Below are positions 1-64,000 of a DNA stretch of 64,000 nt, in pieces. Source of the stretch: Helcococcus massiliensis (lineage in GTDB: Bacteria; Bacillota; Clostridia; Tissierellales; Peptoniphilaceae); contig NZ_OGVE01000004.1 of assembly GCF_900258485.1 (NCBI RefSeq), positions 62,001 through 126,000 on the forward strand, read 5' to 3'. The position numbers were made by a program, and so were the translations under genes. The notes below the pieces were generated by a model that had not been told where the DNA came from, did no database searches, and saw nothing but the letters and a program-made list of their open reading frames with translations. Within the stretch, counting starts at the first letter, position 1; each line of letters opens with the position of its first letter.

Positions 1-566
1 TGGTCTATATCTAATTTACAAGCTATGGCCAGGTCTTCCCTTAAAATTTCTATATCTTGTTTTGGGTTGGCCAGCATAAGGTCTATTGATATATTTTTAC
101 AACCAAGTTCCCTCATAAGAGCTAGTTTCTTGAATACTGAAGTCCTGTTGTGGAGCCTTCCCATTATATTTAAAACATCATTATTAAAAGATTGGACTCC
201 CATAGAAAACCTATTTATTCCTATTTGCAGATAGGTCTTTATCTTATCTACTTCAACTGATTCCGGATTCATTTCTATGGTAAATTCTAAATTATCTTCC
301 AATACAAATACATTTTTTATAGCATCAACTATTTGGACCATGTATTTTTCATCCAAATATGATGGTGTCCCCCCACCTATATAGATTGTATCTAGGTGGA
401 TATTTTCACCCTTATATAGGTTGATTTCCTTTATCAAGTATTGTACATATTTTTCTATTTGTTCATCATTGTTTACAAAGGTTAGGAAGTTACAGTAGTT
501 ACACTTCTTTTCACAAAAAGGTATGTGTATATATAAACCTATTGGCTTGTTTTCTGTGTTTATCAT
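1..566 (-). CDS. hemW: HemW-like radical SAM protein, N-terminal part (gene runs off the left edge)
   Basis: The first 188 codons of an oxygen-independent coproporphyrinogen-oxidase-like protein are present; the rest lies outside the window. The radical-SAM cluster motif CX3CX2C is visible at Cys18, Cys22 and Cys25 in the context HIPFCEKKCNYC. It is followed by the conserved YIGGGTPS and by RFSMGVQSF and GRLHNR segments. HemW is a cytoplasmic haem chaperone or insertase related to HemN, and the short start MINTENKPIGLYIHIPFC fits HemW better than HemN. The ATG overlaps the TGA stop of the upstream ArsC-family gene, so the two are translationally coupled. The radical-SAM assignment is secure; HemW versus another HemN paralogue is family inference. 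Confidence 0.88.
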   Translation of the reverse strand, partial: MINTENKPIGLYIHIPFCEKKCNYCNFLTFVNNDEQIEKYVQYLIKEINLYKGENIHLDTIYIGGGTPSYLDEKYMVQIVDAIKNVFVLEDNLEFTIEMNPESVEVDKIKTYLQIGINRFSMGVQSFNNDVLNIMGRLHNRTSVFKKLALMRELGCKNISIDLMLANPKQDIEILREDLAIACKLDID

Positions 567-913
567 AGGCTTTCTACATATTTTTTAACATCTGGACCAA
601 CAAAGACTTCCTTATCATTTGTGATCAATATAGGTCTTTTCACTAACATGCCATCTGTAGCTAATAGGTCATATTTTTCTTCTTCAGTCATAGTTTCTAG
701 TTTGTCTTTTAGATTGTTTTCCCTGTAGATTTTTCCTGATGTATTAAAAAATCTTTTTATATCCAGTCCTGATTTTTTGTGCCAGTCTTTTAATTCTTTA
801 ACTGTTGGATTTTCAGACTTTATAGACCTAAAGTCATATTTAAGCCCCTTGTCATCCAGCAAATCTTTTACCTTTTTACATGTGGAACATTTTTCATAAC
901 ATATAAATAACAT
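563..913 (-). CDS. ArsC/Spx-family thioredoxin-fold protein
   Basis: A 116-residue protein of the arsenate reductase-like (ArsC/Spx/YffB) family. The N-terminus reads MLFICYEKCSTCKK, giving a CXXC pair at Cys9 and Cys12, and the family's DGMLVKRPI segment is near the C-terminus. An in-frame start at 949 would overlap trmB, but the AGAGG ribosome-binding site sits five bases before the ATG at 911-913, so I start there. It lies 19 bases after trmB and overlaps hemW by four. Such proteins act as glutathione- or thiol-linked reductases, or (Spx) as RNA-polymerase binding regulators; sequence alone does not decide. No ars genes are near, so arsenate reduction is doubtful. Confidence 0.82.
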   Translation of the reverse strand: MLFICYEKCSTCKKVKDLLDDKGLKYDFRSIKSENPTVKELKDWHKKSGLDIKRFFNTSGKIYRENNLKDKLETMTEEEKYDLLATDGMLVKRPILITNDKEVFVGPDVKKYVESL

Positions 914-932
914 TTTTACCTCTTCTCTTTTC

Positions 933-1577
933 TTACTTGTGTAACTCAACTTTTAAATAGTTTATAGGAATGTCTCTTTTTCTCCATTTTCTTTCATATT
1001 CAGTAACTATATTGTCAGCTTTGAATTCTTCTGTTAAGTCAAAGGTGTATTCTAATAATTCAAAGCCATTTTCTTCAAAGTATTCTAAAGAATCTTCAAA
1101 AAATGGTCTGTCATCTGTCTTAAATTCTACTAGACCACCATTTTTCAAGATCTTAACATAGTTTACAAGCTGCCTTGGATGGGTGATCCTTCTCTTATGG
1201 TGTTTCTTTTTTGGCCAAGGATTTGAAAAGTTTATATATATTTTATCTACTTCATCCTCTTCAAAAAACTCTGCCAAGTTTTCAGCCTTGTCCTTTAATA
1301 GTCTTACATTTTGAATGTTTTCTTCCTCTTCTAGAAACATTCTTCCTGTATAGACAAAAATCTTTTCATCCATTTCTACTGCTATGTAGTTTATATCAGG
1401 ATTTCTAAGAGCCAATTCTTTTATAAATCCACCACGGCCTGCTCCGATTTCTATGTGGATGGGATTGTCATTTCCAAATATTTCTTTCCATCTTCCCTTA
1501 TTTTCTTTTGGGTCAAAATATACCAACTTATTTTCATGTAATTCTGGTAGCGCAAAAGGCTTATATCTCAATCTCAT
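933..1577 (-). CDS. trmB: tRNA (guanine-N7-)-methyltransferase TrmB
   Basis: A 214-residue Rossmann-fold methyltransferase that makes m7G46 in tRNA variable loops using S-adenosylmethionine. The SAM-binding glycine loop EIGAGRGGF is near residue 45, the signature NPWPKKKHHKRR is mid-protein, and the C-terminal VTEYERKW matches the family's closing motif. The start is the ATG at 1575-1577: an AAGGAG site is six bases upstream, whereas the ATG two codons earlier directly abuts that site. First gene of a trmB-arsC-like-hemW unit. The usual Asp before NPWP is Ser (NFSNPWP), a small deviation. Confidence 0.95.
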   Translation of the reverse strand: MRLRYKPFALPELHENKLVYFDPKENKGRWKEIFGNDNPIHIEIGAGRGGFIKELALRNPDINYIAVEMDEKIFVYTGRMFLEEEENIQNVRLLKDKAENLAEFFEEDEVDKIYINFSNPWPKKKHHKRRITHPRQLVNYVKILKNGGLVEFKTDDRPFFEDSLEYFEENGFELLEYTFDLTEEFKADNIVTEYERKWRKRDIPINYLKVELHK

Positions 1578-1630
1578 AGTCATCTCCTTGTCTAATTATT
1601 ATAACAGATTTGGGAAGATTCATACATGCA

Positions 1631-1663
1631 CAAAAAAAGAAGGATAGAAAAATTCTACCCTTC
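1631..1663 (-). terminator. Terminator of the PTS/allose-type operon
   Basis: An 11-bp stem with one mismatch (GAAGGATAGAA against TTCTACCCTTC, plus-strand 1639-1649 and 1653-1663) is followed on the minus strand by seven T residues. It lies just after the EIIBC stop codon and closes that operon. Confidence 0.8.
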
Positions 1664-1676
1664 CATTTAACATATT

Positions 1677-3053
1677 TTATTTTTCTTTTTTCAATTCTGG
1701 TTCTTCAAAACCAAATACATAAGTCAATACTGCTGCAACTAGCACACATATTGTTAAACCTATTATAGCGTGCATGAAGTTTCCTTCTTTACCACCTGCG
1801 AAGGTTGGTAATGTTGTTAATCCACCAAATACAAATGATTGTGCTGTAACTCCATTAGCTCCTATATAGGCTCCACCTACTGCACCACCTATCAAGGCTG
1901 CGATAAATGGACGTTTTAATATCATAGCAACACCATAGATTGCTGGTTCAGTAATACCTGAGAAGGCAATTGTCAAGGCTGTTGTCAATGAATATTGTTT
2001 TCTCTTTAAATGTCTAGCTTTTAGCCATACACCTAAAGCTGCACCCATCATAGCGAAGTTTGTAGCAAAGGTGAATGGTACTATATAGTCATAGCCTTGT
2101 GTTGCTATATTTTGAATCATGATCGGATTAACTGCCCAATGTAAACCTACTGAAACTAAAGCATTCCAACCACCACCTACTAAAGCTCCTGCTAAAAGTG
2201 GACTTGATTCTATTAAGCTATTTATCAATTTAGCTATCCAGTTTGACACATTATATGTGATAGGTCCTATAACTATTAATGTAAGAGGTATCATAACAGC
2301 AAATGAAATCATAGGTACAAATACTAAATGACCACCTTCTGGTATAGACCTTCTTAAGAATTTTTCTAAATACGAAAATGCTGCAACCGCAATGATTACT
2401 GGGAATACTGTTGATGCGTAAGACATCAATACTACTGGTATACCTAAGAAGTCGGTCCTAGCACCATTACCTATTTCACCCATCATGGCAATTAAATCCG
2501 GATTAATAAGAGCCGCACCTATAACCATTGAAATAACTGGGTTAGCACCAAAATGTTTAGCTGTTGTATAGGCTAAAACTACTGGTAAAAAGTAAAATAC
2601 TGTCATGGAAGCTATTGTTAAAATTTGATAGGTTCCTGAACTTTCACTTAAGATACCTAGTTGGCTAGCCAATATAACCAAGGCTCTTAAAATACCTGAT
2701 CCTGCAAAGGCTGGTAATACAGGAGAAAATATAGCTGCGATTGTTGTAAAGAAGTTTCCTTTCTTTCTTCCTTCGCTTTTACTTTCATCTTCTTCAGAAA
2801 CCTTTCCACCATGAGTTATTTTTCTTAATTCATCGTATACTGAAGATACGCTAGAACCAATGATTACTTGATATTGTCCACCCTTCCTAACTATAGATAC
2901 AATACCATCTTGGTTTTCTAAAAGCTCTGTGTTTGCCTTTGATTCATCTTTTAAATTAAATCTTAATCTTGTAGCACAGTGGGAATAATCATTGATATTT
3001 TCTTTGCCCCCAATATTATGCAATATAATTTTTGCTAAATCTTTATTACTCAT
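1677..3053 (-). CDS. PTS sugar transporter subunit EIIBC (glucoside/glucose superfamily)
   Basis: A 458-residue phosphotransferase permease. Residues 1-80 form an EIIB domain with the phospho-accepting Cys26 in SHCATRLRF. A charged linker (about 85-97) joins it to a polytopic EIIC domain (about 100-450) with the family's GITEPAIYG motif. There is no EIIA domain, so a separate IIA-Glc-like protein must act in trans. The preceding genes (RpiB/AlsI- and AlsE-like) and a divergent LacI regulator suggest the imported phosphosugar is isomerised to fructose-6-phosphate, with D-allose as the best candidate. The substrate is inference: EIIC sequence does not show it. The gene ends at a strong terminator. 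Confidence 0.92.
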   Translation of the reverse strand: MSNKDLAKIILHNIGGKENINDYSHCATRLRFNLKDESKANTELLENQDGIVSIVRKGGQYQVIIGSSVSSVYDELRKITHGGKVSEEDESKSEGRKKGNFFTTIAAIFSPVLPAFAGSGILRALVILASQLGILSESSGTYQILTIASMTVFYFLPVVLAYTTAKHFGANPVISMVIGAALINPDLIAMMGEIGNGARTDFLGIPVVLMSYASTVFPVIIAVAAFSYLEKFLRRSIPEGGHLVFVPMISFAVMIPLTLIVIGPITYNVSNWIAKLINSLIESSPLLAGALVGGGWNALVSVGLHWAVNPIMIQNIATQGYDYIVPFTFATNFAMMGAALGVWLKARHLKRKQYSLTTALTIAFSGITEPAIYGVAMILKRPFIAALIGGAVGGAYIGANGVTAQSFVFGGLTTLPTFAGGKEGNFMHAIIGLTICVLVAAVLTYVFGFEEPELKKEK

Positions 3054-3068
3054 ATCTTTCTCCTATGA

Positions 3069-3554
3069 CTAACAATTTATTTTTACATCTTTAAGGTAAG
3101 CTTCTAAATCTTGACCCTCTGCTTCTATTTCTGCAAGCATGTCAACACGCCTTTGGTGTCTTCCACCTTCATATTCAGCATCCAACCATTCTTTAACTAT
3201 CATTTTAGCTAATTCTGGTCCTATAACTCTAGCACCAAAGGCTAAAATATTTGAATCATTGTGTTGTCTAGATAATTTTGCAGAATATGGTTCGCTACAG
3301 CAAACTGCTCTTATACCTTTTACCTTGTTTGCTGCTATGGAAATACCTACACCTGTACCACAGATTAATATTCCCCTATCATACTCTTTGTTGGCAACTG
3401 CTTTAGCTACCTTTTGTCCATATATAGGATAGTCTGTTCTTTCGTCAGTAAAAGGACCTAAGTCTTCTATTTCATGTCCTAATGATTCTACATACTCAAT
3501 TATTTCTTTCTTTAAGTCTAATGCAACATGATCGCATCCAATTGCTAATCTCAT
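3069..3554 (-). CDS. rpiB: RpiB-type sugar-phosphate isomerase (ribose-5-P / allose-6-P)
   Basis: A 161-residue RpiB/LacAB-family isomerase. The N-terminal GCDH motif, the RTDYP segment, ICGTGVGISIAANK with the catalytic Cys, and SRQHNDSN followed by EGGRHQRRV are all present. The CSEPYSAKLSRQHNDSN region is, from memory, very close to Escherichia coli RpiB, an enzyme encoded beside the allose genes and able to act on allose-6-phosphate. It sits between an AlsE-like epimerase (9-bp gap) and a PTS permease (15-bp gap), which favours a catabolic allose-6-phosphate to allulose-6-phosphate step over a purely pentose role. The start is set by AGGAGGGG. Confidence 0.93.
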   Translation of the reverse strand: MRLAIGCDHVALDLKKEIIEYVESLGHEIEDLGPFTDERTDYPIYGQKVAKAVANKEYDRGILICGTGVGISIAANKVKGIRAVCCSEPYSAKLSRQHNDSNILAFGARVIGPELAKMIVKEWLDAEYEGGRHQRRVDMLAEIEAEGQDLEAYLKDVKINC

Positions 3555-3563
3555 ACTCCCCTC

Positions 3564-4217
3564 CTATAGGCTCTTTAATTCTTTTACTATTTCATCATAT
3601 GATTTTTCTTTACCAAACAAGGATGAAGTTCCCAACACAAAACCTTCAACACCTTTGGCGCTTAATTTTTCTATTCTTTCTGGAGAAATTGCTCCGTCTA
3701 CAAATACCTTATAATTGTATTTATCTTTTAATTTAACTATTTCATCTATTTTTTCATCTACATAGTCTAAATATTTTTGTCCAGCAAAACCAGGATTTAC
3801 AGTCATCACCATAAAGTAGTCTACTAGTGATAAAAGTGGTTTTACACATTCTAGACTTGTACCAGGATTTATAGCTATACCTGCTTTTTTACCATGGTCT
3901 TTAATCTTAGCTAATGTACGTGCTGGATGTAGGTCAGCTTCTGGATGTATGTATATAATATCTGCACCTTTTTCTGCAAATAAATCTATATAATCACCAG
4001 GATTTTTAGTCATTAAGTGTACATCTACTAATTTATCTGTATTTCTTCTAACGGATTCTAAATCTTGTAATCCCATACCATAGTTTGGTACAAATTGACC
4101 ATCCATTATATCAACATGGAAAATATCGATGCCTGCCTTATCTAATTGTTCTACTTCTTCTTTTAAGTTATCAAAGTTAGCACACATTAATGATGGGCAA
4201 AGTAAAATTTCTTTCAT
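3564..4217 (-). CDS. alsE: Ribulose-phosphate-3-epimerase family protein, allulose-6-P epimerase-like
   Basis: A 217-residue (beta/alpha)8 metal-dependent epimerase with the HVDIMDGQFVPN and HLMTKNP motifs. Several positions resemble D-allulose-6-phosphate 3-epimerase (AlsE) rather than housekeeping Rpe: IHPEA where Rpe has HAE, NPGFAGQ where Rpe has NPGFGGQ, and GTSSLF near the C-terminus where AlsE has GTSGLF. AlsE would convert allulose-6-phosphate to fructose-6-phosphate. It is the first gene of the operon, directly behind a promoter with a LacI-type operator. Housekeeping Rpe remains the alternative, and the allulose reading is inference from motif memory and context. Confidence 0.85.
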   Translation of the reverse strand: MKEILLCPSLMCANFDNLKEEVEQLDKAGIDIFHVDIMDGQFVPNYGMGLQDLESVRRNTDKLVDVHLMTKNPGDYIDLFAEKGADIIYIHPEADLHPARTLAKIKDHGKKAGIAINPGTSLECVKPLLSLVDYFMVMTVNPGFAGQKYLDYVDEKIDEIVKLKDKYNYKVFVDGAISPERIEKLSAKGVEGFVLGTSSLFGKEKSYDEIVKELKSL

Positions 4218-4237
4218 AAATCCTCCTTTTGTTTAGG

Positions 4238-4249
4238 GTAAACGTTTAC
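4238..4249. promoter_or_regulatory. LacI-family operator
   Basis: A perfect 12-bp palindrome, GTAAACGTTTAC, with the central CG typical of LacI/GalR-family operators. It lies roughly +4 to +15 relative to the predicted start site of the alsE-rpiB-PTS operon and between the divergent genes, so the LacI-family protein encoded at 4374 is the expected repressor. Confidence 0.82.
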
Positions 4250-4259
4250 TATTATTTTA

Positions 4260-4288
4260 AATATACTACTTTTATCGTATTTTGTCAA
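4260..4288 (-). promoter_or_regulatory. SigmaA-type promoter of the alsE-rpiB-PTS operon
   Basis: On the minus strand a perfect -35 TTGACA (4283-4288), exactly 17 bases, then -10 TATATT (4260-4265). Transcription would begin near 4253 and run straight into the operator palindrome. Confidence 0.82.
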
Positions 4289-4314
4289 CCACATATCTAT
4301 ATCCAAAGCTATAA

Positions 4315-4343
4315 TTTCAAAATCTTCCTTCATTTGATATAAT
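4315..4343 (+). promoter_or_regulatory. Probable promoter of the lacI-type regulator
   Basis: A perfect -10 TATAAT (4338-4343) with a weak TTTCAA (4315-4320) 17 bases upstream, and only about 20 bases before the ribosome-binding site of the regulator. Moderate support because of the poor -35. Confidence 0.5.
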
Positions 4344-4373
4344 TGTTTCATATTAGCAATCCAGGAGGGGTTT

Positions 4374-5375
4374 GTGGAAAACTATTCTATAAAAGATGTA
4401 GCGAAATTAGCTGGTGTATCTATAGCAACAGTATCTCGTGTCCTAAATAAAAAAGGTAAATATTCAAAGAAAACTGAAGAAAAAGTATTAAAGGTTGTTA
4501 ATGACATTGGTTATCAAGTTAATTATAATGCCAAAAGTCTTAGAACCAAGGTAAGCCATACTATTGGTATTTTGGTACCAGATATTAGTAATTACTTTTT
4601 TGCTAATCTTGTCCAAGAAATCGAAAAATCTTTTTTCGAAAATTCTTACTCTACTATTATTTGCAATACAGATAGAAGTTTAAAAAAGGAAAAAACTTAC
4701 CTTCAAATATTAGAAAACAAAAACATAGATGCCTTAGTCGCCATATCTGGTAATATCGATAAGGGTTTTGCTTTTTCGGGTAAAAGCAAAGATATTCCTT
4801 ACATTTGTATAGATAGGGAACCTGCAAATCTTGATGAGAGCACCTATATTTCTTCAGATCATTTTTCCGGTTCATATCAGGCTTCTTCACACCTTTTAGA
4901 TAAAGGGTGTAAGCAAATAGCCTTTTTGGGACCTAAAAAATTATCATCTGCAAACAAAAGAAGATTTGATGGATTCTTGAAGGCTTTAGAAGATAGAAAT
5001 ATTGAGTTTTGTAAGAATAAAAATCATTTACAAATTTCTGATGATAAGGCTTTAGAAAATCAAGTAATAAATTTCTTAAAATCTAATCCTAAATTGGATG
5101 GTATTTTTGCCATAAATGATGGCTTGGCTATAAATTTAATTGAAATATTAAAAAATAATAATATACAAATACCAGAAGATATTTCTCTGGTTGGATTTGA
5201 TGACATACCAACTTGCCAATATACTAGCCCAAAACTCACAAGTATAAAACAAGATATCAAGACTATTGCTGATGAAACCGTTAAAAATATTTTAGATGCA
5301 TTGAATAATTCTGCTTATAAAAAGAAGACAATCCTTATACCAACTCAACTTATAGAAAGAGAATCTACAAAATAA
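4374..5375 (+). CDS. LacI/GalR-family transcriptional regulator
   Basis: A 333-residue repressor. The N-terminal helix-turn-helix (residues about 4-25, KDVAKLAGVSIATVSRVLN) and hinge match the LacI family, and a periplasmic-binding-protein-like sensor domain follows (FFANLVQEIE, VGFDDIP, LTSIKQD). Translation starts at GTG, set by AGGAGG at 4363-4368. It is divergent from the alsE-rpiB-PTS operon, with a perfect operator palindrome between them, so it most likely represses that operon and is released by a phosphosugar or free sugar. The effector cannot be read from sequence. Confidence 0.93.
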   Translation: MENYSIKDVAKLAGVSIATVSRVLNKKGKYSKKTEEKVLKVVNDIGYQVNYNAKSLRTKVSHTIGILVPDISNYFFANLVQEIEKSFFENSYSTIICNTDRSLKKEKTYLQILENKNIDALVAISGNIDKGFAFSGKSKDIPYICIDREPANLDESTYISSDHFSGSYQASSHLLDKGCKQIAFLGPKKLSSANKRRFDGFLKALEDRNIEFCKNKNHLQISDDKALENQVINFLKSNPKLDGIFAINDGLAINLIEILKNNNIQIPEDISLVGFDDIPTCQYTSPKLTSIKQDIKTIADETVKNILDALNNSAYKKKTILIPTQLIERESTK

Positions 5376-5419
5376 AAAGGTTTTTCTAGATAGTTATCCT
5401 ATCCAGAAAAACCTTTTTT
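5374..5419. terminator. Bidirectional terminator between the regulator and transketolase
   Basis: A long stem (5374-5393 with 5399-5418, one mismatch) with a five-base loop, flanked by A-tract and T-tract so that it can stop transcription from both convergent genes. It overlaps the regulator's stop codon. Confidence 0.85.
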
Positions 5420-5422
5420 ATT

Positions 5423-7393
5423 TTATAAGTCAAATTTATCTTCAATCTTAGCTAAAATCTTATCTCTTGTAAATCCGAAGTGGTCAAATACTTCTTCAGC
5501 TGGACCTGATAAACCAAATGTTTCCATTTGTACAATCAAGCCATCTAAGCCTACATACTTGTACCAAGCTTGGTCTGATGATGCTTCGATAGCAACTCTT
5601 CTTGTACCTTCAGGTAAAACTTCAGCCTTGTATTCTTCACTTTGCGCATCAAATAGTTCCATTGAAGGCATTGATACTGCTCTAGCTGAAATACCTTTTT
5701 CGTATAAGCTTTCTGCTACTTCATATGCTAATTGTACTTCTGAACCTGTACCAATCAATACTATTTCTGGATTTTCTCCAAAGTCTTTAAGGATATATCC
5801 ACCTTTAAATAGGTTCTCTCCAGTATTTTCATAGTTAGGTAAGGCTTGTCTTGATAAGATCAAGTTTATTGGTCTTGAGTGTTCAGTTATAGCAAAGGCC
5901 CATGCTGCTGCTGTTTCTTTAGCATCTGCAGGTCTAAGTGTAACTGTATTTGGAATAGCTCTTAACATTGGTAGTTGGTCTACAGCTTGGTGGGTAGGTC
6001 CATCTTCACCTAAACCGATTGAATCATGTGTGAAGATATACACAACTGGTTGGTGCATCAAGGCAGACAATCTTATAGCTGGTTTCATATAATCAGCAAA
6101 TGATAAGAATGTTGCTGTATATGGTCTTAAACCACCATGTAAGCTAATACCATTAGCCATTGCAGCCATAGCATGTTCTCTTATACCAAAGTTGATATTT
6201 TTACCTCTTGGATTTTCTTTAGAGAAGTCTTCTTCACCTTCTAATCTTGAATTGTTTGATCCAGCTAAGTCAGCAGAACCACCAAATAAGTTTCCAACAT
6301 GTTCATTTAACCTATTTAAGGCTATACCTGATGATGCTCTTGTAGCTAAAGCCTTGTCGAACTTGTAGTAGTCTTCTGTATTTAAGAATGAGAAGTCATA
6401 GTCATTTTTGAAGGCTTTTTTGAATTCTACATATAGGTCAGGATTTTCCTTGCTATATTCTTCAACTAATTTATTCCATTCTTCTTCATTTTTAGCTAAT
6501 TCTTCTTGTTTGTTTTTCAAGTACTCTCTCACTTCATCAGCTACAAAGAATTCATCTTCGTATTGGTAGCCTAAAGTCTTTTTCATTTCTTGAATGTCTT
6601 CTTTTGATAAAGGATTCCCATGTACAGCTGATGTATCAGCCTTGTTTGAACCAAAACCGATTACAGTGTGAATCTCAATTAAAGTAGGTCTTTCCTTATC
6701 TTTTTTAGCCTCTGCTATTGCAGCTTCGATAGCTTGTACATCTGTACCATCTGCAACATCTAATACTTGCCATCCTAAGGCTTCATATCTTTTTGCAACA
6801 TTTTCTCTAAAGGCAAGGTCTGTTCTACCATCAATTGTAATTTGGTTTGAGTCATATAAAACTATTAATTTATCTAAGCCTAGGGTACCAGCCAATGATG
6901 ACGCTTCATTTGAAACACCTTCCATTAGGCAACCATCACCTGCTATTGCATAGGTATAGTGGTCAATAATCTTGTGTTTTTCTGTATTGAATCTTGCTGC
7001 TAAGTGCTTTTCAGCCATAGCAAAACCAACAGCCATAGCTACACCTTGTCCTAGTGGTCCTGTTGTCAATTCAACCCCATCTGTAAATCCGTATTCTGGG
7101 TGACCAGGAGTTCTAGAATTTAATTGTCTAAAGTTCTTGATATCATCCATGGTTACATCAAAGCCATACAAGTGTAATAGTGAGTATTGTAGGGCTGATG
7201 CGTGGCCAGCTGATAGGATAAATCTGTCTCTATTTACCCATTTTGAGTTTTTTGGATTGTATTTCATCACATCATTAAATAGGGCGTATCCCATTGGTGC
7301 CATACCAATTGGTGCACCTTGGTGACCTGAATTAGCTTTTAACACCATTTCGGCTGATAAAGATCTAATTGTATTGATAATTAAATTTTCCAT
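5423..7393 (-). CDS. tkt: Transketolase
   Basis: A full-length 656-residue thiamine-diphosphate enzyme of the non-oxidative pentose phosphate pathway. The N-terminal half has SGHQGAP, TGPLGQG and the ThDP/Mg motif GDGCLMEG (residues 152-159) with the downstream NQITIDG. The central pyrimidine-binding domain has GIREHAMAAMANG and the Glu-containing FTHDSIGLGEDGPTHQ. The C-terminal domain is complete. It has its own promoter and faces the LacI-type regulator, so it is not part of the PTS operon even though it acts in neighbouring sugar-phosphate chemistry. Confidence 0.97.
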   Translation of the reverse strand: MENLIINTIRSLSAEMVLKANSGHQGAPIGMAPMGYALFNDVMKYNPKNSKWVNRDRFILSAGHASALQYSLLHLYGFDVTMDDIKNFRQLNSRTPGHPEYGFTDGVELTTGPLGQGVAMAVGFAMAEKHLAARFNTEKHKIIDHYTYAIAGDGCLMEGVSNEASSLAGTLGLDKLIVLYDSNQITIDGRTDLAFRENVAKRYEALGWQVLDVADGTDVQAIEAAIAEAKKDKERPTLIEIHTVIGFGSNKADTSAVHGNPLSKEDIQEMKKTLGYQYEDEFFVADEVREYLKNKQEELAKNEEEWNKLVEEYSKENPDLYVEFKKAFKNDYDFSFLNTEDYYKFDKALATRASSGIALNRLNEHVGNLFGGSADLAGSNNSRLEGEEDFSKENPRGKNINFGIREHAMAAMANGISLHGGLRPYTATFLSFADYMKPAIRLSALMHQPVVYIFTHDSIGLGEDGPTHQAVDQLPMLRAIPNTVTLRPADAKETAAAWAFAITEHSRPINLILSRQALPNYENTGENLFKGGYILKDFGENPEIVLIGTGSEVQLAYEVAESLYEKGISARAVSMPSMELFDAQSEEYKAEVLPEGTRRVAIEASSDQAWYKYVGLDGLIVQMETFGLSGPAEEVFDHFGFTRDKILAKIEDKFDL

Positions 7394-7438
7394 AAATATC
7401 CTTTCCTTATTGTGTTTTATATTTTGTACTTCCCTTTA

Positions 7439-7467
7439 ATTATATATCTTAGTGGATTAAAACACAA
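7439..7467 (-). promoter_or_regulatory. Promoter of tkt
   Basis: On the minus strand TTGTGT (7462-7467), 17 bases, then a perfect TATAAT (7439-7444), about 45 bases before the tkt start. The -35 end lies only a few bases beyond the mvaS stop codon. Confidence 0.65.
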
Positions 7468-7471
7468 AACA

Positions 7472-8656
7472 TTATCTATGACTGTAGTATCTCTTTCCAT
7501 CCTTAATTTTCTCTAAATAGAAGCCTTCAACATCTTCTCTTACCCTTATTTCTTTATCTTGGCTTTCAATATATTTAGACTTGAAGTATTGTTCATCATA
7601 ATAGTCAAGAGACATCTCTTCTCTAGTATTTAAAGAGTTCTCAATATCTTCTACATCAATATGGTCCCTATAGTTTTCAGCTAGGTAGCCTGTAAATATT
7701 TCAGAAACTGCTCCTGAACCATATGAGAATAGGCCTATTTCTTGGCCAGCTTCTAAAGCTCCATAAATCAACTGAGAAATAAAAGCCAGGTATAGAGAAC
7801 CTGTATATAGGTTTCCTACTTGTCTAGTAAGTCTAGTAGAATCTTCATATTTTCCAAGCCATTGGTCTATTTGTTTCCCATATTTTTCACCCAGGTCTTC
7901 CCTACTTGCAACTAAGGCTTTTTTGCCCATTTTAGTGAATGGTAGGTGGAATAAAAAGGCTTGTAAAGAATCTTCACTATCCTCGTATTTTTCCATAAAT
8001 CCTTCCAGGTTTTCTTTAAACATATTTATATAGGTATCTGTTGATAATTTTCCATCTACTAGAGGGTATTCCCTATAGGATGGTCTCCAAAAATCATAAC
8101 AATCATGGGTAAGAGCTAGGCTTTTTCCTGATAATTCTAACACTTCAGCCTTGTTAGAAACTAAAATAGCGATAGCACCAGCACCTTGGGTAACCTCTCC
8201 ACCACTGTTTGCACCATAACTTGCTATATCAGAAGATAAGATAAGTACTTTTTCTTCTGGATTCAATTTTACGTGGTTGTAGGCATTTAATAAGGCTGCT
8301 GTTGCAGAATAGCAAGCTTGCTTTACTTCATATGACTTAGCAAACTTATTTATTGATAAAAGTCTGTGGACTTGACTAGCTGCCGACTTAGAAAAATCTA
8401 TGGAAGATTCTGTAGCAAAGACAACTTGACTTATGTTCTTTTTATCTTCTTCTGTCAATATTTTATTTGCTGCATTAGCTGCCATAGTCACTATATCTTC
8501 ACTTTCTTCTATTACTGACATTTTCTCCTGACCTATTCCTATAGTCCATTTGTTTGGATCTACTCCTCTTTTTTCAGCCAGATCTACTAGGTCTACGTAA
8601 TATTTAGGTAGGTAGAGACCAATTTTTTCTATTCCTACTTTATTTGTTTTACTCAT
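7472..8656 (-). CDS. mvaS: Hydroxymethylglutaryl-CoA synthase
   Basis: A 394-residue thiolase-fold enzyme condensing acetyl-CoA with acetoacetyl-CoA to HMG-CoA, the second step of the mevalonate route to isoprenoids. The catalytic triad can be placed: Glu83 (ATESSID), Cys115 (KQACYSAT) and His237 (FHLPFTK). The GSG motif near SYGSGAVSE is also present. Length matches bacterial MvaS. One base separates it from mvaA, so it is the third gene of a thiolase-mvaA-mvaS operon. The remaining mevalonate kinases and decarboxylase are not in the window. Confidence 0.96.
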   Translation of the reverse strand: MSKTNKVGIEKIGLYLPKYYVDLVDLAEKRGVDPNKWTIGIGQEKMSVIEESEDIVTMAANAANKILTEEDKKNISQVVFATESSIDFSKSAASQVHRLLSINKFAKSYEVKQACYSATAALLNAYNHVKLNPEEKVLILSSDIASYGANSGGEVTQGAGAIAILVSNKAEVLELSGKSLALTHDCYDFWRPSYREYPLVDGKLSTDTYINMFKENLEGFMEKYEDSEDSLQAFLFHLPFTKMGKKALVASREDLGEKYGKQIDQWLGKYEDSTRLTRQVGNLYTGSLYLAFISQLIYGALEAGQEIGLFSYGSGAVSEIFTGYLAENYRDHIDVEDIENSLNTREEMSLDYYDEQYFKSKYIESQDKEIRVREDVEGFYLEKIKDGKRYYSHR

Positions 8657-8657
8657 T

Positions 8658-9899
8658 TTAATCCTCTTCTCTCATCTTAGCTAATATTCCCTTGGCCAGA
8701 CTTAGGTTTACCTTGTCAGCCTTAAGTAAGCTCCTCATAAATTCATCCATTTCCTCTTCTTTAACTCCTATTTGCTTAGCTAAAGTTTTGGCATGCAGGC
8801 TCATATGTCCTTTTTGGATACCATCTGTTACAAGGGCCCTTAGGGCAGAAAAGTTTTGAACAAGTCCTACAGAAGCTATTATTTTAGCTAATTCTTTGGC
8901 GTCTGGATTGCTTAAAACCTGTAAGGACCATTTAGCTATCGGATTTATAGATATGGTTCCTCCAAGGGTGGCAACTGCCATAGGGATTTCTATTCTTCCT
9001 AATAATAGGTCATTTTCTTCGTCAAAAGTCCAACTTGTTAGAGATCTATATTGACCATCCCTTACAGTATAGGCATGGACTCCCGCTTCAACAGCTCTGA
9101 AGTCATTTCCTGTTGCAAGGACCACTGCATCTACGCCATTCATTACCCCCTTATTGTGGGTAACAGCCCTATAAGGGTCAATATTTGCATATTTAGTTGC
9201 CGCTTCTATTCTTCTAGCTACCTGTCTAGCTTTTTCAATATCCTTGTCTAAGTTTTGTACCGGAGTTTTTGTTTCAGCTACAACTACTGATTCTATAGCA
9301 TGGTTGGACAAAATTCTCAATAAAGCAGAAGAATTTGTCAAGTCTTCAGCTAAAGGAGCCAAGGCTTCTAAAATTGTATTTATGGTATTAGCTCCCATGG
9401 AATCACAGGTATCTACTGAAATGTAGATACAAACAAAGCCTTGGTCAAATTTCTTGAATGTGATTTCTTTTGGACCACCACCTCTTTTTATCATACTTTG
9501 AGAATGTTCCTCTGCTAGATCCATTAAACTATTCTTATTTTCTTCTAATATTTTTATAGCTGCATCCGGATCTTCAACATTTTCTAAGACGACTTGACCG
9601 ATTAAATATTTTCTATCCATACTAGTTTCTATATTACCTAAGGTTTTTGCTCCGTTGCTTGCAGCCGCCACTACTGAAGGTTCTTCTATGGCCATTGGTA
9701 TAATATATTCTTTTCCATTAATAGAAAAATTCATAGCAAGTCCTAAAGGTATCTCCATGTTTAAAACATAGTTTTCAATCATGGTATCACCTATTTCTTC
9801 ATCTAGGGAAATTTTTTCATTTAACATGTTTAATTCTTTTAAGATTTGTCTTCTTTCTTCAAGAGTTTTTTTATAAAACTTATTAAATTTCTCTTTCAT
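8658..9899 (-). CDS. mvaA: Hydroxymethylglutaryl-CoA reductase, class II (degradative type)
   Basis: A 413-residue class II HMG-CoA reductase that makes mevalonate. Recognisable elements are the catalytic-Glu segment MAIEEPSVVAAAS (about 69-81), DSMGANTIN, THNKGVMNGVDAV with catalytic Lys, ATGNDFRAVEAG, the glycine-rich ATLGGTISIN, and the C-terminal catalytic His in HMSLHAKTL. Class II enzymes are soluble and lack the membrane anchor of eukaryotic forms, as here. Start set by AGGAG. It sits between thiolase and HMG-CoA synthase. Confidence 0.96.
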   Translation of the reverse strand: MKEKFNKFYKKTLEERRQILKELNMLNEKISLDEEIGDTMIENYVLNMEIPLGLAMNFSINGKEYIIPMAIEEPSVVAAASNGAKTLGNIETSMDRKYLIGQVVLENVEDPDAAIKILEENKNSLMDLAEEHSQSMIKRGGGPKEITFKKFDQGFVCIYISVDTCDSMGANTINTILEALAPLAEDLTNSSALLRILSNHAIESVVVAETKTPVQNLDKDIEKARQVARRIEAATKYANIDPYRAVTHNKGVMNGVDAVVLATGNDFRAVEAGVHAYTVRDGQYRSLTSWTFDEENDLLLGRIEIPMAVATLGGTISINPIAKWSLQVLSNPDAKELAKIIASVGLVQNFSALRALVTDGIQKGHMSLHAKTLAKQIGVKEEEMDEFMRSLLKADKVNLSLAKGILAKMREED

Positions 9900-9907
9900 T
9901 TTTTCTC

Positions 9908-11128
9908 CTATCCCTTATAGGCTGGGTTTTCTAAAAGGATTGCTATACCTTGACCCCCACCTATACATGCAGATGCTATAGCATATCTTTTATTTGGATT
10001 ATTCTTAAATTCATAAATAATAGATGTAATTTGCCTTGCACCTGACATTGCTAAAGGGTGTCCAAGAGCAATAGCTCCACCATTTATATTAAATGAATTT
10101 TTATAATATTCACTATCCATGCTTATATCTAATTCTTCAAGACATCCTAGAACTTGACCTGCAAAGGCTTCATTTATTTCTAAGATATCTATATCTTTTT
10201 TAAGGTCTAAATTATTGTCCCTACATATCTTATTTATAGCTTCAACTGGTCCCATCCCCATCATATCTGGTCTTAGACCGATAATAGAATAGTCGACAAA
10301 TTTCGCCATTATGTCTAAGTTGTTTTCTTTAGCATAATCTTCTGTTGTCATAATAGTAAAAGCTGCTCCATCATTAAAGGAAGAAGAATTCCCACCAGTT
10401 ACTGAGCCTTCTTTTCTAAAGGCAGGTCTTAACTTAGCAAGTTTTTCTATACTTGTATCCAGTCTTACTTGTTCATCTTCATCAAAGATAAAACCATTTT
10501 CTACTTTTATACCTACTATCTCTTGGCCTAATCTACCACTTTCTTTAGCTTTTTGAGCCTTTATATGGCTGTCATAAGCAAATTTATCTTGGTCTTCTCT
10601 AGATATTTTATATTTTTCTACTATATTTTCAGCTATCAATCCCATATTTTCTATAACATGGTCTGTACCAGATACACTTCTTAAACATTCAAAATTTGTA
10701 TCTATCAGTGCTTTATTAGCAAGACCTAGACCTTGAAACCTAGCTTCTAAAGGTAGTTGGTAAGGTGACCTAGACATCATTTCTATACCACCTGCTGCTA
10801 CTACTTCTTTCTTTGAAAATTGTAGCTCATGGAAGGCTGATATAGCAGCTTGGATACCAGACCCACAGACCCTATTTACAGTCATTCCAGTTAATTCATC
10901 CTTTAAGCCCATATTTATTCCAATAACTTGGGCTAAATTTATAGCTGTATTGCTAGAAATAACATTTCCAACTACGACTTCATCTATATCATCTTTCTTT
11001 ATCCTTGATCTAGAAATAGCATCTTCAAGGACTTTTTCTCCTAATTTTTCAATTGCAATATTTTTTAATTTTCCTAAGTACTTTCCAACAGCTGATCTAG
11101 CTGCTCCTACGAATACTATATTTTTCAT
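9908..11128 (-). CDS. Acetyl-CoA C-acetyltransferase (biosynthetic thiolase)
   Basis: A 406-residue thiolase joining two acetyl-CoA to acetoacetyl-CoA. The acyl-accepting Cys88 is in NRVCGSGIQ, with NEAFAGQ, the His motif GGAIALGHPLAMSGAR and the second Cys in ACIGGGQG. First gene of the operon with mvaA (8-bp gap) and mvaS, so its job here is to feed mevalonate synthesis rather than butyrate fermentation. A 17-bp dyad lies 36 bases upstream of the start. Confidence 0.95.
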   Translation of the reverse strand: MKNIVFVGAARSAVGKYLGKLKNIAIEKLGEKVLEDAISRSRIKKDDIDEVVVGNVISSNTAINLAQVIGINMGLKDELTGMTVNRVCGSGIQAAISAFHELQFSKKEVVAAGGIEMMSRSPYQLPLEARFQGLGLANKALIDTNFECLRSVSGTDHVIENMGLIAENIVEKYKISREDQDKFAYDSHIKAQKAKESGRLGQEIVGIKVENGFIFDEDEQVRLDTSIEKLAKLRPAFRKEGSVTGGNSSSFNDGAAFTIMTTEDYAKENNLDIMAKFVDYSIIGLRPDMMGMGPVEAINKICRDNNLDLKKDIDILEINEAFAGQVLGCLEELDISMDSEYYKNSFNINGGAIALGHPLAMSGARQITSIIYEFKNNPNKRYAIASACIGGGQGIAILLENPAYKG

Positions 11129-11163
11129 TTTTTCTCCGTTATTTGTTTTAATTCAATTAATAT

Positions 11164-11180
11164 TTATTGTAACTCAATAA
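11164..11180. promoter_or_regulatory. Candidate operator or RNA hairpin in the mevalonate operon leader
   Basis: A perfect dyad TTATTG-N5-CAATAA, 36-52 bases before the thiolase start codon. A possible minus-strand promoter (TTGCTT, 17 bases, TATATG with its -10 at 11196-11201) would place the dyad in the early transcribed leader, where a repressor could bind. No regulator gene is adjacent, so the role is a guess. Confidence 0.35.
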
Positions 11181-11290
11181 GTAATTTTATTATTACATAT
11201 AGTCATCTTATTTACAAGAAGCAAGATTCATTATTATATTTTTGTTAATTGGGTATTTATTATATAATCTTTTTTATAGGTAATACATTA

Positions 11291-11319
11291 TTTAAACACT
11301 TTTATATAATATATATAAT
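11291..11319 (+). promoter_or_regulatory. Probable ftsH promoter
   Basis: TTTAAA (11291-11296), 17 bases, then a perfect TATAAT (11314-11319), about 35 bases before the ftsH start. The surrounding region is very A/T-rich, so chance matches are possible. Confidence 0.5.
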
Positions 11320-11354
11320 ATGAAGAAATATTTTTATTTTAATAGGAGATTTTG

Positions 11355-13316
11355 ATGACAGATAGAAGAAAAAATAATAAAAACAATAAAAACAATCGAA
11401 GTCCTAGACCTATATGGCAATGGTATTTGATTGGTGCTGCTATTATTTTAGCTATACAGATGTTTGTTTTACCTACTGTAAAAAATAGCAGTATAAAAGA
11501 AGTTAGCTATAGTGAATTTGTGCAAAAATTATCTAGTGGCGAAATAAAAGAATTAAAAGAAGAATCTTACCAATACTTATTTAAAACTGGTGACAAGGAA
11601 AACGAACAAGTATATAGAGTTGGTAAATGGAGAGATCCAGATATAACAAGTAGACTTTTGAATGCCCAAACTAAGTTTGGAACAGAAATTGTTGAACCAA
11701 CCAATCCAGTTATCCTATTTCTAGTCCAATTAGTTGTACCGCTTGCAATAATGTTTTTAGGTATTAGATTTATAACCAAAAATATGATGGGCGGGTCAAA
11801 TGCTATGAGCTTTGGTAAATCCAATGCCAAGATATATATTCAACCGACCAATGCAGCCAAGTTTAAGGATGTGGCTGGTCAAGATGAAGCTAAAGAATCT
11901 TTAGAAGAGATTGTAGACTTTTTACACAATCCAAAAAAATATGCAAAAATCGGTGCTGTGACTCCTAAGGGTGTGCTTTTAGTGGGACCTCCAGGGACTG
12001 GTAAAACTCTTTTAGCCAAGGCTGTTGCAGGTGAAGCCAATGTACCTTTCTTCTCATTATCTGGTTCAGAATTTGTTGAGATGTTTGTAGGTCTTGGAGC
12101 TTCTAAAGTTAGAGACTTGTTCAAGCAAGCTAATGAAAAAGCACCTTGTATAGTATTTATAGACGAAATTGATGCTATAGGTAAGAGAAGGGATACTTCA
12201 GGCTATAGTGGAAATGATGAAAGAGAACAAACCTTAAACCAATTGCTTAATGAAATGGACGGTTTTGATGCTACTTCAGGCGTTATAATCCTGGCAGCAA
12301 CCAACAGACCTGAAATCCTAGACCCAGCTTTAACAAGACCTGGTAGGTTTGATAGACAAGTAAGGGTTGAACTTCCAGATATTAAAGGAAGAGAAGAAAT
12401 ATTAGAAGTCCATGCTAAAAAAGTAAAAATGGACAAGGATGTAAACTTAAAGAATATTGCAAGGATGACAGCTGGTGCATCAGGTGCCGACCTAGCAAAT
12501 ATCATAAATGAAGGTGCCTTAAAGGCCGTTAGAGAAGGTAGAAATAGCGTTACAGAAGAAGACTTATCAGAGTCAGTTGAAGTTGTAATAGCTGGTCAAA
12601 AGAAGAAAAATGCTGTAATTACTCAAAAAGAAAAAGAAATTATAGCCTACCACGAAGTTGGTCACGCTATAGCGGCTGTTGCCCAAGAAGATACAGCTCC
12701 TGTAACAAAAATTACAATCATTCCTCGTACCTCAGGAGCCTTAGGTTACACTATGCAAGTTGAGGAAGAAGAGAAATTCCTCATGTCTAAAGATGACCTC
12801 TTTAGAGAAATGGTTACCCTAGCTGGTGGTAGGTCTGCTGAAGAAATAATCTTCAACATCAAAACTACCGGTGCTTCAAATGATATAGAAAGAACTACCA
12901 ATATAGCCAGAGCTATGGTAGCAACTTATGGTATGGATGAAGACTTTAACTTTGTTTTACTTGAAAAACCTTCTTCCCAATACCTAAAGGGTTCAGGTAC
13001 AAACTCTTATGCAGCCGCAGAAACAGAAAACATGGTTGATAAGAAGATTATGGAAATCATAAACCAAGCCCATGCTAAGGCTCATGAGCTATTAAATGCA
13101 AATATAGATAAGTTACACGAAATTTCTAAATACCTATTAGAACAAGAAACTATTACTGGTGAACAATTTATGGATATCTTCCATAATGAATATGTTTTAA
13201 CTGAAAAACCAGATTATATTAAAAACTTGGAAGAAAAAATAAAAGACCAAGATGTCAACCAAGACTCTGAAGAAACTATTGATGAATTAGAAGATTCAGA
13301 TAAGAAAGAAGATTAA
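11355..13316 (+). CDS. ftsH: ATP-dependent zinc metalloprotease FtsH
   Basis: A 653-residue membrane-bound AAA+ protease degrading misassembled membrane proteins and regulators. A basic, Asn-rich N-terminus precedes TM1 (about 20-40); an extracytoplasmic domain and TM2 (about 117-140) follow. The AAA domain has Walker A GPPGTGKT (211-218), Walker [10 protein letters not shown], and the SRH with [18 protein letters not shown]. The zinc site HEVGH is near residue 434. The C-terminus is acidic. The ATG at 11355 is preceded by AGGAG with a six-base gap; a TTG one codon earlier is spaced less well. Oriented against the replication direction of its neighbours. Confidence 0.98.
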
Positions 13317-13321
13317 TATAT

Positions 13322-13361
13322 AAAGAAAGAGTAAGAACTTTGTATTCTTACTCTTTTCTTT
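13322..13361. terminator. Bidirectional terminator between ftsH and mtnN
   Basis: A 16-bp stem with one mismatch (AAGAAAGAGTAAGAA against TTCTTACTCTTTTCTT) and a seven-base loop, A-rich on one side and T-rich on the other. It overlaps the mtnN stop codon. Confidence 0.82.
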
Positions 13362-14046
13362 AAGCTAAATTTTCTATAAAAGATTCAACCATATCAGCTG
13401 ACCTTTTTGAAGTTATTTCTACATTTTTCAAAAAGTCATTTTCACTATTATCCTTATCCACAATATCAGATAAGGACCTAATCACCACAAAAGGTATAGA
13501 AAACTTTTCACAAGCTTGACCTACAGCCCCCGCTTCCATTTCACAAGCTATGGCTTGTGGGAATTTCTCTCTTAAGACTTTAATTAGATTATTATCACCT
13601 ACAAACTTATCGCCTGAAATGATATCTCCAAAGTAAATATTTGCCCCTATATGGTTTTTATCAAAGGCTTCCTTTACTTTATCTCCTAGACTTTTATCTG
13701 ACTGACTATAAATTCCAAGCCCCTCAGGACCATCTAAATAACTAGTATCGAAATCATGCTGGATTACCCTATCCGAAATCACTATATCTAAAGTTTCTTG
13801 GCTAGATATCATTCCTCCTGCAGTACCAACATTTATAACAAAGTCTATGTCAAAATGATACAAAAGAATAGTTGTTATAATAGCTGCATTTACCTTACCT
13901 ACCCCACTTTTACATAAGACAACTTCATTTTCTTTTATATTTCCTTTATAAAAAATGGAATCCAAATAATTAATTTCTTCTATATTATGCATTTTATTTT
14001 TAATTGCTTGGACTTCTACATCCATAGCCCCTATTATTCCTATCAT
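13360..14046 (-). CDS. mtnN: 5'-methylthioadenosine/S-adenosylhomocysteine nucleosidase
   Basis: A 228-residue nucleoside phosphorylase-fold hydrolase that clears methylthioadenosine and S-adenosylhomocysteine made by SAM-dependent reactions. The start MIGIIGAMDVEV, the VINVGTAGG loop, the substrate-binding CEMEAGAVGQAC and the RSLSDIVDKD segment with the catalytic Asp match the Pfs/MTAN family. Length is normal. It is monocistronic between two terminators. Confidence 0.95.
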   Translation of the reverse strand: MIGIIGAMDVEVQAIKNKMHNIEEINYLDSIFYKGNIKENEVVLCKSGVGKVNAAIITTILLYHFDIDFVINVGTAGGMISSQETLDIVISDRVIQHDFDTSYLDGPEGLGIYSQSDKSLGDKVKEAFDKNHIGANIYFGDIISGDKFVGDNNLIKVLREKFPQAIACEMEAGAVGQACEKFSIPFVVIRSLSDIVDKDNSENDFLKNVEITSKRSADMVESFIENLA

Positions 14047-14055
14047 CTTATCTCC

Positions 14056-14087
14056 TAATAAAAAACTAGCTAGTTGCCTAGCCAGTT
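14056..14087 (-). terminator. Terminator after pta
   Basis: A 10-bp stem (14064-14073 with 14078-14087), a four-base loop and a minus-strand T run. It closes the parA-parB-DUF4446-pta run eight bases after the pta stop codon. Confidence 0.78.
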
Positions 14088-14094
14088 TATATTT

Positions 14095-15081
14095 TTATAA
14101 TGATTGTGCAGCTGTAACAATAGATGTCATATAAACATCTTCAACATTACATCCTCTTGATAAGTCATTTACAGGTTTGTTTAATCCTTGTAAGATAGGA
14201 CCAACAGCTGTAAAACCACCAAGTCTTTGAGCTATCTTGTAACCGATATTACCTGATTCTAGATTTGGGAATATAAAGGTATTTGCCCTGCCAGCAACAA
14301 CTGAATCTGGAACTTTTAATTTTGCAACTTCTGGTGCAAAGGCAGCGTCAAATTGCATTTCCCCATCTATATCAAAGTTATATCCTTTTTCTTTAGCTAA
14401 TTGTCTAGCTATTTTTGTAGCTTCTGCTACCTTCTTTGTATCTTCTGTAACAGCTGAGCCCTTTGAAGAATATGAAAGTAAGGCAAGTTTTGGATCGATA
14501 CCAAATGTTTGAGCTGTAACAGCTGAAGATAAGGCAACTTCTGCTAATTGTTGTGCATCTAAGAATGTATTGATAGCAACATCAGCAAATAAGTATTTTT
14601 CGTCATTTCTTAGTAATATCATAGCTCCTGATGTTCTAGAAACACCTGGCTTTGTTTTAATAATTTGTAAAACAGGTCTAACTGTATCACCAGTTGTATG
14701 AACAGCTCCTGAAACCATACCATCTGCATCCCCTACTTGAACCATCATTGTTGCGAAGTAGTTTGGATTTTTAAGCATTGATTGACCTTCTTCTTTTGTA
14801 TTTTTCCCTTTTCTTCTATCTACAAAAGCATCTACATACCTATCAAATTCTGGATCATCTTCAGGATTTCTGATAGTTACTCCTTCAATATCAAAACCAT
14901 GCTCTTTAGCAGCATTTTTCACTTCTTCAGGATTACCTAGTAAGATAGGAATAATTACTCCTTCTTTATGTAATCTTTCAGTAGCTTCTAAGATTCTTGG
15001 ATCTGTACCTTCTGGTAAAACAATTGTTTTATCCTTACCTCTTAATTTTTCCTTTAATTCATCAATTACTTTTAATGACAT
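14095..15081 (-). CDS. pta: Phosphate acetyltransferase
   Basis: A 328-residue phosphotransacetylase interconverting acetyl-CoA and acetyl phosphate, central to fermentative ATP production. Typical segments include VLPEGTDPRILEA, DGMVSGAVHTTGDTVRP, GVSRTSGAM, and the C-terminal NTFIFPNLESGNIGYKIAQR and PVNDLSRG. It is the short Pta form without the N-terminal DRTGG extension. No acetate kinase gene is adjacent. It follows a DUF4446 gene by eight bases and probably shares the parAB transcript, as I see no terminator between them. Confidence 0.96.
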   Translation of the reverse strand: MSLKVIDELKEKLRGKDKTIVLPEGTDPRILEATERLHKEGVIIPILLGNPEEVKNAAKEHGFDIEGVTIRNPEDDPEFDRYVDAFVDRRKGKNTKEEGQSMLKNPNYFATMMVQVGDADGMVSGAVHTTGDTVRPVLQIIKTKPGVSRTSGAMILLRNDEKYLFADVAINTFLDAQQLAEVALSSAVTAQTFGIDPKLALLSYSSKGSAVTEDTKKVAEATKIARQLAKEKGYNFDIDGEMQFDAAFAPEVAKLKVPDSVVAGRANTFIFPNLESGNIGYKIAQRLGGFTAVGPILQGLNKPVNDLSRGCNVEDVYMTSIVTAAQSL

Positions 15082-15089
15082 TTCTCCCC

Positions 15090-15800
15090 CTATTTATTAT
15101 TTAAAGCTTTGTCCAACGCAATTTGTTCATCTCTAGACATTTCAATGTCTGACCTACCATTTTGAATATGTTTAGTATAGTTATATGATGACTCTCTTGC
15201 ATTTATGCTCGTCAACATTATACCATTATTAAACCTATCTAGTAAAACCATAGTGAAAGATAGTTTTCCTGTTTGATTTTCAAAAGCATCATACTTGTGT
15301 AAAACAACTTTTTGAACAGCGAATGCTAGTTGTTCATTCATGTTTTTTAGTCTTTTATCTGTATCTTTACCAATTTCATTTTCAAAGTCTTCCTGAGCCT
15401 TGTTTAAGCTATCAAAACTTTTATCTAGTCTTTCTTTTATTTCGTCCAGTTCATTTTTATATCTTGCATCAAGACTTGATATACGGCTGGAAATATCATT
15501 TGATACTTCATTTATAGAAGTATTAAAGTCTTTTGTAAATCCATTTGTAGACTTGTCTAGATTATCTTCAAGTCTTCTTGAAAGATGCTCTAATTCTTCA
15601 ACCTTTTCAAAAGCCACATCCACATCTTCAGATAATTCACCTAAAAGTTCTTCAAAACTTAATTCTCCGCGTCCTCTTAGAAGCTTATTATATCTTGAAG
15701 TAATTCTTTTCATCTTATTTGAAAGTTGGTTTAAACTATAGATGGTAACGAATAGTAATACGGTTAATATTATAATTATTAATAATAGGATTACTTGCAT
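15090..15800 (-). CDS. DUF4446 family membrane-anchored coiled-coil protein
   Basis: A 236-residue protein of unknown function. It has one N-terminal transmembrane helix (about 3-24), a long charged coiled coil (about 25-150), and a C-terminal domain from KVVLHKYDAFENQTGKLSF to RDEQIALDKAL that matches what I know of DUF4446. This family is commonly encoded next to ParB in Firmicutes, as here (two-base gap). The coiled coil is longer than I expect for the family, which is usually nearer 170 residues. Topology suggests a cytoplasmic, membrane-tethered rod; no function is assigned. Confidence 0.78.
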   Translation of the reverse strand: MQVILLLIIIILTVLLFVTIYSLNQLSNKMKRITSRYNKLLRGRGELSFEELLGELSEDVDVAFEKVEELEHLSRRLEDNLDKSTNGFTKDFNTSINEVSNDISSRISSLDARYKNELDEIKERLDKSFDSLNKAQEDFENEIGKDTDKRLKNMNEQLAFAVQKVVLHKYDAFENQTGKLSFTMVLLDRFNNGIMLTSINARESSYNYTKHIQNGRSDIEMSRDEQIALDKALNNK

Positions 15801-15802
15801 AT

Positions 15803-16729
15803 TTATACCTCTTCTTCATATTGAGATAGGAAATCTTCTAATTGATCATCACTTGAAAACTCAATATTGACAGTCCATTTATTTTTACCTTTGTTAACTT
15901 TAACTTTAGTTCCAAGACTCTCAGTTAACCTCTCTTCTATATCAACTACAAAGATATCTCTGCTTACATTCTTCTTTTTACGAGAAGCTTTCTTTTCAAT
16001 CTCATTTACAGTGATTTCTTTTCTAGCTAGCTTATCTAAATAATCTTTCCTTAATAAGATGTCATCGATAGATAATAAGGCTCTAGCTTGTGAAGAAGTG
16101 ATATTCCCATTTTCTAATTCTTTAATGGTAAAATCATCAAGCTTTAATAACCTAACTATGTTGGCTATATAAGTTCTAGACTTACCTAAAAGCTCAGAAA
16201 GCTCAGCCTGAGTCATCTTGTAATCTTTCATTATATTGTTATAAGCTTGGGCTTCTTCATAAGGATTCAAATCTTCTCTTTGGATGTTTTCCACCATAGA
16301 AACCATGTCTTTATCTTTTTTAGATAAGTCTTTAATAATAGCTGGCACTTCTTTTAAACCAACTGACTTAGCAGCCCTAAATCTTCTTTCACCAGCTACT
16401 ATTTCATAATGGTCTTCTCTTTTAATTAAAACTAAGGGTTGTAAGACTCCATATAACTTAATGGATTCACCTAAAGAATCTATACTTTCTTGGTTAAAAG
16501 TCTTTCTAGCATTATCTTCATTGACCTTTATTTGATCAATTTTAATAGATAAGACATCATCAACAATCTTGTCTTTTGAGTTTGTTTTTTTATTAGTTTT
16601 AGTCTTGTTTTCTTCTTTCTTGTTTATTTTTTTATCGGTAGATTCTGAATAATTATTCTCTTTTTTAGCATCTCCTCTTTCTGGTATCAAAGCTCCCAGA
16701 CCTCTACCTAAAGCTCTTTTCTTTGCCAT
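15803..16729 (-). CDS. parB: Chromosome-partitioning protein ParB (Spo0J)
   Basis: A 308-residue ParB. The N-terminus MAKKRALGRGLGALIPE is the conserved ParA-stimulating peptide. A Lys/Asn/Glu-rich linker (about 18-55) leads to the CTP-binding domain with GERRFRAA, then the parS-binding helix-turn-helix (MTQAELSELLGKSRTYIAN) and a C-terminal dimer domain. I start at the ATG at 16727-16729 because it begins the conserved peptide; the GTG at 16735 directly abuts the parA stop. Five parS-like sites lie just upstream of parA. ParB spreads from parS and loads SMC. Confidence 0.96.
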   Translation of the reverse strand: MAKKRALGRGLGALIPERGDAKKENNYSESTDKKINKKEENKTKTNKKTNSKDKIVDDVLSIKIDQIKVNEDNARKTFNQESIDSLGESIKLYGVLQPLVLIKREDHYEIVAGERRFRAAKSVGLKEVPAIIKDLSKKDKDMVSMVENIQREDLNPYEEAQAYNNIMKDYKMTQAELSELLGKSRTYIANIVRLLKLDDFTIKELENGNITSSQARALLSIDDILLRKDYLDKLARKEITVNEIEKKASRKKKNVSRDIFVVDIEERLTESLGTKVKVNKGKNKWTVNIEFSSDDQLEDFLSQYEEEV

Positions 16730-16735
16730 ATCCAC

Positions 16736-17485
16736 CTACTTATTATTTTTTATAATTTCATTAGCTAATTTCTTATAAGCTAAGCCACCCTTAGAATTTG
16801 GATCATAATCTAAAATAGATAAACCATGTGAAGGAGCTTCCGCCAACCTTATATTTCTAGGGATAACAGTCTTAAAGACCTTATCCTTAAAATACTTCTT
16901 AACTTCTTCAACTACATCTAATGATAAGTTGTTTCTACCATCAAACATAGATATTAGCACACCTTCAACCTCTAAGTTCGGATTTAAGCTTTCTTTAATC
17001 AATTCTAACGTTTGTACTAATTGAGAAACACCCTCTAAGGCATAGTATTCAGTTTGTATTGGGATCAAGACTGAATCACTAGCTACAAGTGCATTTATGC
17101 TTAAAAGTCCTAATGATGGAGGACAATCAATTATCACATAATCATAATCTTCAGTTTTCTCTAAAATGTTCTTTAATAGACTTTCTCTATTTTCTATATT
17201 AACAGCTTCTATTTCAAAACCTGATAGGTCTGAAGTAGAAGGAAGTATACTAACATTTTTGGCACTTGTTTCTAAAATTTTTACTTCTTCACCTAATAAG
17301 GCATCATACAGACTTGACTCTAAAGAATGTTTGTCTACACCCAGTCCAGAAGTACTGTTAGCTTGTGGATCCAAGTCTATAACTAATGTTTTTTTCTTTT
17401 TATTTCCTAAATAAGCGGCTAAATTTACAACAGTTGTAGTTTTTCCAACGCCACCTTTTTGATTAAATATTGATATAACTTTCAT
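16736..17485 (-). CDS. parA: Chromosome-partitioning ATPase ParA (Soj)
   Basis: A 249-residue deviant-Walker ATPase. The Walker A KGGVGKTT is at residues 9-16, with DLDPQANSTSGLG and IDCPPSLGLL following, and an intact C-terminus (RLAEAPSHG). Short length and no HTH mark a chromosomal Soj rather than a plasmid ParA. GAGGTG precedes the ATG at 17483-17485. It is immediately followed by parB. Besides segregation, Soj is known to regulate DnaA, which fits the location near the origin. Confidence 0.96.
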   Translation of the reverse strand: MKVISIFNQKGGVGKTTTVVNLAAYLGNKKKKTLVIDLDPQANSTSGLGVDKHSLESSLYDALLGEEVKILETSAKNVSILPSTSDLSGFEIEAVNIENRESLLKNILEKTEDYDYVIIDCPPSLGLLSINALVASDSVLIPIQTEYYALEGVSQLVQTLELIKESLNPNLEVEGVLISMFDGRNNLSLDVVEEVKKYFKDKVFKTVIPRNIRLAEAPSHGLSILDYDPNSKGGLAYKKLANEIIKNNK

Positions 17486-17539
17486 ATTCACCTCATTTAA
17501 AATTATATCAGATATTAGGATATTATTAAATAAGAAAAA

Positions 17540-17555
17540 TGTTTCATATGAAACA
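17540..17555. promoter_or_regulatory. parS-like site 1
   Basis: TGTTTCATATGAAACA, a perfect 16-bp palindrome. It differs from the Bacillus parS consensus only at the centre (ATAT instead of ACGT). It lies 55 bases upstream of parA. Confidence 0.82.
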
Positions 17556-17589
17556 TTTTTATATATTTTTATATTTTATTTGGCTAGTT

Positions 17590-17605
17590 AGTTTCATATG
17601 AAACA
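17590..17605. promoter_or_regulatory. parS-like site 2
   Basis: AGTTTCATATGAAACA, 15 of 16 bases the same as site 1. It sits 50 bp from site 1 and about 28 bases before the -35 of the small gene at 17721. Confidence 0.8.
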
Positions 17606-17632
17606 AATTAATAAGAGTTAGTTGTTTATTGT

Positions 17633-17661
17633 TTGACAAAGATAGTTTCGTGTAATAATAT
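17633..17661 (+). promoter_or_regulatory. Promoter of the small membrane-protein gene
   Basis: A perfect -35 TTGACA (17633-17638), exactly 17 bases, then TAATAT (17656-17661). It reads toward the gene at 17721, between parS-like sites 2 and 3, so ParB spreading could affect it. Confidence 0.68.
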
Positions 17662-17720
17662 TTAGATGAATATAAGATATTAATCGCTTTGTACTAGTAA
17701 TTGTGTATTAAGGAGTAAAT

Positions 17721-17942
17721 ATGGACAAATTATTTTGGTGGAATTTAAATCCAATAGAAAAATTTAATCGATACAAATGGGTTTTTCTTTTATTATCAAT
17801 ATTAATTGTAGTTTTATGTTGGAAGTTTAAGCTTGGACCTGCCTTAGTTCTTTCTTTTGTATTTATAGAACTATCATATACAAAGTATGAACTACTCAAA
17901 CTGAAAGCTGACCTATACGAAAAAGAAATAATAGAAAACTAA
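17721..17942 (+). CDS. Small two-helix membrane protein of unknown function
   Basis: A 73-residue protein with a good AAGGAG site before its ATG and its own promoter, so I consider it real. It has two predicted membrane helices (about 20-35, WVFLLLSILIVVLCW, and about 39-51, GPALVLSFVFIEL) and a charged C-terminal tail (KLKADLYEKEIIEN). I recognise no family. It lies between parA and rsmG, where Bacilli encode the nucleoid-occlusion protein Noc, but is on the opposite strand and unrelated. parS-like sites flank it on both sides. Confidence 0.72.
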   Translation: MDKLFWWNLNPIEKFNRYKWVFLLLSILIVVLCWKFKLGPALVLSFVFIELSYTKYELLKLKADLYEKEIIEN

Positions 17943-17974
17943 TTCTTGTATAAGATAATGGAGTCCTGTTTTAA

Positions 17975-17990
17975 AGTTTCATATGAAACA
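17975..17990. promoter_or_regulatory. parS-like site 3
   Basis: AGTTTCATATGAAACA, identical to site 2. It lies 32 bases after the small membrane-protein gene. Confidence 0.8.
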
Positions 17991-18027
17991 ATATTGTCGT
18001 ATATATTTATTTTTTATCAAATTTAAT

Positions 18028-18043
18028 TGTTTCATATGAAACA
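18028..18043. promoter_or_regulatory. parS-like site 4
   Basis: TGTTTCATATGAAACA, identical to site 1, with the symmetry extending outward (AAT before, ATT after). It is 53 bp from site 3. Confidence 0.82.
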
Positions 18044-18075
18044 ATTGTTGTGTTTATTCCTATGATAATTTTAAA

Positions 18076-18091
18076 TGTTTCATATGAAACT
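18076..18091. promoter_or_regulatory. parS-like site 5
   Basis: TGTTTCATATGAAACT, one end base different from sites 1 and 4, and extended by TTAAA/TTTAA on the flanks. It is 48 bp from site 4 and just before the rsmG terminator. Confidence 0.8.
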
Positions 18092-18097
18092 TTAAAA

Positions 18098-18123
18098 TGA
18101 AAAAAGAGCTGGAAACAGCTCTT
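18098..18123 (-). terminator. rsmG terminator
   Basis: An 8-bp stem (AAGAGCTG/CAGCTCTT, 18104-18111 and 18116-18123) with a GAAA-type loop, followed on the minus strand by six T residues. It overlaps the rsmG stop codon and ends the long mnmE-mnmG-rsmG run. Confidence 0.82.
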
Positions 18124-18829
18124 AATTCAATGGTTTAGTTCTTGGCTTACCACCAGCTCTTGGAAATCTATGTGGTGTGTTTTTAATTTTTCTTATAACT
18201 ATAAGACTTCTAGACCCTAAGTCATTAGGAAGTTCGTATTCGAGTACCTTGTCTACATATCCACCAAGTAGCTTGATAGCACCTTTGGCTTCTTTTAATT
18301 CTTCCTTGTAATTTGGTCCCTTCAAAGATATAAAGTATCCTCCAACTTTTACAAAAGGGAGACAATATTCGGATAGGGTAGAAAGGTTAGCAACTGCTCT
18401 AGATACTGATATATCATACTTTTCACGATAATCTTCTTTTCTAGCTAACTCTTCAGCACGACCATGGATTGTTTCCATATTAGTCAATTCTAAATCTGAT
18501 ATTACTACATCTAAGAAGTTGATTCTTTTCTTTAATGAATCTAATAAAGTAAATTCCAGACTATTATTATATATCTTTAGTGGTATACCTGGAAACCCAC
18601 CACCTGTACCTATATCTATAATCTTTTGGTTTTTCTCTATCAAGCCTGACTTGTATACCAATAGAGAATCTAGGAAGTGTTTGATATAAACTTCCTCTTC
18701 ATTGATTATCTTTGTTATGTCAATCTTGTAATTCCATTCTTCCAACAGATTATAAAAAGCTTCGTATTTTTTGATTTCTTTATCTGATAAGGCAAAGCCT
18801 TCTTTTTCAAATAAGTCTTTATACTTCAT
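18122..18829 (-). CDS. rsmG: 16S rRNA (guanine527-N7)-methyltransferase RsmG
   Basis: A 235-residue methyltransferase (GidB) acting on G527 of 16S rRNA. The HFLDSLL segment, the SAM-binding [14 protein letters not shown] and the [11 protein letters not shown] motif are intact. The C-terminus extends to a basic, Pro/Arg-rich tail ([16 protein letters not shown]) seen in many Firmicutes. Its ATG overlaps the end of mnmG by 11 bases, indicating coupling. Confidence 0.96.
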
Positions 18830-20720
18830 TGTTCTTCCTTCTCTGTACTTCTAGGTATATTAGGATAACATTGATATCTGCAGGTGTCACACCTGACATT
18901 CTTGAAGCTTGTCCAACAGAATTCGGCTTAATCTTATTTAATTTTTCAACAGCCTCATGTTTTAACCCATCTATTTGACCATAGTCTTCAATATGGTCTA
19001 ATCTCTTGTTTTCCATTTTCTTGAACTGTGAAATTTGTGCATTTTGCTTATTTATATAGCCTTCGTACTTGATTTGTGTTTGGACTTCTAATATATATGG
19101 TCTCTTTATTTCCGGTCTTTCCGTATCAAATACCTTTACTAATTCATAATCTAATTCTGGTCTTTTTATTAGATCATATAGGGTAGTACCTGTTTTAATT
19201 GGATTTGAGTCTAAATCTTCCAATAGGTCATTATTTTCCTGTGTAGGGGTTATCATGATGTCTTTTAGTCTGTCTAATTCTTTTTCTATTGCTTCTTTCT
19301 TTTCTAGCATTAGGTCATATCTTTCTTGACTTACAAGACCTAGATCATATCCCTTTTGAGTTAGTCTCAAATCAGCATTATCTTGTCTTAAAGTTAGCCT
19401 ATATTCAGCTCTTGAAGTCATCATTCTATATGGTTCTACTTGGTCTTTAGTTACTAGGTCATCTATAAGTACGCCTATATAGGCCTCTGACCTATCTAAA
19501 ATGAATGGTTCTTTGCCATCTATGTTTAATACGGCATTTATACCTGCCATTAATCCTTGGGCAGCAGCTTCTTCATAGCCTGATGTACCATTTATTTGTC
19601 CTGCAAAAAACAGGTTATCTATATTTGTAGACTCTAAATTACTTTTTAAGTTGGTTGCATCTAGGCAATCATATTCAATACCGTGGGCAGGTCTCATAAA
19701 TTCAACATTTTCTAGGCCCACTATAGTCTTGTAGAATTCTTCTTGGACTTCTACTGGTAAGGTAGATGAAGCACCTTGTACATACATTTCATTTGTAGAC
19801 CTACCTTCTGGCTCTATAAATATAATATGTTGGTCTTTGTCAGCAAATCTTACAACCTTGTCTTCTATCGAAGGACAATATCTTGGACCTATACCTTCAA
19901 CCATACCTGAATACATAGGGGATCTGTGTAATTCCCTTCTTATGATTTCATGGGTTTCAGGTCTTGTATGAGTCTGCCAAGTCAAGGCTTGGTCGTAAGA
20001 AAAGTCTTTGTCTATATTTAAGAATGAGAAAGGAACCGGGTTTTCATCTCCATATTGCGGAACCATTTGTGAATAGTCTAATGACCTACTATTTACCCTT
20101 GCTGGGGTACCAGTTTTGAACCTTCTTAAATCAAAGCCTAATTCTTCTAAGCTGTTAGATAAGAATTTTGAAGGTTTCATCCCGTGAGGACCTGATGAAT
20201 ACTGTAATTCACCCATCATTATCAATCCATTTAAGTAGGTTCCTGTTGCTACTATTACAGCCTTAGCTTCATAGATAGCTCCCGTAGTAGTTTTAACTCC
20301 TCTTACCTTACCATCTTCTACTATAAGGTCTGTAACTTCAGCTTCTAAGACCCTTAAATTTTCTGTATTTTCTAAGGTTTTCTTCATTTCTTCGTGGTAT
20401 AGTCTTTTATCAGCCTGAACTCTTAAAGAATGGATTGCAGGGCCCTTTGATGTGTTTAACATCTTTGATTGAATTGAAGCCTTATCTGTATTTAGTCCAA
20501 TTTCTCCACCCAAAGCATCAACTTCTCTAACTAGGTGACCCTTACCAGTACCACCAATATTTGGATTACATGGTAGGTCAGCTATAGCTTCAAGACTGAT
20601 ACTTGCTACAATTGTCTTTTTTCCTAATCTTGCTGCTGCCAATCCCGCTTCGACACCAGCATGTCCAGCACCGATTACAAAAACGTCAACATTGTCAGCA
20701 ATATATTCTCTTATTTCCAT
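18819..20720 (-). CDS. mnmG: tRNA uridine-5-carboxymethylaminomethyl modification enzyme MnmG
   Basis: A 633-residue FAD enzyme (GidA) that, with MnmE, modifies wobble U34 of several tRNAs. The FAD loop [17 protein letters not shown] is near residue 17. [32 protein letters not shown] and the C-terminal region ending in AGVTPADI-like [13 protein letters not shown] are all present. Length is normal. It lies 72 bp after mnmE with no clear terminator between them. Confidence 0.97.
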
Positions 20721-20792
20721 AAAATCTCCTTGAAATAGTTAAATAATTAACACTTTGACTGTTTCTTATATCTATTTTCTAATCTTCTTTTT

Positions 20793-22169
20793 TTATTTTC
20801 CTATACAAAAATCATTAAAGATTTTATCTAGGACATCTTCTTCAATCGTTTCACCAGTTATTTCACTTAATTGATTATAAGCATTTCTTAGATCGATTTC
20901 AATAGCGTCTAAAGGATAGCCCTTCTTAGAGCTTTTTATAGCTGTAGCTATATTATCCCTTGCCTTGACCAATAAATCCCTGTGACGGAGGTTTGTGATC
21001 AATGTAGTGTTAGACACCTTAATATCTCCATCTAAGAATAAATCAATTATAGAATTCTCTAGTTCCTTGATTCCTTCTTCTTTTAAAATGGAAGTTTCTA
21101 TTATCATATTATTTTCAAAGTTATCATATATGATATTTTTATCCATTAATTTAGATAAGTCATTTTTATTTAAAAGAATGATGGACTTTCTATTTTTAAT
21201 CAATTCCATTATTTCTTTATCTTCTTGGTCAAAATCTTTAGAAACATCAAATATAGCTATGATTAAATCTGCTTCCTCTGCTATTTTCCTTGATTTTTCT
21301 ACACCGATTGACTCTACTAAATCTTCTGTATCTCTTATACCTGCAGTATCTATTATATTTATAGATATGCCTCCAAGGTCTATTGATTCTTCAATAGTAT
21401 CCCTAGTTGTACCAGCCACATCTGTTACTATGGCTCTGTTGTCTTGGACTAGGGCGTTTAATAGGGAAGACTTACCTACATTTGGCTTACCAATAATAGC
21501 AGTTTTGATACCTTCTTTTATAATTCTACCCTTATTGGCAGAATTTATTAAAGCATCTAAGTCTTCTATTATGACATCAGATTTTTCATAAACTGGTTCT
21601 ATAGGTAGGTCATCTTCAAAGTCTTCCATAAAATTGATGGAATATTCAACTCTAGCTAAGAGGTCTAGCATCTTTGTTTTGATATCTTTTACCTTTGAAG
21701 CAACTGAACCCTTTAATTGTAATAGGGAAGCCTCATAGGCCTTGTCAGTTTTTGCATCAATTAAATCTATTACAGCTTCTGCCTGGGATAGGTCCAACCT
21801 CCCATTTAAGAAGGCTCTTTTGGTAAATTCACCTCTTTCAGCTATTCTCGCCCCTTCTTTCAAAAGTAGGTTTAGGATTTTCTTTACAGCTATAAAACCA
21901 CCATGGCAATATATTTCAACCATATCTTCTCTTGTATAAGTCTTTGGACCTTGCATATAGGCTAAAAGGACCTCATCTATCATTTCATCTTGGTCGTAAA
22001 TATAGCCATAGGTCATTTTTTTATTTTCAAAATTATCTACAGTATTTTTTTTATAGTTTCTATATATTCTTTTTGCAATGTCTAAGGATTGGTCACCAGA
22101 CATCCTTACTATACCTATGCCAGCTTCACCAACAGCACTTGATATTGCTGCAATTGTTTGTTCAGACAT
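20793..22169 (-). CDS. mnmE: tRNA modification GTPase MnmE
   Basis: A 458-residue GTPase (TrmE), the partner of MnmG in cmnm5U34 formation. The N-terminal folate-binding domain starts with IAAISSAVGEAGIGIVRMSG. The inserted G domain has GKPNVGKSSLLNAL, DTAGIRDT and NKND. The C-terminus ends in FNDFCIGK, carrying the catalytic Cys. It is preceded by the jag terminator, so it probably starts its own transcript or depends on readthrough. Confidence 0.97.
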   Translation of the reverse strand: MSEQTIAAISSAVGEAGIGIVRMSGDQSLDIAKRIYRNYKKNTVDNFENKKMTYGYIYDQDEMIDEVLLAYMQGPKTYTREDMVEIYCHGGFIAVKKILNLLLKEGARIAERGEFTKRAFLNGRLDLSQAEAVIDLIDAKTDKAYEASLLQLKGSVASKVKDIKTKMLDLLARVEYSINFMEDFEDDLPIEPVYEKSDVIIEDLDALINSANKGRIIKEGIKTAIIGKPNVGKSSLLNALVQDNRAIVTDVAGTTRDTIEESIDLGGISINIIDTAGIRDTEDLVESIGVEKSRKIAEEADLIIAIFDVSKDFDQEDKEIMELIKNRKSIILLNKNDLSKLMDKNIIYDNFENNMIIETSILKEEGIKELENSIIDLFLDGDIKVSNTTLITNLRHRDLLVKARDNIATAIKSSKKGYPLDAIEIDLRNAYNQLSEITGETIEEDVLDKIFNDFCIGK

Positions 22170-22190
22170 ATATTTACCCTTTCTTTTTAT

Positions 22191-22229
22191 ATAAAAAACG
22201 TCCCAAATGTTAACATTTAGGGACGTTTT
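22191..22229 (-). terminator. Terminator or attenuator between jag and mnmE
   Basis: A 16-bp stem with one bulged base (22195-22210 with 22213-22229), a two-base loop and minus-strand TTTTTT. It begins two bases after the jag stop codon and should cut most transcription from the rpmH operon before mnmE. Confidence 0.82.
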
Positions 22230-22231
22230 AC

Positions 22232-23284
22232 TTATAAGCCTTTATATCTCACAACAACTTTTCTATTTGGGAATTTACCAGTTGAAACTGTTTCTATTTC
22301 CTTGTAACTTTGTAAAGCTGTGTGGACAATTCTTCTTTCGTATGAATTCATAGCTTTTAGTGCTATAGGCTTTTTAGTTTTTAGAACCTTATAAGCAACT
22401 CTTTTTGCATTATTTTCAATATTTGCTTTTTTCCTATCCCTATAGTTACCTGCATTTAAAGTTATTCTATAGAAATTACTTGTTTTGTTATTTGTTAAAA
22501 AGCTTAATATATATTGAAGCGCATTTAATGTTTCGCCCTTAGCACCAATTACTATACCAGTATCATTTTCAGATATGTCGCTTAATTCTAAATTAATAAT
22601 ATTATCTCTTGCAGTTTCGTAGCTAACCTTAGCTTCTATGTGCATTTTGATAAGTAGATCTTCCAAGTTTTGTTTAACTTTTTCTGCTACTTCAACTAAG
22701 CTATCATTATCTGTAACTTCTTTAGCTTCTCCTGAAAATAGTAATTCTCTGGTGTTTAATGTTTTTTCTAAGTCTGACCTATAGATAGTTTCTTCTTTTT
22801 CTTCTTGTTCTTCTATGATTTCTTCTTCTGGTTGGTATCCTTCTTCATATAAACCATCAAATTCATCATCTGAGTCTTGGTCAAAATCATTTTCAGCTGA
22901 AAGTTCTTCAACTTCTTCTTTTGCCTCATCATCAGACTTCTTATACATATTGATTTCAACACTATTATCATAATCTTCTTCAGTTTCTATGTCAGAATCT
23001 AAAGTATTAACATCTTTATCTGTAAAATCTTTATATAATTTTCCTTTTAAGTTATCTTTGTTATCAGATTTTAAATCAGAAAATATATCTTCTACATCAA
23101 TTGAAAGTTTTTCTTTTTCTTTGATCTTTACAATTGCATCTTCACCACCAAATAAGCCAAATAATCCTTTAGTAGCTTCTTGTATAATCTCTATATCTGC
23201 ATCATCTCTATCTATATTTAATTCTTTAATACCAGCTTCAACTGCTTCTTCAATTGTTTTAGCTGTTTTTATTATAGATCTCAT
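22232..23284 (-). CDS. jag: Jag / KhpB (EloR) RNA-binding protein
   Basis: A 350-residue protein with three domains: a Jag_N domain (about 1-52, with the KGLFGLFGG motif), an unusually long and very acidic linker (about 60-195, rich in Asp, Glu and Ser), then a type II KH domain (VIGAKGETLNALQYI) and an R3H domain (MNSYERRIVHTAL). KhpB/EloR binds RNA with KhpA and controls cell elongation in streptococci. It sits in the conserved yidC-jag pair with a nine-base gap. The linker is longer than in many homologues. Confidence 0.93.
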   Translation of the reverse strand: MRSIIKTAKTIEEAVEAGIKELNIDRDDADIEIIQEATKGLFGLFGGEDAIVKIKEKEKLSIDVEDIFSDLKSDNKDNLKGKLYKDFTDKDVNTLDSDIETEEDYDNSVEINMYKKSDDEAKEEVEELSAENDFDQDSDDEFDGLYEEGYQPEEEIIEEQEEKEETIYRSDLEKTLNTRELLFSGEAKEVTDNDSLVEVAEKVKQNLEDLLIKMHIEAKVSYETARDNIINLELSDISENDTGIVIGAKGETLNALQYILSFLTNNKTSNFYRITLNAGNYRDRKKANIENNAKRVAYKVLKTKKPIALKAMNSYERRIVHTALQSYKEIETVSTGKFPNRKVVVRYKGL

Positions 23285-23293
23285 TCTTACCTC

Positions 23294-24055
23294 TTACTTT
23301 GTTTCAGTTTTGCCTGTAGCCAATCTAAATAATTTTACTAAACCTCTTATTATAACTTCTAGGAAATTACCAACTGTCCAATATAAAACAACACCAGCTG
23401 CAAGACCTCTAAAGATAAAGAACATCATCAATGGCATTACATAAAGCATTGTGTTCATACCTGCTGCTTGTGGGTTAGCTTGGGCCATGTTTTTACTATT
23501 TAACCATGAATAAGCTAATTGTGACAATGAGTTAATCAATGGTAAAGCAAATCCTGTAGGGTCTGCTAAGGATAGGTTTGGTATCCAGAAAAAGTTTTTG
23601 TGAATTTCAGCAAATTTTTCTTTTCCTAAGAAGTAGTCTGCATTGTTGATAACACTCAATAATGCGAATACTATAACCATTTGTATGATAAGCATTAGGC
23701 AAGATTTTCCTGTACCAGCCATCAACTTATTTTCTCTTTGGAATTCCATCAATTTTTGTTGGTAAATTTGTTGGTCATATCCATATTTTTCTTTTAACTT
23801 TTCCATTTCTGGCTGTAACAATCTTTGTTTTTCTGCATTTTTAGCATTTTGTATTGTTGTAGGCAAAGTTATCAACTTGTATAAAAGTCCCATGATTATA
23901 AGGGTAACAGCATAATCTGATATGTGTTGTGTTTGTAAGCCTAAGCCTTCAACTGTGTTAAATATAAATTCAAATAACCTACCCAATAAGCCTGCTAGAA
24001 AATTTGGCTGGTAGTTTGCATTTGTTTTAGCTAATATCATTGATATTTCTATCAT
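23294..24055 (-). CDS. yidC: Membrane protein insertase YidC (Oxa1 family)
   Basis: A 253-residue insertase with about five membrane helices. The core starts at ISDYAVTLIIMGLLYKLITLPTT, with the charged hairpin KLKEKYGYDQQIYQQKLMEFQRE and the C-terminal LPLMMFF-like MPLMMFFIFRGLAAGVVLYW. No clear lipobox signal peptide is seen, unlike Bacillus SpoIIIJ. AGGAGG precedes the ATG. It works with YidD and the Sec machinery to insert membrane proteins. Confidence 0.95.
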   Translation of the reverse strand: MIEISMILAKTNANYQPNFLAGLLGRLFEFIFNTVEGLGLQTQHISDYAVTLIIMGLLYKLITLPTTIQNAKNAEKQRLLQPEMEKLKEKYGYDQQIYQQKLMEFQRENKLMAGTGKSCLMLIIQMVIVFALLSVINNADYFLGKEKFAEIHKNFFWIPNLSLADPTGFALPLINSLSQLAYSWLNSKNMAQANPQAAGMNTMLYVMPLMMFFIFRGLAAGVVLYWTVGNFLEVIIRGLVKLFRLATGKTETK

Positions 24056-24063
24056 TTTTCCTC

Positions 24064-24276
24064 CTAAGATAAGGGATCGTATCCTCCCTTGCTAAAGGGA
24101 TTACATCTCAAAATTCTCCATATAGTAAGAAAAGAAGCTTTTAAAAAGTTGTACTTTTTATAGGCTTCTATTGCGTACTGAGAACATGTAGGTGTGTATT
24201 TACATTTATTTTGTCCAAACATAGGAGAAATAAATTTTCTGTATTGTTCTATTAAAAACACCATTATTTTATTCAT
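24064..24276 (-). CDS. yidD: Membrane protein insertion efficiency factor YidD
   Basis: A 70-residue protein with the family's core: a short amphipathic N-terminus, [10 protein letters not shown], then [14 protein letters not shown] with its conserved Cys, and [15 protein letters not shown]. The start codon overlaps the rnpA stop by one base (TAATG), which indicates coupled translation. Confidence 0.95.
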
Positions 24277-24608
24277 TATTTGCCCTTCTTAGTAATATTT
24301 ATAAGATGGAGTAATGACGATTCTAATTCCTTATAATCATAATCTACTGTATGATATTTAGGTGTAATTATATAGTCTTTATTTTCAAATTTATCCAAAT
24401 TAAGACGAATAATCTCTTTGAGCCTTCGTCTTATTTTATTTCTCTTATTTGCTTTTCCAAATTTTTTTGTAATGGTAAATCCAAATCTAGGAAAGTTAAA
24501 TTCATTGTTAGCAACTAATATCCTATAATCTTTATTATGATATCTCTTTGACTTTTTATATAATCTCTTGAATTCTTCGTTATCTTTTATCCTGTTTTTA
24601 GATTCCAT
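24276..24608 (-). CDS. rnpA: Ribonuclease P protein component
   Basis: A 110-residue basic protein that assists the RNase P RNA in tRNA 5' maturation. The RNR motif region [19 protein letters not shown] (about 48-66) and the N-terminal [14 protein letters not shown] are typical. It starts 15 bases after the rpmH stop in the conserved rpmH-rnpA-yidD-yidC-jag operon. Confidence 0.96.
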
Positions 24609-24623
24609 CTTTCACCTAAATTT

Positions 24624-24758
24624 CTATAGAGATATTTTTTTTCTACCTTTTTGTCTTCTTGCTTTTAAAACTCTTCTTCCGCCAACTGTTGACATTCTCT
24701 TTCTAAAACCGTGTGTTCTAGATCTTTTTCTTCTACTTGGTTGATAAGTTCTTTTCAT
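24624..24758 (-). CDS. rpmH: 50S ribosomal protein L34
   Basis: A 44-residue protein starting [18 protein letters not shown] and ending GRKKISL, with [19 protein letters not shown] in between, matching L34 throughout. AAGGAG lies eight bases before the ATG. First gene of the minus-strand operon leaving the origin, directly behind a consensus promoter. Confidence 0.97.
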
Positions 24759-24811
24759 AATTTTCTCCTTCTAATTTTTTTATCGCAAAATAACGACATA
24801 AATCAATTAAC

Positions 24812-24840
24812 ATTATAGATATTTTGCAAGCTATTGTCAA
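24812..24840 (-). promoter_or_regulatory. Consensus promoter of the rpmH operon
   Basis: A perfect TTGACA (24835-24840), exactly 17 bases, and a perfect TATAAT (24812-24817) on the minus strand, about 54 bases before rpmH. It is the strongest promoter by sequence in the window. Confidence 0.88.
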
Positions 24841-24966
24841 GTTAAGCATAGTAATCAAAGATATAAATCTTATTTTTCTAAACATGTCTTAATCCATCTT
24901 ATTTCAAACTTCTGTTTTGTGAATCGAAAGTAAAATATCCACTTCTGTGGATAAGTCTATTAAAAT

Positions 24967-24995
24967 TTGATGTTTATGCTGTTTATTGCTATAAT
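24967..24995 (+). promoter_or_regulatory. Probable dnaA promoter
   Basis: TTGATG (24967-24972), 17 bases, then a perfect TATAAT (24990-24995). The transcript would start near 25002 and carry a leader of about 240 bases that includes most of the DnaA boxes, the arrangement expected for DnaA autoregulation. Confidence 0.6.
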
Positions 24996-25180
24996 ATTAA
25001 AGGAAATATTAACTTTTCAACAGTTTATTCACAATCTTATCCACTAAGTTGATATCTTGTGGATATTTATTTTGGATAAGTCTTAAAAATCTTAATTTTT
25101 CAAGTCTTTTTCTTGTGAATAATTGTCTATAACTTTGAAATACATTTTTGTGGATAAGTCTATTTTGTTTAACTAGATTC

Positions 25181-25198
25181 TGATGTTTTCAAACATCA
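25181..25198. promoter_or_regulatory. 18-bp dyad in the dnaA leader
   Basis: TGATGTTT-TC-AAACATCA, a perfect 8-bp inverted repeat with a two-base centre, about 47 bases before the dnaA start. The two-base gap is too short for a good RNA loop, so a protein-binding operator seems more likely than a hairpin. No terminator T run follows. Confidence 0.4.
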
Positions 25199-25244
25199 TA
25201 AGTTATGAATTGTCGTGGATAAATTGTTGATATGTGGAGGAAAA

Positions 25245-26696
25245 ATGGATAACTTAAATCAATTGTGGGAAGAAGTTACTAGAAAACTTTTCTTAAACAT
25301 GATTGAAGTACATTATAATACGTGGATTAAACCATTAACTCCCTTGAAAAGAAAAGATTCTATCATTTATTTATATTCTTCTATTGCTTTTGTTGCTAAG
25401 ATAGCTGATCAAAAATATAAAAGTAATATAGAAGATATCTTTAGGGAAATTCTAGGTGAAGATATAAAAGTTGTAATCTTACATCCTAATGATGAACTTT
25501 TCACAGAATTGATAAATGAAGATAAGACAAGTCAGGAAAATCAAGTGCCTGGTCAAACTGAAATGGATGATATCTCAAGGTATATCGAAGATGCAGATAA
25601 AAATATAAACAAAACAACTCCTGCAAACTTCCATTATAAAGATACTCTAAATAAAAAATATACTTTTTCGAATTTTATTAGAGGTAAATCCAATGACCTA
25701 GCTTTGGCAATAGCTACAAATGTTGCTGAAAATCCGGGTACCCTTTACAATCCATTCTATATATATGGGGCTTCAGGACTTGGTAAAACTCACTTGATGC
25801 AGGCTATTGGTCATAAAATTTTAGAAGAAAATCCTTCAGCAAAGGTGATTTATATAACTTCAGAGAATTTTATGAATGAGTTTATATCTTCAATTACAGA
25901 TAGTAAAAATTCTGTATCGAATTCTAAATCTTTCAGGGATAAGTATAGAAATTGCGATGTTTTAATGATTGATGACATCCAATTTATATCTGGTAAAGAA
26001 TCTACACAGGAAGAAATTTTCCATACTTTTAATTCTTTATATAATGCTAAAAAGCAAATCATCTTTACTTCTGATAAACGACCTGAAGAGATAAAAGGCT
26101 TAGAAGAAAGGTTGGTAACTAGATTTTCTGGTGGTATGATTGCTGACATACAAAAGCCAGACTATGAAACAAGAGTTGCTATACTTAAACATAAGATAAA
26201 GATGGAGAAATACACAGTTCCAGATAATGTACTTGCATTCATAGCAGAAAATATAACATCAAATATTAGAAACTTAGAAGGTTCTCTATTGAAGGTAATG
26301 GCTGTTTATAAGCTTAAAAATCCAGCAGGTGCTAGAGATGTTTCGGACGAGGAATTTTTAGAAATAGCTCAACAAGCCTTATCTATAGAAGAAAAGAAAC
26401 AAAAACCTATTACATTGGAAAAAATAAAAGAGGTAGTTGCTGATTATTATAATTTAGAGGTCCAAGACCTTATCAAGCAAAATAGGCAAAAAACTATATC
26501 GGAACCAAGACAAATAGCCATGCACCTTTCAAGGGCTTTAACAACTCTTTCTTTAATAAAGATAGCCAACTCATTTGAAAGGGACCATGCAACTGTCATT
26601 CATGGGGATGATAAAATAAAAGAGATGATTAAAACTAATAGCGAAATGCGAAAAGATGTAGAAAATATAACTGCTATTTTACAAAGTAAGGAATAG
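25245..26696 (+). CDS. dnaA: Chromosomal replication initiator protein DnaA
   Basis: A 483-residue AAA+ initiator. Domain I starts MDNLNQLWEEV, a variable linker spans about 90-135, and the AAA+ domain has Walker A GASGLGKTH and Walker B VLMIDDIQF. Domain IV ends with the DnaA-box-binding signature RDHATVIHG. The ATG at 25245 is preceded by GTGGAGG; a GTG 30 bases earlier lies inside a DnaA box without a proper ribosome site. It is flanked by DnaA boxes on both sides. Confidence 0.98.
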   Translation: MDNLNQLWEEVTRKLFLNMIEVHYNTWIKPLTPLKRKDSIIYLYSSIAFVAKIADQKYKSNIEDIFREILGEDIKVVILHPNDELFTELINEDKTSQENQVPGQTEMDDISRYIEDADKNINKTTPANFHYKDTLNKKYTFSNFIRGKSNDLALAIATNVAENPGTLYNPFYIYGASGLGKTHLMQAIGHKILEENPSAKVIYITSENFMNEFISSITDSKNSVSNSKSFRDKYRNCDVLMIDDIQFISGKESTQEEIFHTFNSLYNAKKQIIFTSDKRPEEIKGLEERLVTRFSGGMIADIQKPDYETRVAILKHKIKMEKYTVPDNVLAFIAENITSNIRNLEGSLLKVMAVYKLKNPAGARDVSDEEFLEIAQQALSIEEKKQKPITLEKIKEVVADYYNLEVQDLIKQNRQKTISEPRQIAMHLSRALTTLSLIKIANSFERDHATVIHGDDKIKEMIKTNSEMRKDVENITAILQSKE

Positions 26697-26737
26697 CTTG
26701 TTGATAAACTTAGTATGTAAAGATAAAATTTAGGGAC

Positions 26738-26848
26738 TTATCCACAGGGATATCAGTAATAGTTTTTCTTGGATTTGTCAACTTTATAAGACTTATCCAC
26801 TTATAAACGCCCCCTACTATTATTATTACTAATTTAAATTATATATAT
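26738..26848. other. oriC, downstream part: DnaA boxes, DnaA-trio and A/T-rich unwinding region
   Basis: The dnaA-dnaN gap holds a perfect DnaA box TTATCCACA (26738-26746) and TTATCCACT (26793-26801). Next come a GC-rich CGCCCCC (26808-26814) and six consecutive triplets CTA CTA TTA TTA TTA CTA (26814-26831). On the complementary strand, read 3' to 5', these are GAT GAT AAT AAT AAT GAT, the DnaA-trio pattern described for Bacillus. An A/T-only tract (26832-26848) follows. This is the layout of a basal unwinding system, so strand opening is predicted here. Confidence 0.85.
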
Positions 26849-26859
26849 AGGAGTTTTTT

Positions 26860-27954
26860 ATGAAATTCAAAATTTTAAAATCTGACTTATACAAGCATAT
26901 TTCTATAGCTCAAAAAGCTATATCTAACAAGATTAATATACAAACATTAGAAAATATATTATTCCAAGCTAAGGGCGATGAATTAATACTTTCATCAACA
27001 GATATGGAATTGTCTATAGAAACAAGAGTTAAGTGTGATGTTATAGAAGAAGGTGCTTGTTTAATTAAGTCTACTATCATAGGAAATATTATAAACAAAA
27101 TGCCTCAAGATGAAATTACTATTACAGTAAAAGATGATAAGGTGAATATTAAATCTCAAAATTCAGTTTTTGATATACAAGGACAAGATGCCGAAGAATA
27201 TCCACCACTACCAGACGTTGAAGAAAATAGTATATTAACTCTAGATAATACTATTCTAACAAAAGCTATAAGGGAAACCTTGTTTGCAACCTCAACAGAT
27301 GAAACAAGACTAGCCTTGACAGGTGTTTTATTCGAAATTAAAGATAAGAAGATAAACTTTGTCGGTCTAGATGGTTATAGGATGGCTGTAAGAACCTTAG
27401 ATTGTAACTTAGACTTAGATGTGTCAGCTATCGTTCCAAAGAGAGCCTTTAGTGAATTAACAAAAATCTTGGATGATGATAAGACAGAAATAGTTGTAGT
27501 TGAAGGACATATAGTGTTTATAAATGGTGATACCAAGATGTATTCTAGTCTAATATCTAAAAACTATATAGACTATAAGAAGCTATTAAATTCTTCTTAC
27601 CAAACAAGTGTAAAGGTTAATAGGCATGATTTAATAAACTCATTAGAAAGAGCTCAGTTATTAACAACTGGTATGTCATCATCCCTTACAAAACTACAAA
27701 TACATGATGGAGTGATTAATATATCATCAAATTCTGAATATGGAAGCTTGGATGAAGATGTTTTTGCAAGCCAAGAAGGTGAAGATTTAAATATAGCATT
27801 CAACACTAGATATTTACTAGAAGGTTTGAAGGCTATCAATGAAGATGAAGTTCTACTTCACCTACAAAATTCCTTATCACCAATGAACATTTACCCAGCT
27901 AATGAAGATGATGACTACTTATACTTAGTATTACCAGTAAGATTATCCCAATAG
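26860..27954 (+). CDS. dnaN: DNA polymerase III sliding clamp (beta subunit)
   Basis: A 364-residue clamp with three similar domains of about 120 residues each. Typical segments are [20 protein letters not shown] at the start, [15 protein letters not shown] at the domain II/III region and the C-terminal YLVLPVRL. The dimer forms a ring on DNA that tethers polymerase III. It is separated from dnaA by the unwinding region and starts the dnaN-yaaA-recF-gyrB-gyrA run. Confidence 0.98.
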
Positions 27955-27962
27955 GAGTAGTT

Positions 27963-28175
27963 ATGGAAAAAATAAAAATAGAAACTGAATTTATAAAATT
28001 AGATTCTTTATTAAAATTTGCTAACCTTGTACAAACAGGTGGAGATGCGAAAAATCTTATCTTGGATGGACAGGTAAAGGTAAATGGTGAAGTTGTTACC
28101 CAAAGAGGAAAAAAAATTAGACCTGGAGACAGGGTTGAAATAGAAATTTTAGAAGAGACTTTAGAAATTATTTAA
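27963..28175 (+). CDS. yaaA: S4-domain RNA-binding protein YaaA/RlbA type
   Basis: A 70-residue single S4 domain protein: [43 protein letters not shown]. It is the conserved small gene between dnaN and recF in Firmicutes, where it is linked to ribosome assembly. Spacing is eight bases after dnaN and 13 before recF. Confidence 0.93.
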
Positions 28176-28188
28176 GAACTGAGGCAGC

Positions 28189-29313
28189 ATGATAATAAAA
28201 GAATTGAGGCTTATTAATCATAGGAATTATGATGATGAATTCATTGAATTTCATGATAATACCAATATATTAGTAGGGAAAAATGCTCAAGGAAAGACTA
28301 ATTTGCTTGAAGCTATTTATATTGCTGCAAGAGGATATAGTTTTAAAAGTATAAAAGAAACAGAGCTTATCAATTTTGATAAAAACGCAATGTATTTGAA
28401 GGCTGTGATTCTTAGTAAAAATAAGAGAAAAAATGTAGAAATTAAGTTATCAAGAAGTTATAATAAGCAAATCAAAATAAATGACGTAGACGTGAATGTT
28501 TCTGATATGAAAAGTCAATTTGGAGTAGTCTTATTTGCTCCAGAAGAAATATTGATAATAAAGGAAACTCCTTCATTGAGAAGAAAATTTATTGACGATG
28601 TAATTTCAAATAACGACATTGCTTATAAGATTTATCTAAATAATTACAATAATATAAGAAGGCAAAAAAATTTAGTGTTGAAAAATCCAGCAAAAAACAA
28701 ATATTTTGAACAAATGCTTGCAAGTTACAATACTAAGCTTGTGGAATATGGGGCGAAAATAGGTATTTACAGGTACAAATACCTAAATATACTAAAAAAA
28801 TATGCCAAGGAATTCCATAGTGAATTAACTTCTTCCAAGGAAGATTTAGATATAATCTATGAATACAATTTTGCAGAAAAGCTGGATGACTTAACAATTA
28901 TTGAAAAACAATACTATGACATTTTACTTGATAAAAAAACAAGTGAAATAGAAAGATATCAAAGCCTTTATGGTCCTCATAAGGACGAAATAATATTTTT
29001 AATAAATGGAAAAGATGTTAAAAATTATGCCTCCCAAGGCCAGCAAAGGACTGTGATGTTGTCACTAAAACTGGCAGAGGCTAAGCTGATAGAAGTCCTA
29101 ACATCCACCAAACCTATACTTTTGTGGGATGATGTATTTTCAGAATTAGACAATACAAGGGCTAGCTTATTGGTGCAAAAATCTAAGAAATATCAAAATA
29201 TAATCACTACAAATTCTTTAGTAAACTTGGATTTGGACAATTCTGATTCAAAAGTATTTACAATAGATAAGGGAAAAGTGATTACAGGAAGGGAAAAAGA
29301 TGGTACAAAGTAA
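28189..29313 (+). CDS. recF: DNA replication and repair protein RecF
   Basis: A 374-residue SMC-like ATPase for RecA loading at gaps. Walker A is VGKNAQGKTNLLEAIY (about 31-46), the signature YASQGQQRTVMLSLKLAE is near residue 285, and Walker B is PILLWDDVFSELD. The 3' end overlaps gyrB by 14 bases. Confidence 0.96.
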   Translation: MIIKELRLINHRNYDDEFIEFHDNTNILVGKNAQGKTNLLEAIYIAARGYSFKSIKETELINFDKNAMYLKAVILSKNKRKNVEIKLSRSYNKQIKINDVDVNVSDMKSQFGVVLFAPEEILIIKETPSLRRKFIDDVISNNDIAYKIYLNNYNNIRRQKNLVLKNPAKNKYFEQMLASYNTKLVEYGAKIGIYRYKYLNILKKYAKEFHSELTSSKEDLDIIYEYNFAEKLDDLTIIEKQYYDILLDKKTSEIERYQSLYGPHKDEIIFLINGKDVKNYASQGQQRTVMLSLKLAEAKLIEVLTSTKPILLWDDVFSELDNTRASLLVQKSKKYQNIITTNSLVNLDLDNSDSKVFTIDKGKVITGREKDGTK

Positions 29314-31225
29314 AGACTATAGTGAACAAAGTATTAGGGTCTTGGAAGGTCTGGAAGCTGTTCGTGTTAGACCAGGTATGTATATCGGTTCTACTGGTGA
29401 GCAGGGCCTCCACCACCTGGTGTACGAAGTTGTTGACAACTCAGTTGACGAAGCTTTGGCAGGTAGGGCAGACTCTATAAAAATTGAAATTTTAGAAGAT
29501 GGTTCTATAGAAATATCTGATAATGGGTCAGGTATTCCTGTTAAGAAACATAAAACTACAGGTTTATCAACCTTGGAAACAGTACTTACCATTCTTCACG
29601 CAGGTGGTAAATTTGACTCAGAAGCCTACCAATTTTCTGGTGGTCTACATGGGGTTGGGGTTTCTGTTGTAAATGCCCTATCTAAAAAGATGGTTGCAGA
29701 AGTAAAAAGAGATGGTTATAGGTATACTGCAGAGTTTTCAAGAGGTAAAACTGTAAAAGGTTTGACCAAGCATGAAAAAACAGATGAAACTGGTACAAAA
29801 ATTAGTTTTATGCCAGATGATGAAATTTTTGAAACAGTTATCTTTAATAGAAAGACTTTGGCTAAGAGATTTTTAGAAATGTCATTTTTAAACCAAGGCC
29901 TACGTCTTGAATTTATAGACAACAGAGAAAAAGACGAAGATGGCAAGCCATATAGGGAAGTATTCCATGCTGAAGGTGGTTTAGAATCATTTATAGAATT
30001 TTTAAATAAAAAGAAAACACCTTTACATAGTGATGTAATGCACTTTAAAGGCCTAACAGATGGCTGTGAAGTTGACCTAGCTATCCAATATACAGATGGA
30101 TATTCAGAAACTGTTTTATCATTTGCTAATACAGTTTTAACCCCAGAAGGTGGTACCCACCTAACAGGATTTAGGTCAGGATTGACTAAGGTTATAAACT
30201 CATATGCTAGAGAATATGAGTTACTAAAAGATAAGGATGAAAACTTCTCTGGTGAAGACGTTAGGGAAGGTGTAACAGCTATTGTTGCTGTAAAATTGAG
30301 TAATCCACAATTTGAAGGACAAACCAAGTCTAAGTTGGGATCTTCAGAAATGAGAGGTATAGTTGATTCCTTCTTAACAGAACACTTCAGTGCCTACTTA
30401 GAAGAAAATCCAAAGACAGCAAAGATTATAATTGAAAAGTCTGAAGCATCAAGAAGGGCCAGAGAGGCTTCAAAGAAAGCTAGGGACTTGTCAAGAAAGA
30501 AAAATTCTATCTTATCCAATACAACCCTACCTGGTAAGCTTGCAGAATGCCAGTCAACAGATATTTCAGAAAATGAAATATTTATAGTCGAAGGGGACTC
30601 AGCGGGTGGTTCAGCTAAGTTGGGGAGAGATAACAAAACTCAAGCTATCTTACCTATCAGAGGTAAAATCCTAAACGTTGAAAAAGCAAGGATGAATAGG
30701 GTTCTTTCTTCAGAAGAAATCCAAGCCCTTATTACAGCCTTTGGTACAGGTATTGGTGAAGAATTTGATATTTCTAAGTTGAGATACGGAAAGATTGTTA
30801 TCATGACTGATGCTGACGTTGACGGTTCCCATATCGATACCTTGTTATTAACATTTTTCTTCAGATTCTTAAGACCATTGATCGAAGCTGGTAGGGTATT
30901 TATAGCCCAACCACCTTTATATAAGTTGACCCAGGGTAAGAAGGAAAGATATGTTTATAATGACAGGGAATTAGAACAAATCTTGGAAAATATAGAAGGT
31001 GAAAAGTATAAATTATCTAGATATAAGGGGCTTGGTGAGATGAATGCCGACCAATTATGGGAAACAACCATGAACCCAGACAATAGGATTTTAATCCAAG
31101 TTACTTTAGATGATGAATCCTTGACTTTAGATGAAACATTCTCAGTGTTAATGGGAGATAAGGTTGAACCTAGAAGAGAATTTATAGAAGAAAATGCTCA
31201 ATATGCAGAAAATATTGATGCTTAG
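29300..31225 (+). CDS. gyrB: DNA gyrase subunit B
   Basis: A 641-residue ATPase subunit of gyrase. The GHKL ATP site (DNSVDEALAG, DNGSGIPV, GGLHGVGVSVVNALS), the QTKSKLGSSE loop and the TOPRIM domain (EGDSAGGSAKLGRD, MTDADVDGSHIDTL) are complete. The length lacks the large insert of Gram-negative gyrases. It overlaps recF and is followed by gyrA after ten bases. Confidence 0.98.
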   Translation: MVQSKDYSEQSIRVLEGLEAVRVRPGMYIGSTGEQGLHHLVYEVVDNSVDEALAGRADSIKIEILEDGSIEISDNGSGIPVKKHKTTGLSTLETVLTILHAGGKFDSEAYQFSGGLHGVGVSVVNALSKKMVAEVKRDGYRYTAEFSRGKTVKGLTKHEKTDETGTKISFMPDDEIFETVIFNRKTLAKRFLEMSFLNQGLRLEFIDNREKDEDGKPYREVFHAEGGLESFIEFLNKKKTPLHSDVMHFKGLTDGCEVDLAIQYTDGYSETVLSFANTVLTPEGGTHLTGFRSGLTKVINSYAREYELLKDKDENFSGEDVREGVTAIVAVKLSNPQFEGQTKSKLGSSEMRGIVDSFLTEHFSAYLEENPKTAKIIIEKSEASRRAREASKKARDLSRKKNSILSNTTLPGKLAECQSTDISENEIFIVEGDSAGGSAKLGRDNKTQAILPIRGKILNVEKARMNRVLSSEEIQALITAFGTGIGEEFDISKLRYGKIVIMTDADVDGSHIDTLLLTFFFRFLRPLIEAGRVFIAQPPLYKLTQGKKERYVYNDRELEQILENIEGEKYKLSRYKGLGEMNADQLWETTMNPDNRILIQVTLDDESLTLDETFSVLMGDKVEPRREFIEENAQYAENIDA

Positions 31226-31235
31226 GAGATAGTAT

Positions 31236-33665
31236 ATGACAGAATTTCAACATTCAAATATAATTCAAAGAGATATAGAACAAGAAATGAGACAGTCTTA
31301 TCTAGACTATTCTATGTCAGTTATTGTTTCAAGAGCATTACCTGATGTAAGAGATGGTCTAAAGCCTGTTCACCGTAGAATTTTATACGGGATGAATGAG
31401 CTAGGTCTCTTATCAAATAAACCACATAGAAAGTCAGCTAGACTAGTCGGTGAAGTAATGGGTAGGTTTCACCCACACGGTGACTCAGCTATTTATGATG
31501 CAGTTGTTAGACTAGCCCAAGACTTTAACACAAGATATCCACTAGTTGATGGGCAAGGTAACTTTGGTTCTATGGACGGTGACGGGGCAGCTGCCCAACG
31601 TTATACCGAAGTAAGGATGACAAAGTTAGCCCAAGAAATGCTAAGAGATATCAATAAAAACACAGTAGATTTCCAACCAAACTTTGATGAGGAAGAGCTT
31701 GAGCCAAAAGTTTTACCATCAAGATTTCCAAACTTATTAGTAAATGGATCAGCTGGTATAGCTGTTGGTATGGCTACAAACATGGCTCCACACAACTTAG
31801 GAGAAGTTATCGACGGTACCATAGCTTATATGGAAGATCCGGAAATTTCTTTTGAAGATTTGATGCAATATATTCCAGGTCCAGATTTTCCAACTGGAGC
31901 TAATATATTAGGTAAAAAGGAAATTATTGAAGCCTATAAAACTGGACGTGGTAAGGTAAGAGTAAGGGCAGAGGCTCATATAGAAGAGTTCAAATCTAAA
32001 CATGTAATTATTGTTACAGAAATACCTTATACAGTTAATAGGTCTAAACTAATCTTAAAGATAGTTGAACTAGTAAGAGATAAGAAAATAGAAGGCATTA
32101 CAGATATCAGAGATGAGTCTAATATAAATGGTACAAGGATTGTAATCGAAACAAAGAGAGATGCAAATCCAAATGTTGTTTTAAATAACTTGTACAAACA
32201 AACACAAATGACTACAACCTTTGGTATCATAAACCTAGCTCTTGTAAATGGTATACCTAAGGAATTGACTTTAAAAGAGTTAATTCACCACTATGTAGAC
32301 CATCAAAAAGAAGTTGTTACAAGACGTACACAATTTGACTTAGACAAGGCAGAGGCAAGAGCTCACATAGTTGAAGGTTTAAGAATCGCCTACGATAATA
32401 TTGAAGAAATCATTAAGATTATTAGATCAAACTATGATGATGAAGAAATCAAGAAAGAATTTGCTAAGAAGTTTGCTTTAACAGATGCCCAATCTCAAGC
32501 TATTTTAGACATGCAATTAAAGAGATTGTCAGGTTTAAATATAGAAAGATTAGAAAATGAATACAAGGAACTTTTAGAAACAATTAAAAATCTAAAGGCT
32601 ATTTTAGCTGATGAAAAACTTTTAATTGGAGTAATAAAAGAAGAACTTTTAGAAATCAAAGAAAAATTTGGTGATGAAAGAAGAACAAAAATAGTTCCAG
32701 CAGAAGGTGACTTTGACGAAGAAGAGTTAATTGAAGAAGAAGAAGTATTGATTACTCTTACAAATCAAGGCTATATAAAGAGACTTCCAGCAGATACCTA
32801 CAAGGTTCAAAATAGGGGTGGTAGAGGAGTTTCAGGTATGACAACAAAGGATGATGACTTTGTTCAAGACCTATTTGTAACATCTACCCACAACAACATA
32901 TTATTCTTCACAAATAAGGGAAGGGTATATGTGAAAAAAGCTTACCAAATAAGAGAAGGTAAGAGAACTTCTAAGGGACAGGCTATTATCAATATCCTAC
33001 CATTACAAGCAGGTGAAAAAGTATCAGCAGTTGTACCAGTGTCTGGTGTAGAAAAGGATACCTACCTAGTACTTGCTACAAAACATGGTAAGATCAAAAA
33101 GACCCATTCTGAAGAATTTGAAAATATCAGAACTAGCGGCATCATAGCTATAAGCTTAGAAGACGATGATGAATTAATAGCTGCAAGAGAAGTTGAAGAT
33201 AATCAACTTGCTGTATCTGTTACTTCCCTAGGTCAATCTATAGTATTTAACTTAGATAGTGTAAGACCAATGGGTAGAAGTGCCAAGGGTGTAAAAATGA
33301 TTAGCCTAAACAAGGAAGACTTTGTTGTAGATTTAAGTATCTATGAAGACCAAGAATACCTATTTACAGTAACTGAAAATGGATATGGTAAAAAGACCCT
33401 ATTTAGACACTACAAGGAACAAAATCGTGGTGGTAAGGGTGTTAGAACCTACAAGATAACAAATAAAACAGGTAATTTAATTGCATCTAAACTTGTGAAT
33501 ATGGATGATGAAATTATGCTAGTTTCAGCTAATGGTCAAGTTATCAGACTTTCAAGCAAAGACATATCTACAGTAGGAAGGGCAACCCAAGGTGTAATCC
33601 TAAAGAGGGTAAAAGAAGATGGTGACAAGATTGTTGCAGCAGCTAAATATATAGCTGAAGAATAG
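31236..33665 (+). CDS. gyrA: DNA gyrase subunit A
   Basis: An 809-residue cleavage subunit. The breakage-reunion domain has SRALPDVRDGLKPVHRRIL, GRFHPHGDSAIYD and the catalytic Tyr in AAAQRYTEVRM. In the resistance-determining region the residues equivalent to Ser83 and Asp87 of Escherichia coli read Asp-Ser-Ala-Ile-Tyr, i.e. an apparently sensitive serine. The C-terminal beta-pinwheel carries QNRGGRGVSGM, the GyrA box that marks gyrase rather than topoisomerase IV. Eight bases separate it from the STAS gene, so the sigma module probably shares the gyrase transcript. Confidence 0.98.
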   Translation: MTEFQHSNIIQRDIEQEMRQSYLDYSMSVIVSRALPDVRDGLKPVHRRILYGMNELGLLSNKPHRKSARLVGEVMGRFHPHGDSAIYDAVVRLAQDFNTRYPLVDGQGNFGSMDGDGAAAQRYTEVRMTKLAQEMLRDINKNTVDFQPNFDEEELEPKVLPSRFPNLLVNGSAGIAVGMATNMAPHNLGEVIDGTIAYMEDPEISFEDLMQYIPGPDFPTGANILGKKEIIEAYKTGRGKVRVRAEAHIEEFKSKHVIIVTEIPYTVNRSKLILKIVELVRDKKIEGITDIRDESNINGTRIVIETKRDANPNVVLNNLYKQTQMTTTFGIINLALVNGIPKELTLKELIHHYVDHQKEVVTRRTQFDLDKAEARAHIVEGLRIAYDNIEEIIKIIRSNYDDEEIKKEFAKKFALTDAQSQAILDMQLKRLSGLNIERLENEYKELLETIKNLKAILADEKLLIGVIKEELLEIKEKFGDERRTKIVPAEGDFDEEELIEEEEVLITLTNQGYIKRLPADTYKVQNRGGRGVSGMTTKDDDFVQDLFVTSTHNNILFFTNKGRVYVKKAYQIREGKRTSKGQAIINILPLQAGEKVSAVVPVSGVEKDTYLVLATKHGKIKKTHSEEFENIRTSGIIAISLEDDDELIAAREVEDNQLAVSVTSLGQSIVFNLDSVRPMGRSAKGVKMISLNKEDFVVDLSIYEDQEYLFTVTENGYGKKTLFRHYKEQNRGGKGVRTYKITNKTGNLIASKLVNMDDEIMLVSANGQVIRLSSKDISTVGRATQGVILKRVKEDGDKIVAAAKYIAEE

Positions 33666-33673
33666 GAGTTAAT

Positions 33674-33982
33674 ATGACTTTCGATATAATTTATAATATT
33701 GGTGATTGCTTAGAAGCTTCACTTATTGGAGATTTAGACATCAATACTGTAGAAGAATTTAAGGATAGTCTAATAAATAAATTTAAGGAAGAAGACAAAA
33801 ACTTGATTATAAATTTAGAATCATTAGATTATATTGATTCTACAGGTCTTGGAGCCTTTATGACAATCTACAAAGAAGTAGAAGATAGGGGCAGAAAACT
33901 TAAAATAATAAATCCCAAGAAAAATATCGTAAAATTATTTAAGATTACTGAATTAGATACTATATTAAATTTGGAGGATTAA
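33674..33982 (+). CDS. Anti-sigma factor antagonist, STAS domain (RsbV/SpoIIAA type)
   Basis: A 102-residue single STAS domain. The conserved phospho-acceptor Ser56 is in the signature YIDSTGLGAFM. In partner switching the unphosphorylated form binds the anti-sigma kinase and frees the sigma factor. It is eight bases after gyrA and directly abuts the next gene, the expected order RsbV-RsbW-SigB. Its kinase partner here looks inactive, so how this serine would be phosphorylated is open. Confidence 0.92.
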   Translation: MTFDIIYNIGDCLEASLIGDLDINTVEEFKDSLINKFKEEDKNLIINLESLDYIDSTGLGAFMTIYKEVEDRGRKLKIINPKKNIVKLFKITELDTILNLED

Positions 33983-34330
33983 ATGGATAAAATAAAATTA
34001 AGTATTCCATCAAATCCCAAATATTTACCTAGCTTAAGACTAACAGCATCTTCTTTAGCAAATACTTTAGAAATGGATATAGACAAGATTGAAGATATAA
34101 AGGTTTTAGTTTCTGAGCTTTATACCTACTTGCTACCATCCTATGATGAAGTAAAGGTCATATTTGAAGTAGATAAGGACAAGTTAAATATAGTTTTTGA
34201 TGATATAGAAGCTTTTAATAAATTAAACACTAGTGATTTAGATTTTGAATTGAAAAAACAAATATTATTAGCCTTGTCTGATGACCTTAAAATTGAAAAA
34301 AATAGCATTACTATAGTTGTAAACAAGTAG
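33983..34330 (+). CDS. Degenerate RsbW/SpoIIAB-like anti-sigma factor
   Basis: A 115-residue protein. Position (between STAS and sigma genes) and N-terminal half (IPSNPKYLPSLRLTASSLA, then DKIEDIKVLVSE) align with RsbW. The ATP-site residues do not. The N-box Asn that chelates magnesium is Tyr49 (SELYTY where RsbW has SEACTN), its His is lost, the DxG of the G1 box reads DDI (73-75), and the glycine-rich G2 lid is absent. It is also about 45 residues shorter than RsbW. No frameshift remnant follows. I infer it can still bind a sigma factor but not phosphorylate the STAS protein. Confidence 0.75.
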   Translation: MDKIKLSIPSNPKYLPSLRLTASSLANTLEMDIDKIEDIKVLVSELYTYLLPSYDEVKVIFEVDKDKLNIVFDDIEAFNKLNTSDLDFELKKQILLALSDDLKIEKNSITIVVNK

Positions 34331-34337
34331 GTCCATA

Positions 34338-35177
34338 ATGGCTAAAGAAAAACAAGTAAACAAGGATATTAAATACTTTGACGAGTTTAAACAACTAGAG
34401 GAACTGAGGCTAAAAGAAGAAAAATTAGAAAAAGCAAAGGGTGAAATAGATAAGGAAGAATTGAACAAAATCAAAAGAGAAATTAAAAGTCTTAGGGACT
34501 ATTTAATTGAAGAAAACCTGTATATTGCAGAGATACTAGCAAAGAAATATACAAATAGGGGGATAGAATATGATGACCTCTTTCAAGTAGCTTCTTTGGG
34601 ACTAGTTTTAGCTGTAGATAGGTTTAATGTCGATAGGGGCTTTGAATTTTCTTCTTTTGCAACACCAACTATAACTGGTGAAATAAAAAGATACTTTAGG
34701 GATAGGGGCTGGACTATAAGGGTTCCAAGGAGAATCCAGGAGTTATCCAAGCAAATAAATAATGCTAAACAAACCCTTAGCCAGAGGTTACAAAGGACTC
34801 CAAGGATCGATGAGATAAGCGATTTATTGGATGTATCTGAAGAAGAGGTTTTAGAAGCCCTAGATGCTTCACAAGTTTATTCGCCACAATCTATAGACAA
34901 AAATTTTGATACTTCTTCTGAAGATAGTGAAATTAGTTTGTCTGATTTACTAGGAGAAGAGGATAAAAATTATGCATTTGTTGACAATATGAACTATATT
35001 ACAGAAGCTATGAAAGATTTTTCGGATGTAGAAAAGAAAATAGTCTATTATAGATATTTCGATAAAATGACCCAGGTAGCTATAGCTGATAAACTAGGTG
35101 TTAGCCAAATGACAGTATCTAGGTTAGAAAAAAAAGTAATTAAAAAATTTAGAAAAGTCTTGGGAATAAAAGCTTAA
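34338..35177 (+). CDS. Alternative sigma-70 factor, SigB/SigF/SigG group
   Basis: A 279-residue sigma factor. After a charged, probably coiled N-terminus (about 1-50), region 2 reads AKKYTNRGIEYDDLFQVASLGLVLAVDRFNVDRGFEFSSFATP. The SigB/F/G-type region 3 follows (RDRGWTIRVPRRIQEL), and region 4 ends with the HTH TQVAIADKLGVSQMTVSRLE. It is last in the gyrA-linked module, before a terminator. In non-spore-forming relatives a general-stress (SigB-like) role is likelier than sporulation, but this is inference. Confidence 0.93.
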   Translation: MAKEKQVNKDIKYFDEFKQLEELRLKEEKLEKAKGEIDKEELNKIKREIKSLRDYLIEENLYIAEILAKKYTNRGIEYDDLFQVASLGLVLAVDRFNVDRGFEFSSFATPTITGEIKRYFRDRGWTIRVPRRIQELSKQINNAKQTLSQRLQRTPRIDEISDLLDVSEEEVLEALDASQVYSPQSIDKNFDTSSEDSEISLSDLLGEEDKNYAFVDNMNYITEAMKDFSDVEKKIVYYRYFDKMTQVAIADKLGVSQMTVSRLEKKVIKKFRKVLGIKA

Positions 35178-35190
35178 TATTAAAATTTAG

Positions 35191-35240
35191 AACTGATTTT
35201 GCAGAGGTATATTTATTTTTGCGAAATCAGTTTTCTTTTT
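35191..35240 (+). terminator. Terminator after the sigma-factor gene
   Basis: A 12-bp stem (35191-35202 with 35221-35232) enclosing an 18-base loop, then TTTTCTTTTT. It ends the recF-gyrB-gyrA-sigma module run. Confidence 0.75.
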
Positions 35241-35269
35241 AAGAATTTAGGCTCACCTAACAAAAAAAT

Positions 35270-35297
35270 TTTACATAATAAATAAAAGTGCTATAAT
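35270..35297 (+). promoter_or_regulatory. Promoter of the aminopeptidase C gene
   Basis: TTTACA (35270-35275), 16 bases, then a perfect TATAAT (35292-35297), 25 bases before the start codon and its AAGGAGG site. Confidence 0.65.
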
Positions 35298-35322
35298 TTA
35301 AACTAATTACAAGGAGGAAGTT

Positions 35323-36651
35323 ATGAAAATTGAAAGAGAATTTTTACAAGAAAAAGCTAAAGAATTTAACAACAATAGGGCCTTGAGAATTTCGCAAAGA
35401 GCGGCTAGTTCAACAGGTCTAGTAGAAGCAAGTATAGATAAAAGAGAATATGATAGCAACAGGTTTCATTTCAATATTTCCTTACCTGAAACAAAGATAA
35501 GAAATCAAAATAAATCTGGCAGATGCTGGATATTTGCAGCTATGAATGTTTTAGAATATGCCTTGTGCCAAAAGTATAATCTAAAAGAATTTGAATTATC
35601 ACAAAATTACATATATTTCTATGACAAGTTAGAAAGGGCAAATTATTTCTTTAATTCAATCTTAGAAACACTTGATGAAGAACCATCTTCAAGATTAGTT
35701 TCCCATATCTTATCATCACCAATGGGTGATGGTGGTCAATGGGATATGATTAAAAATATTGTGAAAAAGTATGGTGTTGTACCTGCTAATTCCATGCCCG
35801 ATACAGCAAATTCTACTGCATCAGCAAATATGAATGATTACTTGACTAAAATTCTTAGAATGTATGCTAAAAATATTAGAAAAGCTCATCAAGAAGGTAA
35901 ATCATTAGATGATTTAAGAGCAATGGTTGAAGAATACATGGGACAATTTTATAATGCCCTAGCAATTTCTTTAGGTACACCACCAGAAAAAATTGACTTT
36001 GAAGCTAGAGACAAGGATGACCAAGTTCATTCTGAAAAAGGATTAAGTCCTTTAGAATTCTTTAATTTAATCGATTTTGACCTTGACCAATATATTTCAT
36101 TGATAAATGCACCAACCAAAGATAAACCTTACTACAAATCTTATACAGTTGAACACCTAGGAAATGTACTAGAAGGCGACTTGGTAAAATATGTAAATGT
36201 ACCAATAGAAGTTATGAAAGAAGCTGTTGTAGACCAAATCAGGTCCAATGAACCTGTATGGTTTGGTTGTGATGTTGGACAATTTTTCTCAAGAGAATCT
36301 GGAAAACTAGACCTAACTACAGTAAATGTTTTTGATATGCTGGATGTTGATTATGATTTTAGCAAGGAAGAAAGATTAGACTATCACGAATCCTTGATGA
36401 CCCATGCTATGGTATTTATGGGCCTTGACTATGATATGGAGAATGAAAGACCTCTAAGATATAAGGTTGAAAACTCATGGGGTAGCAAGAGTGGTATAGA
36501 TGGTTACCTAGTAATGTCAGATGAATGGTTTGACGAATACATGTACCAAGTATTGGTAAACAAAGCTTACCTACCTGAAGAAGTACTTGTAGCTTATGAG
36601 GAAGAACCAATAAAATTAAGACCTTGGGACCCAATGGGATCATTAGCTTAA
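35323..36651 (+). CDS. pepC: Aminopeptidase C (bleomycin hydrolase family, C1B)
   Basis: A 442-residue cytosolic cysteine aminopeptidase. The catalytic Cys is in NQNKSGRCWIFAAMN (about residue 68), His in SLMTHAMVFMG, and Asn in VENSWGSKSG. The C-terminal arm, which trims substrates from the central pore of the hexamer, ends in the expected short tail. Monocistronic, with its own promoter and terminator. It supplies amino acids from peptides, fitting a peptide-fermenting anaerobe. Confidence 0.96.
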   Translation: MKIEREFLQEKAKEFNNNRALRISQRAASSTGLVEASIDKREYDSNRFHFNISLPETKIRNQNKSGRCWIFAAMNVLEYALCQKYNLKEFELSQNYIYFYDKLERANYFFNSILETLDEEPSSRLVSHILSSPMGDGGQWDMIKNIVKKYGVVPANSMPDTANSTASANMNDYLTKILRMYAKNIRKAHQEGKSLDDLRAMVEEYMGQFYNALAISLGTPPEKIDFEARDKDDQVHSEKGLSPLEFFNLIDFDLDQYISLINAPTKDKPYYKSYTVEHLGNVLEGDLVKYVNVPIEVMKEAVVDQIRSNEPVWFGCDVGQFFSRESGKLDLTTVNVFDMLDVDYDFSKEERLDYHESLMTHAMVFMGLDYDMENERPLRYKVENSWGSKSGIDGYLVMSDEWFDEYMYQVLVNKAYLPEEVLVAYEEEPIKLRPWDPMGSLA

Positions 36652-36661
36652 TTAGGTAGAT

Positions 36662-36712
36662 AAAAATGGTGTTACGGATTAGTTAAATCTAGTCTGCACA
36701 CCATTTTTTTTT
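36662..36712 (+). terminator. pepC terminator
   Basis: An 11-bp stem (AAAAATGGTGT, 36662-36672, with ACACCATTTTT from 36698) enclosing a secondary stem, followed by nine T residues. Confidence 0.82.
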
Positions 36713-36838
36713 GTGGATTTTAGATTCTGATAGTTTAGAGATAGCTGGAAAATAAATACAGTAAGAATGTAAGTTTTTAATTCATCTTTTGTATTTACTA
36801 AATGCTGAGGATTGTAAATATTAGAAAAAGAATTAACC

Positions 36839-37056
36839 TTAAAATTTATCTGTGAATGGGAAAATAAGTTTTAAAACTGTTTTTTGAAATCTATACTTAT
36901 GAAAAATCGGAAATTGTAAGTTTTAAAATCAATTTTCGACTTTAAAACTTATCTGTGAATGGGAAAATAAGTTTTAAAACTATTTTTTGAAATTTATACT
37001 TATAAAAAATCAAAAATTGTAAGTTTTAAAATCAATTTCCGACTTTAAAACTTATC
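36839..37056. repeat. Array A: alternating-orientation motif array with 103-bp tandem duplication
   Basis: This occupies most of the 471-base gap between convergent pepC and the P-type ATPase gene. Forward motifs (RTAAGTTTTAAAA) have their AAGT guanine at 36868, 36920, 36971 and 37023. Reverse motifs (TTTAWAACTTAT or TTTATACTTAT) have their ACTT cytosine at 36896, 36948, 36999 and 37051, with a decayed copy at 36845. Each strand repeats at 52, 51 and 52 bp, and forward to reverse is always 28 bp. The sequence is also a 103-bp tandem repeat (ATCTGTG at 36848 and 36951). Neighbouring motifs can pair into 9-12-bp stems. The stretch from 36713 to 36838 shows nothing clear. Confidence 0.8.
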
Positions 37057-37083
37057 ACGACAGAAATTGCTATCAAATATTCA

Positions 37084-37114
37084 CAAAAAAAGATACCAGC
37101 TAGGCTGGTATCTT
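37084..37114 (-). terminator. Terminator of the P-type ATPase gene
   Basis: A perfect 11-bp stem (37090-37100 with 37104-37114), a three-base loop and a minus-strand run of seven T residues. Confidence 0.85.
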
Positions 37115-37122
37115 ATAAAAAA

Positions 37123-39858
37123 CTATTTATTTCTGAAAAATTTTCTTTCAACTAATTTATGAATTTCACCAACTACAAATGGTAAAAATGCAAATGGTAA
37201 TACTATTGCCCAGTCTTTTAATCCAAAGGCATGGGAGTGGAAAATTACTTGCATAAATGGAATATAGATAACAGCTAGAGTTAGTAAGGTTGAACCTATA
37301 AAGGCGTAAACTAAACTCTTGTTTGAGAATATTCCTAATTCATAAACTGTATATTTTTCTGATCTTGCAGAGAATGATCTTAGCAACTCTGACAATACCA
37401 AGGTTGCAAAGGCAATTGTTTCTGCCTTGTTGATATTAATTTCTCTTAATGCAGCTTCAACACCATTTATTGGATATAGGTAGGTGAATGAAATATAGAA
37501 GGCTGCAAGTGTTGCTACAGCTATGGCTATAGCTTGAGTAGCTATATTATCCACAAGATTTCTATCTATAATTTGGTCATCGGTCTTTCTTGGTGGCTGG
37601 TTCATTATATCTGGCTCACCCGGTTCCACACCCAAGGCTAGGGCTGGGAAGGAGTCTGTTACAAGGTTTAACCATAACAGTTGAATAACTGTCAATGGAA
37701 TTGGCCAACCGACTAACATGGCTACTAGCATTATTAGTACTTCACCGATATTACATGATAGAAGGAAGGAAACGAATTTCTTGATATTTGAGTAAATTAC
37801 CCTACCTTCTTCAACAGCCTTTACTATTGTAGCAAAGTTATCATCTGTTAGGATAACTTCAGCAGTATTTTTAGCAACGTCTGTACCAGTGATTCCCATG
37901 GCTATACCGATATCGGCTTTTTTAATAGCTGGGGCGTCATTTACACCATCACCAGTCATGGCTGTTATTTGGTTATTTTCTTTAAGGGCTGTTACAATTT
38001 GCACCTTATTTTCAGGTGAAACCCTTGCGAATATTCTCTTTACTTTTACAATTTCCCTTATTTGTTCAGGAGTCATATCATTTAGTTCTTTACCCATGAT
38101 AGCTTGGTCATCAGATTCAGCTATACCCAGGTCTTTACCTATCGCTATGGCTGTTTCTAAGTAGTCACCAGTAATCATGACTGGAGTGATACCAGCTGTC
38201 TTACAGTGCTTAATAGCTTCTTTAGTCTCTGGTCTAGCTGGGTCTATCATACCAACAAGTCCGATAAATACTAGGTCGGATTCAACCTTATCAGGGTCTT
38301 GATCATCAGGTAAATTTTCCCATTTCTTCATAGAAATAGCTAAAACTCTTAGGGCTTGTTTAGCATATTCACTATTTTTATTTAAAATTTCATCTTTTAA
38401 ACTTTCAGTTAATTTTTCAACCTTACCATTGATTAGTATATGATTACACCTGTCAATTACTATATCTGGTGCTCCTTTGGTGAAGGCTACATAGGCATCT
38501 TCAAAGAAGTTTTCATGGAAGGTGGTCATCATTTTTCTTGTAGAATCAAAAGGATATTCCTTGACTCTTTTTAGCATTTCATTTAATTCTTCATTATTTA
38601 ACTTAGCCTTTTCAGCTACAGTGATAAGGGCTCCCTCTGTAGGGTCACCCATTATTTCCCATTTGTTTCCTGTGTGGTTTAATTTTGCATCTGAGTTTAG
38701 ACTTGCAGCAGTAAGCAATACTTTCAAGTCCTTATCATTTACTGGATCTACGGCTTGTCCGTCAAATTTTATATCACCTTCAGGTTCATATCCAACACCA
38801 TCAATTGTATAATCTTTAGATGAAGTGTAGATAGTTTTTACTGTCATTTCATTTTGTGTTAAAGTACCAGTTTTATCTGAAGCTATAAAGGTTGTAGTAC
38901 CTAATGTTTCTACGGCTAATAGTTTCTTTACAATTGCATTGTTTTGAGCCATCCTATTCATACCTATAGATAAAACTATGGTAACAACAGCTGCTAAACC
39001 TTCAGGAATAGCTGCAACTGCAAGTGATACCGCAGTCATCAAGGATTGCAACCAGTCTAGGTCTTCTCTGAAAAGACCAACTATAAATACTATGATAGAA
39101 ACTGCTATTACTAAAAGGGCTAAGCTTTTAGATAATTTGTTTAACTTTCCTTGTAGAGGTGAACTTTCATTTTCACTAGATTGGATATTTGTTGCGATTT
39201 TACCTATTTCAGTATCATGGCCAGTTTTGGCAACTACAGCCTTGGCCCTTCCTCTGGTAATGATTGATGAAGAATGCACATAGTTTGAACGATCTCCGAT
39301 TTCTGTATCTTTATCAAAAATTATTTCAGCATCCTTGTCCACTGGAACTGATTCACCAGTCAAGGAAGATTCGTCTGATGATAGGTTTTGACTTTCTATA
39401 AGTCTTAGGTCGGCTGGAACTATATCACCTGTTTCTAAAACAACTATATCTCCAGGTACTAATTCTCTAGCTGGGATTTGTGTAAGCTTCCCATCCCTAT
39501 AGACCTTAGCATTTGGAGCCGACATTTGTTGTAAGGCTTTTACTGAATCCTCTGCCTTTCCTTCTTGGAAAAGAGAAAGACCAGCATTTAAGACAACTAT
39601 GGCTAAAATAATAACAGTTTCTATTTTATCGCCTGAAAAAGCTGATAAGGTAGCTGCTGCTAAAAGTATGATAACCATAGGGTCAAGTAATTGATCTATA
39701 AGTTTAGCAAAAAAGGATTTGCCTTTTTTCTCTTGTAATTCATTTGGACCATATTTTTCAAGTCTGGCCTGGGCTTCTTGGCTAGTAAGCCCCTGGTTGC
39801 TATCAACATCTAAGCTTGATAGAACCTCATCTCTACCCTTAAGATAGAATTTTTCCAT
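37123..39858 (-). CDS. P-type (P2A) cation-transporting ATPase under manganese riboswitch control
   Basis: A 911-residue pump with a cation-ATPase N-terminal domain, about ten membrane helices, the TGES-type TGESVPV motif, PEGL in M4 (AAIPEGLAAVV), the phosphorylated Asp in SDKTGTLT, and the hinge GDGVNDAPA. M5 has CNIGEVL and M6 NLVTDSFPALALG, so both calcium-pump site I residues (Asn and Glu) are kept. Homologous Gram-positive pumps under the same riboswitch export manganese or calcium; given the switch, manganese efflux is most likely. The ATG at 39856-39858 is preceded by GGAGGG; an earlier in-frame ATG overlaps that site. Confidence 0.93.
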   Translation of the reverse strand: MEKFYLKGRDEVLSSLDVDSNQGLTSQEAQARLEKYGPNELQEKKGKSFFAKLIDQLLDPMVIILLAAATLSAFSGDKIETVIILAIVVLNAGLSLFQEGKAEDSVKALQQMSAPNAKVYRDGKLTQIPARELVPGDIVVLETGDIVPADLRLIESQNLSSDESSLTGESVPVDKDAEIIFDKDTEIGDRSNYVHSSSIITRGRAKAVVAKTGHDTEIGKIATNIQSSENESSPLQGKLNKLSKSLALLVIAVSIIVFIVGLFREDLDWLQSLMTAVSLAVAAIPEGLAAVVTIVLSIGMNRMAQNNAIVKKLLAVETLGTTTFIASDKTGTLTQNEMTVKTIYTSSKDYTIDGVGYEPEGDIKFDGQAVDPVNDKDLKVLLTAASLNSDAKLNHTGNKWEIMGDPTEGALITVAEKAKLNNEELNEMLKRVKEYPFDSTRKMMTTFHENFFEDAYVAFTKGAPDIVIDRCNHILINGKVEKLTESLKDEILNKNSEYAKQALRVLAISMKKWENLPDDQDPDKVESDLVFIGLVGMIDPARPETKEAIKHCKTAGITPVMITGDYLETAIAIGKDLGIAESDDQAIMGKELNDMTPEQIREIVKVKRIFARVSPENKVQIVTALKENNQITAMTGDGVNDAPAIKKADIGIAMGITGTDVAKNTAEVILTDDNFATIVKAVEEGRVIYSNIKKFVSFLLSCNIGEVLIMLVAMLVGWPIPLTVIQLLWLNLVTDSFPALALGVEPGEPDIMNQPPRKTDDQIIDRNLVDNIATQAIAIAVATLAAFYISFTYLYPINGVEAALREININKAETIAFATLVLSELLRSFSARSEKYTVYELGIFSNKSLVYAFIGSTLLTLAVIYIPFMQVIFHSHAFGLKDWAIVLPFAFLPFVVGEIHKLVERKFFRNK

Positions 39859-39892
39859 AATACCCTCCATTTGGTCAATTTATTTAAAATAA

Positions 39893-40000
39893 AAAAGACC
39901 TTAATATTTCAATCTAGGTCTTGCTTCCTTTCGGTACTTAGCCGGGATCTTATATCCGTAATGACGACTAAATATTATTAAGCTACTCCCCTTAGGATTA
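39893..40000 (-). ncRNA. yybP-ykoY (Mn2+) riboswitch with terminator expression platform
   Basis: The minus-strand leader of the P-type ATPase matches the manganese riboswitch: AAGGGGAGUAGC at the 5' side (plus 39982-39993), GUCGUC (39964-39969) and CCGGCUAA in the second internal loop region, and GCAAGACCU at the 3' side (39916-39924). The 3' strand AAGACCU also pairs with AGGUCUU followed by UUUUUAUUUU, an intrinsic terminator (39893-39923). P1 pairing of CCUAGAUU with the aptamer's 5' end would exclude it. The predicted logic is ON with manganese. The metal assignment comes from the known family. Confidence 0.93.
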
Positions 40001-40005
40001 TGAAT

Positions 40006-40034
40006 ATTATAGCAAAGTATTAGGGAATTTTAAA
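40006..40034 (-). promoter_or_regulatory. Promoter of the riboswitch-controlled ATPase gene
   Basis: A perfect minus-strand TATAAT (40006-40011) with TTTAAA (40029-40034) 17 bases upstream. The start site falls near 40000, immediately before the aptamer. Confidence 0.68.
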
Positions 40035-40125
40035 GATAAAGCTGATAAAATAACATAATAAAGAATTTTGAAATATTTTCATATTAAAGTAATATATAAT
40101 TACAGAGACAGAAAGGAAGTAAGAT

Positions 40126-40857
40126 ATGACAAAACCAATCATAGGTATATCAGCAAGTATTCTTATAGACAATGGAGATTTTGCTGGATATAGGAGAATA
40201 TATGTGAATGAAGACTATGCTGATGCGGTAATCAAAGCAGGAGCTACACCTTTAGTTTTATCTATAAATGATGAAGATTCAGTAATAGATGAATATATTA
40301 ACATAATTGATGGATTAATCTTATCTGGTGGGCATGATGTTGATCCTAGAAATTATGAAGAAAATCCAAATCCAAAACTAGGACAAGTTTTACCAGAAAG
40401 AGATAGCTTTGACCTTAAATTATTAAAAAAGGCTAAGGAAAAAAACATTCCAATTTTAGGTATTTGTAGAGGATTCCAACTAATAAATGTAAGCTATGGT
40501 GGCAGCTTATGGCAAGACTTATCCTATAGTGACAAAGACTATATAAAACACAATCAAGTTTATGGACCAGAAATAACTACCCATAGCATAAAAGTAGAAG
40601 AGGGAACTAAATTACACAATATTTTCAAAAAAGATACTTTGAGCGTAAATAGTTTCCACCATCAAATAATAAAAAATCTAGGACAAGGCTTGAAATTATC
40701 AGCCCAAGCACCGGATGGAGTAGTGGAAGCCTTTGAAGATCCTAATTATAGGTTTTTACTTGGTGTACAATTCCATCCAGAAATGCTACACAGGGTAAAG
40801 GATGAAATGCAAGGCTTATTTAATGAACTCGTAAAAGAAGCGGGTGAGAAGAGGTAG
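40126..40857 (+). CDS. Class I glutamine amidotransferase-like gamma-glutamyl hydrolase (PuuD type)
   Basis: A 243-residue peptidase C26-type protein. The nucleophile Cys114 is in ILGICRGFQLIN, the DGLILSGGHDVDPRNY segment is typical, and the His-Glu pair is in GVQFHPEM near the C-terminus. The family hydrolyses gamma-glutamyl bonds, for example of gamma-glutamyl-GABA. It starts a tight cassette with an APC permease (three-base gap), RidA and a PLP lyase, so a gamma-glutamyl amino acid or related amide is a plausible substrate. The exact substrate is not readable from sequence. Confidence 0.9.
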   Translation: MTKPIIGISASILIDNGDFAGYRRIYVNEDYADAVIKAGATPLVLSINDEDSVIDEYINIIDGLILSGGHDVDPRNYEENPNPKLGQVLPERDSFDLKLLKKAKEKNIPILGICRGFQLINVSYGGSLWQDLSYSDKDYIKHNQVYGPEITTHSIKVEEGTKLHNIFKKDTLSVNSFHHQIIKNLGQGLKLSAQAPDGVVEAFEDPNYRFLLGVQFHPEMLHRVKDEMQGLFNELVKEAGEKR

Positions 40858-40860
40858 AAA

Positions 40861-42243
40861 ATGAAAAAGAAATTGGGATTTTATTCTATTGTATTACTTA
40901 CAATAAATTCAATAATAGGGACCGGTATATTTTTATCACCAGGTTCTGTAGTAGCACAATCAGGAGATAAGGCTTTAGTAGTTTACCTATTTGCTGCTAT
41001 CTTTTCTACAGTTTTAGCCGTTACCTTTGCTGCAGCAGCTAAATATGTTTCAAAGGGTGGGGCAGCCTATGCCTATACAAAAGCAGCCTTTGGAGATAAC
41101 CTAGGATACTATGTTGGTATAACAAGATATGTAGCAGCATGTATAGCCTGGGGAGTAATGGGAACAGCAGTAGTTAAAACTGTTCTAAAGATATTTAACC
41201 TAAACAATGAAAGTTTAAGCAATATAGCTATGGGATTTTTAGTATTGATGTTTGTTTTGATGGTTATTAACCTAATGGGAACCAAGGTTTTTGAAATAAT
41301 CAACAACCTATCTACTATTGGTAAGGTGGGAGCCTTAGTTACAACTATAATCGTAGGTTTTGTAATGGTATTTATCATGGGAGAAAATAATTTTTCTGCT
41401 ATCAAAACTATAACAGATGAATCTGGTCAAGCCCTAGGATCAAACTTGGATTTAACAGGATGGGTAATGGCTATCATTGCAGCTTTCTATGCCTTTACTG
41501 GTTTTGAAAGTGTTGCATCGGGTTCAGAAGATATGGAAGAGCCTGAAAAGAACCTTCCAAGAGCAATTCCTCTAGCTATCGGTATAATTGCCTTGATTTA
41601 TATTGGAATTGTAGGAATAGCAATGGCGATTAATCCACAAGCCCTTGTAGAATCTAAGGAAGTAGTAGCCCTAGCAGATGTATTTTCAAATAAAATTATA
41701 AGAAATATGATTGTTATAGGTGCACTTATTTCAATGTTTGGTATCAATGTGGCAGCTTCCTTCCATACACCAAGGATTTTAGAATCAATGGCTAAGCAAG
41801 ACCAAGTGCCTCATGTATTTGCCAGAAGAACATCCAATGGTTTCCCAATAGTATCATTTTTAACAACTATAGCTATAGCTGTTGTGATACCAATGGCATT
41901 CAAATTTGATATGACAAATATAATAATCATCAGTTCCATATCAAGATTTGTACAATTTGTAATTGTACCAATAGCAATCATAATGTTCTACTATGGTAAG
42001 GAAAAGGGACAAGTATTAGAAAATGTAAAGAAAAATACTTTAACAGACTTAATAATTCCTATAATAGCCTTGGGTCTAACCCTAGTCTTGCTATACCAAT
42101 TCAATTGGAAGGGACAATTTACAATGACCAATGAAAATGGAGATCTAGTAGCAAACACCTTCGCTATAATAGCTATGGTTGTGGGTTATATAGTCTTACC
42201 ATTTACATTGATGGCTTGGAAAAAACTAAAAAATAGGGGGTAA
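40861..42243 (+). CDS. APC-superfamily amino acid permease
   Basis: A 460-residue permease with about 12 membrane helices. The first helix carries the APC sodium/proton-type unwound motif GTGIFLSPG, and helix 6 has FYAFTGFESVASGSEDMEEPEKNLPRAI, the diagnostic APC loop. Helix 8 has ASFHTPRILESMAKQDQVP. It is downstream of a gamma-glutamyl-type hydrolase and three bases before ridA, implying uptake of the amino acid that the cassette degrades. Confidence 0.93.
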   Translation: MKKKLGFYSIVLLTINSIIGTGIFLSPGSVVAQSGDKALVVYLFAAIFSTVLAVTFAAAAKYVSKGGAAYAYTKAAFGDNLGYYVGITRYVAACIAWGVMGTAVVKTVLKIFNLNNESLSNIAMGFLVLMFVLMVINLMGTKVFEIINNLSTIGKVGALVTTIIVGFVMVFIMGENNFSAIKTITDESGQALGSNLDLTGWVMAIIAAFYAFTGFESVASGSEDMEEPEKNLPRAIPLAIGIIALIYIGIVGIAMAINPQALVESKEVVALADVFSNKIIRNMIVIGALISMFGINVAASFHTPRILESMAKQDQVPHVFARRTSNGFPIVSFLTTIAIAVVIPMAFKFDMTNIIIISSISRFVQFVIVPIAIIMFYYGKEKGQVLENVKKNTLTDLIIPIIALGLTLVLLYQFNWKGQFTMTNENGDLVANTFAIIAMVVGYIVLPFTLMAWKKLKNRG

Positions 42244-42246
42244 AAT

Positions 42247-42639
42247 ATGTTAGAAAGAATCAGAAGTGAGAGAGCTCCAAAGGCTATTGGATCTTATTCA
42301 CAAGCTACTAAGATTGGAAATTTAATCTTTACATCAGGTCAATTGCCAATAAATCCAGAAACTGGGCAAATTGACGAAAAAGATTCTATAAAATGGCAAG
42401 TAAAACAATCCTTAAACAATGTAAAGGCTATTTTAGAAGATAATGGTTCTTCAATGGATTCTATTGTTAAGGCAACTGTATATCTTGATAATATAAAAGA
42501 TTTTTCCGACTTTAACGAAGTTTACCAAGAGTTTTTTGAAAAATCTTATCCAGCAAGATCAGCCTTTGAAGTTGCTAAGCTTCCAATGGATGCTTTAGTA
42601 GAAATAGAGGTGATTGCTGAGGTAGAAAATGAAGGATAA
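42247..42639 (+). CDS. ridA: RidA family reactive intermediate deaminase
   Basis: A 130-residue YjgF/YER057c/UK114 protein. The start IRSERAPKAIGSYSQATKIG, IFTSGQLPINPETG and the C-terminal EIEVIAEVEN match the family, and the catalytic Arg equivalent lies in SYPARSAFEVAKLP. RidA hydrolyses 2-aminoacrylate and similar enamine/imine products released by PLP lyases, so its 11-base overlap with the PLP lyase gene makes functional sense. Confidence 0.95.
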   Translation: MLERIRSERAPKAIGSYSQATKIGNLIFTSGQLPINPETGQIDEKDSIKWQVKQSLNNVKAILEDNGSSMDSIVKATVYLDNIKDFSDFNEVYQEFFEKSYPARSAFEVAKLPMDALVEIEVIAEVENEG

Positions 42640-43768
42640 TACTAGACTTTTGCATGGATATAATGTAATTGATGAATATACAGGTGCAGCTTCTATACCA
42701 ATTTATCAAACCTCAACCTTCCACAATTCAGAGTTATATTGTAAAAAACAAAAATACCAGTATTCTAGATTTTCAAATCCTACCATCGATGCATTAGAAG
42801 ATGGCTTTAGGTGTTTAGAAAAATCTAAATATGCTGTAAGTTTTTCATCAGGTATGGCGGCGATTACGACATCTCTTATGCTATTAGAAGCAGGAAATCA
42901 TGTGATTTTCCCCTTGGAAGTTTATGGAGGAACCTGCCAATTTTCAAATGCTATCTTGCCGGATTTTGCCATAGAAAGGTCTTATATAGATATGGCAAAC
43001 TTGGAAGAAGTAAAAAATAGTATAAAAGAAAATACAAGGATGATATATATTGAAACACCATCCAATCCTCTGCTTAAAATTTGTGATATAGATGAAATAA
43101 TAAAAATAGCTAAAGATCATAATCTACTAACAGTTGTAGACAATACCTTTATGACTAGCCTAGCCCAAGAACCTCTAAAGCTTGGAGCTGATATAGTTGT
43201 TGAAAGTGTAAGTAAATTTATAAATGGCCATAGTGACGTAATTGCTGGCTTAGCAGCTACCAATGACCAGGAAATTTATGAAAAATTAAAACTATACCAG
43301 AAGAATTTCGGTGCAATAGTAGGGGTTGAAGATGCCTGGTTGATTTTAAGGGGCATGAAAACCATGGGGATTAGGTTAAAAGAATCTGTGAAAAATGCTC
43401 AAGAGATAGCAGAGCTATTAGATAAGCATCCAAAAGTAAAGAATGTCTATTATCCAGGATTAAAAACACACCCTGGTCACGAAGTTCACTTTAAGCAAGC
43501 TACAAATGGGGGAGCAGTATTGTCCTTTGAATTATACAATGAAGAGGATATGAAAGAGTTTTTAAGAAGGTTGGAAATCCCTATTTTAGCTGTTTCCTTG
43601 GGTGGTGTCGAATCTATAATCTCCCATCCAGCTTCCATGTCTCATGCTTGCTTGTCTTGCGAAGAAAGGAAAAAGCAAGGGGTCACAGATTGCTTATTGA
43701 GATTATCATGCGGCATCGAAGATATAGAAGATTTAATTGCAGACTTTGAAAATGCATTGGATTTTTAA
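42629..43768 (+). CDS. Cys/Met-metabolism PLP enzyme (cystathionine/methionine gamma-lyase-like)
   Basis: A 379-residue fold-type I PLP enzyme. QYSRFSNPT, FSSGMAAI, the Asp in VVDNTFMT and the PLP lysine, Lys196, in ESVSKFINGHSD are present, and SLGGVESIISHPASMSH ends the active site. Methionine gamma-lyase, cystathionine gamma-lyase and gamma-synthase cannot be told apart by eye. Coupling to RidA and an importer favours a catabolic eliminase releasing an enamine, ammonia and a thiol or sulfide. Last gene before a terminator. Confidence 0.9.
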   Translation: MKDNTRLLHGYNVIDEYTGAASIPIYQTSTFHNSELYCKKQKYQYSRFSNPTIDALEDGFRCLEKSKYAVSFSSGMAAITTSLMLLEAGNHVIFPLEVYGGTCQFSNAILPDFAIERSYIDMANLEEVKNSIKENTRMIYIETPSNPLLKICDIDEIIKIAKDHNLLTVVDNTFMTSLAQEPLKLGADIVVESVSKFINGHSDVIAGLAATNDQEIYEKLKLYQKNFGAIVGVEDAWLILRGMKTMGIRLKESVKNAQEIAELLDKHPKVKNVYYPGLKTHPGHEVHFKQATNGGAVLSFELYNEEDMKEFLRRLEIPILAVSLGGVESIISHPASMSHACLSCEERKKQGVTDCLLRLSCGIEDIEDLIADFENALDF

Positions 43769-43774
43769 TATAAT

Positions 43775-43806
43775 AAGGTATTGTAAATATACAATACCTT
43801 TTTTTA
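43775..43806 (+). terminator. Terminator of the amino-acid cassette
   Basis: A perfect 11-bp stem (43775-43785 with 43790-43800), a four-base loop, then TTTTT. Confidence 0.85.
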
Positions 43807-43875
43807 TTTTAAATAATCTAGGTTATAAAGCAATTTTATTATGTAATATAAGTAGAAATTTAGGATTGATGAAGA

Positions 43876-44679
43876 ATGAGAATTATAACACTATCATCAG
43901 GTTCTGCGGGTAATTGTACCTATTTGGAATCTGATAAAAGTAAAATTTTAATAGATGTGGGTTTGACAGGGAAAATGGCTGTAAACCTTATGGCTATGGC
44001 AAATATCAAGGCAAATGAAATAGATGCTATATTTGTGACCCATGAACACATTGACCACATAAAGGGAGTTGGCGTCCTATCAAGAAAATACGACATCCCC
44101 ATTTATGCCAATGCTAAAACCTGGCTGGCCATGCAGGCAAAAATAGGTAAGATTGCTAGCAAAAATATAAATGTATTTAAGTCAAATACCTTTTTTAGCT
44201 TTAGAGACTTAGATATAAGAAATGTGTCAACCTTCCACGATGCTGCAGATCCTGTATTTTTTGTTTTTTATCAAAAGCAACAAAAGATATCCATATTGAC
44301 AGATACAGGTATAGTATCAAGTCCTATAATTGATGCAGTAAGAGATTCAAATATACTGATTTTAGAGTCCAACCATGATGAGAAGAGACTTATGGAAGGG
44401 CCTTATCCGCAAAGTTTGAAATATAGGATAAGGGGAGAATATGGTCATCTTTCAAATGACATGGCTCTGGAAATTGTTGATGAATTGGCACAAGCCAAGG
44501 GTGAAAAAATAATCTTAGGCCATCTTTCTTCTACAAACAATAGCAAAGAAATAGTTTATAGTGGTATGGAAACTTTATTAGTAAACAAGGGAATAAAAAT
44601 AGGAGATGACTTAGACCTAGAAGTTTCAGAAGAATTTAAACTTGGAAAACTTATAGATTTGGGAGGAGATTATTCATGA
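43876..44679 (+). CDS. walJ: WalJ/YycJ-type metallo-beta-lactamase fold hydrolase
   Basis: A 267-residue MBL-fold protein. The metal motif is THEHIDHIKG (about 55-64), following SSGSAGNCTYLES; further ligands lie in STFHDA and TDTGIV, and the C-terminal LGHLSSTNNS is typical of YycJ. In Bacilli it belongs to the walRKHIJ locus and is proposed to be a nuclease linking replication and cell division. Here the WalRK genes are absent but the neighbour RlmH is kept, with a four-base overlap. Confidence 0.88.
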   Translation: MRIITLSSGSAGNCTYLESDKSKILIDVGLTGKMAVNLMAMANIKANEIDAIFVTHEHIDHIKGVGVLSRKYDIPIYANAKTWLAMQAKIGKIASKNINVFKSNTFFSFRDLDIRNVSTFHDAADPVFFVFYQKQQKISILTDTGIVSSPIIDAVRDSNILILESNHDEKRLMEGPYPQSLKYRIRGEYGHLSNDMALEIVDELAQAKGEKIILGHLSSTNNSKEIVYSGMETLLVNKGIKIGDDLDLEVSEEFKLGKLIDLGGDYS

Positions 44680-45155
44680 ATATAGATATCATTACAGTAG
44701 GAAATATAAAAGAAAATTACTTGACCCAGGCTATAAATGAATACCTTAAACGCCTAAGACCCTATGCTAATGTAAATATCATTGAAATAAATGAATATCA
44801 ATTATCAAATAAGGCATCGGACAAAGAAATCGAGCAAGCTCTTGAAAAAGAAGACCAAGATATATTAGCTAAGATAAAGGAAAAGTCTTATGTAATTAGC
44901 CTAGCCATTGAAGGTAAGCAAGTCACTTCAGAGGCCTTGGCACAAAAAATAGAAGATCTAACTATAGATGGATATTCAGATATAACTTTCATAATAGGTG
45001 GATCTTATGGGATGTCAAATGAGCTGAAACAAAAATCTGATATGAAATTATCTTTTTCAAAGATGACCTTTCCCCATCAATTAATGAGGGTAATCCTTTT
45101 GGAACAAGTTTATAGGTCCTTCAAAATATTGAAAAATGAACCCTACCACAAGTAA
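44676..45155 (+). CDS. rlmH: 23S rRNA (pseudouridine1915-N3)-methyltransferase RlmH
   Basis: A 159-residue SPOUT methyltransferase. The N-terminus MNIDIITVGNIKENYL, the knot segment FIIGGSYGM and the C-terminal KMTFPHQLMRVILLEQVYRSFKI and NEPYHK are diagnostic. Its ATG overlaps the walJ stop (ATGA), and this pair is widely conserved in Firmicutes. Confidence 0.97.
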   Translation: MNIDIITVGNIKENYLTQAINEYLKRLRPYANVNIIEINEYQLSNKASDKEIEQALEKEDQDILAKIKEKSYVISLAIEGKQVTSEALAQKIEDLTIDGYSDITFIIGGSYGMSNELKQKSDMKLSFSKMTFPHQLMRVILLEQVYRSFKILKNEPYHK

Positions 45156-45213
45156 TGTTTAAGTAAAAATCCTTCTGGGTATATTATAGACTAGAAATCT
45201 AAAGGAGGATTTT

Positions 45214-45828
45214 ATGTATAAAAGAAGAGGAATAAAATTAACAGCTTTACTATTATCAGGACTAGTGTTTTTAACAGCATGTTCTAATGGTAAAACTAAT
45301 CAAAGTGAAACAACAAAAGAAACAGTGGTAGAACAAAATACTGAAACAAGGCAAGAAACAAAAGTAGAAGAAACCAAACAAACAGAAACTACTAATAATC
45401 AAGCTACCGCTAGCAAGGTAGATATAAATAGGGCAGTTGAAATATTTCATGATACTTTCTCTGACAAAGCTATAAATATTACACAAATAGATTATGATAG
45501 AGACAATGGTAGATACACCTATGAAATAGAAGGTTGGAAAGATAATCAAGAATATAAGATTGAAATTGATGCTGAAACAGAAGAAATCTTAAAGAAAGAA
45601 TCCGAAATGGATGACGATATTGATAGGGATAAGATTGTTATAGAGCTTGATAAAATTACAAGCCCAGAAAAGGCTATAGAAGAAGCTCTAAAACAAGCTA
45701 ATGCTACTAAGATAGAAGGTTGGGAACTTGACACCGAAAATGGAGTATTAGTATATGATATTGATGTTGAAGATGGTAAAAACGTTGTAATATCAGCAGA
45801 TGATGGAGCATTTATCAAATTTGACTAG
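45214..45828 (+). CDS. PepSY-domain lipoprotein
   Basis: A 204-residue secreted lipoprotein. The signal peptide (about 1-22) ends in a lipobox LTAC with Cys23. A Thr/Glu/Gln-rich spacer (about 24-65) follows, then two PepSY-like repeats (about 70-125 and 143-203), each with a helix AVEIFHDTF or EAIEEALKQA and a strand pattern YTYEIEG or LVYDIDVE. PepSY domains are thought to inhibit peptidases or stabilise surface proteins. It has its own terminator and no evident partner gene. Confidence 0.85.
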   Translation: MYKRRGIKLTALLLSGLVFLTACSNGKTNQSETTKETVVEQNTETRQETKVEETKQTETTNNQATASKVDINRAVEIFHDTFSDKAINITQIDYDRDNGRYTYEIEGWKDNQEYKIEIDAETEEILKKESEMDDDIDRDKIVIELDKITSPEKAIEEALKQANATKIEGWELDTENGVLVYDIDVEDGKNVVISADDGAFIKFD

Positions 45829-45854
45829 GAAATTAAATATATAAGTTAATAGTA

Positions 45855-45889
45855 AACACAGCTTGGGAATAATCCTGGCTGTGTTTTTT
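45855..45889 (+). terminator. Terminator after the PepSY lipoprotein gene
   Basis: An 8-bp stem AACACAGC/GCTGTGTT (45855-45862 and 45878-45885), then a T run. Confidence 0.8.
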
Positions 45890-45965
45890 ATTTAGTAAGA
45901 ATCCTTATTTCTGATATAATATATAGGAATATTGTTCTTAATTGAACACCATATAGGAGAAATAA

Positions 45966-46853
45966 ATGATTTTAGATTTAATTAAAGTTGTGATTCTTTC
46001 AATAGTTGAGGGAATTACAGAGTTTTTACCTGTTTCATCAACAGGACATATGATACTAGCAAATGAATTTGTTAAATTGTCACCAGAAAATTTTTCATAT
46101 AACTTTATGATAATAGTACAATTAGGGGCTATTTTATCAGTTATAGTGATTTACTTTAATAAGTTAAACCCTTTTTCAAAAGAAAAAAATCCAAAGGGAT
46201 TGATACCAAGCCATGTGTCACAAATGACAGGATTTAAAAAGATAGTAAATAATATTTACTTTTGGTTTAAAAATAATAAAACAGCCAACCTTTGGCTTAA
46301 AATAGTATTTGCTGTCTTACCAGCAGCGGTTTTAGGTGTATTATTTGACGATATAATAGAAGAAAAACTATTTGGACCTATGCCTGTAGCTGCAGCCCTT
46401 ATAGTTTACGGTATTATAATTATAATTTTAGAAAAAGCAAATGAAGGAAAAGAAAACTTCAAATTTACAAGTGTTTTTGACCTAGATTGGAAAACAGCAT
46501 TTTTAATAGGGTGTTTCCAAGTCTTGGCTATGTGGCCAGGTACATCAAGGTCTGCAGCAACTATTATAGGTGCTATGATCTTAGGATTAAATAGGACAGC
46601 AGCAGCTGACTTTTCATTCTTTTTAGCTATCCCAACCATGATAGGTGCTAGCTTATTAAAGATACTTAAGGCTTCAGGGATGACAAGCTGGCAATGGTTC
46701 TTAATCGGCCTAGGCTTTGTATTGTCATTTATAGTTGCCTATGTAGTTATTAAAAAATTCTTAGACTATATTAAAAAGAACGACTTCAAAGTATTTGGTT
46801 ATTATAGAATTGCTTTAGGTATTTTAGTTTTACTATATTTCGCTATATTTTAA
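45966..46853 (+). CDS. uppP: Undecaprenyl-diphosphatase UppP (BacA)
   Basis: A 295-residue polytopic phosphatase that recycles undecaprenyl pyrophosphate, the lipid carrier of wall synthesis, and gives bacitracin resistance. Both active-site motifs are visible: EGITEFLPVSSTGH (about 15-28) and PGTSRSAATIIGAM (about 190-203). It starts a run of envelope genes extending to the ABC exporter. It links functionally to the mevalonate operon, which supplies the isoprenoid. Confidence 0.97.
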   Translation: MILDLIKVVILSIVEGITEFLPVSSTGHMILANEFVKLSPENFSYNFMIIVQLGAILSVIVIYFNKLNPFSKEKNPKGLIPSHVSQMTGFKKIVNNIYFWFKNNKTANLWLKIVFAVLPAAVLGVLFDDIIEEKLFGPMPVAAALIVYGIIIIILEKANEGKENFKFTSVFDLDWKTAFLIGCFQVLAMWPGTSRSAATIIGAMILGLNRTAAADFSFFLAIPTMIGASLLKILKASGMTSWQWFLIGLGFVLSFIVAYVVIKKFLDYIKKNDFKVFGYYRIALGILVLLYFAIF

Positions 46854-46865
46854 TGAGGAGACCTT

Positions 46866-47861
46866 ATGAAAAGACTAAATAGAAGAGGTAAAATTATTTT
46901 TACTATATTAGCTATAGTTCTTATTTTTATCTTTTATAAACTTTATAAATTTAATAAATTAGACGCTAAGCTTGAAGTCTTTTCAGTAAGTCAAAGTGAT
47001 GGTATTCAAGATTTTGCTATTGTGGATGACAAATATTATAGTCTTGAAAACGGGAAAATTACAGCTTATGGTAAAAATGGTCAAATCTTTAGCCAAGATG
47101 CTAAAAATGCTATCAAGGTCCTTGCAGACAAAAGGATTTATACCTTTGACAAGGATGGTATAGTTAGAAAACTTGATAGGGAAAGTGGTAAGGAAAAGGA
47201 CCAAGTCAACTTAGAAATGGAAATAGTCCATGCTGAATTCCAAGATGATAGCATAATAGTTTATGGAAAAGATAAGGTCATAAGATTGAATAAAAAATTA
47301 AAGGTAAAAAATACCATGGACAAGGAAGATAATCCAGTAAAGTATGCCTTTAATAATGACTTAGAATCAGTTGTAAGTTTAACTTTAGATAAGGGAAAGG
47401 CAATTTCAAACTATTCTCTATATCAAAATCAAGAAAAAATATTCAATTTATCTACTAGTAGGGAAACTTTTATAGATACTAAAATAATTGGAAATAAGGC
47501 CATCCTCGTTTCAAATGCCTATATATATGTAATAGAAGATAGGGCAATAGTGGACAAGATTTTATTGAGAAATATCCAGGCCTTAGATACTTACAAGGAT
47601 GAGCTTGCCTTGGTTGACAAGGGCGAATTAAAACTATTTGATAGTGATTTAAATGGAAAGGTGCTTAAAGATTTATCAGAAGAAGCTATTGGTATATCCA
47701 TAAATAGGGGCGGAATAACTGTGCTTACAAAAACCAACCTTTATAGCTATAAAAAGCAAAATATAAGTTCTATTGGAGTTGAAAATCCCATATCCCTCTA
47801 TAAAAATGCTGGAAATGATTATGTGGTTTATAAAGATAAAATTGTAAAAGTGGAAAAATAG
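46866..47861 (+). CDS. Membrane-anchored protein with beta-propeller-like repeats, function unknown
   Basis: A 331-residue protein that I cannot name. A basic N-terminus precedes one membrane helix (about 10-26, IIFTILAIVLIFIFYKL). The rest alternates short beta strands with turns (for example DDKYYSLENGKITAYGKNGQIF, DKRIYTFDKDGIVRKLDRESGKE, NAYIYVIEDRAIV), a pattern like a PQQ or WD-type propeller. It would face the cell exterior. It is 12 bases after uppP and eight before mscS, so an envelope role is likely. Confidence 0.75.
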   Translation: MKRLNRRGKIIFTILAIVLIFIFYKLYKFNKLDAKLEVFSVSQSDGIQDFAIVDDKYYSLENGKITAYGKNGQIFSQDAKNAIKVLADKRIYTFDKDGIVRKLDRESGKEKDQVNLEMEIVHAEFQDDSIIVYGKDKVIRLNKKLKVKNTMDKEDNPVKYAFNNDLESVVSLTLDKGKAISNYSLYQNQEKIFNLSTSRETFIDTKIIGNKAILVSNAYIYVIEDRAIVDKILLRNIQALDTYKDELALVDKGELKLFDSDLNGKVLKDLSEEAIGISINRGGITVLTKTNLYSYKKQNISSIGVENPISLYKNAGNDYVVYKDKIVKVEK

Positions 47862-47869
47862 GAGTATAG

Positions 47870-48703
47870 ATGTTAAATAAATTATTCAATGATCTTAATT
47901 ATAGAGAATTTTTTAATCAATATCCTTTACTATTAAAATTAACAAAAGTCTTATTGATTATAGTAGTTGCTATTATTATCAAGGCTATAGTTAATCATCT
48001 TGTGAAAAAGGTAGAAATAAAGCAAGATAAGAAAATGCTAAATGTAGGTAAGGTTAAAACAATATTTTCCATACTTACAAATGTCCTAAACTTTGTAATA
48101 TACTTTATAGCCTTGACTCAAATTTTATCAGTCTTCAATATATCTACTAGTTCAATTTTAGCTGTAGCTGGGGTTGGTGGTATGGCTATAGCCTTTGCTT
48201 CCAAATCAATTATTGAAGACCTAATAAGTGGTGCCTTTATAATTATGGAGGACCAGTATGAAATAGGTCACTGGGTAACTATTGATGGTAAGGGTGGTAC
48301 AGTTATAGATGTAGGCATGAGGCTTACCAAGTTAAGAGATATAGATGGCAAGGAAATTATAATACCAAATAGAAATATTACAAGTGTTATAAACCATTCA
48401 ATAAATGATATGAGGGCTAGCGTTTTAGTCTATATATCAGACGATAGACCCTATACAGAGGTTGCTAAAAAAATCCAGGAAGCTGTAGATAAAGTCTATG
48501 ACTCTATGGACAATTTTGTAAGCAAACCAGAAATTTTAGGTGTTGATTCCTTTACCGAATTTGGATATACAGTTTTAGTTCAAGCAATGACAAAAAATGG
48601 TAGCCAATTTAATATCCAAAGAAAAATGAGGGAAGAAATTATAAAGTCCTTACAAGAGTCAGAGATTGAATTTTCAAGAATAGGTGATAAAGATGGAATA
48701 TAG
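47870..48703 (+). CDS. mscS: Small-conductance mechanosensitive channel (MscS family)
   Basis: A 277-residue channel with three membrane helices (about 21-45, 64-88 and 90-120). The pore helix TM3 is the Gly/Ala-rich AVAGVGGMAIAFASKSIIEDLISG, and the beta domain carries IGHWVTIDGKGGTVIDVGMRLTKLRDIDG and IPNR. The length is the minimal MscS size. It opens under membrane tension to release solutes. Confidence 0.95.
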   Translation: MLNKLFNDLNYREFFNQYPLLLKLTKVLLIIVVAIIIKAIVNHLVKKVEIKQDKKMLNVGKVKTIFSILTNVLNFVIYFIALTQILSVFNISTSSILAVAGVGGMAIAFASKSIIEDLISGAFIIMEDQYEIGHWVTIDGKGGTVIDVGMRLTKLRDIDGKEIIIPNRNITSVINHSINDMRASVLVYISDDRPYTEVAKKIQEAVDKVYDSMDNFVSKPEILGVDSFTEFGYTVLVQAMTKNGSQFNIQRKMREEIIKSLQESEIEFSRIGDKDGI

Positions 48704-48914
48704 GCTAGGAGACCTGGTCCAACTTAAAAAGGGCCATCCATGTGGACAAAATGAATGGATGGTCCTTCGTACAGGAGTTGATATGAAACTTAGGTGTACG
48801 GGTTGCGATAGGGAACTTTGGGTAAAAAGAGTTGATTTTAATAAAAATATAAGGAAAATCAAAAATAGTCAAGGAAAATTTGTTTCTATAAAAAATTTCA
48901 TTAGGGAAGAATAG
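48693..48914 (+). CDS. DUF951 family small protein
   Basis: A 73-residue protein: YRLGDLVQLKKGHPCGQNEW, then MKLRCTGCDRELWVKR. Cys at positions 17, 37 and 40 look like a zinc-ribbon remnant. This matches DUF951, often next to mscS and ychF in Firmicutes. The ATG at 48693 is preceded by AGGTG and overlaps mscS by 11 bases; an in-frame GTG nine bases earlier lacks a ribosome site. Function unknown, nucleic-acid binding possible. Confidence 0.87.
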   Translation: MEYRLGDLVQLKKGHPCGQNEWMVLRTGVDMKLRCTGCDRELWVKRVDFNKNIRKIKNSQGKFVSIKNFIREE

Positions 48915-48926
48915 TTTGGAGGAAGC

Positions 48927-49628
48927 ATGGCTTACATAGAATTTAATGACGTTCATAAGATATACAAGATGGGCAACAATGAAATCCATGCTAATAATGG
49001 GGTAAACTTCAGGATTGACAAGGGTGAATTTGTTGTCATGGTGGGAGCTTCAGGAGCTGGTAAGTCAACCACCTTAAACATACTTGGTGGCCTAGACACA
49101 GTATCTAAGGGCCAGGTAATAGTTGATGGAAATATCATATCTGACTATGATGAAAAGTCCCTTACTGAATATAGGAGATATGATATAGGTTTTGTTTTCC
49201 AATTCTATAATCTTATTTCTAACCTAACAAGCTTAGAAAATGTTGAAATGGCGACCCAGATAGTAGAGGATGCCTTTTCACCAAAGGAAACCTTGAAAAT
49301 GGTTGGGCTTGACCATAGGATTGACAACTTTCCATCCCAATTATCAGGTGGGGAACAGCAGAGGGTTGCCATAGCTAGGGCCCTTGCTAAAAATCCTAAG
49401 ATTTTACTTTGTGACGAACCTACCGGCGCCTTAGACTACAAGACAGGTAAGCAAATATTGAAACTTTTACATGACACATGTAGAAAAACTGGTACTACCG
49501 TCATTGTAATTACCCACAATGCTGCAATAGCACCAATGGCTGATAAGATCATACACTTGAAGGATGCGAAAGTGCAGAGTGTTGAAAAAAATGCTAGTCC
49601 AAAGGCAATTGAGGATATAGAATGGTGA
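48927..49628 (+). CDS. ABC transporter ATP-binding protein (MacB/LolD type)
   Basis: A 233-residue ATPase. Walker A is GASGAGKST, the Q-loop is [11 protein letters not shown], the signature is [14 protein letters not shown], Walker B is [12 protein letters not shown], and the His switch is VIVITHN. This subgroup pairs with FtsX-like permeases in mechanotransmission complexes and does not move substrate through a classic pore. The partner permease starts 79 bases later. Confidence 0.96.
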
Positions 49629-49707
49629 TAAAGACCTTGATTTATTTAAAACTGTCCTAAAAATTACTGAAGAAGGTAAGTTAGAACAAATATAAAAAGA
49701 GAGTTAT

Positions 49708-52700
49708 ATGAAGAAGTTTTTTACATCTTCCTTATGGAAGACCACTATTAGAACAATTAAAGATTCTTTTTCTAGGTACTTAGCTATCATAGCTATGACA
49801 GGCCTAAGTGCCATGGTATTTATTGGTCTAGCAGCTGGTGTTCCAAATATGAAAGCTATGCTAGTTGACAGGGTTCAAAGTCATGGTTTTCATGACCTCA
49901 AGGTGAATTCTTATACTGGGATAAGGGAGGAAGATAAAAAAATCTTGGAAGCCTTTGAAAAGGCTAAGGTAGAATACAGGTCAAACGAAGTATTTAACCT
50001 CAAAGATCAAAACTATTCTGTAAATATCTACCAAGATACAAAAGAAATAGATAAGTTTACTCCTGTTGAAGGAAGACTACCTGAGAATAAAAATGAAATA
50101 GCCTTGGATTACGCCTACCTTGAAGACCATGGCAATAAGATTGGTCAAAAAATTTCATTTATAAACAAGGAAAACCTTGATGAAGAAAATATTTTAAGTC
50201 AGGAAGAATTTGAAATAGTAGGATATGTAAATTCTGTTGAACACATTTCAAATACAAGAGATTCAGGACTTTCAGCCTCTGACTACTTTGCTGTAGTTAC
50301 AGTTGATGCCTTAAATAAGAAATATGCAGACACAGCCTTACTTAAAATACCAGCCTTGGCAGACTTTGATATTAGAAGTTTAGATTATAGGCATGAGGAA
50401 AGTATTTATTCAGATAAATTGAATGATCTTTTGGAACAAAGACCAAAGGAAGTTGAAAAATCTATCAAAGAAGAAGCTGAAGAAGAAATAAATAAAGGGA
50501 AGAAAGAAATCCAAGATGCTAAAGATGAATTAGCTAAGGGCCAAAAAGACCTAGACCAAGCTGATAAAGACTTAACTGAGGCTAAATCAGAACTAGACCA
50601 GGCCCAAGTTGATATCAGGGATGGAAAGAAAAAATTAGCTGATGGAGAAGAAAAACTAAAGAATAACATTGCAGCAGCTAGACAAAAGATTGAAGAGGGT
50701 CAAAGACAGATAGACCAGGGTCAAAAGGAAATTGACTCTGGCATGAAGAAATACCAAGCTTCCTTGTCTAAGTTTGAAAATGAAATACAAGCAGGAAAAG
50801 ATAAATTACAAGAAGAAGAAAATAAGATAAATAGTGGCAAGGCTGAACTAGACAAGTCCAAAGACCTATACAATGAGGCCTATACCGACTTCCAAGAAAA
50901 AATAAAGAGTGCAGAGGAAGATTTATCAAATAAGAAGGCTGATTTAGACAAGCTTAAGATAGCCCTTGACCAAGCAAAAAAAGACCCTAATTTTGACCAA
51001 GATAGGCTTGCACAGATGCAGGCAGAATACAATAAGGGCATGTATATGCTAGAAGCAGGTCAAGAACACTTAGAAGCAGAAAAAAATATGGGCCTTGAAA
51101 GATTTGCTGGTGAAAAAGAAAAACTTGACCAAGCTAGTCTTGAAATTGAAAATGGGCTAAATAAACTTGAACAAGCTAAGGAAGAGCTCAATGCAAAAGA
51201 AGCTAACTCAAGAGAACAGTTAGATCAAGCAAAGAAAAAACTAGATGAAAGCCAAGTTCAATTAAATGAAAAACAAAAAGAACTAAATGACAATCTAGCA
51301 AGGATAGATACAGAAGAGGCTAATGGTAAGGCTGAAATAGCTAGCCAAAGAAAGACCTTGGAAGATGCAGAAGACAAGTACCAAGAAGGTCTTGTTGACT
51401 ACCAAAACGGATTAAAAGACTATGAAGAAGGCCTTGAAACATTTGAAAAAGAAAAGGCAGAGGCCCTAGAAAAAATAGAAGATGCTGAAAAAGATATAGC
51501 AAAGGCAGAAAAGGATATAGAAAAAATAAAGGTTCCTTTATATGAAGTTGAAGGAAAGTATGACAACCAAAGCTTTTATTCAGTCTTATCTCAAGCTGAT
51601 AGCTTAAGAAACCTAGCTATAATCTTTACAAGTCTATTTTACCTGGTAGCTATCCTAGTTACTCTAACAACCATTCTAAGGATGATAGAAACGGACAGGT
51701 TACAAATAGGTACCTTTAAGGCTTTGGGATACTCAAAGGGATCTATACTAAGCAAGTTTATGGTTTATGGATTATCTGCTGGTTTAATCGGTACTCTCTT
51801 AGGTATAGTAATTGGTTTTTATATACTAATGCCACCAGTGGTAAATGCTTATTTATCAAGCACCGACCTTAATAATAGTCCTATGATATTTAAATGGCAG
51901 TTGGCCCTATTGATATTTGTTATATCAGTAGTTGTCATTGCCTTGACGGTGATTTTATCTGTTTCAAATTCTTTGAAAGAAAAAGCAGCAAACTTGATGA
52001 GACCAAAACCACCTAAAAAAGCAGTAAGGACAGTCTTCGAAAAGATTAAATTTATCTGGTCTAGGCTTTCTTTCTTAAATAAGATATCAGTAAGAAATAT
52101 CATGAGATCCAAGGTCAGATTGTTTATGACAATCTTTGCAGTTGCCGGATCCTTTGGACTTATAGCCATGGCCTTTGGTATATATAAATCCATAGTGAAT
52201 GTGTCAGACAAGCAATTTGAAGATATATACAAGTATGATTCGCAAATCATCTACAATAAAGATGCAGACGATTATGATGACTTTTTAGCAAGAGTTAAAA
52301 AAGATAGTGATGAGACTTTGAATATAATCCAAACTAGTGGGTCTATTAAAAATAAGTCAGACCTTAAAGAAGAAGTTAGTTTTGTAGCAGTTGAAGATAC
52401 AAATAAACTAAGTGATTTTATAGACTTAAGGTCCAAAAATGGAAAAGTAACCTATAAGCTAGAAGATGGAAAGATAATTATCAATGAAAAATTAGCTGAG
52501 ATAATGGGACTATCCGAAGGTGATCTATTAGAATTTAAAGATCCAAATGGAAAGTTTAGAAGTCTAGAAATAGGGCAAATCGTTGAACACTACCTGGGTC
52601 ACAAAATTTATATGACAGAAAACACCTACAAAAAAGAAGTTGATTCCTTACAAGAAAAAAATACTTTATTGGTAAAATTTGAAAATATGGATGAAGACCA

Positions 52701-53202
52701 AGTAGGTAAATATGATTCAAAAGTAAAAGGATATGACGCTTACTTGACCTACTTAACCAATAAGAGCCTAAAGGCTAACTTGGACGATTTAAGTAATTCC
52801 TTGAAGTTGGTTATAGTCTTGGTAGTAGCTTTGTCAGCCTTATTGACCTTTGTTGTATTATATAACCTAACAAATATCAATATATCTGAGAGAGTTAGAG
52901 AAATAGCAACCATAAGAGTTCTCGGTTTTAGACCAAAGGAAGTTGCATCCTATGTATTTAAGGAAAACTTTATATTGAGTGCCATAGGCATGTTGTTAGG
53001 TATAGGTGTAGCTAAATTTATGCACAATATAATAGTGTATAAACTATCTCCGGGATCAATCTTATTTGACCCTTACTTAAATCCTATATCCTACTTATTG
53101 GCAGCGGTTATAATTTCAGTATTTACTATTTTAGTAATACTTGTAGCCAATAGGCACATGAAGAAAATTTCAATGGTTGATGCCCTTAAGGGTGTAGAAT
53201 AA
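49708..53202 (+). CDS. FtsX-like ABC permease with a giant extracytoplasmic coiled coil
   Basis: A 1164-residue permease. TM1 is at about 21-44. An extracytoplasmic region (45-240) leads into a continuous heptad-rich coiled coil (about 241-607) rich in Lys, Glu, Gln and Asp, with recurring KKELD/LDQAKKKL-like units. Helices at about 634-660, 680-705 and 722-746 follow. A second half (TM about 803-826, an exposed domain of about 200 residues, then three helices at about 1030-1055, 1083-1105 and 1115-1140) ends in VDALKGVE. Two FtsX domains are thus fused. The coiled coil could span the wall like the PcsB-type or MacB-type systems. Confidence 0.92.
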   Translation: MKKFFTSSLWKTTIRTIKDSFSRYLAIIAMTGLSAMVFIGLAAGVPNMKAMLVDRVQSHGFHDLKVNSYTGIREEDKKILEAFEKAKVEYRSNEVFNLKDQNYSVNIYQDTKEIDKFTPVEGRLPENKNEIALDYAYLEDHGNKIGQKISFINKENLDEENILSQEEFEIVGYVNSVEHISNTRDSGLSASDYFAVVTVDALNKKYADTALLKIPALADFDIRSLDYRHEESIYSDKLNDLLEQRPKEVEKSIKEEAEEEINKGKKEIQDAKDELAKGQKDLDQADKDLTEAKSELDQAQVDIRDGKKKLADGEEKLKNNIAAARQKIEEGQRQIDQGQKEIDSGMKKYQASLSKFENEIQAGKDKLQEEENKINSGKAELDKSKDLYNEAYTDFQEKIKSAEEDLSNKKADLDKLKIALDQAKKDPNFDQDRLAQMQAEYNKGMYMLEAGQEHLEAEKNMGLERFAGEKEKLDQASLEIENGLNKLEQAKEELNAKEANSREQLDQAKKKLDESQVQLNEKQKELNDNLARIDTEEANGKAEIASQRKTLEDAEDKYQEGLVDYQNGLKDYEEGLETFEKEKAEALEKIEDAEKDIAKAEKDIEKIKVPLYEVEGKYDNQSFYSVLSQADSLRNLAIIFTSLFYLVAILVTLTTILRMIETDRLQIGTFKALGYSKGSILSKFMVYGLSAGLIGTLLGIVIGFYILMPPVVNAYLSSTDLNNSPMIFKWQLALLIFVISVVVIALTVILSVSNSLKEKAANLMRPKPPKKAVRTVFEKIKFIWSRLSFLNKISVRNIMRSKVRLFMTIFAVAGSFGLIAMAFGIYKSIVNVSDKQFEDIYKYDSQIIYNKDADDYDDFLARVKKDSDETLNIIQTSGSIKNKSDLKEEVSFVAVEDTNKLSDFIDLRSKNGKVTYKLEDGKIIINEKLAEIMGLSEGDLLEFKDPNGKFRSLEIGQIVEHYLGHKIYMTENTYKKEVDSLQEKNTLLVKFENMDEDQVGKYDSKVKGYDAYLTYLTNKSLKANLDDLSNSLKLVIVLVVALSALLTFVVLYNLTNINISERVREIATIRVLGFRPKEVASYVFKENFILSAIGMLLGIGVAKFMHNIIVYKLSPGSILFDPYLNPISYLLAAVIISVFTILVILVANRHMKKISMVDALKGVE

Positions 53203-53212
53203 TATAAAAAGG

Positions 53213-53249
53213 AAGCAGGTAATTGACTAAGGTCAATTACCTGCTTTTT
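53213..53249 (+). terminator. Terminator after the ABC permease gene
   Basis: A perfect 15-bp stem (53213-53227 with 53232-53246), loop TAAG, then TTTTTG. Confidence 0.87.
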
Positions 53250-53275
53250 GTTTATATGATTGGGTTCAGGCTTTG

Positions 53276-53467
53276 ATAAGTTTTAAAATCAGAAAGTGGA
53301 TTTTATACTTATGGATTTTGTAATTTTGTAAGTATAAAAAACAAAAAATGAAATTTATACTTATGGCCGGGTTCTCAAATAAGTTTTAAAATCCAAAATC
53401 AAATTTAACACTTACAATTTTTTGATTTCAGTAAGTATAAATCACTAAAATCAATTTTAAAACTTAT
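53276..53467. repeat. Array B: alternating-orientation motif array with 52-bp period
   Basis: This occupies most of the 367-base gap between the convergent ABC permease and pncB genes. Forward motifs (RTAAGTNTWAAA) have their AAGT guanine at 53280, 53332, 53383 and 53435. Reverse motifs have their ACTT cytosine at 53308, 53360, 53411 and 53463. Both strands repeat at 52, 51 and 52 bp and forward to reverse is always 28 bp, exactly the geometry of array A, although the sequence between motifs differs. Paired changes occur: a reverse CTTAC (53411-53415) faces a forward GTAAG (53431-53435). The rest of the gap (53468-53569) shows nothing clear. Confidence 0.82.
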
Positions 53468-53569
53468 AATCCTTTTTTTACAAAAAATTCAACTTTCTCG
53501 ACCCTAAAATCTGTGCAAACTTCCAGCTCTCAAGTCATAAAATACGAGATCAGAAAATATATATAAGTC

Positions 53570-55018
53570 CTATTTATCCCTAGCCTCATTCAACAAGTCA
53601 TTTTTCAAGGTCCACAATTTTTCTGAAAGGTCCATCTTGTAGATTTGAGGGGAATCAAATCTCTTGTATTCGTCCCATAGGGTGTCTAATTCTTCCTTAG
53701 CATAGGCTCTCACTTCATCTATGCTAGGATTTTCATAGACAAGTTTACCATTCTTATAGATATCTACTAATTGTGGCTTTACATAAAAGTTTTCAAGGGT
53801 AGTCCTCTTCCAGGTATGAATTGGATGGAAGATTGTAAGGGGCTTACTTTCATCTATTTCTTCATCTATAAGTGTAATCAAGTCAGCCTTCGCCTTGTTG
53901 GTATCTTTATCATAGATTCTGTAGGTTTGTTTTAGGCCAGGTGTAGTAATCTTTTCTACATTTTCTGAAACCTTGATTTTTGGTGTAACTACACCATCTT
54001 TTTCTACAGCTACGAGCTTGTAAACTCCACCAAATACAGGTTGTGATTTTGATGTAATAAGTCTTTCACCAACACCGAAGGTGTCTATTTTTCCACCTTG
54101 GCTTATAATATCTCTAATTTTAAATTCATCTAATGAATTTGAGGCAGCTATACTTGCCTTTGGCCAACCGGCTTCATCAAGCATTTTTCTTGCTTCTTTG
54201 GATAGGTAGGCTAAGTCACCAGAGTCCAACCTGATACCAGGATTTTCTATTCCTAAAGGTTTTAATACTTCATCAAATACTTTTATAGCATTTGGAATGC
54301 CTGATTTTAGGGTGTTGTAGGTATCAACTAATAAAATGGCATTGTTTGGATATGTTTGTGTATAGGTTTTGAAGGCTTCGTATTCGCTGTCAAAGGATTG
54401 GACCCATGAATGAGCCATTGTTCCTAAGGCAGGTACTCCATATTCAAAGTCTGATAGAGTATTTGCTGACCCTTTAGCTCCAGCTATATAGGCAGCCTTT
54501 GCACCTAGGTTAGCAGCATCTGGACCTTGGGCTCTTCTTGAACCAAATTCTAGGACTGTTCTGCCTTGGGCAGCTCTTACTATCCTAGAAGCCTTGGTAG
54601 CTATCAAGGATTGGTGGTTAATCAATATTAATAGCATGGTTTCTAAAAGTTGAGCCTGTACAAAGGGTCCTCTAACAGTTAGGATAGGTTGGTTAGGAAA
54701 GATGATAGATCCTTCTCTAACTGCTCTGATATCACATTCAAATTTAAAGTTTCTTAAATATTCTATAAATTCTTCTTCAAAGATTCCCTTGTTTGATAAA
54801 AATTCTAATTCTTCTTCATCGAATCTAAGGTTTTCTACATATTCAATCACGGAACCCAAACCACCAGCTATTGAGAAAACTGCCCCATCTGGAGCGCTTC
54901 TGTAGTAAAGGTCGTAGTGGGCTATGGTGTCCTTGTGACCATTTTTGAAATAGCCATTAGCCATTGTTAATTCGTAAAAGTCCATTAATAGGCTAAGCTT
55001 TCTATTTTTATTATCCAT
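53570..55018 (-). CDS. pncB: Nicotinate phosphoribosyltransferase
   Basis: A 482-residue enzyme of NAD salvage, joining nicotinate and PRPP. LLMDFYELTMANGYFKNG, EFGSRRAQGPDAANLGAKAAYIAG, the phosphate-binding RLDSGDLAYLSK and FGVGERL match the PncB family. It is oriented opposite to its neighbours and converges on the ABC permease gene across array B. No clear terminator hairpin lies after its stop, so the array may serve that role. Confidence 0.95.
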   Translation of the reverse strand: MDNKNRKLSLLMDFYELTMANGYFKNGHKDTIAHYDLYYRSAPDGAVFSIAGGLGSVIEYVENLRFDEEELEFLSNKGIFEEEFIEYLRNFKFECDIRAVREGSIIFPNQPILTVRGPFVQAQLLETMLLILINHQSLIATKASRIVRAAQGRTVLEFGSRRAQGPDAANLGAKAAYIAGAKGSANTLSDFEYGVPALGTMAHSWVQSFDSEYEAFKTYTQTYPNNAILLVDTYNTLKSGIPNAIKVFDEVLKPLGIENPGIRLDSGDLAYLSKEARKMLDEAGWPKASIAASNSLDEFKIRDIISQGGKIDTFGVGERLITSKSQPVFGGVYKLVAVEKDGVVTPKIKVSENVEKITTPGLKQTYRIYDKDTNKAKADLITLIDEEIDESKPLTIFHPIHTWKRTTLENFYVKPQLVDIYKNGKLVYENPSIDEVRAYAKEELDTLWDEYKRFDSPQIYKMDLSEKLWTLKNDLLNEARDK

Positions 55019-55113
55019 TTAATCTCCAATCTTTTATTTAAAAGTTACAGCTTTATTATACCATTATTTTAATAAAGAATGTGATAGTGTTATAATGTAG
55101 CTTAGGAGATTTT

Positions 55114-55824
55114 ATGAGAAAATATAAAAGATATAATAAAAAAAGTGAATATTCCTATACCCTAGGTGCTTTTCCAACTATTGAACTTCTGCATAGTGAC
55201 AAGGAAGTTGAAGCAGTTTTTATAGATGAAAACTATAAGGACAAGGAAAAGTTGATAGATATTTTAAATGAAAAAAATATTTATTATGAAATTTCGGGTA
55301 AAACTATTAGAAGGATCACCAACAAGGAAAAGACTTTGGTAATTGGAGCTTTCAAAAAAGAAAGCCAACCAGTTATGAAAAACAAAAACCATGTGGTCTT
55401 GCATGAGATTTCAGATATGGGAAATCTTGGTACCATCATGAGGTCTATGTTGGCCTTTGATGTGAAAGATTTAGTTTTAGTGGGTAATGTTGCTGATTAT
55501 TTTAATCCCAAGGTCATAAGGGCTTCTATGGGAGCATTCTTCAAATTGAGGATCAGTCATTATGAAAGTATGGAAGAATATTTGAAAGACCATAACAATA
55601 AGATGTATTTATTTATGCTATCTTTGGATGAAAAAGATAGTATATACCACAAAGAAGTGGAAGAACCATTTGCCCTTGTTATGGGCAATGAGGCCTCAGG
55701 CCTACCAAGTGGTTTTGAAAAATATGGAGAAAAAGTTTTTATCCCTCAAAGTGAGGATGTTGACAGTTTAAATTTACCTATAGCAACTTCTATAGGACTT
55801 TATGAATTTAGGAGGAAAAGATGA
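55114..55824 (+). CDS. TrmH/SpoU-family RNA 2'-O-methyltransferase
   Basis: A 236-residue SPOUT protein. Motif 1 is DMGNLGTIMRSMLAF, motif 2 is ALVMGNEASGLP, and motif 3 is IPQSEDVDSLNLPIATSIGLYEF. A substrate-binding N-terminal domain (about 1-85) precedes them. rRNA or tRNA is modified, but which nucleoside cannot be said. It overlaps the next gene by four bases. Confidence 0.9.
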   Translation: MRKYKRYNKKSEYSYTLGAFPTIELLHSDKEVEAVFIDENYKDKEKLIDILNEKNIYYEISGKTIRRITNKEKTLVIGAFKKESQPVMKNKNHVVLHEISDMGNLGTIMRSMLAFDVKDLVLVGNVADYFNPKVIRASMGAFFKLRISHYESMEEYLKDHNNKMYLFMLSLDEKDSIYHKEVEEPFALVMGNEASGLPSGFEKYGEKVFIPQSEDVDSLNLPIATSIGLYEFRRKR

Positions 55825-56492
55825 AATTAATAGCTTTTGATGTAGATGGAACCCTGTTAGATACCTTGGATACTATAAACTATCATGTTAATGATACCTT
55901 GGTTGACTATGGTTTCAAAGAAGTAAATGATGCGAAATATATGTTGAGTATATTGGGATATGGTTCATATTATTTAATTGAAAAATCTATCCAATATCAT
56001 GAAAAAGACTATGACAACAAGGAAAAGATTGAAGAAGTCTTACAAGAATACACAAAAAGATATAATGCAAATCCTTCATATCTTACAAAGATCTATCCAG
56101 GTTTAGAAGACCTTGTAAGATACCTAAAGGAAAATGACTATCTAGTTGCTGCATATTCCAACAAGCCTGACAAGGTATTAAAACCTTTGATGGTAGATAT
56201 CTTTGAAGAAGGTCTTTTTGACTATATAGAAGGGCAAAAAGTTGGCGTTCCTTCAAAACCTCATCCACAAGTATTAAACACCATAGTTGAAATGTTTGAA
56301 ATGGACAAGGACCAGGTTGTTTATGTGGGAGATAGTGATGTCGACGTAGAAACTGCCAAAAATGCTGGAGTAGTTTCCTTAGCAGTAAGCTGGGGCTTTA
56401 GAAGTCGTGAATTTTTAGAAAATTTAAGTCCTGATTATTTGGTAGATACAGCAGAAGAAGCAAGGGAAGTAATTGATAAATTAAGAGGCTAA
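55821..56492 (+). CDS. HAD-superfamily phosphatase (phosphoglycolate phosphatase-like)
   Basis: A 223-residue HAD hydrolase. Motif I is AFDVDGTLLDT (residues 4-14), motif II is YSN (about 113), motif III has the Lys in PSKPHPQ, and motif IV is VGDSDVDVETAKNAG. A helical cap (about 20-85) marks subclass IA, the Gph/PpaX type. The substrate is unknown. Translationally coupled to the upstream methyltransferase (ATGA). Confidence 0.92.
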   Translation: MKLIAFDVDGTLLDTLDTINYHVNDTLVDYGFKEVNDAKYMLSILGYGSYYLIEKSIQYHEKDYDNKEKIEEVLQEYTKRYNANPSYLTKIYPGLEDLVRYLKENDYLVAAYSNKPDKVLKPLMVDIFEEGLFDYIEGQKVGVPSKPHPQVLNTIVEMFEMDKDQVVYVGDSDVDVETAKNAGVVSLAVSWGFRSREFLENLSPDYLVDTAEEAREVIDKLRG

Positions 56493-56493
56493 G

Positions 56494-57471
56494 ATGTTAA
56501 ATTTGCTAATAGATAAGTTAATTGGCTCAAGAGATTTCTCGAAAAAAAGAAATAGAGATAATTTAATAAAGATATCGGGATACCTGTCATTGGCCATTAA
56601 CATAGTCCTATTTTTTATGAAAATTAGTATAGGATTGCTAGCCTCTTCTATAGCCATCATTTCTGATGCTATCAATAACTTGACTGATAGCTTGAGCTCA
56701 GTTGTGACTATTTTGGGTGCGAAATTTGCAGCGAAGCCTGCAGACCATGACCACCCATACGGCCATGGAAGGAGTGAGTATATAGCCTCGATGATTATTG
56801 GCATGTTTGTTTTACTTGTAGGTTTTGAATTATTAATAAATTCTGTAAAAAATGTAATAAATCCTAAGGATATAAACACAAGTATTTTTACAATAATCAT
56901 TCTTATTATATCTATTGGTCTGAAATTTTATATGTACCTATTTAATAATAAGGTTTATAAATTAAGTGATTCACTGCTTAATAAGTCGGTAGCCAAAGAC
57001 TCCATCAATGATGTCCTAGCCACATCCATAGTCCTTATTTCTAGCCTATTGACCCCTATGTTAAAAATCAACCTAGATGGTATAGTGGGACTCTTGATAT
57101 CCTTGATAATCATAAAATCGGGTATAGAAATTTTTACAGAAATCGGAAATGTCTTGTTAGGGAAAAAGGTTGACGACAAGATTATAGAAGAAATAGAAGA
57201 CCTTATTTTAAGTAAAAAATATGTCAGAGGGGTGCATAAAATAGACATCCATGAATATGGAAAAGGAAGAATGTTTGGTTCTTGCCATATGGAAGTTCCA
57301 GCAAATATTGATGTTTACTCTATGCACGGCATAGTAGATGAAGTTGAAAATGAAATAAGAGAAAAGTTGGGAATAGATATGAGTATCCATGTTGACCCTA
57401 GCTATTTACTAGAAAAAGCTAAATTTAAAAAGATAGAAGATGAAAGTGTCTTAGATGATATTGATAAGTAG
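56494..57471 (+). CDS. Cation diffusion facilitator (CDF), probably Mn2+-type
   Basis: A 325-residue efflux transporter with six membrane helices and a C-terminal cytoplasmic ferredoxin-like domain (about 215-310). In TM2 the metal site reads NNLTD (N-x3-D) and in TM5 DSIND (D-x3-D). These patterns are associated with manganese CDFs rather than the His/Asp sites of zinc CDFs. HPYGHGRSE marks the loop after TM2. It starts one base after the HAD gene. Metal choice is family inference. Confidence 0.9.
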   Translation: MLNLLIDKLIGSRDFSKKRNRDNLIKISGYLSLAINIVLFFMKISIGLLASSIAIISDAINNLTDSLSSVVTILGAKFAAKPADHDHPYGHGRSEYIASMIIGMFVLLVGFELLINSVKNVINPKDINTSIFTIIILIISIGLKFYMYLFNNKVYKLSDSLLNKSVAKDSINDVLATSIVLISSLLTPMLKINLDGIVGLLISLIIIKSGIEIFTEIGNVLLGKKVDDKIIEEIEDLILSKKYVRGVHKIDIHEYGKGRMFGSCHMEVPANIDVYSMHGIVDEVENEIREKLGIDMSIHVDPSYLLEKAKFKKIEDESVLDDIDK

Positions 57472-57477
57472 GAAGAT

Positions 57478-58500
57478 ATGGAAACTAAAGTTTACAAGCA
57501 AAAAGATGATAATTTAAAAGAATTAGCAGAAATTTTGAAGGCAGGTGGTCTGGTAGCTATACCTACAGAAACAGTTTATGGTCTAGCTGCAGATGGATTG
57601 AATCCAGAAGCTGTAAAAAAAATATTCACTGCTAAAAATAGGCCTATGGATAATCCTTTGATTTTACATATTTTTGAAATAGATCAAATTTATGACCTGG
57701 TAGAAAACCTTGACCCAGTTTATGCGGATATTTTATCTAAATTGTGGCCGGGCCCTCTAACAGTTATCTTAAAAAAAAGCTCTCTAATACCAGATGAAGT
57801 GAGTGCAGGCCTTGACACGGTTGCCATAAGGATGCCGGACAAAAAACTTACTAGAGACCTTATAAGCCTAGCAGGATCTCCTTTAGCTGCTCCATCAGCT
57901 AATATTTCTGGCAGGCCGTCACCAACAAGTGCCAAGGCAGTCTTAGCAGATATGAATGGTAGGATAGAAGCTATATTAGATGGAGGAGACTCTAAAATAG
58001 GGATAGAGTCAACGGTTTTAGATTTAAGCGTGTCACCTGTAAAGATTTTAAGGCCGGGTTATTATACCCAAGAGATTTTGGAAGAATATTTTGGACAGGT
58101 TGATTTAGACTTAGCTTTGAAAGATAAGGACCAAACTCCAAAGTCACCAGGTCAGAAGTATAAACATTATTCACCAAGGGCTAAAGTTGTAGTTTTTATG
58201 GGGGATGATGATAAAGTCGTAAATGAAATAAAAAAAATTAGCCAAGACCAGGAAAATATTGGTATAATGGTTTTTGAAGATCAAGTCCATAAGTTTCCAG
58301 AAAGTGAAAAAGTCATAAGTATGGGAAGTAAAGATGATTTAAGTGAGATGGCACATATGCTTTTTGAATCATTTAGAGATATGGATGAAAAACAAGTTGA
58401 GACTATCCTAGTCCAAGGAGTTGAAGAAAAAGGCTTTGGACTAAGTATAATGAATCGACTTAATAAGGCGGCCGGTAACAATATAAAATACATAATTTAA
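57478..58500 (+). CDS. L-threonylcarbamoyladenylate synthase (Sua5 type)
   Basis: A 340-residue enzyme making threonylcarbamoyl-AMP for the tRNA t6A37 modification. The YrdC domain (about 1-205) has AIPTETVYGLAADG, KNRPMDNPL, PSANISGRPSPTSA and ESTVLDLS. A linker with SPGQKYKHYSPRA leads to a C-terminal Sua5 domain (about 225-340), so it is the long Sua5 form, not the short TsaC. Six bases after the CDF gene and 15 before upp. Confidence 0.95.
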   Translation: METKVYKQKDDNLKELAEILKAGGLVAIPTETVYGLAADGLNPEAVKKIFTAKNRPMDNPLILHIFEIDQIYDLVENLDPVYADILSKLWPGPLTVILKKSSLIPDEVSAGLDTVAIRMPDKKLTRDLISLAGSPLAAPSANISGRPSPTSAKAVLADMNGRIEAILDGGDSKIGIESTVLDLSVSPVKILRPGYYTQEILEEYFGQVDLDLALKDKDQTPKSPGQKYKHYSPRAKVVVFMGDDDKVVNEIKKISQDQENIGIMVFEDQVHKFPESEKVISMGSKDDLSEMAHMLFESFRDMDEKQVETILVQGVEEKGFGLSIMNRLNKAAGNNIKYII

Positions 58501-58512
58501 TATCAGGAGTAG

Positions 58513-59145
<633 letters not shown>

Positions 59146-59151
59146 AAAAGC

Positions 59152-59192
59152 AAAAATCTGTTGGAAATTTTATTTTCCAACAGATTTTTTTT
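59152..59192. terminator. Bidirectional terminator between upp and the M16C peptidase gene
   Basis: A long stem (AAAAATCTGTTGGAAA, 59152-59167, with its complement from 59173) with A- and T-tracts on either side, lying between the two convergent stop codons. Confidence 0.87.
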
Positions 59193-59194
59193 GT

Positions 59195-62056
59195 CTATAA
59201 TTCTATTATTTCATCAAAGAGGTCTTTATTTTCTTCAATAGTATTTTTATTACCTAAAATAGCTAGGGAAGAGCTATCTAAAATATCTTTTATTTTATTT
59301 GCTTGTACTTTTATATAGTCCATATCAGCATTTAAAGCATTTTCTATGTCATTTTCTATTCTTTCAATAGAGTCATTAGAAATATATAAGGACATATCAA
59401 GGTTAGACTTCATCTTTTCTGTAAGTGGTGGATCTATCCTACCTACAGCACCTATTATATATGGAAGTAAGTCTTTTTCACTTAAGTTTACATTTTCAAT
59501 ATAGGTCGGTATATTTTTGTATATACCTAAGGTTCTTTCCAAGTTTGGGTCTCTATAGGAGAAGGTAGCAAAATTACCAACATTTCTAGCAACCATACCT
59601 GCTCCGTAGGCTCCACCCTTGGCTCTGATTTCTGAATATAAATATTCGTTTGAAACCAGGTTGTTTAATACTATCAACTTAGAATCAAAGTCCATATTTA
59701 ATTTGTTTCCATAAGAAACATAGTTTACATCAGCAGAGGTTGAGAATCCTTCAGATTTTTTCTTAGATGTGAATTCAAATACTTTTTCTTCATAAATCTT
59801 GTTTTCAAAAGATTTAGCTAAAGCTTCTAATTCCTTTAATAATTCTTCATTTTCAAAGGTTGAAGCCACATTTACAAGTAATTTATTTCTTGTAAAGATT
59901 TTATTGTAGACTTCTTCAAGTCTTTCTGCAATTTCTGCAGGATCCTTAGCAGCCAAGTCCTTTATAAATAACATATAATCAATACCATTTACATATTCAT
60001 TATATTTGAAAAATGCTAGGTGGTTTGATGAAGCCCTGGTCATCATTAGAGCATGGGCTGACTGGTATAGGCCGATTTCTTGGTAGGCCTTAATTTCTAA
60101 GATAATTTCTTTTAACCTATTCAAGTTGTCAAATTTGGTCTTAGTTAAAATTTCTTTAATTAAGTCACTAGCTTTCTTGATGTTTTCTGTAAATATCTTT
60201 GTTGACACCTTAACTTTTTTATAGAAATTGTCATTTTCATAGTTTTTATAGGTATTTATAGATGCTGATACGCCACCAGTTTCCAGGTAAACAGTCTTGT
60301 ATAAATCGGAATAAGTATAGTTTTCAGTATCCATTTGTCCTAGAACACTAGTCAAAAGATTTGTATACATGATTTCTTCAGGATCAACAATATGTCCAAT
60401 ATCAAATACTAGGTCAATATAGTCTACACCAGCTGTTGGTAAATCATGGCTTAAAATGGTATAAGCATCTTTTGAAATAGCAGTTCTATCAATCCTTGGT
60501 AAATGAGTATTTACATCAGATTTTGCAAGTCTTGGAATAGTTGCCTTTTCTTCTTCTGTATTTTCCCTATTTTGGAAGGCTTCCATTTCTTCTCTAGATT
60601 TTTCTAAGTCTTCACGCTCAACTTGACTCAAGTTGTTTTTCTTTTCTTCTAGTAAGTCTGCTACTTCTTTGTCTCTCTGTGCATTTAGCCCTTGTTTTGG
60701 AATATGGCTAACAATTGACTTGTGTTTAGAATTTAGAATATTATCCTTGATGAAGTTTTCTATTAAATTCAAATCTAGGTTATTTTCAATGTATTGCAAG
60801 TCCTTTTCTATATCTATAGCATCGATTGGTGATTGGTCATACAACCATGATTCAAAGGCATTTGTAAAGTAGGCAATACCCTTGGTAGGATAACCCCCCT
60901 TTTCTTTCAAGTCGAATTTGTAGCTATTCAATTCAGCTAAAACCAGATCTTTATCTAAACCTTCTTCAACTATTTTTCCAAGCTCTTCTTCTATAATATT
61001 CACAAATTCATCCCTGTTTTCTGGATTAATATTTTTAGCAACTAGTGAGAATGAGCATTGGTTGGTATTTTGAGAGGCTGAAAAAATCACATCTAAAAGA
61101 CCAGATGCCATCAACCTTTGTTTAATGGGTGAGGATTCGTTATTTATTAAAATAGAAGAAACTAAATTTGATAAGATCCTAATTTTTGAATCTTCCGCAT
61201 CTCCAAGTAGGGTTGTATAGGAAATAAAGGCTTCATTGGCTTTCATTTCTTTTGCAGTATTTAAATAGTTTACTGAATATCTTGTTTCACCAAAGTATTC
61301 TTGCTTTTCTAAGTGGGAATCAACATTCCTATATTCATAATTGGTTAGGTACTCTCTGTCAATATAGTCTAAATATTCTTCATAATCCATATTTCCATAT
61401 AAGAAAATATAAGAATTTGTTGGGTGGTAAAATTCATTGTAATAGTCTAAAAACTCACCATAAGATAGGCTTGGGATTTGATAAGGGTCACCACCAGAAT
61501 TGAATGCATAGCAAGTATCTGGTTGTAATTCATCATAAATACTTCTATAAACCTGAGATTCTAATGAAGACATAGAACCACGCATTTCATTGTATACAAC
61601 GCCCTTATAGCTTAGTTTGTCATCTTCTAAATTGTATCTCCAGCCTTCTTGCTTGAAGATTTTCTCATCTTCTTTTACCTTAGGATTGAAAACAGCATCT
61701 AGGTAAAGGTCTGTTAGGTTTCTAAAGTCTTGGTCATTTCTAGAAGCAACCGGATAAATAGTTTTGTCTGGATAGGTCATAGCATTTAAAAAAGTATTTA
61801 AAGATCCCTTGATCATATCCATAAATGGTTCCCTTGTCCTATATTTCTTTGAACCATTTAAAACAGAGTGTTCAATAATATGGCAAACACCATTTGATGA
61901 TTTTGGCGGAGTTCTAAAACCTATACCAAAAACTTTGTTGTCATCTTCATTTGGCATGATGAAAACTTTAGCTTTAGTCTTGTTATGTTCTAAAACTAAG
62001 GCCTTAGACTGTTCGTTTTCTAAGTATGTTTCTTCTATTAATTTATAATTCTTCAT
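59195..62056 (-). CDS. M16C zinc metallopeptidase (PreP/falcilysin-like)
   Basis: A 953-residue presequence-protease-like enzyme. The inverted zinc motif HIIEH is at residues 59-63, and the distal Glu is probably in YKGVVYNEMRG (about 141). The M16C-associated linker is in the middle (about 470-510, Glu/Lys/Arg-rich), and the non-catalytic C-terminal half contains the family's RAKGGAYGAGM. Without a signal peptide it should be cytoplasmic and degrade peptides in a closed chamber. Monocistronic, against the flow of its neighbours. Confidence 0.93.
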   Translation of the reverse strand: MKNYKLIEETYLENEQSKALVLEHNKTKAKVFIMPNEDDNKVFGIGFRTPPKSSNGVCHIIEHSVLNGSKKYRTREPFMDMIKGSLNTFLNAMTYPDKTIYPVASRNDQDFRNLTDLYLDAVFNPKVKEDEKIFKQEGWRYNLEDDKLSYKGVVYNEMRGSMSSLESQVYRSIYDELQPDTCYAFNSGGDPYQIPSLSYGEFLDYYNEFYHPTNSYIFLYGNMDYEEYLDYIDREYLTNYEYRNVDSHLEKQEYFGETRYSVNYLNTAKEMKANEAFISYTTLLGDAEDSKIRILSNLVSSILINNESSPIKQRLMASGLLDVIFSASQNTNQCSFSLVAKNINPENRDEFVNIIEEELGKIVEEGLDKDLVLAELNSYKFDLKEKGGYPTKGIAYFTNAFESWLYDQSPIDAIDIEKDLQYIENNLDLNLIENFIKDNILNSKHKSIVSHIPKQGLNAQRDKEVADLLEEKKNNLSQVEREDLEKSREEMEAFQNRENTEEEKATIPRLAKSDVNTHLPRIDRTAISKDAYTILSHDLPTAGVDYIDLVFDIGHIVDPEEIMYTNLLTSVLGQMDTENYTYSDLYKTVYLETGGVSASINTYKNYENDNFYKKVKVSTKIFTENIKKASDLIKEILTKTKFDNLNRLKEIILEIKAYQEIGLYQSAHALMMTRASSNHLAFFKYNEYVNGIDYMLFIKDLAAKDPAEIAERLEEVYNKIFTRNKLLVNVASTFENEELLKELEALAKSFENKIYEEKVFEFTSKKKSEGFSTSADVNYVSYGNKLNMDFDSKLIVLNNLVSNEYLYSEIRAKGGAYGAGMVARNVGNFATFSYRDPNLERTLGIYKNIPTYIENVNLSEKDLLPYIIGAVGRIDPPLTEKMKSNLDMSLYISNDSIERIENDIENALNADMDYIKVQANKIKDILDSSSLAILGNKNTIEENKDLFDEIIEL

Positions 62057-62248
62057 AAAATCCTCCCTGGTATTATATATATTTTAGTAGATAATTATTA
62101 TAAATACAATATTTTAAAATCTAAGGCAAATGTAAATAAAAGTTAACAATATTGGCAGTTTTTCTAGGTGCTTTTAAGTTATAATAAATATATAAGTATT
62201 TGTCTAAATGGTACAGAAAATAGGATTATGCTAAATATTAACTTTAAC

Positions 62249-62277
62249 TTGATATTTCTTGCTTGCTTTGGTATACT
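62249..62277 (+). promoter_or_regulatory. Promoter of rpsF-ssb-rpsR
   Basis: TTGATA (62249-62254), exactly 17 bases, then TATACT (62272-62277). Transcription would begin near 62284, just before the structured leader. The rest of the gap from 62057 shows no other clear signal. Confidence 0.75.
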
Positions 62278-62283
62278 ATCTCA

Positions 62284-62334
62284 GTAAATCTCTACTCCAT
62301 TAAACAGTGGGGTGAAACCGAAGGGAGGCATTAA
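62284..62334 (+). promoter_or_regulatory. Probable S6:S18 ribosomal protein leader
   Basis: The rpsF leader can fold with an outer stem UCUC/GAGG, which includes the ribosome-binding site. An inner stem ACUCCA/UGGGGU (62294-62299 with 62308-62313) sits above it, and a 3'-side bulge contains ACCGA (62317-62321). A CCG in an asymmetric bulge beside the ribosome site is the known binding motif of the S6:S18 complex, which represses its own operon. The match is by eye. Confidence 0.55.
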
Positions 62335-62613
62335 ATGAACAATTATGAAATGATAGTTATTTTAAAGCCTAATTTAGAAGACGAAACAAAGAAAGCTGCT
62401 TTACAAAGATTATACGATGCAGTAGAATCTGATGGTAAACTTGGTGAAGTAGACGATTGGGGCGTTAGAAAATTAGCTTATGAAATAAACCATTTAAAAG
62501 AAGGTGATTTTGTTTTAGTAAACTTTGAAGCAAATCCTTCACTTGTTAAAGAGTTAGAAAGAAGAGCTCAAATCACTGACTCAATCATTAAATATTTAGT
62601 AGTTAAAAAATAA
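62335..62613 (+). CDS. rpsF: 30S ribosomal protein S6
   Basis: A 92-residue protein: NYEMIVILKPNLEDETKKA, WGVRKLAYEINHLKEGDFVLVNF and SIIKYLVVKK are typical of S6. It binds S18 in the 30S platform. First gene of the classic rpsF-ssb-rpsR operon. Confidence 0.97.
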   Translation: MNNYEMIVILKPNLEDETKKAALQRLYDAVESDGKLGEVDDWGVRKLAYEINHLKEGDFVLVNFEANPSLVKELERRAQITDSIIKYLVVKK

Positions 62614-62635
62614 TCCTACAGAATAAGGAGGATTT

Positions 62636-63112
62636 ATGAATAACGTAGTATTAATGGGAAGATTAACAAGAGATCCTGAGTTAAGATACGTTCAAACAGG
62701 CGGTAATACAGCAGTGGCAAGATTTTCACTAGCTGTGGATAAAAATTTATCTAGAGAAAAAAGACAAGAGATGGAATCAAAGGGTCAACCAACAGCTGAC
62801 TTTATAAATGTTACAGCTTGGGGCAAACTTGGAGAAACTGTTGCTAAATATTCAGGAAAGGGATTGAGACTTCTTGTAAATGGAAGGATTCAAACCGGTT
62901 CATACGAAAAAGATGGTGAAAGAAGATATACAACTGAAGTAGTTGCACAAAGTGTTGAAATTATTGATTGGAAAGATTCAAACAACAATGGATCATTCAA
63001 CAATTCAAATTCACAAGCATCTTCAGCAGACAATTATCAAGCACCAATTGATGATGATTTTGAGTATTCAGCAGATTTTGATCCAACAGAAGATGAAAGG
63101 ATTCCATTTTAA
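62636..63112 (+). CDS. ssb: Single-stranded DNA-binding protein
   Basis: A 158-residue SSB. The OB fold is at about 1-107 (NNVVLMGRLTRDPELRYVQTGG, FINVTAWGKLGETVAKY, GRIQTGSYEKDGERRYTTEV). A Ser/Asn/Gln-rich linker (115-140) leads to an acidic tail ending DERIPF, close to the usual DDDIPF tip that recruits repair proteins. AAGGAGG precedes the ATG. Confidence 0.97.
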   Translation: MNNVVLMGRLTRDPELRYVQTGGNTAVARFSLAVDKNLSREKRQEMESKGQPTADFINVTAWGKLGETVAKYSGKGLRLLVNGRIQTGSYEKDGERRYTTEVVAQSVEIIDWKDSNNNGSFNNSNSQASSADNYQAPIDDDFEYSADFDPTEDERIPF

Positions 63113-63129
63113 TTACGAAGGAGAATTAA

Positions 63130-63354
63130 ATGGCAAGAAGATTTAGACAAAGAAAAAAAGTTTGCAGTTTTTGCAAAGACTCAAACAAAAAAATTGATTA
63201 CAAGGATGTTAACACATTAAAATCATTCATTTCTGAAAGAGGTAAAATCTTACCAAGAAGAGTGACTGGTACATGTGCACAACACCAAAGAGAAGTTGCT
63301 AGAGAAATCAAAAAAGCAAGACAAATAGCTATTTTACCATATCAAGTAAACTAG
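63130..63354 (+). CDS. rpsR: 30S ribosomal protein S18
   Basis: A 74-residue S18. It starts [16 protein letters not shown], with two Cys (CSFC) characteristic of zinc-type S18, then [34 protein letters not shown] third Cys is in GTCAQH. Eighteen bases after ssb; the operon ends with a terminator. Confidence 0.97.
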
Positions 63355-63360
63355 TATAAC

Positions 63361-63393
63361 AAAGACGAGGATGTTTATTCCTCGTCTTTTCTT
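63361..63393 (+). terminator. Terminator of rpsF-ssb-rpsR
   Basis: A perfect 10-bp stem AAAGACGAGG/CCTCGTCTTT (63361-63370 and 63380-63389), a nine-base loop and a T-rich tail. Confidence 0.87.
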
Positions 63394-63437
63394 TATAAAT
63401 GTATTTTTACTATGCTATAATTTAATATGAGGTGAAT

Positions 63438-64000
63438 ATGAGTCAAGCATTGTATAGAAAATATAGACCTAAGGACTTTGACCAAGTTTTAGGCCAAGAT
63501 AACATAGTCAACATATTAAAAAATCAAATTAAAAATAAAAATATATCACATGCTTATATATTTTCAGGTGGTCGTGGTACAGGGAAGACTTCAACAGCGA
63601 AAATTTTTTCAAAGGCTGTTAACTGCTTAAATCCTATTGAAGGAAACCCATGTAATGAATGTGCAAACTGCCTATCCATTTTAGAAGAAAGAACCATGGA
63701 TATAGTTGAGATGGATGCTGCTTCTAACAGAAGGATAGATGATATTAGGCAATTGAGAGACCAGGTTATATATCCACCTAGCAATTTAAAATACAAGGTA
63801 TATATAATCGACGAAGCTCACATGATTACCAATGAAGGTTTTAACGCTCTTTTGAAAATTATGGAAGAGCCACCAAAGCACCTTATATTTATTTTAGCTA
63901 CTACAGAAATTGACAAGATTCCAGACACTATACTATCTAGGACACAAAGGTTTGAATTCAAATCTATTTCTGAAAGAGATATAAGCAAGCAAATAAATTT
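63438..64000 (+). CDS. dnaX: DNA polymerase III subunits gamma/tau, N-terminal part (runs off the right edge)
   Basis: The first 187 codons of the clamp-loader ATPase. The start is SQALYRKYRPKDFDQVLGQ, Walker A is GGRGTGKTS, the zinc module has Cys in VNCLNPIEGNPCNECANC, Walker B/DEAH is IIDEAHM, and the SRC-like SRTQRFEFK follows. GAGGTG precedes the ATG. A TATAAT (63416-63421) just upstream, with a weak -35, suggests its own promoter after the rpsR terminator. Confidence 0.96.
   Translation, partial: MSQALYRKYRPKDFDQVLGQDNIVNILKNQIKNKNISHAYIFSGGRGTGKTSTAKIFSKAVNCLNPIEGNPCNECANCLSILEERTMDIVEMDAASNRRIDDIRQLRDQVIYPPSNLKYKVYIIDEAHMITNEGFNALLKIMEEPPKHLIFILATTEIDKIPDTILSRTQRFEFKSISERDISKQIN

Follow-up and report, generated by a model that had tools for sequence, protein, structure and literature searches.

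A SigB-type partner switch of Clostridia in which the two jobs of RsbW are probably divided between a mini-RsbW and a separate GHKL kinase

A window of 64,000 nucleotides from Helcococcus massiliensis (the whole stretch of DNA that was analysed) carries a three-gene sigma-factor module whose RsbW-like protein has lost the ATP site. We hold it highly likely that this module belongs to a partner switch in which the two jobs of RsbW are divided, with a shortened protein (mini-RsbW) as the anti-sigma factor, a separate GHKL protein as the kinase and a PP2C protein as the phosphatase; the separate, intact kinase very probably does the enzyme job that the brake protein has lost. Gene content, synteny, box loss, residues, predicted folds and co-occurrence were computed, and from these we infer phosphorylation, binding, which way the switch turns and what the phosphatase does.

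The sigma-factor module at the end of the gyrase operon

The module contains three genes, all on the forward strand. The first (33674..33982) encodes a STAS anti-anti-sigma protein of 102 aa, with the phospho-acceptor Ser56 in the motif YIDSTGLG. The second (33983..34330) encodes mini-RsbW, a GHKL anti-sigma protein of 115 aa that is kinase-dead as judged from its sequence, and the third (34338..35177) a sigma factor of the SigB/SigF/SigG type, of 279 aa (TIGR02980). The original prediction had described a STAS protein with intact Ser56, an RsbW-like protein and a SigB/F/G-type sigma factor at 33674–35177, and all three open reading frames are found there. The STAS protein matches PF01740 (7.9e-20, 71 bits), and TIGR00377 also above its cut-off; both expected features, the STAS domain and the phospho-acceptor serine, are present. 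The sigma factor scores 269 bits against the TIGR02980 SigBFG model (cut-off 234) and stays under the SigB and SigF equivalog cut-offs (195 vs 315 and 191 vs 321 bits, respectively). It is the single SigBFG sigma factor of the genome.

Directly 5′ of the module lies gyrA (31236..33665, + strand), its stop codon separated by 8 bp from the first codon of the STAS gene. gyrA is itself preceded by dnaA-dnaN-recF-gyrB, and the module forms the tail of the origin-proximal gyrase operon. A terminator-like hairpin with a T tract follows the sigma gene (35189..35234, + strand) and would end the operon; its stem is the longest among the sites found by a consensus scan and its position fits, the scan alone being weak (5 sites against 4.3 in shuffled sequence). 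Regarding base composition, the GC skew flips sign at ~24000–25500, between the mnmG-mnmE-jag-yidC side and dnaA. This change of sign indicates that the window contains the replication origin, and therefore that the sigma module is origin-proximal, within the run of gyrase genes.

The arrangement is a constant feature of the Peptoniphilaceae, a family of gut and skin anaerobes. An orthologue of mini-RsbW is found in 129/130 genomes of the family and in 108/108 of those of good quality, and the order gyrA-STAS-mini-sigma is observed in 70/70 loci, drawn from all 39 genera. The STAS serine motif is kept in all 70 of these loci, as well as in 60/60 loci of other clostridial families in which a kinase gene is part of the operon (see below).

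The eroded ATP site of mini-RsbW

The mini-RsbW scores far below the RsbW/SpoIIAB equivalog cut-offs (43, 39 and 23 bits against 145, 155 and 135, the first pair being NF003144) and, at 12.1, under the cut-off of 27.4 for Pfam HATPase_c_2. The RsbW models match residues 2–78, in agreement with the original prediction of an RsbW likeness restricted to the N-terminal half. Aligned with intact RsbW and SpoIIAB, mini-RsbW shows none of the three boxes (N, G1, G2) and no ATP lid: deletions have removed G1 and the lid, and other residues stand in place of the G2 glycines, whereas intact clostridial RsbW retains N, G1 and G2 in 41/41 sequences of the same alignment. Tyr49 at the N-box Asn, Ile75 at the G1 Gly, the missing lid and the length of 115 residues had all been correctly read beforehand.

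The orthologue alignment that had been proposed as a check extends these losses to the family as a whole. G1, G2 and the lid are lost in the Peptoniphilaceae minis, and so is the N-box Asn in nearly all of them; in two of the 70 family loci (L113 and L114) this Asn is still there, with G1 and the lid absent. Since the missing boxes are lost throughout the family, a sequencing error is excluded, and a pseudogene or a decaying gene is likewise ruled out by the family-wide conservation and the intact open reading frames.

Other residues of the protein are strictly kept. Arg19, Asp38 and Glu45 are invariant in the 70 family loci, and an ungapped residue count equates Arg19 with SpoIIAB Arg20, a contact residue for SigF and SpoIIAA in the structural literature, and Glu45 with SpoIIAB Glu46. 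The latter position is therefore invariant in 70/70 ATP-less proteins. In addition, an Asn48, one residue before the N-box position, occurs in 60/70 minis.

The AlphaFold2 model of mini-RsbW is a GHKL (Bergerat) fold devoid of the lid (pLDDT 92.2). The nearest solved structure is that of Bacillus subtilis RsbW (6m37_A; Z 17.4, rmsd 1.4 over 103 residues), and the SpoIIAB structures 1l0o and 1th8 follow with Z 15.6. Sequence and predicted fold together suggest that mini-RsbW would be unable to bind ATP.

A separate GHKL kinase and its distribution in Clostridia

That the genome has no other RsbW was considered and rejected, as an intact GHKL kinase is located outside the window. It is encoded at G000:C7:146147-146524 of the same genome, between a lipoprotein gene and typA, and is the only intact HATPase_c_2 protein above the cut-off (P0004; PF13581, 60.9 bits). 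The open reading frame is listed as 156 aa, and comparison with orthologues gives Met27 as the probable start, hence 130 aa. The N (NELLINCYEHGN), G1 (DEGSG) and G2 (GRGL) boxes are all intact. The protein matches SpoIIAB/RsbW models over the ATP half only, mini-RsbW matching the opposite half, and among solved structures its predicted fold (pLDDT 91.3) most resembles that of SpoIIAB (1th8_A; Z 17.2, rmsd 2.1 over 123 residues). The original prediction, which was framed around a single protein without an ATP site, had named another intact RsbW gene elsewhere, pairing with this STAS protein, as a finding that would refute it; one separate intact GHKL kinase does exist, and that framing misses the conserved two-protein arrangement.

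Across the Peptoniphilaceae, the kinase profile (A2) yields exactly one match, at 91 bits or more, in 129/130 genomes. In the remaining one (G107, 95% complete), mini-RsbW and PP2C are present and no kinase was detected with this profile; mini-RsbW without a detected kinase was also seen in one metagenome-assembled genome (L323). A candidate phosphatase is equally widespread: the H. massiliensis genome has one strong SpoIIE-type PP2C, of 385 aa with a PAS-like N-terminal part, and such a protein is found in 128/130 family genomes, the two misses being genomes 65% and 81% complete. There is also a second, more distant PP2C-type protein in the genome. Finally, the STAS protein of the module is the only one above the PF01740 cut-off, in a count based on PF01740; a member of another STAS family, such as PF13466, could offer the kinase a different substrate.

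The residues conserved in the two GHKL proteins are reciprocal. The position of SpoIIAB Arg20 is Arg in 70/70 Peptoniphilaceae minis, 60/60 minis with an operon kinase, 41/41 intact RsbW and 12/12 SpoIIAB, whereas the kinases show mixed residues there, with no conserved Arg. The kinases in turn keep the N-box Asn (88/88, and 41/41 in intact RsbW), the G1 Asp (85/88) and the second G2 Gly (88/88). This reciprocity indicates that mini-RsbW has kept the sigma-contact surface and the kinase the ATP site.

The kinase gene of Peptoniphilaceae and Tissierellaceae lies away from the operon. When the whole class was searched with the mini alignment and 99 loci were taken from the result, a different situation emerged in other clostridial families, where 60 loci combine a degenerate RsbW with a GHKL kinase gene as the fourth of the operon, on the same strand as the sigma gene and right after it, mostly within 0–200 bp. 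No kinase gene was found nearby in any of the 24 loci with intact RsbW. The remainder comprises four Tissierellaceae loci with an unlinked kinase, family f3 (see below), contig ends and three mini loci (L206, L214 and L267) that were set aside, as the stretch after the sigma gene reads as N and the presence of a kinase cannot be judged. Modules with an intact RsbW also adjoin gyrA in several clostridial families. In the kinase tree, the Peptoniphilaceae and Tissierellaceae kinases are nested as one group among those encoded in operons (support 81), and are separated from RsbW and SpoIIAB with support 100; given this nesting, the linked cases speak for the unlinked one. In family f69 (L257:4007-4432, L259:1884-2429 and L261:1893-2282), G1 of the operon kinases is partly eroded and GRGL is kept.

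Co-occurrence was followed in 50 named genomes collected with the sigma alignment A3, separately from the loci in which the pattern had first been noticed, although a few assemblies are perhaps shared between the two collections. The kinase is present, at 104 bits or more, in 25/26 of those with mini-RsbW and in 1/21 of those with intact RsbW, the others of the latter group reaching at most 78.5 bits; in the three genomes without STAS there is no kinase. The association between mini-RsbW and kinase has a Fisher p of 4e-11 before correction for the tree. After correction it is not significant: genomes of the same state group together on the tree, where only one independent pair is supported, and we therefore claim no significance at that level.

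The sole named genome with both forms, Anaeromonas gelatinilytica (L349), has an intact RsbW plus a stand-alone kinase. It is placed beside Sporosalibacterium faouarense (L325; support 85/87), both being Thermohalobacteraceae of the Tissierellales; the RsbW of S. faouarense lacks N and G1 and retains G2 (GLGL), with the kinase present. These two may be intermediate stages, and together they suggest that the kinase was gained first and that the ATP site of RsbW eroded later. The best sigma tree sets the operon-kinase group apart from the Tissierellales/Peptoniphilaceae group, and a single origin of mini-RsbW is not rejected (AU p 0.478).

In one lineage, family f3 with similar loci in Candidatus Alangreenwoodia (L241, L245, L249, L252, L254, L357, L359 and L370), the order is gyrA-RsbW-like-sigma, with eroded boxes. 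The STAS gene is absent from these loci and no kinase was detected for them, so that STAS and kinase appear to be missing together.

The proposed switch, its alternatives and its relatives

In the proposed switch, mini-RsbW would be a dedicated anti-sigma factor that keeps the RsbW/SpoIIAB surface for the sigma factor and STAS and makes no use of ATP. The stand-alone GHKL kinase (~130 aa) would phosphorylate STAS at Ser56, and the PAS-containing SpoIIE-type PP2C would take the phosphate off upon a signal. With the kinase dominant, STAS would be phosphorylated and unable to bind mini-RsbW, which would then hold the sigma factor; with the phosphatase active, unphosphorylated STAS would take mini-RsbW and the sigma factor would be freed. 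If mini-RsbW cannot bind ATP, its choice of partner would be independent of ATP/ADP. Another kinase was one of the solutions put forward in the original prediction, and this part is supported by the serine (70/70), the kinase (129/130), the PP2C (128/130) and, in 60 mini loci of other families, the kinase gene directly downstream of sigma. The same evidence from serine, kinase, phosphatase and linkage argues against its other proposals, namely simple competition, a constitutive anti-sigma protein or a scaffold.

A first alternative is that Ser56 is phosphorylated by a kinase of another type, for example a Hanks-type Ser/Thr kinase, the GHKL protein acting in a different pathway. The unlinked kinase gene of the Peptoniphilaceae would fit this possibility, as would the second, more distant PP2C-type protein, such proteins often being paired with Hanks kinases. 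We nevertheless regard it as very unlikely, given that the orthologous kinase is the fourth gene of the operon in the 60 mini loci, that the kinase tracks the mini status among gyrA-linked operons, and that the genome has a single STAS protein (PF01740). Phosphorylation-free competition between STAS and the sigma factor for mini-RsbW, which the absent ATP site could be taken to favour, is less probable still, in view of the serine found in all 70 and all 60 loci and of a GHKL kinase and a PP2C conserved in nearly all genomes of the family. The chance that weak nucleotide binding or kinase activity is left in mini-RsbW, by way of a rearranged site, is slighter again: the invariant Glu45 and the common Asn48 could hint at it, but G1 and the lid are deleted, the G2 glycines are replaced, the lid is missing from the predicted fold as well, and such an activity would be superfluous given the separate kinase. 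Least credible of all is a mini-RsbW that holds the sigma factor constitutively, serves as a scaffold or persists as a relic in decay, as the loss of catalytic residues and the degenerate RsbW-sigma pair kept without STAS in family f3 might suggest, since Arg19, Asp38 and Glu45 are invariant in 70/70 loci with intact reading frames and the operon is kept in 39 genera with the STAS serine retained.

The preferred reading, with anti-sigma and kinase jobs on two GHKL proteins, can be compared with several known systems. The STAS-RsbW-sigma order is shared with RsbV-RsbW-SigB of B. subtilis and Clostridioides difficile, and the GHKL fold is closest to 6m37, but there a single protein binds the sigma factor and phosphorylates RsbV, whereas here a second GHKL protein carries the ATP site. 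SpoIIAA-SpoIIAB-SigF is alike in fold, gene order and the Arg20/Glu46 positions; SpoIIAB, however, is ATP-dependent and sporulation-specific, and the sigma factor described here is no SigF equivalog. The Bordetella BtrU-BtrV-BtrW system uses one protein as STAS kinase and another as anti-sigma factor, as is proposed here. This separation is also found in Pseudomonas HsbR-HsbA-FlgM, as described in a review which itself terms BtrW the anti-sigma factor (PMC8256260). The anti-sigma factors of these two systems (such as FlgM) are non-GHKL, in contrast to the clostridial arrangement, where both halves are GHKL proteins.

The closest parallel is the RsbW1/RsbW2-RsfB-SigF system of Mycobacterium smegmatis, where anti-sigma factor and STAS kinase are separate RsbW homologues, as shown biochemically: RsbW1 is an anti-SigF factor without kinase activity, and RsbW2, in which all three boxes (N, G1, G2) are present and which does not bind SigF, is the only RsfB kinase (Oh et al. 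2020, PMC7693655). The STAS mark is presumably reversed by a PP2C (PMC7693655). The division of labour is therefore already known, having been proven in M. smegmatis (PMC7693655). The clostridial form differs in phylum and gene order, in the outright deletion of the lid and boxes (~115 aa), in being near-universal in one family and common across many others, and in having the kinase as the fourth operon gene in most of those clostridial families. What appears to be new here is the different phylum, the deleted ATP site, the four-gene operon in many families, the near-universality in one family and the possible intermediates. No description of the clostridial arrangement was found in the open-access literature, a scope that mostly leaves out subscription journals and does not establish priority.

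According to the textbook view of partner switching, one protein serves as both anti-sigma factor and kinase, and whether it carries ATP or ADP is believed to influence its choice of partner. Since the ATP site is lost in a whole family and in many clostridial lineages, this idea should not apply to mini-RsbW. For these organisms, the name "RsbW, serine kinase" under which such proteins are filed would be wrong. On a broader proposal our judgement is evenly balanced, namely that SigB-type regulation in Clostridia has, in the split switch, a major form that has so far gone undescribed. This form would have arisen, possibly more than once, when a second GHKL kinase was acquired and the ATP site of RsbW itself then eroded (both intact in Anaeromonas, half eroded in Sporosalibacterium and fully eroded in Peptoniphilaceae); sigma binding would no longer depend on whether the anti-sigma factor carries ATP or ADP, and all energy sensing would have moved to the kinase/phosphatase pair. 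The lineages with both forms, the half-eroded forms and the joint absence of STAS and kinase would offer a natural series for a two-function protein being divided.
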